Shown one piece after another: positions 1 through 21,003 of a DNA stretch of 21,003 nt. Below the pieces are notes generated by a model. That model had not been told where the DNA came from and ran no database searches. It saw only the letters and a list, made by a program, of their open reading frames with translations. The stretch spans positions 1 through 21,003 of the IMG/VR virus record IMGVR_UViG_3300042559_000887. One strand, 5' to 3'. Source of the DNA: a virus. The stretch's first letter is position 1; every line of letters starts with the position of its first letter. The translations under genes and the position numbers were made by a program.

Positions 1-3000
1 GACATACAAGCAAGTGTATCTAGCGGAACTAAACACAACTATCTATCAAGATATGCAGGATTAAGATATTTTAGAAATCCTACTACAGAAATAGCAGTTG
101 ATACAAATGGTCAGTATACTCAAACATCCTATGCTATTACACAAGCTCGTGCTGCAACAGTTGCAGAATTAGTTTCTGCATCAATACTTGAAAGTACAGA
201 ATGGAACGATGCAGTCAAAGACTTGTTCGAGGTAGTACTTGATGTTATTAATCCAAGTGTTAGCGATCCGGCACTTGTTGAAAGTACAAACTATTATACA
301 TTTAGAATCAATAGCGGCCCAAGTAGTTACGTTGACCAAGCTATTTCAACTAATCCCGACATTTTTCCTGGAAAATTAATAAGAGGAAAAACATCAGGTG
401 CAATAGGAAGAATTGTTACATATACTAGAGGTGAAGACATTGTTGGAACTCCTACTTATGACGAAGTAACCATGCAACTTCTTGCACCTATAGAATTCAG
501 TCTAACTGAAGAACTAGAATATGGCAACTTATCTAACATTCAACAAGTTACAATCAATGTTGAAACTGGTATTTACGAAGAGCATTTGCCAATACGTGTT
601 CCTAACAATACATCTATCATAGGCGACGACTTTAGAAGAACTATTGTGAGACCAGCAGCTGGACCAAGCCAATCACCTTGGGCTGATATATGGTTTTATA
701 GAGATGCTGACATTGACGGCAATATAACTGCTTCTGGAGGATTAGAAGGAAAGTACGGAAGCGATAGCACATTAGTTGGCTATTATGGACATCACTATTT
801 AACTGATCCAAGTAATGCTAATAGTACACCTAAAAACAATAACGAACTAGACATGTTTATGATGAACGACGGTACTATTTTACGTAGTTTAACATTTCAG
901 CGACATGGAGGATTCGGTGTTGTACTAGATCCCGAAGGACAAATACTTACACGATCACCATTTATACAATCATGTTCGAGTTTTTCTAGAAGTAGAAATG
1001 CTAAAGCCTTTACCGGTGGTGCGTACATTGACGGGTATAGTGGAAACATGTCTGTTAGAGTAGTTGGAAAAAACGGAAACTTCGAAGTTGACGTTGAAAC
1101 ACCAACATATACAGCTCTAGGTATTCGTAGACCAACATTGCCAACTAGCTTTTTTATCGACGGAGTAAGATATCAAGTTAATGCAATTAAAGATTATGAA
1201 CCGTCTGCTGTAAGTGTCGACGGATCAACAACTGTTGCAAAAGCAACACTTATACTCGACGAAACCAGTAACGAAGGCAACGGGTTAACTGTTTCAGTTG
1301 TAACAAATAGCCAGTATTTTGATATCACATTATTAACAGGCGGTAATAAATCCGTTCTTGCAAACGACTTTACAAACTTAAATGACTTAGGATATGCCGT
1401 TGTAGCAAATAACAATGCTACCACCGAACTCGTTTCGGTATTTACATATTACTGTCATATAGGCTATTATGCGTTAAACGGATCTCAAATTAGATCTTTA
1501 ACAGGAAATAACAGCTACGGAACATTTGGTCTTGTAGCAGAAGGATCAGATCCTGACGAAAAAGCATCAACTGTTATACTAACTCAAGACTTGGCTCAAC
1601 CTGTAAAAATTTATAACGTTGATCAGATTGTTGAATTAACTGGTACTAGCCTTGGAATTTTAGATGGCGACACGCTAACACAAGTTCAAGGTGCAATAAG
1701 TGTAACCGGTGTTGTTGCATACACAGAAGAAAGCGGCGGAAACACATTTGCATATTTACAAACATTAGTAAATGGTGCATTTAATGCTATTGACAGTGTA
1801 ACTACATACGGAGTTCCAGAATCTGTAGACAACTTAGGATATACTGCAAACGAAGAAGACTCATCGTTATTTGTTTTCGATCTAACATTTTATCCTATGA
1901 ACGGTGCCGAGGTTGAAATATTACACTCAACTGGGTTGTATTATCCATATGGTGTTATATCGGCGTCATCAACAGACATAGAAGTTCCTGTAGCATATTG
2001 CGACTCGACTAATACAGCAATAAGAAGAAAAGTTTGGAGACTAGATTTATCAAGCGGCGTTTCTGCAGGAGCATCGGGCGTACAAGTTAATACTACATTT
2101 GGTACTTTTGGAAATTACAGAGATAAACAGAGCTTCTTGCTTGATGGATTGCCTGCGTCACTGTCAACTAGACCTAGTACTGCATTGGTTTTTGATGAGC
2201 AACCTACACAAACTTACAGAACTATTTCGTTTGATAACACTATTGTTTCTGCCATTCCAACTCCTGCAGGAGTTAAAAGAATTGGTATTGATGCAAACTA
2301 CGATGCTATTGATCTGACTGTTAGTAACCTTTATGCAGGAGATGCAAACTTAGATACCGCTATAGGAACTATGGGTGCTAATGCCGGCGATACTATGATT
2401 GCTATAGAATTGCTTGATGCCGGTGATGTAAATAGAATCAACAACGGCAACATGATATTTACATGGGCAGGTGTAACTCACAGAATTACAGAATACGAAG
2501 TAGATTCAAGTGGAGCATACGGTGTAGTTAAGTTTACTGATTTATATAGTATTAACGATGCCTATACAAGTGGGCTTGCTTCGCGAGCTGATAATACTAT
2601 AGGAAGTACAAACACACTTAAAGCTGTTTTAAGAGCAAATGAAACAGCAAATATTACTGTAAATATTTCTACAACTCGTGCAACCAGCCACGACTTCTTA
2701 TACATTGGTACAGGCGGCTACAACAGTACAAATTATCCAAACAGAATTTATGGTGCACCGACTAGCGATTGGGTATCAGACGAACAAGCAATTGACGAGA
2801 ATGGTACTAGCAGTAAAGCACAAGTTCAAGAAAGATTAAAAGGACGTTGCTTCTTTTCAAGTACAGACCAAGATGGTTTCTTCCGTGTAGGACGTTTCTT
2901 TACAGTTGACCAAGGTACTGGCTCTGTTACTTTTAACGCTTCTCTTGTATTAACTAATATCGATGGTATCGGTTTTAAACGTGGTGTTAGAGTTAACGAA

Positions 3001-4692
3001 TTTAGTCCCGACGACAGTTTTACAGATGCAAAAGGCGATGCAGTACCAACAGAAACAGCAACCGAAGGCTATATTAACCGTCGCCTTGGCTGGAACCGTA
3101 ATGGCACTAATCTCGATCCTGGCGATATAATAAGTAGTGGAGCACTTAGACTCGACGGCGGCAACTCCATGGCTGGCGAATTAAACATGGGTTCCAACAA
3201 AATTACAAACGTTGCAACGCCAACAAACGGAACAGATGCTGTTAACAAAGATTATGTTGATGCAAATAACGAATTGAGTGAACTTGTGGACGTTGCTATT
3301 GCTACACCAGTAGAAGGCCAAGTGTTAACATATGTAGGCGGAGCAACTAATAAATGGGTTAACGTACCTTTTGACACTAGTGCAGCTACTACAGACATTA
3401 CATTTAGCTATACATCAGGTGAACTAAGAGCAGCAATTGCATCTGAAGTAATCATGGATGCAGATGTTAATTTAAATGCTGGTATTCAACAACGCAAATT
3501 AAGTATGAATGCTGCAACTACTAGAGCAAATGCTACTGGTATTACACAGGCAGATTTAGGGCTTGCAAGTTTTAATAGCAGCGTGTTTACATCAACAGAT
3601 GGATGGTTAACAGTTAGTACTAGCGGTATTACAAACGCAATGTTAGCAGGGTCTATTGCAAATAACAAACTTTCAAATAGTTCTATAACATTCGGTGACG
3701 GTTCTACTACTAGTGCAGTATCGTTAGGTGGAACTTTAACAGTACAAGGTACAGCAAACGAAGTTGAAGTTGGATACAGTGCCGGCGTATTTACTGTAGG
3801 GTTACCATCTACTATAACAGCAACACTAAGTGGAAATGCATCGAGTGCTACAGTTGCAACTACGACAACTATTACAGCAAAAAATACTGACGCAGCACCA
3901 AACTTTATTACTTTTGTTGCTAGTCAGTCTGGAAACTTGTCAACATTTACCGACAGCGGATTAACTTGGACCCCTACTACTAACACTCTTGGATTTACAA
4001 CTGGTTTAATTACAGGCCTAAATAAAGCTACATTTAGCGGTGCTACAACTGTTAATGAAATTATACTGCCTACAAATCTTTCAGATGCATTAACTATAAG
4101 AGATAACGCAGGTACAGCAGTTGACATTTTAGATATAACAACCACTACTGGTGCTCCGTCATTTAACGTTAAAACAAACATGACCATCACTGGTAATATA
4201 CTTCCGGGTGCAAACAGTCCAACTGATAGTGGTCAAATGCTAGGTGGTAGTGGAAATCGATGGAATACTGTTTATGCAACTACCTTTAACGGTACTGCAA
4301 CAGAAGCACTATACGCCGACTTAGCTGAAAACTATCTAGGAGATGCAGACTATGAACCAGGAACAGTTCTAGTATTTGGCGGAAATTGTGAAGTTACACT
4401 AACTAATGTAAAAGGTGATCGCAGAGTTGCCGGTGTTGTAACTACAAATCCTGCACACTTAATGAACAGTGCGTTAGAAGGTGATTTTGTAACTGGAATA
4501 GCACTACAAGGCCGTGTTCCTGTTAAGGTATTGGGTAGAGTACAAAAAGGTGATCTAGTTGTTACAAGTGCAATACCAGGGTATGGCATAGTTGATAATG
4601 ACCCACGGGTTGGCACTGTTATAGGTAAAGCAGTTGCTGAAAAATTAGATGACGGTAAGGGCGTTGTCGAAGTAGTAGTAGGAAGAGTATAA
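1..4692 (+). CDS. Giant tail-fibre / adhesin-like virion protein (5'-truncated by window edge)
   Basis: The reading frame is open from base 1, so the gene begins upstream; a TTG at 223 only looks like a start. At least 1563 residues are visible. It is probably a distal tail fibre or other surface appendage. Near nt 556-650 a stretch containing GIYEEHLPIRVPNN resembles a pectate-lyase-like beta-helix turn seen in large fibre proteins of marine T4-like phages. Around nt 2850-3120 comes a block beginning TDQDGFFRVGRFFTVDQG, familiar from the same proteins. A fibre repeat with LNMGSNKITNVATP then NKDYVDAN follows at about nt 3180-3270. The last ~130 residues (from YADLAENY, about nt 4312) form a compact domain reminiscent of C-terminal chaperone/peptidase-G2-like fibre tips; this is inference. 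The remainder is Thr/Asn/Gly-rich beta-type sequence. The stop overlaps the next start (TAATG), so the genes are probably translationally coupled. The structural role is fairly sure; receptor binding is not shown. Confidence 0.8.
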   Translation, partial: DIQASVSSGTKHNYLSRYAGLRYFRNPTTEIAVDTNGQYTQTSYAITQARAATVAELVSASILESTEWNDAVKDLFEVVLDVINPSVSDPALVESTNYYTFRINSGPSSYVDQAISTNPDIFPGKLIRGKTSGAIGRIVTYTRGEDIVGTPTYDEVTMQLLAPIEFSLTEELEYGNLSNIQQVTINVETGIYEEHLPIRVPNNTSIIGDDFRRTIVRPAAGPSQSPWADIWFYRDADIDGNITASGGLEGKYGSDSTLVGYYGHHYLTDPSNANSTPKNNNELDMFMMNDGTILRSLTFQRHGGFGVVLDPEGQILTRSPFIQSCSSFSRSRNAKAFTGGAYIDGYSGNMSVRVVGKNGNFEVDVETPTYTALGIRRPTLPTSFFIDGVRYQVNAIKDYEPSAVSVDGSTTVAKATLILDETSNEGNGLTVSVVTNSQYFDITLLTGGNKSVLANDFTNLNDLGYAVVANNNATTELVSVFTYYCHIGYYALNGSQIRSLTGNNSYGTFGLVAEGSDPDEKASTVILTQDLAQPVKIYNVDQIVELTGTSLGILDGDTLTQVQGAISVTGVVAYTEESGGNTFAYLQTLVNGAFNAIDSVTTYGVPESVDNLGYTANEEDSSLFVFDLTFYPMNGAEVEILHSTGLYYPYGVISASSTDIEVPVAYCDSTNTAIRRKVWRLDLSSGVSAGASGVQVNTTFGTFGNYRDKQSFLLDGLPASLSTRPSTALVFDEQPTQTYRTISFDNTIVSAIPTPAGVKRIGIDANYDAIDLTVSNLYAGDANLDTAIGTMGANAGDTMIAIELLDAGDVNRINNGNMIFTWAGVTHRITEYEVDSSGAYGVVKFTDLYSINDAYTSGLASRADNTIGSTNTLKAVLRANETANITVNISTTRATSHDFLYIGTGGYNSTNYPNRIYGAPTSDWVSDEQAIDENGTSSKAQVQERLKGRCFFSSTDQDGFFRVGRFFTVDQGTGSVTFNASLVLTNIDGIGFKRGVRVNEFSPDDSFTDAKGDAVPTETATEGYINRRLGWNRNGTNLDPGDIISSGALRLDGGNSMAGELNMGSNKITNVATPTNGTDAVNKDYVDANNELSELVDVAIATPVEGQVLTYVGGATNKWVNVPFDTSAATTDITFSYTSGELRAAIASEVIMDADVNLNAGIQQRKLSMNAATTRANATGITQADLGLASFNSSVFTSTDGWLTVSTSGITNAMLAGSIANNKLSNSSITFGDGSTTSAVSLGGTLTVQGTANEVEVGYSAGVFTVGLPSTITATLSGNASSATVATTTTITAKNTDAAPNFITFVASQSGNLSTFTDSGLTWTPTTNTLGFTTGLITGLNKATFSGATTVNEIILPTNLSDALTIRDNAGTAVDILDITTTTGAPSFNVKTNMTITGNILPGANSPTDSGQMLGGSGNRWNTVYATTFNGTATEALYADLAENYLGDADYEPGTVLVFGGNCEVTLTNVKGDRRVAGVVTTNPAHLMNSALEGDFVTGIALQGRVPVKVLGRVQKGDLVVTSAIPGYGIVDNDPRVGTVIGKAVAEKLDDGKGVVEVVVGRV

Positions 4693-4943
4693 TGACAAAA
4701 CAAACTATTAACATAGGTAGCAGTCCTAACAAAGGCGACGGCGATCCGTTACGCACCGCTTTTACAAAAATAAACAACAATTTTAACGAGTTGTATGTTG
4801 GACCACCTACATATTCACAGGAAGAAATAGATTTGTTAACACCAACGTTTGGAATGTTTTTATATAATTCTACCACTGGAAAATTTCAAGGATACGTTGC
4901 AGATTCGGGAGATAGCACACCTGGCTGGGTTGATTTGCACTAA
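4692..4943 (+). CDS. Small virion-associated protein with fibre-attachment-like N-terminal module
   Basis: This is an 83-residue protein. Its first ~32 residues (NIGSSPNKGDGDPLRTAF, then KINNNFNELY) match the N-terminus of the next gene almost position by position, and more loosely that of the protein at 9279. Such modules occur at the N-termini of tail/neck-associated proteins of marine myoviruses, where they may dock the protein on the virion (inference). The C-terminal half (GMFLYNSTTGKFQGYVADSG, then PGWVDLH) resembles the short beta-strand repeat found in phage fibre proteins. The ATG overlaps the stop of the giant fibre gene by one base (TAATG), so translation is probably coupled. Exact function is unknown. 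Confidence 0.75.
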   Translation: MTKQTINIGSSPNKGDGDPLRTAFTKINNNFNELYVGPPTYSQEEIDLLTPTFGMFLYNSTTGKFQGYVADSGDSTPGWVDLH

Positions 4944-4946
4944 ATA
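4939..4946 (+). promoter_or_regulatory. Late-promoter-like box (ACTAAATA)
   Basis: ACTAAATA lies 18 nt upstream of the ATG at 4965 and overlaps the stop codon of the preceding gene. T4 late promoters use TATAAATA as the only essential element, and cyanophage relatives use CTAAATA-type variants. Similar boxes sit at comparable distances before 9279 and 17108. In AT-rich DNA a chance match is possible. Confidence 0.4.
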
Positions 4947-4964
4947 TATAAAACGGAGAATAAT

Positions 4965-5675
4965 ATGTCAATTGTATCAATTAACGTAGGTAATGCAGCT
5001 AATGACGGCACTGGTGACGATCTTCGAGAAGCATTTATTAAAATAAATCAAAACTTCCAGCTTCTTGATGGTATTGCAGAACAAGAAGGAAGTAACCTAG
5101 GGTCTTCTGGGGCAGAAGTTTATTCGAACACAGCTAATAATACACTTTATTTTAGAAGACTTGTCGCTGGCAACAACATGCAATTAACGCAACTAGATAA
5201 TACAATTGTTGTTGAAAACACAATGCCTGAAAGCAGATTTACTATTGTTACAAATTCAGGTAGCTTAATATCCGGTGCCGGAATTAATTATAATATTTTA
5301 GGTGCAGATGCTATTACTGTAACTGCAAATGAAAATACAAAAACTATAACTATTACTGGAAGTTTATTACAAGATACAACTCCAGAACTTGGCGGAAACT
5401 TAGTAGGCAACAATAGAAATATAACAGGAATTAATAACTTAACAGCTACTTCAATAACTGGAACAACTATTAATGCAACAAACTTATTAACAACTAACAT
5501 AGGCGGGGTTAATTATCAAGAAAGACTTGGTAGATACATTTCTGGGTTCGACTTAGGCGATATAGATCAACCAGTGGAAAGTATTCTAGATTGGGTAATA
5601 TTACAAGTAGGACTGGATTTTGGATCGTTTACTACACCAGCATCCGGGGATGTTGACTTTGGCAGCATCGTATAA
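4965..5675 (+). CDS. Virion structural protein, fibre-like, sharing the N-terminal module
   Basis: This 236-residue protein starts at ATG 4965 behind a good SD (CGGAG). Residues ~5-35 (INVGNAANDGTGDDLREAF, then KINQNF) repeat the module of the preceding gene. The middle is Asn/Thr/Ile-rich beta-type sequence. About residues 136-165 carry a fibre-type repeat, TPELGGNLVGNNRNITGINN, close in style to the LNMGSNKITNV repeat of the giant fibre protein upstream. The C-terminus (SILDWVILQVGLDFGSFTTP) is distinct and could be a trimerisation or attachment segment. It is probably a short tail-fibre-like or baseplate-associated protein; no enzymatic motif is seen. Nine bases separate it from the next gene. 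Confidence 0.75.
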   Translation: MSIVSINVGNAANDGTGDDLREAFIKINQNFQLLDGIAEQEGSNLGSSGAEVYSNTANNTLYFRRLVAGNNMQLTQLDNTIVVENTMPESRFTIVTNSGSLISGAGINYNILGADAITVTANENTKTITITGSLLQDTTPELGGNLVGNNRNITGINNLTATSITGTTINATNLLTTNIGGVNYQERLGRYISGFDLGDIDQPVESILDWVILQVGLDFGSFTTPASGDVDFGSIV

Positions 5676-5684
5676 GGGGATAAA

Positions 5685-8600
5685 ATGTTACCACAATGGA
5701 CTGTTCCAACAAATACAACTCTTGCAAGAATTCCAGAAAATGCAATAGTTTACCTACCGTTGCCGTTGGATCCTACCGTAGTTGCAACGACTTCTATAAT
5801 TTCAGGATCTTTGCCACAAGGTCTAACATTAGCAAATAATATAATTACGGGATCACCATTTCCTGTAAACGAAGTAACAGTAAATACATTTGTTGTACGA
5901 GCGTCGAATTCATCCGGAGTACTAGACAGAACCTTTTCTATATATATAGAAAACTATCCAACTTGGACTGCTGAAAATAATTATGACTTTGGAATATTTG
6001 AAGAAAGAAATACTATCGATATTCCGCTGCCTATATCTAATGTGCAAAGCTTAAGCACATCGGTTATTAGTGGATCATTGCCTCCGGGATTGAGATTGGT
6101 TGAAAATAGAATCAAAGGTACAATTTTAGAAGTTGCTCGAGATACAATATTTACTTTTGTAATTAGAGCAAACCTTGGTGGTGCAGTGTTAGATAGAACT
6201 TTTGTTATGACTGTTCAAGGACCTGATAACCCACAATGGGTTACTCCTGAAGGAAAATTACCAGTTGGTTCTAATGAAGCGTTATTTATTCTCGACAACA
6301 GTTTAATAAATTATCAGCTTGTTGCTACTGATACAGATTTGCCTGCGGGCGATTCTTTGCAGTATTATATAGCAGACGGCGAAGGAGAATTGCCTCCTGG
6401 TATTAGTTTAACAACAGATGGACGTATAACAGGCATAGTAGATCCTATTTTAGCATTAGACATAAATGCCGACTCGGGCGGATACGATGTTGGGCAATAT
6501 GGACTTTACCCATTTGATTTTGGAATTGTTAGTGGCAGTGGTTTAGATACCTATTATTATGACACTAAAGTTTATGACTATAGTGTTCCGACTAGAGCAC
6601 CTAAAAAACTAAATAGAACTTATGAATTTATAGTAACTGTAACTGATAACGTTGCATTTGCAAAAAGAAAGTTTTCAATATATGTAGTTAGCGACGACTT
6701 CTTGAGAGCTGACAACACTATAATGAAAGCTGCCGACGGCGTCTTTACAGCAGACAATACATATTCTAGAGTTCCATTGTGGTTAACTCCTTCCGATCTA
6801 GGAATCAAACGTGCAAATAACTTTATTACAATATACTTAGATGTACTAGATACTTACACCCTAGAAGGCGACATACTCTTTTTTCAAGAGCCGGTTAATC
6901 CTGGAGTTTATAAATTAAAATCCACTGGAGAAATTATTGAAAATGGCAGTTATGAAATTGGTGGTGTTCTTCCATACTTTCCAAAATCTAACTATCAAAC
7001 AACAAGTATTTTAGATTTTGAGGTTGTGTATCCGGAATCAGAAAGTAAATTTCCACCAGGTGTAACATTAGATTCAGAAACTGGAGAAATAGCCGGAATT
7101 GTTCCTTATCAACCAGCAGTTACAACAGATTATAGATTTACTGTTAGAGCCGATCGTTTTGACATTGGCGAAGGTTTTGTAAAAGTCTTTGGCACATACA
7201 ACGCCGAAGTACTAAGTGGAAATACTAGATTTAGAATAGCAAAGCTTCCTAGAGGAACTCAAGACGGCATTGACGACTTGCAATCGTTAATTGGAAAAGA
7301 AATACCAATTGAGCAACGATATTACACAGTTAAAAACGTGTTTGGCGATAACGAGTTTTGGGACGAGATAGAAATTTCTGCTCCGTTGTCTCCTACTCCT
7401 GTAGCAACTCCGATCACAGTTAAAAAGTCTGCTACTACTAGTCAAAACTACATCTTTGCAAATACAATGCTAGAAGCAGACAAAAAGTTTTATATAGGAA
7501 AAAGTATAAGATATTCTGATTTAGAATACTATCCTATTACCGCAATATATCCTTATATAGAATACAAAGTATATCTTGACGATAGCACAGTTGGTATTGA
7601 GTTAGTTACAAATATAACTGGTCCGGTTGTTGGAACTATAGAAGAAACACTAGAGTCATTTTTAGGTTCTGCCGAGTTACCGGCGTATGTATCAAGTGTT
7701 TCAAATATTCACGGAATAGTTGAGTTAACATTGGTTATACCTGCTACTTCAACAAATAGAAATACTAATTTTATCAAGAGCTTATTCCATACAGCAGATA
7801 GTTCTCCAATAATTCTTCAAGAAATAGATAACTATGATAGAATACAATTGTCTACACCGTTGTCAAGATCTTATTCTCAAACTATTCAAATAAGTTTTGG
7901 AACATACACAGGTGGATCCTTTAATGTTACGTTTCCTAGAGCCGAAGTGGATGTTGCATCGAAGAAAAAAACATTTACTATTAAACTACTAGGCGAAGTT
8001 GATAGTACTATTACTTGGCTTACAGACTCAGACCTAGGAACACTCAATGCTAATAGAATAAGTACGCTTTTTGTTAAAGCAGAAACTACTGTTCCAAACG
8101 CTGTGCTAATTTATAATGTAGTTTCAGGAAAATTACCTTACGGTCTATCTTTAAAGAATGACGGAGAAATTATTGGAAAAGTTCCTATAAACGGAACAGA
8201 GTCTTCTCCAGGATTAACTTTCTTTGATTCAGGAAACACAACATTTGACGGTGCAACTACTACAATGGATAGAGTGTATAACTTTACAGTACTAGCTCGC
8301 GATCGCTTTGGGTTTAGTGCAGTTAGCAAAGAATTTACATTAGTTATAAGTGATGCAGACAACTTAACCTACAGCAACATCTATATGAAACCATTTTTAC
8401 CAACAATTCAACGAGAATTATTTTTAAATTTAATGGACAATGCGAAGGTTATATCGCCTAAGTTAGTTTATAGACCAAACGATCCTAGTTTTGGAATACA
8501 AAAAGATCTTAAATGCCTTGTGTTTTCTGGAATTGAAACACAAAACATTGAAAAATTTGTCGGGGCCGCAGCTAGAAATCATAAAAGAAAGCGTTACTTA

Positions 8601-9245
8601 CTCGGAGATGTTAAAACTGCTATCGCTAAAAAAGAAGGAACAAATGAAGTTATATACGAGATTGTGTATGTTGAACTAAAAGATCCTGCAAAACCAACAT
8701 CAGGAAAAACTAGAACATTCTTTAATACACTTAATATGACTGGTAAGATAACTGCTGACAGCATTCGCTACGAAGCAAACGACGACACGTTTAAAAATGA
8801 TGATAAAAGTCCTTGGAGATTTAGACCAAACACAAATACTATAACTGCTGATAGCAACGCAGTTAATGTATCTCAAAATAGAGATAGTAAAAAATATATT
8901 TCAAATATCGATAACATGCGAGATCGTATAAGAGAAATGGAAATTAACGAAGACGACAGTACAAACAGACTTGCTAAAACAAGTAGAGACTTTTTACCTT
9001 TATGGATGAGAACTGCTCAGGGTAGTAGTTTTTCTGAAATAGATTATGTATTAGCACTACCGTTAGTTTACTGTAAACCGGGTCAATCTGAGATCATAAA
9101 GGATAATATAATTAATTATATGTCAACTACAGGATTTTCGTTTACACAACTAGATTTTGACATTGATAGATACATTATAGATACCACAACTGGCAACAGC
9201 CAAGAACAATATATTCTATTCGCAAATTATACATTTAACGTTTAA
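5685..9245 (+). CDS. Large virion protein with five putative Ig-like (He_PIG-type) repeats
   Basis: This 1186-residue protein starts at ATG 5685 after AAGGGG. It contains five copies of the signature '(L/F)P.G(L/I/V).L....I.G' typical of putative Ig domains: residues ~41-58 (SLPQGLTLANNIITGSP), ~131-146 (SLPPGLRLVENRIKG), ~235-251 (ELPPGISLTTDGRITG), ~455-473 (KFPPGVTLDSETGEIAG) and ~815-833 (KLPYGLSLKNDGEIIG). The first three and the last are followed by a closing strand of the 'DRTFxIxV' kind. The region between ~475 and ~800 is beta-rich without an obvious motif. The last ~270 residues are more charged and lack the repeat, so they may be the virion-anchoring part. Ig-like domains on tailed phages are often used for weak surface binding; that role is inferred. 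No signal peptide or enzymatic motif is visible. Confidence 0.8.
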   Translation: MLPQWTVPTNTTLARIPENAIVYLPLPLDPTVVATTSIISGSLPQGLTLANNIITGSPFPVNEVTVNTFVVRASNSSGVLDRTFSIYIENYPTWTAENNYDFGIFEERNTIDIPLPISNVQSLSTSVISGSLPPGLRLVENRIKGTILEVARDTIFTFVIRANLGGAVLDRTFVMTVQGPDNPQWVTPEGKLPVGSNEALFILDNSLINYQLVATDTDLPAGDSLQYYIADGEGELPPGISLTTDGRITGIVDPILALDINADSGGYDVGQYGLYPFDFGIVSGSGLDTYYYDTKVYDYSVPTRAPKKLNRTYEFIVTVTDNVAFAKRKFSIYVVSDDFLRADNTIMKAADGVFTADNTYSRVPLWLTPSDLGIKRANNFITIYLDVLDTYTLEGDILFFQEPVNPGVYKLKSTGEIIENGSYEIGGVLPYFPKSNYQTTSILDFEVVYPESESKFPPGVTLDSETGEIAGIVPYQPAVTTDYRFTVRADRFDIGEGFVKVFGTYNAEVLSGNTRFRIAKLPRGTQDGIDDLQSLIGKEIPIEQRYYTVKNVFGDNEFWDEIEISAPLSPTPVATPITVKKSATTSQNYIFANTMLEADKKFYIGKSIRYSDLEYYPITAIYPYIEYKVYLDDSTVGIELVTNITGPVVGTIEETLESFLGSAELPAYVSSVSNIHGIVELTLVIPATSTNRNTNFIKSLFHTADSSPIILQEIDNYDRIQLSTPLSRSYSQTIQISFGTYTGGSFNVTFPRAEVDVASKKKTFTIKLLGEVDSTITWLTDSDLGTLNANRISTLFVKAETTVPNAVLIYNVVSGKLPYGLSLKNDGEIIGKVPINGTESSPGLTFFDSGNTTFDGATTTMDRVYNFTVLARDRFGFSAVSKEFTLVISDADNLTYSNIYMKPFLPTIQRELFLNLMDNAKVISPKLVYRPNDPSFGIQKDLKCLVFSGIETQNIEKFVGAAARNHKRKRYLLGDVKTAIAKKEGTNEVIYEIVYVELKDPAKPTSGKTRTFFNTLNMTGKITADSIRYEANDDTFKNDDKSPWRFRPNTNTITADSNAVNVSQNRDSKKYISNIDNMRDRIREMEINEDDSTNRLAKTSRDFLPLWMRTAQGSSFSEIDYVLALPLVYCKPGQSEIIKDNIINYMSTTGFSFTQLDFDIDRYIIDTTTGNSQEQYILFANYTFNV

Positions 9246-9249
9246 CGAC

Positions 9250-9257
9250 GATAAATA
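9250..9257 (+). promoter_or_regulatory. Late-promoter-like box (GATAAATA)
   Basis: GATAAATA, one base from the T4 late consensus TATAAATA, lies in the 33-nt gap before the ATG at 9279, leaving about 21 nt for a start site and the SD AAGGA. An identical octamer occurs at 17075-17082 before another gene start. Confidence 0.45.
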
Positions 9258-9278
9258 ATACAAATTAAGGATTAAAAA

Positions 9279-9848
9279 ATGACTAGTGCAATTATTAGTA
9301 CAACAATTGATGAAAATTTTCCAGTTGCTGGACAAGACAACGATAGCCAAGGGTTTAGAGATAATTTTAACATTATTAAAACTGCGTTATCTGTAGCCAA
9401 AGAAGAAATAAGCGATCTTCAAGAAGGAGTTGCTAGAATCGATGGCGACAATAATTTTGATTATAATGCTATTATAAATGCTGAGTTTCGTGGGTGTGTT
9501 CAATTAGTCGAAGAAACTAATGCAACAGGAACAAGTGATAACGAAAATCTTGATTACAATCAAGGAAGTGTGTTTGTTGTAAAAGCAACCGGTAATATTT
9601 CTCTTAACTTCCAAAATTGGCCAAATGACGGATACGCACAAAGTAGAATTTTTTTAACAGCTGACGGAACTGCACGAACTGTTTCGTTTATCAGTGAAAA
9701 TAGCGGAACAGTAAAAACTGACGGCAACGTTGCTTGGTCAGGAGACACATTATCTGTTACTTCTGCTACAAACGCAACTGTTGTCGAAGCATTTACATAC
9801 GACAACGGAGTTACTGTATATCTAAGATATTTAGGAATTTTTAGCTAA
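9279..9848 (+). CDS. Virion-associated protein with diverged N-terminal module
   Basis: This 189-residue protein has SD AAGGA 10 nt before the ATG. Residues ~8-35 (TIDENFPVAGQDNDSQGFRD, then NFNIIKTAL) look like a diverged copy of the module at the N-termini of the proteins at 4692 and 4965: a glycine/aspartate turn followed by an amphipathic helix ending NFN. A short coiled-coil-like helix (AKEEISDLQEGVARI) follows. The remaining ~130 residues are beta-rich (QGSVFVVKATGNISLNFQNW) and resemble the beta-sandwich domain of small structural proteins in marine T4-like phages. It is probably a tail or fibre-associated protein; the exact role is unknown. Its stop overlaps the next start (TAATG). 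Confidence 0.7.
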   Translation: MTSAIISTTIDENFPVAGQDNDSQGFRDNFNIIKTALSVAKEEISDLQEGVARIDGDNNFDYNAIINAEFRGCVQLVEETNATGTSDNENLDYNQGSVFVVKATGNISLNFQNWPNDGYAQSRIFLTADGTARTVSFISENSGTVKTDGNVAWSGDTLSVTSATNATVVEAFTYDNGVTVYLRYLGIFS

Positions 9849-10078
9849 TGCATCCAGTTGGGGAAGATTTAACAAAATTAACAGATTCCCAATTAGAGTC
9901 TAAGCTTTATAAACTCAACTCATTATACTTTATGACTGAAAATCCATCAGTGCGACATCAAATGATACTATTGATGGACACTTACAAACTTGAATTAGAT
10001 GAACGAAGAACTGCTGCAAGAATAAAACAAGCTGCCCAAGGCAACGATGATCTTGACAGTTTAATAAAAGTAAGCTAA
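9848..10078 (+). CDS. Small helical protein of unknown function
   Basis: This 76-residue protein is not recognised with certainty. It is predicted to be mostly alpha-helical: a helix-turn-helix-like N-terminal part (LTKLTDSQLESKLYKLNSLY), a second helix (VRHQMILLMDTYKLELDERR) and an acidic tail (DDLDSLI). There are no cysteines, no membrane segment and no signal peptide. The ATG overlaps the stop of the upstream structural gene by one base, so it is probably co-translated with it and may belong to the same late unit. A scaffold, adaptor or regulator would fit the size, but nothing in the sequence decides this. Confidence 0.65.
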   Translation: MHPVGEDLTKLTDSQLESKLYKLNSLYFMTENPSVRHQMILLMDTYKLELDERRTAARIKQAAQGNDDLDSLIKVS

Positions 10079-10087
10079 ACTATTTAA

Positions 10088-10609
10088 ATGCTCATGAAGA
10101 CTGACGAACTAGGTATACCACGGTTTACAAATCGTGATTTGATAGATATGATCTATTCCGGTCATGCGGATAAAATTCATGTGGTATTATGTGATGCCAA
10201 TGACGAAGTTGACCGATTTAATGAAATTATGAAAGAACAAGGTCTTTCATCACTTCAAAAATATATTCCTATAGATGTAGATCAAAAAACGTTTGACGGT
10301 GTATGTCAAAGCGAATGGTATATGCCAAAAGAATACAAATGCATGAATGTGCATGATTATTTGATCGAAAAATGTAATACACAAGAAGAAAAAGATCGTG
10401 TGTATGACGAAGTCATGGAATATGATCGTCGTGGTATGATAAACTTGTTACGCTATATGATCTATCTTGTAGACTTTATGCGTGAAAATAACATTGTTTG
10501 GGGTGTTGGCCGCGGAAGTTCAGTTGCAAGTTATGTGTTGTATCTAATAGGTGTGCATCGAATAGATTCTATTCAGTACGACCTTGACTGGCGTGAATTT
10601 TTAAAATAG
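10088..10609 (+). CDS. Stand-alone DnaE-like (C-family DNA polymerase) fragment without catalytic aspartates
   Basis: This is a 173-residue protein. Residues ~116-173 match the C-family DNA polymerase III alpha segment that runs from the 'Y.F..I.DF...A...GI.VGPGRGS.AGS.VAY.LGI..IDP..Y.L..ERFL' block: here MIYLVDFMRENNIVWGVGRG, then SSVASYVLYLIGV and IDSIQYDL, ending WREFLK. In true DnaE the catalytic PDxDxD motif follows within a few residues, but this protein stops exactly there. The N-terminal ~115 residues are not recognised. The reading frame is intact, with no remnant of the rest of DnaE downstream, so it looks like a maintained domain rather than decay. There is no clear SD; ATG 10094 is an alternative start. 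It could bind a nucleotide, DNA or a replisome partner, but polymerase activity is not expected (inference). Confidence 0.7.
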   Translation: MLMKTDELGIPRFTNRDLIDMIYSGHADKIHVVLCDANDEVDRFNEIMKEQGLSSLQKYIPIDVDQKTFDGVCQSEWYMPKEYKCMNVHDYLIEKCNTQEEKDRVYDEVMEYDRRGMINLLRYMIYLVDFMRENNIVWGVGRGSSVASYVLYLIGVHRIDSIQYDLDWREFLK

Positions 10610-10675
10610 TTGTCAAATAATATTTTTTTAGAAAATATAAGTCATAAGTATTAATGGTGATATAAGGAGAGCAAT

Positions 10676-11011
10676 ATGGCAATGAAACAACCAGGCCGTA
10701 AGATTTATAGATCAGCTAACGGAAAGAATGTTGATTTAGATCTACTCATTTCAAGAAATGAGTTAACTCCAGCTGTTGGTAATGCAAAAGTTAATGCAAG
10801 AGGTGACGAACTTGGACCGGGCGGAAAAATAGTGCGTAAAAAAGAAGATATTCTAAAAGATTATTATGACAAAAGCACTGGATTAAGATCCGAATCTGTA
10901 GTTAAAAACGATAAAAAATCCGACACAGCAGGAGTTGTTGGTGCAACAGCCGCAGAAGCAGCTGAATGGGAAGAAGACGAAGACGGCAATTTTATTAGAA
11001 AAGGTAAGTAA
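10676..11011 (+). CDS. Conserved hypothetical protein of marine T4-like phages
   Basis: This 111-residue protein begins at ATG 10676 behind a strong SD (AAGGAGA). Function is unknown. The first half is basic and ordered-looking (GRKIYRSANGKNVDLDLLIS, then RNELTPAVGNAKVNARGDEL and GPGGKI). I recall near-identical wording in uncharacterised proteins of marine T4-like phages, though I could not check it. The second half is a low-complexity linker leading to an acidic tail (AAEWEEDEDGNFIRKGK). No cysteines, membrane segment or catalytic motif is seen. The charge-separated layout fits a protein that binds nucleic acid or a basic partner, but this is only a suggestion. It overlaps the GroES-like gene by one base (TAATG), so the two are probably co-translated. 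Confidence 0.7.
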   Translation: MAMKQPGRKIYRSANGKNVDLDLLISRNELTPAVGNAKVNARGDELGPGGKIVRKKEDILKDYYDKSTGLRSESVVKNDKKSDTAGVVGATAAEAAEWEEDEDGNFIRKGK

Positions 11012-11415
11012 TGTCTCTAACAATTAATACTATTAAAGGTACACTTACACCTATTGGTAATAGAGTGTTAGTGTCTGACATGTATTTTGGAGAACAAAAA
11101 ACAAAGTCAGGATTGATTATTCGAAACGACGACGGCACTACTAGAGGAATTTATCCTAGGTGGGGCAAAGTCTATGCTAAAGGTCCAATTAATACAGACG
11201 AATACAATGTAGGAGACTGGGTATTAGTTGAACACGGTAGATGGACTAGATCTGTAAACATTGACGGCGGCGATGGTGAAAAAGAAGTTCGCATGGTAGA
11301 AGCTGAAAGTATACTTATGTGGAGTGATGAAAAACCAGAAGGTGCTGTTTTTGGTAAAGAATACGAAAATGGTTCAGGCGTAGACATTCGCCCAGATGAC
11401 TTTATTAACAGATAA
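11011..11415 (+). CDS. 31: GroES-like co-chaperonin (gp31 analogue)
   Basis: This 134-residue protein has the Cpn10 fold pattern. It has LTPIGNRVLVSDM at residues ~12-24, a mobile-loop-like segment with TKSGLIIRNDDG at ~31-42 (the GroEL-binding loop in GroES/gp31), then GKVYAKGP at ~52-59 and YNVGDWVLVEHGRW at ~65-78. Cellular GroES is about 97 residues. The extra C-terminal ~25 residues (EYENGSGVDIRPDDFINR) and an enlarged loop with DGGDGEKE are phage-like, as in T4 gp31 (111 aa). The known role of gp31 is to replace GroES on host GroEL so that the major capsid protein folds; the same is inferred here. The start overlaps the preceding stop. The next gene follows after 9 nt. Confidence 0.8.
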   Translation: MSLTINTIKGTLTPIGNRVLVSDMYFGEQKTKSGLIIRNDDGTTRGIYPRWGKVYAKGPINTDEYNVGDWVLVEHGRWTRSVNIDGGDGEKEVRMVEAESILMWSDEKPEGAVFGKEYENGSGVDIRPDDFINR

Positions 11416-11424
11416 GAGGACAAT

Positions 11425-11829
11425 TTGACACAAGTCGACCTAAATAAATATCGTGATTTTGTAGAAGAAGTCACAAGCGATGCTTCTAATGATTTAGAAG
11501 CAATGATTACAAGGCTTCGCGAATTAAATGAAGTAGTTAATATAGCACTGCTAATGACTGGAAGTACAGGAGTAGCAGCAGAAGGCGGCGAATTTGCCGA
11601 AATTGTAAAGAAGTGTGTATTCCAAGGCAAGCCTATGAACGAAGACACAATCTTTCATATGAAACGTGAGTTAGGAGATATTGCTTGGTATTGGGTTAAT
11701 GCATGTAGAGCAATTGGCGTAGACCCTAATGAAGTAATTGCTGAAAATGTACGTAAACTAGAAGCACGTTACCCTGGTGGTGAATTCAATGTACACTATA
11801 GTGAAAATCGCAAAGAAGGCGATTTGTAA
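11425..11829 (+). CDS. MazG-like nucleotide pyrophosphohydrolase
   Basis: This 134-residue protein starts at TTG 11425 behind SD AGAGGA. It shows the all-alpha NTP pyrophosphatase signature: an ExxE pair in EGGEFAEI (residues 53-60) and an ExxD pair in ELGDIAWYW (residues 82-90). These four acidic positions bind Mg2+ in MazG and dUTPase-like enzymes. The C-terminal NVRKLEARYPGGEF (about 111-124) is also typical of MazG-family proteins, where the helix carrying N..KL..R closes the active site. The enzyme would hydrolyse (d)NTPs to NMP and PPi, either for pool sanitation or, as proposed for cyanophage MazG, for altering stress-nucleotide signalling; which substrate is used here is unknown. It sits between the GroES-like and tail-collar genes. 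Confidence 0.82.
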   Translation: MTQVDLNKYRDFVEEVTSDASNDLEAMITRLRELNEVVNIALLMTGSTGVAAEGGEFAEIVKKCVFQGKPMNEDTIFHMKRELGDIAWYWVNACRAIGVDPNEVIAENVRKLEARYPGGEFNVHYSENRKEGDL

Positions 11830-11848
11830 ATTTTATAAAGGAAAAAAC

Positions 11849-12085
11849 ATGGAAGAATTTTTTGGAGCAATAAAACTTGTTGCATTTAGCTACGATCCTG
11901 TTGGATTTATGGCATGTGACGGAAGATTATTAAACATTAATCAGTATCAAGCACTATTTGCATTACTAGGATGCACATTCGGTGGCGATGGACGCACTAC
12001 ATTTGCGTTGCCAAAGTTAGAAAGTCCAGCCAAAGGACTACACTATATTATCTGCACTGAAGGTTTGTGGCCTTCTCGTCCATAA
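11849..12085 (+). CDS. Short phage tail-collar (microcystin-dependent-protein-like) domain protein
   Basis: This 78-residue protein starts at ATG 11849 behind SD AAAGGA; a longer frame extension upstream overlaps the mazG-like gene and has no SD. The whole protein is one tail-collar domain: EEFFGAIKLVAFSYDPVGFM, then ACDGRLLNINQYQALFALLG, CTFGGDGRTTFALPKL and a C-terminal IICTEGLWPSRP. The pattern 'W..C.G..L....Y..L....G..FGGDG..TF.LP' is diagnostic of this family, which is found in short tail fibres and fibre tips. The gene lies apart from the main fibre block, just upstream of a hairpin that may end the late transcript. Confidence 0.85.
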   Translation: MEEFFGAIKLVAFSYDPVGFMACDGRLLNINQYQALFALLGCTFGGDGRTTFALPKLESPAKGLHYIICTEGLWPSRP

Positions 12086-12090
12086 AAACA

Positions 12091-12119
12091 TTGACTCCTT
12101 GCTATTTTTGTGCTATTGT
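12091..12119 (+). promoter_or_regulatory. Sigma70-like promoter with extended -10, before dexA
   Basis: The -35 is TTGACT at 12091-12096, followed by a 17-nt spacer and -10 TATTGT at 12114-12119, with TGC just before it (extended -10). The predicted start near 12126 leaves a ~20-nt leader with SD AAGGAG at 12133-12138. This would be an early or middle promoter read by host RNA polymerase. It lies inside the hairpin described at 12095-12145. Confidence 0.65.
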
Positions 12120-12145
12120 GCATAAGAATAACAAGGAGTTTTTTT
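12095..12145 (+). terminator. Hairpin plus T-run that also covers the dexA ribosome binding site
   Basis: CTCCTTGCTATT (12095-12106) can pair with AATAACAAGGAG (12127-12138) over 12 positions with a single G-U wobble and a 20-nt loop. Seven Ts (12139-12145) follow directly before the ATG. Transcripts arriving from the structural genes would form an intrinsic-terminator-like structure, and any read-through would have the AAGGAG of dexA locked in the stem. Transcripts from the internal promoter start at about 12126 and lack the left arm. Confidence 0.6.
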
Positions 12146-12682
12146 ATGGCCACACACGGCATGATCGACCTAGAGACACTAGATGTCAGACCGACTGCAA
12201 CAGTTCTTAGCTTAGGTGCAGTTAAATTTAACCCATTTAACAACGACGAACCTCACAGCGAACTTTACCTAAAGATCCTTGTGGATGATCAAGATCGTCT
12301 TGGGCGTACTACCAGTGATAGTACTGTTGAATGGTGGGGGAAACAAGATCCTGCTATTATGGAAGAAGCATTTGATCAAACCGGTGCTGTTACCGTAGAA
12401 GAAGCACTTGCACAACTTAACAAATGGGTTGTAGGTGTTGACGAAATCTGGGGGCAAGGCTATGGATTTGATATTACAATGCTCGAAGATATGTATCGTA
12501 GCATCGGTAAACCTATTCCGTGGCAGTTCTGGCAGATTTCGGATGCTCGAACTATTACCAAGCGTATGCCAAAAGATCCACGCAAAGACATGCAAACTGA
12601 TTTGCACAATGCACTTGCAGATGCATATTTCCAAGCCAAGAGTGTTCAGATTATCTTTAAGCACCATGGTTGGACAAAGTGA
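12146..12682 (+). CDS. dexA: DexA-like 3'-5' exonuclease (DnaQ/RNase T-like fold)
   Basis: This 178-residue protein starts at ATG 12146, 7 nt after AAGGAG. A longer upstream frame would begin within the promoter and is rejected. DEDD-family motifs are visible: Exo I IDLET (D8, E10), Exo II GYGFDITML (D109) and Exo III HNALADA (H154, D159), so it is the DEDDh type. Local patches recall T4 DexA: STVEWWGKQDPA (residues 59-70) against T4 STIEWWKNQSPEA, and FWQISDART (128-136) against FWNQRDIRT. T4 DexA (227 aa) is a non-essential exodeoxyribonuclease that degrades DNA to mononucleotides. The present protein is ~50 residues shorter, mostly at the C-terminus. An RNase role cannot be excluded for this fold. 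It leads a run of overlapping replication genes and has its own promoter. Confidence 0.8.
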   Translation: MATHGMIDLETLDVRPTATVLSLGAVKFNPFNNDEPHSELYLKILVDDQDRLGRTTSDSTVEWWGKQDPAIMEEAFDQTGAVTVEEALAQLNKWVVGVDEIWGQGYGFDITMLEDMYRSIGKPIPWQFWQISDARTITKRMPKDPRKDMQTDLHNALADAYFQAKSVQIIFKHHGWTK

Positions 12683-12855
12683 CAACTGTTGATCTCGACC
12701 ATATAGGTGTGGAGATCCCTCACAGACGAGCAGCTATTGATTGGTTGTACAATCGTTATGGACCTGCTGGCGATATTTGGTCAATAGAACAATTAACGTA
12801 TGTTAATTTTAAAAACGATAAAGACGCAACATTTTTTATATTGAGGTGGACGTGA
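12679..12855 (+). CDS. Small protein of unknown function
   Basis: This 58-residue protein is read from GTG 12679, which overlaps the dexA stop as GTGA; an in-frame TTG at 12670 is the alternative. It is a compact mixed sequence (IPHRRAAIDWLYNRYGPAGD, then YVNFKNDKDATFFILRW) with no cysteine, membrane segment or recognised motif. The alternation near the C-terminus suggests two beta-strands after a helix. The gene is supported by 4-base overlaps on both sides, a spacing typical of translational coupling, rather than by homology. Function unknown. Confidence 0.55.
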   Translation: MTTVDLDHIGVEIPHRRAAIDWLYNRYGPAGDIWSIEQLTYVNFKNDKDATFFILRWT

Positions 12856-13052
12856 TACGTTGGTATGATTGGGCATTTGCTTTCATTACCGCTGACCTTA
12901 TGTTGGCGTTTGTAATAAGTAGTTTGACCGCAGAAAACATGCTTTGGAATATGTTATACGGTTTTTGTGCAGGATTGATGTATTCTATTTGGAGTCAAGA
13001 TTACTGTAGGTTTAGATTAATACAAGAAAAAAACAAAGGTAAAGGCAAATAA
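12852..13052 (+). CDS. Small membrane protein, two predicted transmembrane helices
   Basis: A 66-residue protein from GTG 12852 (GTGA overlap with the preceding stop) with SD GAGG 5 nt upstream; GTG 12846 in the same frame would add two residues but falls on the SD. Two hydrophobic segments are visible, WAFAFITADLMLAFVISSL (~6-24) and MLWNMLYGFCAGLMYSIW (~30-47), followed by a basic tail ending KNKGKGK. Positive-inside reasoning puts the C-terminus in the cytoplasm. Function unknown; it sits between dexA and the clamp loader gene without lysis genes nearby. Confidence 0.6.
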   Translation: MIRWYDWAFAFITADLMLAFVISSLTAENMLWNMLYGFCAGLMYSIWSQDYCRFRLIQEKNKGKGK

Positions 13053-13053
13053 A

Positions 13054-13971
13054 ATGAAAGAACTATGGGTAGAAAAATACAGACCTAAAACAGTTACCGG
13101 ATACGTGTTCCGTGACGAAGCACAAAAAGCACAGGTAATGCAATGGATTAAAGAAAAAACTATTCCTCATCTATTATTGAGCGGAAATGCTGGGATCGGT
13201 AAGACTACATTAGCAAAACTTTTGCTTAATGAGCTAGGAGTTAATCCAATGGACATACTAGAAATTAACGCTAGTCGAGATAACGGTGTTGATTTTATTC
13301 GATTTAAAATTGAGTCTTTTGTTCAGATGATTCCGTTTGGCGACTTTAAAGTAGTACTGTTAGACGAAGCAGATTACTTAAGCGGATCTGCACAAGCTGT
13401 TCTAAGAGGAATCATGGAAACGTATGCAGATCACTCTCGATTCATATTAACATGTAACTATCCTAATAAAATTATTCCTGCAATACATAGCAGATGCCAA
13501 AATTTTCATATTGCAAAAACAGATCAAGTTGAATTCACTGCAAGAGTTGCAGAAATATTAATTACTGAAGAAATAGACTTTGACATTGACACATTGGATA
13601 CATATGTTAAAGCAACTTATCCAGACTTGCGTAAATGTATCAACATGGTTCAACAGAACTCTGCTAATAGCAAACTTGCGTCACCTAACAAAGGAGATGT
13701 AAATGATGCAGACTGGCGGATTGAGATGGTCGAACTGTTTAAGGCTGGAAAGATTCATGAGGCTAGAAAGTTAGTGTGCGGAACTATACGTGCTGAAGAA
13801 ATGGAAGACATTTATAGATGGTTGTATGACAATCTAGAGCTATTTGGTGATTCCGAAAAGCAAGATTCTGCTGTTCTTATTATTAAACAAGGACTAGTTG
13901 ATCATACGCTTGTTGTTGATCCTGAAATAAATCTTGCTGCTACACTTATTAGATTAGCGAGACTGCAATGA
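13054..13971 (+). CDS. 44: Sliding-clamp loader large subunit (gp44-like AAA+ ATPase)
   Basis: A 305-residue protein with the standard clamp-loader architecture: the opening [10 protein letters not shown] (residues 5-14), Walker A GNAGIGKT (44-51), Walker B VVLLDEAD (100-107), sensor-1 TCNYPNK (133-139) and the SRC box with its arginine finger (SRC, 146-148). T4 gp44 has 319 residues. With the small subunit gp62 it opens the gp45 clamp and loads it on primer-template DNA, serving replication and late transcription. No gp62-like gene follows; the next gene is a ferredoxin that overlaps the stop by ATGA. The C-terminal collar domain (~205-305) is alpha-helical and less conserved, as in the family. 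Confidence 0.92.
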
Positions 13972-14318
13972 CATATCTTGTAAACGATTTATGTATTAAT
14001 TGCAAACATATGGATTGTGTAACAGTGTGCCCAGTTGACTGTTTTTACGAAGGCGAAAACATGTTAGTTATCAATCCAGACGAATGCATTGATTGCGGAG
14101 TTTGCGAACCGGAATGTCCTGCAGATGCGATTGTTGCCGACACAGCAATTAACGGAACAGAGCTTGAATTTTTACTAAAGCTGAATACTAAATTCAGCAA
14201 TGTCTGGCCAAATATTACTAAAATTCGAAAGGAAGATGTTCCTGCTGATGCTGACCAATGGCACGGCGTTGAAGGAAAAATCAAATATCTTAGTGAAAAT
14301 CCAGGAAAGGGAGACTAA
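13968..14318 (+). CDS. fdxA: 7Fe-type ferredoxin (FdxA / Azotobacter ferredoxin I-like)
   Basis: A 116-residue protein closely following proteobacterial FdxA. The opening [20 protein letters not shown] and then [30 protein letters not shown], and a C-terminal VWPNITKIR...W.GV.GKI match the family along its whole length. All nine cysteines of Azotobacter FdI are present: C9, C17 and C50 expected for the [3Fe-4S] cluster, C21, C40, C43 and C46 for the [4Fe-4S] cluster, plus non-ligand C12 and C25. The product should therefore be a functional low-potential electron carrier. The start overlaps the gp44 stop (ATGA), so it is co-translated with a replication gene. The partner enzyme is unknown; phage or host redox enzymes such as ribonucleotide reductase are possibilities. 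It is likely a host-derived auxiliary gene. Confidence 0.92.
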
Positions 14319-14320
14319 AC

Positions 14321-14587
14321 ATGAACAGAGTTTGGAAAAAATTCTTACTTAACATCAGCAAAGGTTTGTCAATGGTACTATATGTAGGCGTAACAATTTT
14401 TTTGAGCGGTATGCTAGCACTGCATCTAGGATACGATCCGGGGATGGGCATGGCTGTAGGAGCACTGGTGTTTTTAGTATTGCCAATTCTTGCAATGATA
14501 CTGCGTCAAGAATACAAGGATGCAAAACTCGAAGTTGAAAGAGAAAACCGAGAGATGCTTAGAATGATAAAGGATCCTAAATTTTGA
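14321..14587 (+). CDS. Small membrane protein with two hydrophobic helices and charged C-terminus
   Basis: An 88-residue protein with a good SD (GGGAG) before ATG 14321. Two hydrophobic stretches are predicted at ~16-35 (SMVLYVGVTIFLSGMLALHL) and ~41-61 (GMGMAVGALVFLVLPILAMI), with a cytoplasmic basic N-terminus (NRVWKKFLLNISK) and a helical, strongly charged tail (RQEYKDAKLEVERENREMLR). The form is that of a small helical hairpin with a coiled-coil-like tail. It lies between fdxA and the DHFR gene and its stop overlaps the DHFR start. A second holin is conceivable but the location argues against it. Function unknown. Confidence 0.65.
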   Translation: MNRVWKKFLLNISKGLSMVLYVGVTIFLSGMLALHLGYDPGMGMAVGALVFLVLPILAMILRQEYKDAKLEVERENREMLRMIKDPKF

Positions 14588-15078
14588 TATATGCAATCTT
14601 AGCATGTGACGAAAACTGGGGCATTGGTAAAAACGGTGCCCTTCCTTGGCCACATAATAGTGCTGATTTAAAATGGTTTAAACAATGCACTGGCAAATCT
14701 ACAGTAGTAATGGGTAGAAAAACTTGGGATAGTTTGCCTGTTAAACCTCTTCCTAACAGAAGACATATTGTGTGTTCTACTAAAGATTTATCTTGTTTTC
14801 CAGGTGCAGATGCTGTGATGAATATCGATGCTATTACCCAAACATTGCCGTACATATCAGGCGGCGACAAGTGGATTATTGGCGGTGCCGAGTTAATACA
14901 TGCTTGTTTAAATATAATCGATGAGTTGTGGTTAAGCCGTATCAATTTAACCTACGATTGCGATACGTTTCTTTCTAAGACTTTAATATCAGAAAAATTC
15001 GATTTGTATGAGAGATATTTCGATGGCGAGCTAACTACTGAAAAGTATAGAAGGATTTCAAATGAAACAATATCATGA
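14584..15078 (+). CDS. folA: Dihydrofolate reductase
   Basis: 164 residues, read from TTG 14584, which overlaps the previous stop (TTGA). TTG is the only start that preserves the first beta-strand IYAILACDENWGIG. DHFR signatures: IGKNGALPWP (residues ~14-23), substrate-binding D28 in ADLKWFK (27-33), the NADPH-binding VVMGRKTWDSLP (~41-52) and the second cofactor loop IIGGAEL (~98-104) with a cis-GG. The T4 counterpart is frd. It reduces dihydrofolate produced by thymidylate synthase, encoded by the next gene, which overlaps it by 17 nt. The pair forms the T4-type frd-td unit. In T4 these enzymes belong to the dNTP-synthesising complex and the DHFR is also a baseplate part; no such role can be inferred here. 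Confidence 0.92.
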   Translation: MIYAILACDENWGIGKNGALPWPHNSADLKWFKQCTGKSTVVMGRKTWDSLPVKPLPNRRHIVCSTKDLSCFPGADAVMNIDAITQTLPYISGGDKWIIGGAELIHACLNIIDELWLSRINLTYDCDTFLSKTLISEKFDLYERYFDGELTTEKYRRISNETIS

Positions 15079-15928
15079 CGCTTTAGAATATATTTTAAAA
15101 CACGGAAAAGATCGAGATGATCGTACCGGTGTAGGAACTAGAGGTGTGTTTGGTTATCAAATGCGTTTTGACTTGAGAGATACATTTCCAGCGGTTACTA
15201 CTAAAAAGCTTGCATGGCGTAGTGTAGTTTCAGAACTGCTATGGTTTCTTGAAGGCAGCACAGACGAACGCAGACTTGCAGAAATACATTATGAAAAACC
15301 TCGAGAAGAACTAGTAGGTAAAACAACTATTTGGACTGCAAATGCAGACAAGCAAGGGCGAGATCTAGGATATAAAAATACCGACACAGTTAAAGAACTA
15401 GGACCAGTATACGGACACCAATGGCGCACCTGGGACGCACAACTCGGATACGTTGATCAAATTGCAAATGTGTTAGAAGGTTTGCATTATGATCCGTCTG
15501 GTCGTAGACATATTGTAAGTGCGTGGAATGCTGATCGAGTAGATGTTATGGCGTTGCCGCCATGTCATACACTGTTTCAATTCCACGTACAGGACAGCGA
15601 ACTAAGCTGTCAACTATATCAACGTAGTGCAGATATGTTCTTGGGCGTTCCATTTAACATTGCAAGCTATAGTTTGCTTACACATATGTTTGCACAGTTG
15701 CTTGATCTAAAGGTAGGTGATTTTGTTTGGACAGGTGGTGATTGCCATATCTACAAAAATCATTTTGATGCAGTAGAAGAACAACTAAAACGTCAACCAT
15801 TCAAAGGTCCTACTCTAATGATGCCTGAGTTCGCTACTCTTAATGAATTAATCAATACAAAACCCACAGACTACGTATTGCTTGACTATCAATATCACGA
15901 GACCATCAAGGCAACAATGGCAGTATGA
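15062..15928 (+). CDS. thyA: Thymidylate synthase (ThyA type)
   Basis: 288 residues, close to T4 Td (286) and longer than E. coli ThyA (264). Start ATG 15062 follows SD AAGGA by 6 nt inside the DHFR gene. Key parts: the phosphate-binding RTGVGT (residues 21-26), the W..V..ELLWFL.G block (52-65), the catalytic cysteine C168 in ALPPCHTLFQF, the substrate pocket with SCQLYQRSADMFLGVPFNIA (about 182-201) and the C-terminal QYHETIKATMAV. The insertion around 71-90 (RLAEIHYEKPREELVGKTTI) is a phage/large-form feature. It methylates dUMP to dTMP with methylene-tetrahydrofolate and works with the overlapping DHFR. No intron interrupts it, unlike T4 td. ATGA links it to the next gene. Confidence 0.96.
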   Translation: MKQYHDALEYILKHGKDRDDRTGVGTRGVFGYQMRFDLRDTFPAVTTKKLAWRSVVSELLWFLEGSTDERRLAEIHYEKPREELVGKTTIWTANADKQGRDLGYKNTDTVKELGPVYGHQWRTWDAQLGYVDQIANVLEGLHYDPSGRRHIVSAWNADRVDVMALPPCHTLFQFHVQDSELSCQLYQRSADMFLGVPFNIASYSLLTHMFAQLLDLKVGDFVWTGGDCHIYKNHFDAVEEQLKRQPFKGPTLMMPEFATLNELINTKPTDYVLLDYQYHETIKATMAV

Positions 15929-16194
15929 TGGGGGTTAACATGGGTTATCAACCCGGGCCAAGAGAAACAGTTGATAAAAAATACGCTTTGTTTCCTATTA
16001 AAACCAATAGCAATAGGTGGGTGTGGTTAAAAGAATATTATAAAATCAAAACCTACTATGACGAAAACGGAAAACCACCTATAAAGAGTTTGACTTGGGA
16101 TTTGGTTTTAACCAAAAACGAATACTTGATTTGGTGTATTAAAAATCCTAAGAAAGAACCTGTGCTGCCAAGATTTAAAAGTGCAGTATATTAA
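15925..16194 (+). CDS. Hypothetical protein
   Basis: An 89-residue protein overlapping the thyA stop by ATGA; two further in-frame ATGs (15928, 15940) are possible starts, the last one with a purine-rich stretch GGGGG before it. The sequence is basic and aromatic-rich (KYALFPIKTNSNRWVWLKEY, then LTWDLVLTKNEYLIWCIKNP). It looks like a small beta-rich domain; no motif or membrane segment is recognised. It is the last gene of this transcription unit, just ahead of a strong terminator. Function unknown. Confidence 0.6.
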   Translation: MMGVNMGYQPGPRETVDKKYALFPIKTNSNRWVWLKEYYKIKTYYDENGKPPIKSLTWDLVLTKNEYLIWCIKNPKKEPVLPRFKSAVY

Positions 16195-16221
16195 ATAAAA
16201 GGGCCTTTCGGCCCTTTTATT
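16194..16221. terminator. Bidirectional intrinsic terminator between converging transcription units
   Basis: A perfect 12-bp inverted repeat, AATAAAAGGGCC / GGCCCTTTTATT, with a TTTC loop. On either strand the stem's distal A/T part gives a U-run after the GC core. It lies immediately after the + strand gene ending at 16194 and its right arm overlaps the stop codon of the minus-strand phoH, so it can end both. Confidence 0.9.
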
Positions 16222-16957
16222 ATTCGTCTCCATATACCCGAAGAACTTCTTTTACTGCTTGATGGCGTTCAATATCTTTGTATGCAAATTCGCAAACATC
16301 GATACGTTTTGCTTCAAAGTCTTTTAAGTGTCCGATAAAGTCTAATAATCCATTATCTTTGAGCCTATCAGCTTGTGCAAGATCACCTGTAACAACCATC
16401 TTTGAACCTGTGCCAATACGTGTTAATAGCATTTTCATTTGGTTCGGAGTGGCATTTTGCATTTCGTCTGCAATAATATATGCATCTTTAAATGTTCGAC
16501 CACGCATGTATGCAAGAGGTGATATTTCAATAACCCCTTCTTGAATCATGCTTTCAATTTCGTTTGCATAGAAATATTCTCTAAAAACATCAAATATCGG
16601 TCTAGTCCACGGTGCCATTTTTTGTTCTAAAGTACCTGGTAAAAACCCAAGGTCCTCGTCTGCACTGACTGCTGGTCTTGTTACGATGATTCTATCTACT
16701 TCACCATCTAAGAATTTTTTTACGGCCACCTGGCAAGCTATCATAGTTTTGCCGGTTCCTGCTGGACCAATTCCAAAGACTATGTCTTTACTCGAATCCA
16801 ATAGTTGTAACACATAAGTTTCTTGACTCTTATTTCTTGGAAGTATATCAACTGTTCTAGTTTTTTTTGGAAGGAAAGTGTTAATTTTAACAACGTTATT
16901 TGAAACAACGTTGTTAGACGAAAAAGTTGCTTGCTTTTTAGCTTTAGCTCTACCCAT
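16220..16957 (-). CDS. phoH: PhoH-like P-loop ATPase
   Basis: 245 residues, read from the ATG at 16957 because a perfect SD AGGAGG lies 5 nt upstream; a longer frame to 17020 has no such signal. It has Walker A GPAGTGKT (residues 64-71), the conserved RPAVSADEDLGFLPGTLEQK (94-113), Walker B YIIADEMQN (160-168) and TGDLAQADR (190-198), all diagnostic of PhoH. The N-terminal ~40 residues are basic and low complexity (MGRAKAKKQATFSSNN). phoH is very common in marine phages. Cellular PhoH proteins are ATPases/putative RNA helicases linked to phosphate starvation or RNA metabolism; the phage role is unresolved. It is the only minus-strand gene in the window, isolated between a terminator and a divergent upstream region. 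Confidence 0.95.
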   Translation of the reverse strand: MGRAKAKKQATFSSNNVVSNNVVKINTFLPKKTRTVDILPRNKSQETYVLQLLDSSKDIVFGIGPAGTGKTMIACQVAVKKFLDGEVDRIIVTRPAVSADEDLGFLPGTLEQKMAPWTRPIFDVFREYFYANEIESMIQEGVIEISPLAYMRGRTFKDAYIIADEMQNATPNQMKMLLTRIGTGSKMVVTGDLAQADRLKDNGLLDFIGHLKDFEAKRIDVCEFAYKDIERHQAVKEVLRVYGDE

Positions 16958-16962
16958 TAAGT

Positions 16963-16968
16963 CCTCCT
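16963..16968 (-). promoter_or_regulatory. Strong ribosome binding site of phoH
   Basis: On the minus strand AGGAGG precedes the ATG at 16957 with a 5-nt spacer. It fixes the start and is the strongest SD in the window. Confidence 0.85.
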
Positions 16969-17021
16969 GTGAGTTCGGATAGCAGGGTGTATTCCGTTGC
17001 AGGAATATCCTTCCCTGCACA

Positions 17022-17031
17022 CTTATTTAAC
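17022..17031 (-). promoter_or_regulatory. Possible late-type promoter for phoH
   Basis: The minus strand reads GTTAAATAAG, resembling a late box, about 65 nt upstream of the phoH start and divergent from the + strand box at 17075. No convincing sigma70 pair was seen between here and 17107. The match is weak and may be chance. Confidence 0.2.
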
Positions 17032-17074
17032 CTTTGATGACGAAAGAAAAGTGCGTATATTGAATAGTAAAACA

Positions 17075-17082
17075 GATAAATA
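17075..17082 (+). promoter_or_regulatory. Late-promoter-like box (GATAAATA)
   Basis: GATAAATA is identical to the box at 9250-9257 and lies 25 nt before the ATG at 17108, at a spacing that leaves room for a start site and the SD (AGGA). It would drive the two unknown genes and perhaps the lysis genes. Confidence 0.45.
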
Positions 17083-17107
17083 AGTATAGAGTAAACTAGG
17101 AATTATT

Positions 17108-17656
17108 ATGGTAAACATTCTCGACACTTTAGACGTAATACGAAACATTGAAAGTATGTATGATAGCAATACGCTATTTAATGTACTAAAAGACTTTGAA
17201 CGAGTACTCGACGAACTTGATTTGTATGTTTACAAAAATTGGGAAGATGGGGAATTAGCCGCAGGACCTTCTGTTGACAGACATTGGGTTACTGTTAAGT
17301 TTTTCTGGCCTAAAGAAAAGATGCCCGACCCAATGGGTGGGAAAAGATTATTAGATTACGATTGCAAAATAAAATACGAAAAATCTTACTTAATTAAGCC
17401 AAAAAAAGTTTTAACACAAGACGATTTTAGACCGGGTACTAAAAAAGGCAAACTTGAAAGACATCCTATCTGGATAGTAGAAATAAAAATGCCTAAAAAA
17501 TTACTTTCGGATATGTATACATCGCATTTAGAAGATCTCGATTTAGAAACATCCGATGTTCAATTAAAACCAAATGTTCCAACTGAGGCACCGCCGGAAC
17601 CTGGTTCGACTGGTGCTGGAGAACAACTTACACCAATTAGCGGAGAAAATCTATAA
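17108..17656 (+). CDS. Unknown protein, probable late gene
   Basis: 182 residues; not recognised. An N-terminal helical region (about 1-45) with FNVLKDFERVLDELDLYVYK is followed by a basic beta-rich centre containing HWVTVKFFWPKEKMPDP (~78-94), DYDCKIKYEKSYLI and HPIWIVEIKMPKKLLSDMYT. The last ~35 residues are a Pro/Glu/Thr-rich, probably disordered tail (PNVPTEAPPEPGSTGAGEQL). There is no membrane segment and one cysteine. It sits behind a late-type box and is coupled to the next gene (TAATG), so the pair may act together, perhaps as a virion assembly or structural component (inference). Confidence 0.65.
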   Translation: MVNILDTLDVIRNIESMYDSNTLFNVLKDFERVLDELDLYVYKNWEDGELAAGPSVDRHWVTVKFFWPKEKMPDPMGGKRLLDYDCKIKYEKSYLIKPKKVLTQDDFRPGTKKGKLERHPIWIVEIKMPKKLLSDMYTSHLEDLDLETSDVQLKPNVPTEAPPEPGSTGAGEQLTPISGENL

Positions 17657-18375
17657 TGTCTTTAAATACTGGCGATTTAGTTGACATGGTCGACAAGGTA
17701 CTTGAAATCGACGCATATAAAAGCAAAATGGGTAGCGATCAAGACATTGTTGTATTAAGTTTTACAGTTTTAGAAGAGGCACCTGCTAAAGATTTGGTTA
17801 ACTTTATTGAAAAGGGTTATTCGTTTGTGCTAGACGCTGCTACATCAAGTGGCGAACAAGATGACGGTATGTATAAAGTATTTGTTGAGATTGAGCGTGA
17901 CAAACAAATTGCTGAACAAATAATGGAATTGATGGACGGTATAAAGAAGTTAACTAATAAAAATAATTATAGATTTAGATATTACAAATCATTTAAGTCT
18001 GTTCCGTTAACTTTAGAAAATTTACAAAAAGAAGTTCCATCCACTACAGAAGATTATACAGAAGTTGTAACAGAATCTAACATGAACAACTTTAAGAACT
18101 TTTTTAATAAAAGTTATTTAGAATCTATAGATTTAGATTCCAATGATGAATTAGTATTAAAAAAAGCCTATGCTGATCCAATTGGTTTTAAAATTAAAGA
18201 TTTTGGCAATTCTCAACATGTAAACGAAAATATTTCTGAAAAAATTAACATGAACGATTATGCAGAAATTTTATTTTTAACTAAGTATATTGGTGACTAT
18301 AACGTAACAAAATTTGGTAATAAAACTCTCACTTTTGAAAACAACGGTCATATGTTAGTTTTAGAAAGACTATAA
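17656..18375 (+). CDS. Unknown protein coupled to the preceding gene
   Basis: 239 residues; not recognised. Residues ~1-110 appear to form a mixed alpha/beta domain (DIVVLSFTVLEEAPAKDLVN, then MYKVFVEIERDKQIAEQIME and LMDGIKKLTN) that ends in a basic aromatic segment NNYRFRYYKSFK. The second half (about 135-239, FKNFFNKSYLESIDLDSNDE onward, ending MLVLERL) looks like a separate domain. The alternation of a strand, helix and acidic motifs in the first domain recalls small ligand- or nucleic-acid-binding folds, but no catalytic residues stand out. Start and stop context: its ATG overlaps the preceding TAA by one base, and the endolysin gene follows 35 nt later. Confidence 0.65.
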   Translation: MSLNTGDLVDMVDKVLEIDAYKSKMGSDQDIVVLSFTVLEEAPAKDLVNFIEKGYSFVLDAATSSGEQDDGMYKVFVEIERDKQIAEQIMELMDGIKKLTNKNNYRFRYYKSFKSVPLTLENLQKEVPSTTEDYTEVVTESNMNNFKNFFNKSYLESIDLDSNDELVLKKAYADPIGFKIKDFGNSQHVNENISEKINMNDYAEILFLTKYIGDYNVTKFGNKTLTFENNGHMLVLERL

Positions 18376-18410
18376 GAGTTACACATAAAAAACGAAAGGG
18401 TAAAACAATA

Positions 18411-19298
18411 ATGAGTGCTGACCAATTTAAATTTAAATTTACTAAAGAACAATTAAAAGAAATACTACACGGAAATCCAGATTCAGACAAATGGTTTGAA
18501 GCATGTGTTTCAATTTTTCCAAAATATGAAATTACAACAATCGAGCGTGTAGCAGGATTTCTAGCCCAATGTGCTCATGAATCCGGTAATTTTAAAATGT
18601 TAGAAGAAAACCTAAACTATAAAGAAGAAACTCTTCTTAAAGTTTTCCCACGTTACTTTGGACCAGGAAAGCGTAACGCAAAAGAATACGCTCGTAACCC
18701 AGAGAAGATTGCAAACTATGTTTACATGGACGAGTTCCGTACTAGCAAGATGGGTAACGTAAAAGAAGGCGACGGCTGGAGATTCCGCGGTCGTGGACTT
18801 AAGCAGTTGACTGGTCGTGAGAACTACACTAACTTTGGTAAGAGTGTTAACATGACAGCAGAACAAGCCGCAGATTATGTTGCAACAGAAAAAGGTGCTA
18901 TCGAATCAGCTTGCTGGTTCTGGAATAGTAAAAAATTAAATGCTGTTGCTGATACACAAGACATTGTTAAAATGACCAAGATCATCAACGGTGGCGACAT
19001 TGGTTTAGCTGATCGTAAAAGCCGTTTTGAACATGCATTAAAGGTACTTGGCGGAAATTTTACGCCATCCGCTGCCGCATCAAGCGTATCTACCGCAGCG
19101 TCAGCATCGACTTCAGAAACTTTAAAGAAAGGATCAAAAGGCCCTTCCGTAGCAAAATTGCAAGAAGCACTTGGAATTACAGCAGACGGCTCATTTGGCC
19201 CTGGAACAGAGTCAGCATTAAAGGCTTGGCAAGCAAAGAATGGGTTAACAGCGGACGGAGTAGCTGGACCAAAAACGTTAGCAAAGTTACTAAGTTAA
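18411..19298 (+). CDS. Endolysin: GH19 chitinase-like lysozyme with C-terminal peptidoglycan-binding domain
   Basis: 295 residues, SD AAAGG before ATG 18411. Residues ~10-215 are a glycoside hydrolase 19 lysozyme-type domain: FLAQCAHESGNF (50-61, with catalytic E57), ENLNYKEETLLKVFPRYFG (66-84), GDGWRFRGRGLKQLTGRENY (120-139) and INGGDIGLADR (192-202). An Ala/Ser linker (217-237) joins a PG_binding_1 domain (~238-295, LKKGSKGPSVAKLQEALGI, then ADGSFGPGTESALKAWQAKN). There is no signal peptide, so it should need the holin encoded downstream. GH19 proteins in phages cleave peptidoglycan glycan strands. Codon use at about 18640-18870 is richer in CGT, AAG and GAG and locally more GC than the flanks. 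Two small overlapping frames within it are shadows. Confidence 0.92.
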   Translation: MSADQFKFKFTKEQLKEILHGNPDSDKWFEACVSIFPKYEITTIERVAGFLAQCAHESGNFKMLEENLNYKEETLLKVFPRYFGPGKRNAKEYARNPEKIANYVYMDEFRTSKMGNVKEGDGWRFRGRGLKQLTGRENYTNFGKSVNMTAEQAADYVATEKGAIESACWFWNSKKLNAVADTQDIVKMTKIINGGDIGLADRKSRFEHALKVLGGNFTPSAAASSVSTAASASTSETLKKGSKGPSVAKLQEALGITADGSFGPGTESALKAWQAKNGLTADGVAGPKTLAKLLS

Positions 19299-19327
19299 CC
19301 AATATAGGTATTCCTGGAGGTGGCAAT

Positions 19328-19792
19328 ATGTTAGGTCTAAAAGGCATGATGATTATGGGAGCAGTAATGGCAACTATGGCCGGTGGCTTTTACTTCTACT
19401 ATCAAGATAGTCAAAAACGCATGGCCGTTTTACAAGCTAACAATGCTAAACTAGAAACAGCAGTTCAAATCAATGAAGAAACTATTACAACTCTGCAGGC
19501 TGATTATGCAAAAGCTAATGCAGAGTTGAATAGAATTAACAACGAGTTTCAAAAGATTAGAGAGCAAAACAAAGAGCTCTCTAATCGTTTAGCAAAGCAC
19601 GATTTAGGATTATTGGGTAGTGAAAAACCTGCATTAGTAGAACGTATTATTAACGGTGCAAGTAATAAAGTAGGAAGATGCTTTGAGCTATTAAGCGGAG
19701 CAGAACTAACAGACAATGAAAGGAATGCAAAAGATGCAAAATCGTTCAATAGTGAATGTCCTTGGCTTTACGACAGCCTTGTTAACAATTAG
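19328..19792 (+). CDS. Rz-like inner-membrane spanin (i-spanin)
   Basis: 154 residues from ATG 19328 behind SD GGAGG; an upstream extension overlapping the endolysin end is rejected. An N-terminal anchor (GLKGMMIMGAVMATMAGGFY, ~3-24) leads into a long coiled coil (~28-93, including QKRMAVLQANNAKLE and ELNRINNEFQKIREQNKEL). A short C-terminal globular part carries two cysteines (GRCFELLSG and SECPWLYDSLVNN). This is the i-spanin layout: type II membrane protein with a periplasmic coiled coil. The downstream gene starts inside this one in another frame and encodes a lipoprotein, as for Rz/Rz1. No experimental basis; the family call rests on architecture and position. Confidence 0.75.
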   Translation: MLGLKGMMIMGAVMATMAGGFYFYYQDSQKRMAVLQANNAKLETAVQINEETITTLQADYAKANAELNRINNEFQKIREQNKELSNRLAKHDLGLLGSEKPALVERIINGASNKVGRCFELLSGAELTDNERNAKDAKSFNSECPWLYDSLVNN

Positions 19793-20195
19793 TGCGTGTT
19801 CAGCACCACCTAGGGAAATACAAGTAAGTGCAAAACCAATTGAAAAACCTGAATTGGTTTTGCCAAAATCCGACAGACTTAGCACTAGAGAAGTAGAATG
19901 GATTGTTATTACTCCTGAGAATTTTCAAGAGATAGTTTCTAAAATTTCTGCAAAAGGTAAACCAGTTGTATTTTTTGCATTAACAGACGAAGGATACGAA
20001 GCACTTGCACTTAACCTCAGTGACTTACGAGCATTTATGCAACAACAACAAGCAATTATAGTTGCATACGAAGGTTACTACAAGGATAGCAATAGTGCAT
20101 TAGAAGCTGCTAATGCAGAGATTGAAAATGTTAACAGCGAAGTAAATGCTGCCAACACAGAGCAACCAAAACGACGTATATGGCCATTTAATTAA
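19734..20195 (+). CDS. Lipoprotein, probable outer-membrane spanin (Rz1-like)
   Basis: 153 residues from ATG 19734, chosen over ATGs at 19716 and 19725 because AAAGGA (19719-19724) lies 9 nt upstream. The start is embedded in the i-spanin gene, +1 shifted, overlapping it by 59 nt. A signal peptide with lipobox is clear: MQNRSIVNVLGFTTALL, then TISAC, lipidated Cys22 followed by SAPP. The mature protein begins Pro-rich as in Rz1, then has a mixed domain (~45-105) and a helical Asn/Ala/Glu-rich segment (about 112-140, SNSALEAANAEIENVNSEVN). It is much longer than lambda Rz1 (60 aa) but the arrangement is that of embedded spanin pairs. Outer-membrane localisation is inferred from the absence of an Asp at +2 (Ser is present). 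Confidence 0.7.
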   Translation: MQNRSIVNVLGFTTALLTISACSAPPREIQVSAKPIEKPELVLPKSDRLSTREVEWIVITPENFQEIVSKISAKGKPVVFFALTDEGYEALALNLSDLRAFMQQQQAIIVAYEGYYKDSNSALEAANAEIENVNSEVNAANTEQPKRRIWPFN

Positions 20196-20197
20196 TC

Positions 20198-20455
20198 ATG
20201 GAAGAAGATTTTATTAATAAAAAATGGAGGCCCATGATGGCATGGACTTACATGATTATTAATATTTTTGACTTTATTTTATTTCCTATATTCTGGTCAA
20301 TGTTGCAAACAATACACGGCGGTATTGTAACACAACAATGGGATCCTATTACGCTAGGCGGTGGTGGGTTATTTCATGTTGCTATGGGTGCAGTACTTGG
20401 TATTGCAGCATATGGACGAACTAAAGAAAAACTTGAAGACAAACACATGTCATAA
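20198..20455 (+). CDS. Holin (GTA-type 3TM-like family), possible dual start
   Basis: 85 residues from ATG 20198, which has no SD. The opening W-R-P-x-x-A-W (W10 to W16: WRPMMAW) with YMIINIFDFILFPIFW and WDPITLGGGGLFHVAMGAVL, then GIAAYGRTKEK, is characteristic of small phage/GTA holins. Two hydrophobic segments are clear (~13-33 and ~54-70), with a possible third short one between. Inside the frame, SD GGAGG (20226-20230) precedes two Met codons (20234 and 20237), giving a shorter product without the charged N-terminus MEEDFINKKWRP. The gene follows the o-spanin-like gene by 2 nt and ends the lysis cassette. The holin would make the membrane lesions that let the endolysin reach the murein. 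Confidence 0.8.
   Translation: MEEDFINKKWRPMMAWTYMIINIFDFILFPIFWSMLQTIHGGIVTQQWDPITLGGGGLFHVAMGAVLGIAAYGRTKEKLEDKHMS
20226..20230 (+). promoter_or_regulatory. Internal ribosome binding site in the holin gene
   Basis: GGAGG stands 3 nt before ATG 20234 and 6 nt before ATG 20237, both in the holin frame. The upstream ATG at 20198 has no comparable signal. This supports a second, shorter holin product. Confidence 0.45.
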
Positions 20456-20459
20456 TCAC

Positions 20460-20489
20460 TTGACATTATAGATAGTCTAGCTATATACT
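20460..20489 (+). promoter_or_regulatory. Sigma70-like promoter immediately before dnaJ
   Basis: TTGACA (20460-20465), an 18-nt spacer, and TATACT (20484-20489). The predicted start site, seven bases after the -10, coincides with the A of the dnaJ ATG at 20496. It is the best sigma70-type match seen in the window. Confidence 0.75.
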
Positions 20490-20495
20490 TATAGT

Positions 20496-21003
20496 ATGGA
20501 CTATTATTCAATTTTAGGCGTTAGCAAGTCTGCAAGCCAAGAAGAAATTAAAAAAGCTTACAGAAATTTAGTTATGGAACATCACCCCGATAAGGGCGGT
20601 GACCATGCTAAGTTTTCTGCAATCAATGAAGCATACGAAACATTAAAAGATCCGGCTAAACGTGCAGAGTACGATTCGCCTACACCGCAAGGATTCGCCT
20701 ATCAAAACTTTAATGGCCCAAGATTTGAAGATTTGTTCTCAGATCTATTTGGTCAATTTAGACAGCAACAAGCAAAAAACAGAGACATAAAGCTGTCAAT
20801 AACACTTTCTTTAGAAGACGTATTAACCGAAAAAGATTTGATAGTTAATTACTCGTTGCTTAATGGTAAAAATACACATGCAAATATTAAAATTCATGCA
20901 GGGGTTGAAAGCGGAGAAAGTATTAGGTTTAGAGGACTCGGTGATATTACAATAAGTCATTACCCTCGAGGTGACTTGATTGTTTTTTTAAAGATTAAAA
21001 ATC
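20496..21003 (+). CDS. dnaJ: DnaJ-like co-chaperone (3'-truncated by window edge)
   Basis: 169 residues visible, frame open to the end of the window. The N-terminal J domain (1-60) is complete: [23 protein letters not shown] at 30-32, and [21 protein letters not shown] short Phe/Gly-poor linker (61-90: [12 protein letters not shown]) replaces the usual G/F region. No CxxCxGxG zinc fingers follow; instead from ~97 comes a C-terminal substrate-binding domain start ([14 protein letters not shown], then [15 protein letters not shown] and [12 protein letters not shown]), so it is a type II (CbpA/DnaJ-B-like) protein. It would recruit host DnaK through HPD. Start chosen at ATG 20496; no SD precedes it and the promoter implies a leaderless message. 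The 3' end is not seen. Confidence 0.88.

Follow-up and report, generated by a model that had tools for sequence, protein, structure and literature searches.

The ferredoxin gene and its neighbours

The DNA analysed here, called hereafter the window, is an IMG/VR virus record of 21,003 bases. It carries a gene for a 7Fe ferredoxin of the FdxA type (Fdx), which overlaps the end of a gene for a gp44-like clamp-loader ATPase and precedes genes for dihydrofolate reductase (DHFR) and thymidylate synthase ThyA (Table 1). The interval from gp44 to the PhoH-like ATPase gene is called the slot. A scan of the window for tRNA found none, and a search of the whole record with the window Fdx returned only Fdx itself.

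Table 1. Features of the window around the ferredoxin gene
Feature	Position	Strand	Support or remark
Stand-alone DNA polymerase III alpha NTPase-domain piece, 173 aa	10088-10609		PF07733, 6e-10
gp44-like clamp-loader ATPase	13054..13971	+	PHROG clamp loader, E 7.7e-79; PA5oct and kin, 59.9%
ATGA shared by gp44 (stop) and fdx (start)	13968..13971	+	ATGA or GTGA starts in 148/153 viral copies
fdxA-type 7Fe ferredoxin	13968..14318	+	116 aa, nine conserved Cys, C-terminal DUF3470
Small ORF, 88 aa	14321..14587	+	No Pfam or PHROG family; 36% homologue in L145, a locus without Fdx
Dihydrofolate reductase (TTG start)	14584..15078	+	Pfam
Thymidylate synthase ThyA	15062..15928	+	Pfam
Small ORF, 89 aa	15925..16194	+	Homologues in 34/82 loci
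PhoH-like ATPase (right end of the slot)	16220..17020	-	Pfam

The Fdx reading frame is real and intact; the complementary strand, taken in the same codon register, contains stops. Its cysteines, at residues 9, 12, 17, 21, 25, 40, 43, 46 and 50, form the motifs C-x2-C-x4-C-x3-C(P) and C-x2-C-x2-C-x3-C(P), with one further cysteine. The protein scored 146.6 bits against the NCBIfam equivalog FdxA_Protbact (NF045490), whose cutoff is 135, and Pfam detected DUF3470 (PF11953; 3e-13, 50 bits versus 23.2) in addition to Fer4 domains. It resembles Azotobacter vinelandii ferredoxin I (FdI) and proteobacterial FdxA in its nine cysteines, its C-terminal domain and nearly its full length (residues 3-109 aligned to FdI by phmmer, E 5e-37). 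Unlike proteobacterial FdxA, it is encoded by a phage and is followed by thymidylate synthase and PhoH genes. Its AlphaFold model is weak (pLDDT 64.5); the best PDB match of this model was FdI (E 1e-8, TM 0.56), at an rmsd of 6.1. The window Fdx falls into phrog_8732 (E 9e-40, residues 1-108 of 116), a family that PHROGs lists without function; the evidence given here names the window member as FdxA-type, which suggests a function for the family.

A first-pass annotation, made from the letters of the window, had proposed a phage-encoded FdxA-type ferredoxin with all nine cysteines kept, and each part of this description was borne out. The neighbouring genes match phage families (virion proteins, an Rz-like spanin, PhoH), so that a gene with cellular homologues lies on viral DNA between viral genes, as auxiliary metabolic genes do. 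That the protein should be functional, as also proposed, is a prediction from its sequence that we consider very likely to hold: the phage Fdx is very likely a working FdxA.

Homologues of the polymerase III alpha piece were found in 46 of the 82 loci compared below, and at 45% in the phage PA5oct; in phage Phosso, an ORF annotated as DnaE-like lies in the corresponding region.

Spread, selection and origin

Relatives of Fdx are encoded in at least 599 IMG/VR stretches (599 of the 600 matches listed, E up to 1e-3); the reading frame is therefore not due to chance. The best 80 of these 599 relatives, 65-77% identical to Fdx, were kept for comparison of their loci. A gp44 homologue was located 5' of Fdx in 72 of these best 80 loci, or in 74 of 82 if the window and its own flank are counted. 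The common gene order was a PolIII-alpha-like fragment, a GroES-like gene, an exoribonuclease-like gene, gp44, Fdx, PhoH on the minus strand, two virion proteins and a lysin-like gene. When 80 loci were sampled by gp44, Fdx was present in 72; of the eight others, four stop about 1 kb or less from gp44 and four have no Fdx in the sequence stretch. Among 84 loci whose context was checked, 68 had the main context and 16 another one.

The nearest cultured relatives found by gp44 were PA5oct-type Pseudomonas jumbo phages (59.9% identity). PA5oct searched for the window Fdx gave no match. The proteins that occupy the slot after gp44 in PA5oct and Phosso were considered as degenerate ferredoxins, and this was rejected, as they matched neither Fer4 nor gp62.

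Inspection of complete viral copies of at least 95 aa (153 copies) revealed nine cysteines in all 96 distinct proteins. Fdx is under strong purifying selection in this phage clade, the median dN/dS being 0.09 over 132 near pairs, chosen at 80-99% identity and dS 0.1-1.5.

Among the best 80 cellular matches listed, nearly all came from Alphaproteobacteria, judging by record titles, with 62-70% identity. In a tree of 174 rows, 93 of 96 viral Fdx proteins formed one clade (support 87/77) inside alphaproteobacterial FdxA. The sister of this clade was a pair of single-cell alphaproteobacterial genomes, which we take to be marine and SAR11-like; the joint set of 95 rows had a support of 99/98. Both sister loci have a GC content of 29-30%, and the gene 3' of fdxA in both is, by its motif, presumably CarD-like, which makes the setting a cellular one. 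By this motif, a presumably CarD-like gene follows bacterial fdxA in L275, L280 and L288. The three viral proteins outside the main clade, from contigs G033, G041 and G037, suggest further captures. The deep forks of the tree are rough, because it was built on 114 columns only, the bootstrap had not settled and G037 has a very long branch. The donor phylogeny proposed in the first-pass annotation thus points to Alphaproteobacteria, and Fdx was probably captured mainly once, from an alphaproteobacterium.

In a collection of annotated phages, 58 records matched Fdx at E up to 1, and two FdxA-like matches among them were inspected. These records, CAKLQH020000001 and MW495066, are labelled phage and contain an FdxA-like gene, full-length or partial, with mutS, or pgi and sufS, next to it. 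The genes around look bacterial, and the FdxA-bearing DNA of both is probably bacterial.

The clamp loader and the slot after gp44

In T4, gp62 lies directly 3' of gp44. The first-pass annotation had seen Fdx as standing in the place of gp62, translationally coupled to the clamp loader. The overlap itself is real, gp44 and Fdx sharing ATGA in the window, and an overlap of 4 nt was found in 24 of the 72 gp44-sampled loci with Fdx. This adjacency favours the idea that an Fe-S protein has replaced gp62 as partner of the clamp loader, an idea that we nevertheless regard as highly improbable. Of the records searched, only T4, P-SSM7 and the cyanophage contig G044 gave a match to gp62 (PF16790 / phrog_225). 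The gp62 models, which did find the T4 control, found nothing in PA5oct, in Phosso or in 15 Fdx-bearing contigs. A search of 19 long clade contigs, of which 15 have Fdx and four do not, was equally negative. As gp62 is undetected in the clade whether or not Fdx is present, Fdx is not its replacement, and as it is undetectable in the relatives examined, the slot after gp44 is not a vacated gp62 slot. The protein is moreover an ordinary FdxA by sequence: the window Fdx has no similarity to gp62, and its matches are ferredoxin-type families and DUF3470.

The overlap does not hold as a functional sign either. The start ATGA or GTGA, common to nearly all viral fdx genes (Table 1) and to 80 of the 81 genes compared with them, is due to the protein beginning with Met-Thr. 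In many loci Fdx is apart from gp44: the spacing was at least 150 nt in 35 of 74 loci, and was mostly filled with cargo genes. Four proteins of such inserts were scanned with Pfam for a hidden gp62 and none was found: one was a nucleoside phosphorylase, one resembled a kinase, one was a 2OG-Fe oxygenase and the fourth had no family. Fdx also overlaps by 4 nt with other upstream genes, namely NadE (L467, L470), a TauD-like dioxygenase (L530, L532) and an ORF without Pfam family (L468). Among the 19 pairs of adjacent genes in a 20-gene list of the window, three share 4 nt and three share 1 nt. Most likely, Fdx is no part of the clamp loader and sits in a cargo slot for nucleotide metabolism between gp44 and PhoH.

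Several contexts lie away from gp44 and PhoH. There, Fdx adjoins NrdB-NrdA (L510), a TauD-like dioxygenase (L523, L530, L532), NadE (L467, L470) or an alternative oxidase (L469). In contig G031, which has no Fdx and forms the sister branch of the main clade in the tree of gp44, the slot holds a fatty-acid desaturase (PF00487, L324:4934-5689).

Candidate partners and role of the ferredoxin

Starting from 92 representative loci, 82 had an Fdx ORF of the cluster, and 62 of these also reached PhoH. All 62 carried a thymidylate synthase, either ThyX (46 loci, identified by Pfam) or DHFR with ThyA (16 loci, the type of the window); neither or both were found in none. ThyX started at most 3 nt from the end of Fdx in 7 of the 46 ThyX loci. 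This constant presence of a thymidylate synthase gene makes plausible one part of the role offered in the first-pass annotation, that of another redox step in nucleotide supply.

The association with ThyX was also seen in long contigs, where ThyX was present in 11 of 14 contigs with Fdx versus 0 of 13 without (Fisher p 3e-5, shared descent being ignored and the 14 being partly chosen by Fdx, since G001-G003, G005 and G006 were first found through it). This set comprised contigs of at least 100 kb, so that G007-G015 (under 100 kb) stayed out, and was freed of near-duplicates with identical gp44 (G004, G020, G022, G026, G027, G035, G043). Also outside it were the cyanophage contig G044, which has ThyX and no FdxA, and PA5oct and Phosso, which have neither. 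For the gp44-sampled loci, the whole slot was available in 67 and missing in 13 of 80. Of the 67, 41 had ThyX and Fdx, none ThyX without Fdx, 22 ThyA and Fdx, and four ThyA without Fdx, the difference being significant on all loci (p 0.02) and not on 48 distinct gp44 proteins (p 0.14). Fdx was thus absent only from ThyA slots; one locus without it, L145, has the gene order of the window minus Fdx.

Copies of Fdx beside ThyA were as constrained as those beside ThyX, with a dN/dS of 0.083 (12 pairs) versus 0.088 (130 pairs). ThyX is therefore not its sole acceptor, and Fdx should have another use beside ThyA. Relaxed selection on these copies was not seen by dN/dS or by the root-to-tip path (p 0.96); their tip branches were longer (p 0.005), a result that depends on sampling density. 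ThyX is found in 640 annotated phage records, and contigs G037, G017 and G005 carry Fdx but lack ThyX. Gains that are independent of one another are few: in four independent, well-supported pairs, ThyX goes the same way as Fdx in 2.4 on average; in these pairs ThyX and QueE lean towards Fdx and ribonucleotide reductase (RNR) leans away from it, the number being too small for significance.

Other candidate partners were counted in the same 27 long contigs, in tests that ignore shared descent. QueE was present in 12 of 14 contigs with Fdx versus 7 of 13 without (p 0.10), and radical-SAM domains, counted at E up to 0.001 (a threshold at which one weaker match in G006 drops out), had a median density of about 4.5 versus 2.3 per 100 kb (p 0.006). 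Radical-SAM genes and QueE are also present where Fdx is missing, and the radical-SAM arrays were rejected as the sole reason for Fdx, as arrays occur without it too. Some contigs are very rich in radical-SAM domains: at E up to 0.01, G003 has 21 and G004 has 20, and at E up to 0.001, G016 has 19. G003, G004, G016 and G020 have about 20 each, many of them within one stretch of 40-60 kb; G004, G016 and G020 share one gp44. A search of viral contigs with a radical-SAM query gave two loci only. The Fdx-bearing contig G017 (236.8 kb, ThyA type) gave no match to PF04055, and the candidate acceptors found in it are QueE and an RNR that resembles the one of PA5oct. In G005 (142 kb), which has Fdx, no ThyX, QueE, radical SAM or RNR was found.

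A-type carriers showed no association with Fdx (10 of 14 contigs with it, 8 of 13 without). Inspection of single loci revealed, around Fdx in L002, an Fe-S assembly gene, a weak EfeU/FTR1-like ORF, an A-type carrier and two radical-SAM genes, one above the NCBIfam twitch cutoff (NF033640) and the other just below the Pfam cutoff. L018 has such an assembly gene and an A-type carrier near Fdx, and each scores above its Pfam cutoff.

A link of Fdx to thymidylate synthesis and to other phage redox enzymes, as candidate acceptors, is likely. We favour, with a probability of roughly 55%, the reading that large phages related to PA5oct captured FdxA mainly once and kept it as an electron donor for phage redox enzymes. 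An ancestor of the clade would have taken up an FdxA of alphaproteobacterial type, mainly in one event. The protein, in which a [3Fe-4S] and a [4Fe-4S] cluster are expected from its family, would serve as a small soluble electron carrier, reduced by a host reductase (possibly ferredoxin-NADP reductase) and handing electrons to phage-encoded enzymes. ThyX would be the leading acceptor where present; where it was exchanged for ThyA and DHFR, as in the window, QueE and other radical-SAM enzymes would be the likely acceptors. A more ambitious form of this reading is that the phages run an electron-transfer chain of their own, in which a vertically inherited FdxA, assisted by Fe-S assembly factors of the phage, reduces ThyX, QueE and up to about 20 radical-SAM enzymes. 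This is tentative; if true, a redox metabolism owned by the virus would centre on Fdx, and a ThyX would have Fdx as its physiological reductant.

A narrower role, in which Fdx is dedicated to reducing the FAD of ThyX for dTMP synthesis during replication and the copies beside ThyA are leftovers of a recent exchange of ThyX for ThyA, would account for the ThyX genes in 46 of 62 loci, seven of them starting within 3 nt of Fdx, for their distribution among the long contigs and for the absence of Fdx from ThyA slots only. We hold it to be rather doubtful, since the copies beside ThyA have the same dN/dS (over 12 pairs only), keep all cysteines and show equal root-to-tip paths, and since three contigs have Fdx and no ThyX. 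A general electron donor is favoured because Fdx is constrained beside ThyA and because ThyX is common in annotated phages, a collection in which the FdxA-like matches inspected look bacterial. Fdx could alternatively be directed to the host, feeding enzymes of Fe-S biogenesis or stress response and not those of the phage. Its close kinship to host-type FdxA and the iron and Fe-S genes of L002 speak for such a role, which is nevertheless unlikely in view of the co-occurrence with a phage biosynthetic enzyme, ThyX, and of A-type carriers that are about equally common with and without Fdx.

Support of ribonucleotide reduction, one of the roles suggested by the first-pass annotation, appears less likely still as the main role. 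The slot is rich in nucleotide genes, and in one locus (L510:7137-10306) NrdB, NrdA, a small ORF and Fdx follow in a row, as an RNR operon that includes the ferredoxin; Fdx might there maintain or feed a phage RNR. Apart from this exception, the large chain of RNR was no more frequent with Fdx (5 of 14 long contigs) than without (8 of 13; p 0.26, not significant), and it was not found in the Fdx-bearing contigs G001 (199.8 kb), G016 (256.6 kb) and G018 (236.4 kb). RNR is no regular companion of Fdx.

Ferredoxins of viruses are already known. Cyanophage PetF is a soluble ferredoxin encoded by phages; it is of the plant type with a [2Fe-2S] cluster, and differs from FdxA in fold and in cluster type. 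A Lake Baikal Nitrospirota virus is described (PMC7678222) as encoding a 4Fe-S ferredoxin that is 86% identical to that of its host, is tied to the reductive TCA cycle and is proposed as an auxiliary metabolic gene; an Fe-S biosynthesis protein is mentioned there for another such virus. In contrast to the ferredoxin in that account, the one found here is of the FdxA type and 62-70% identical to the best cellular matches listed. Among Fe-S-rich environmental viral genomes of T4-like type, Nishimura et al. 2017 (PMC5332604) describe a marine one that has 12 radical-SAM genes together with paaD and an A-type carrier gene, and the word 'ferredoxin' does not occur in the main text of that paper; genes of these kinds are also present in contigs studied here. 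Searches of open-licence literature turned up no account of a 7Fe ferredoxin in a phage, of a 7Fe FdxA that is near-core in a phage clade, or of a ferredoxin as reductant of ThyX. The 7Fe FdxA is near-core in the present clade. It is a testable candidate for supplying electrons to ThyX and to the radical-SAM arrays that large T4-like viruses carry, and opens a way to ask why phages carry proteins that demand iron.

A last context concerns G037, whose Fdx is of the type outside the main clade. An alternative oxidase gene lies 7 nt from this Fdx (L469:2434-4987), and both are near a copper protein of the plastocyanin/azurin family and a cytochrome c; the set is possibly an electron-transfer module.
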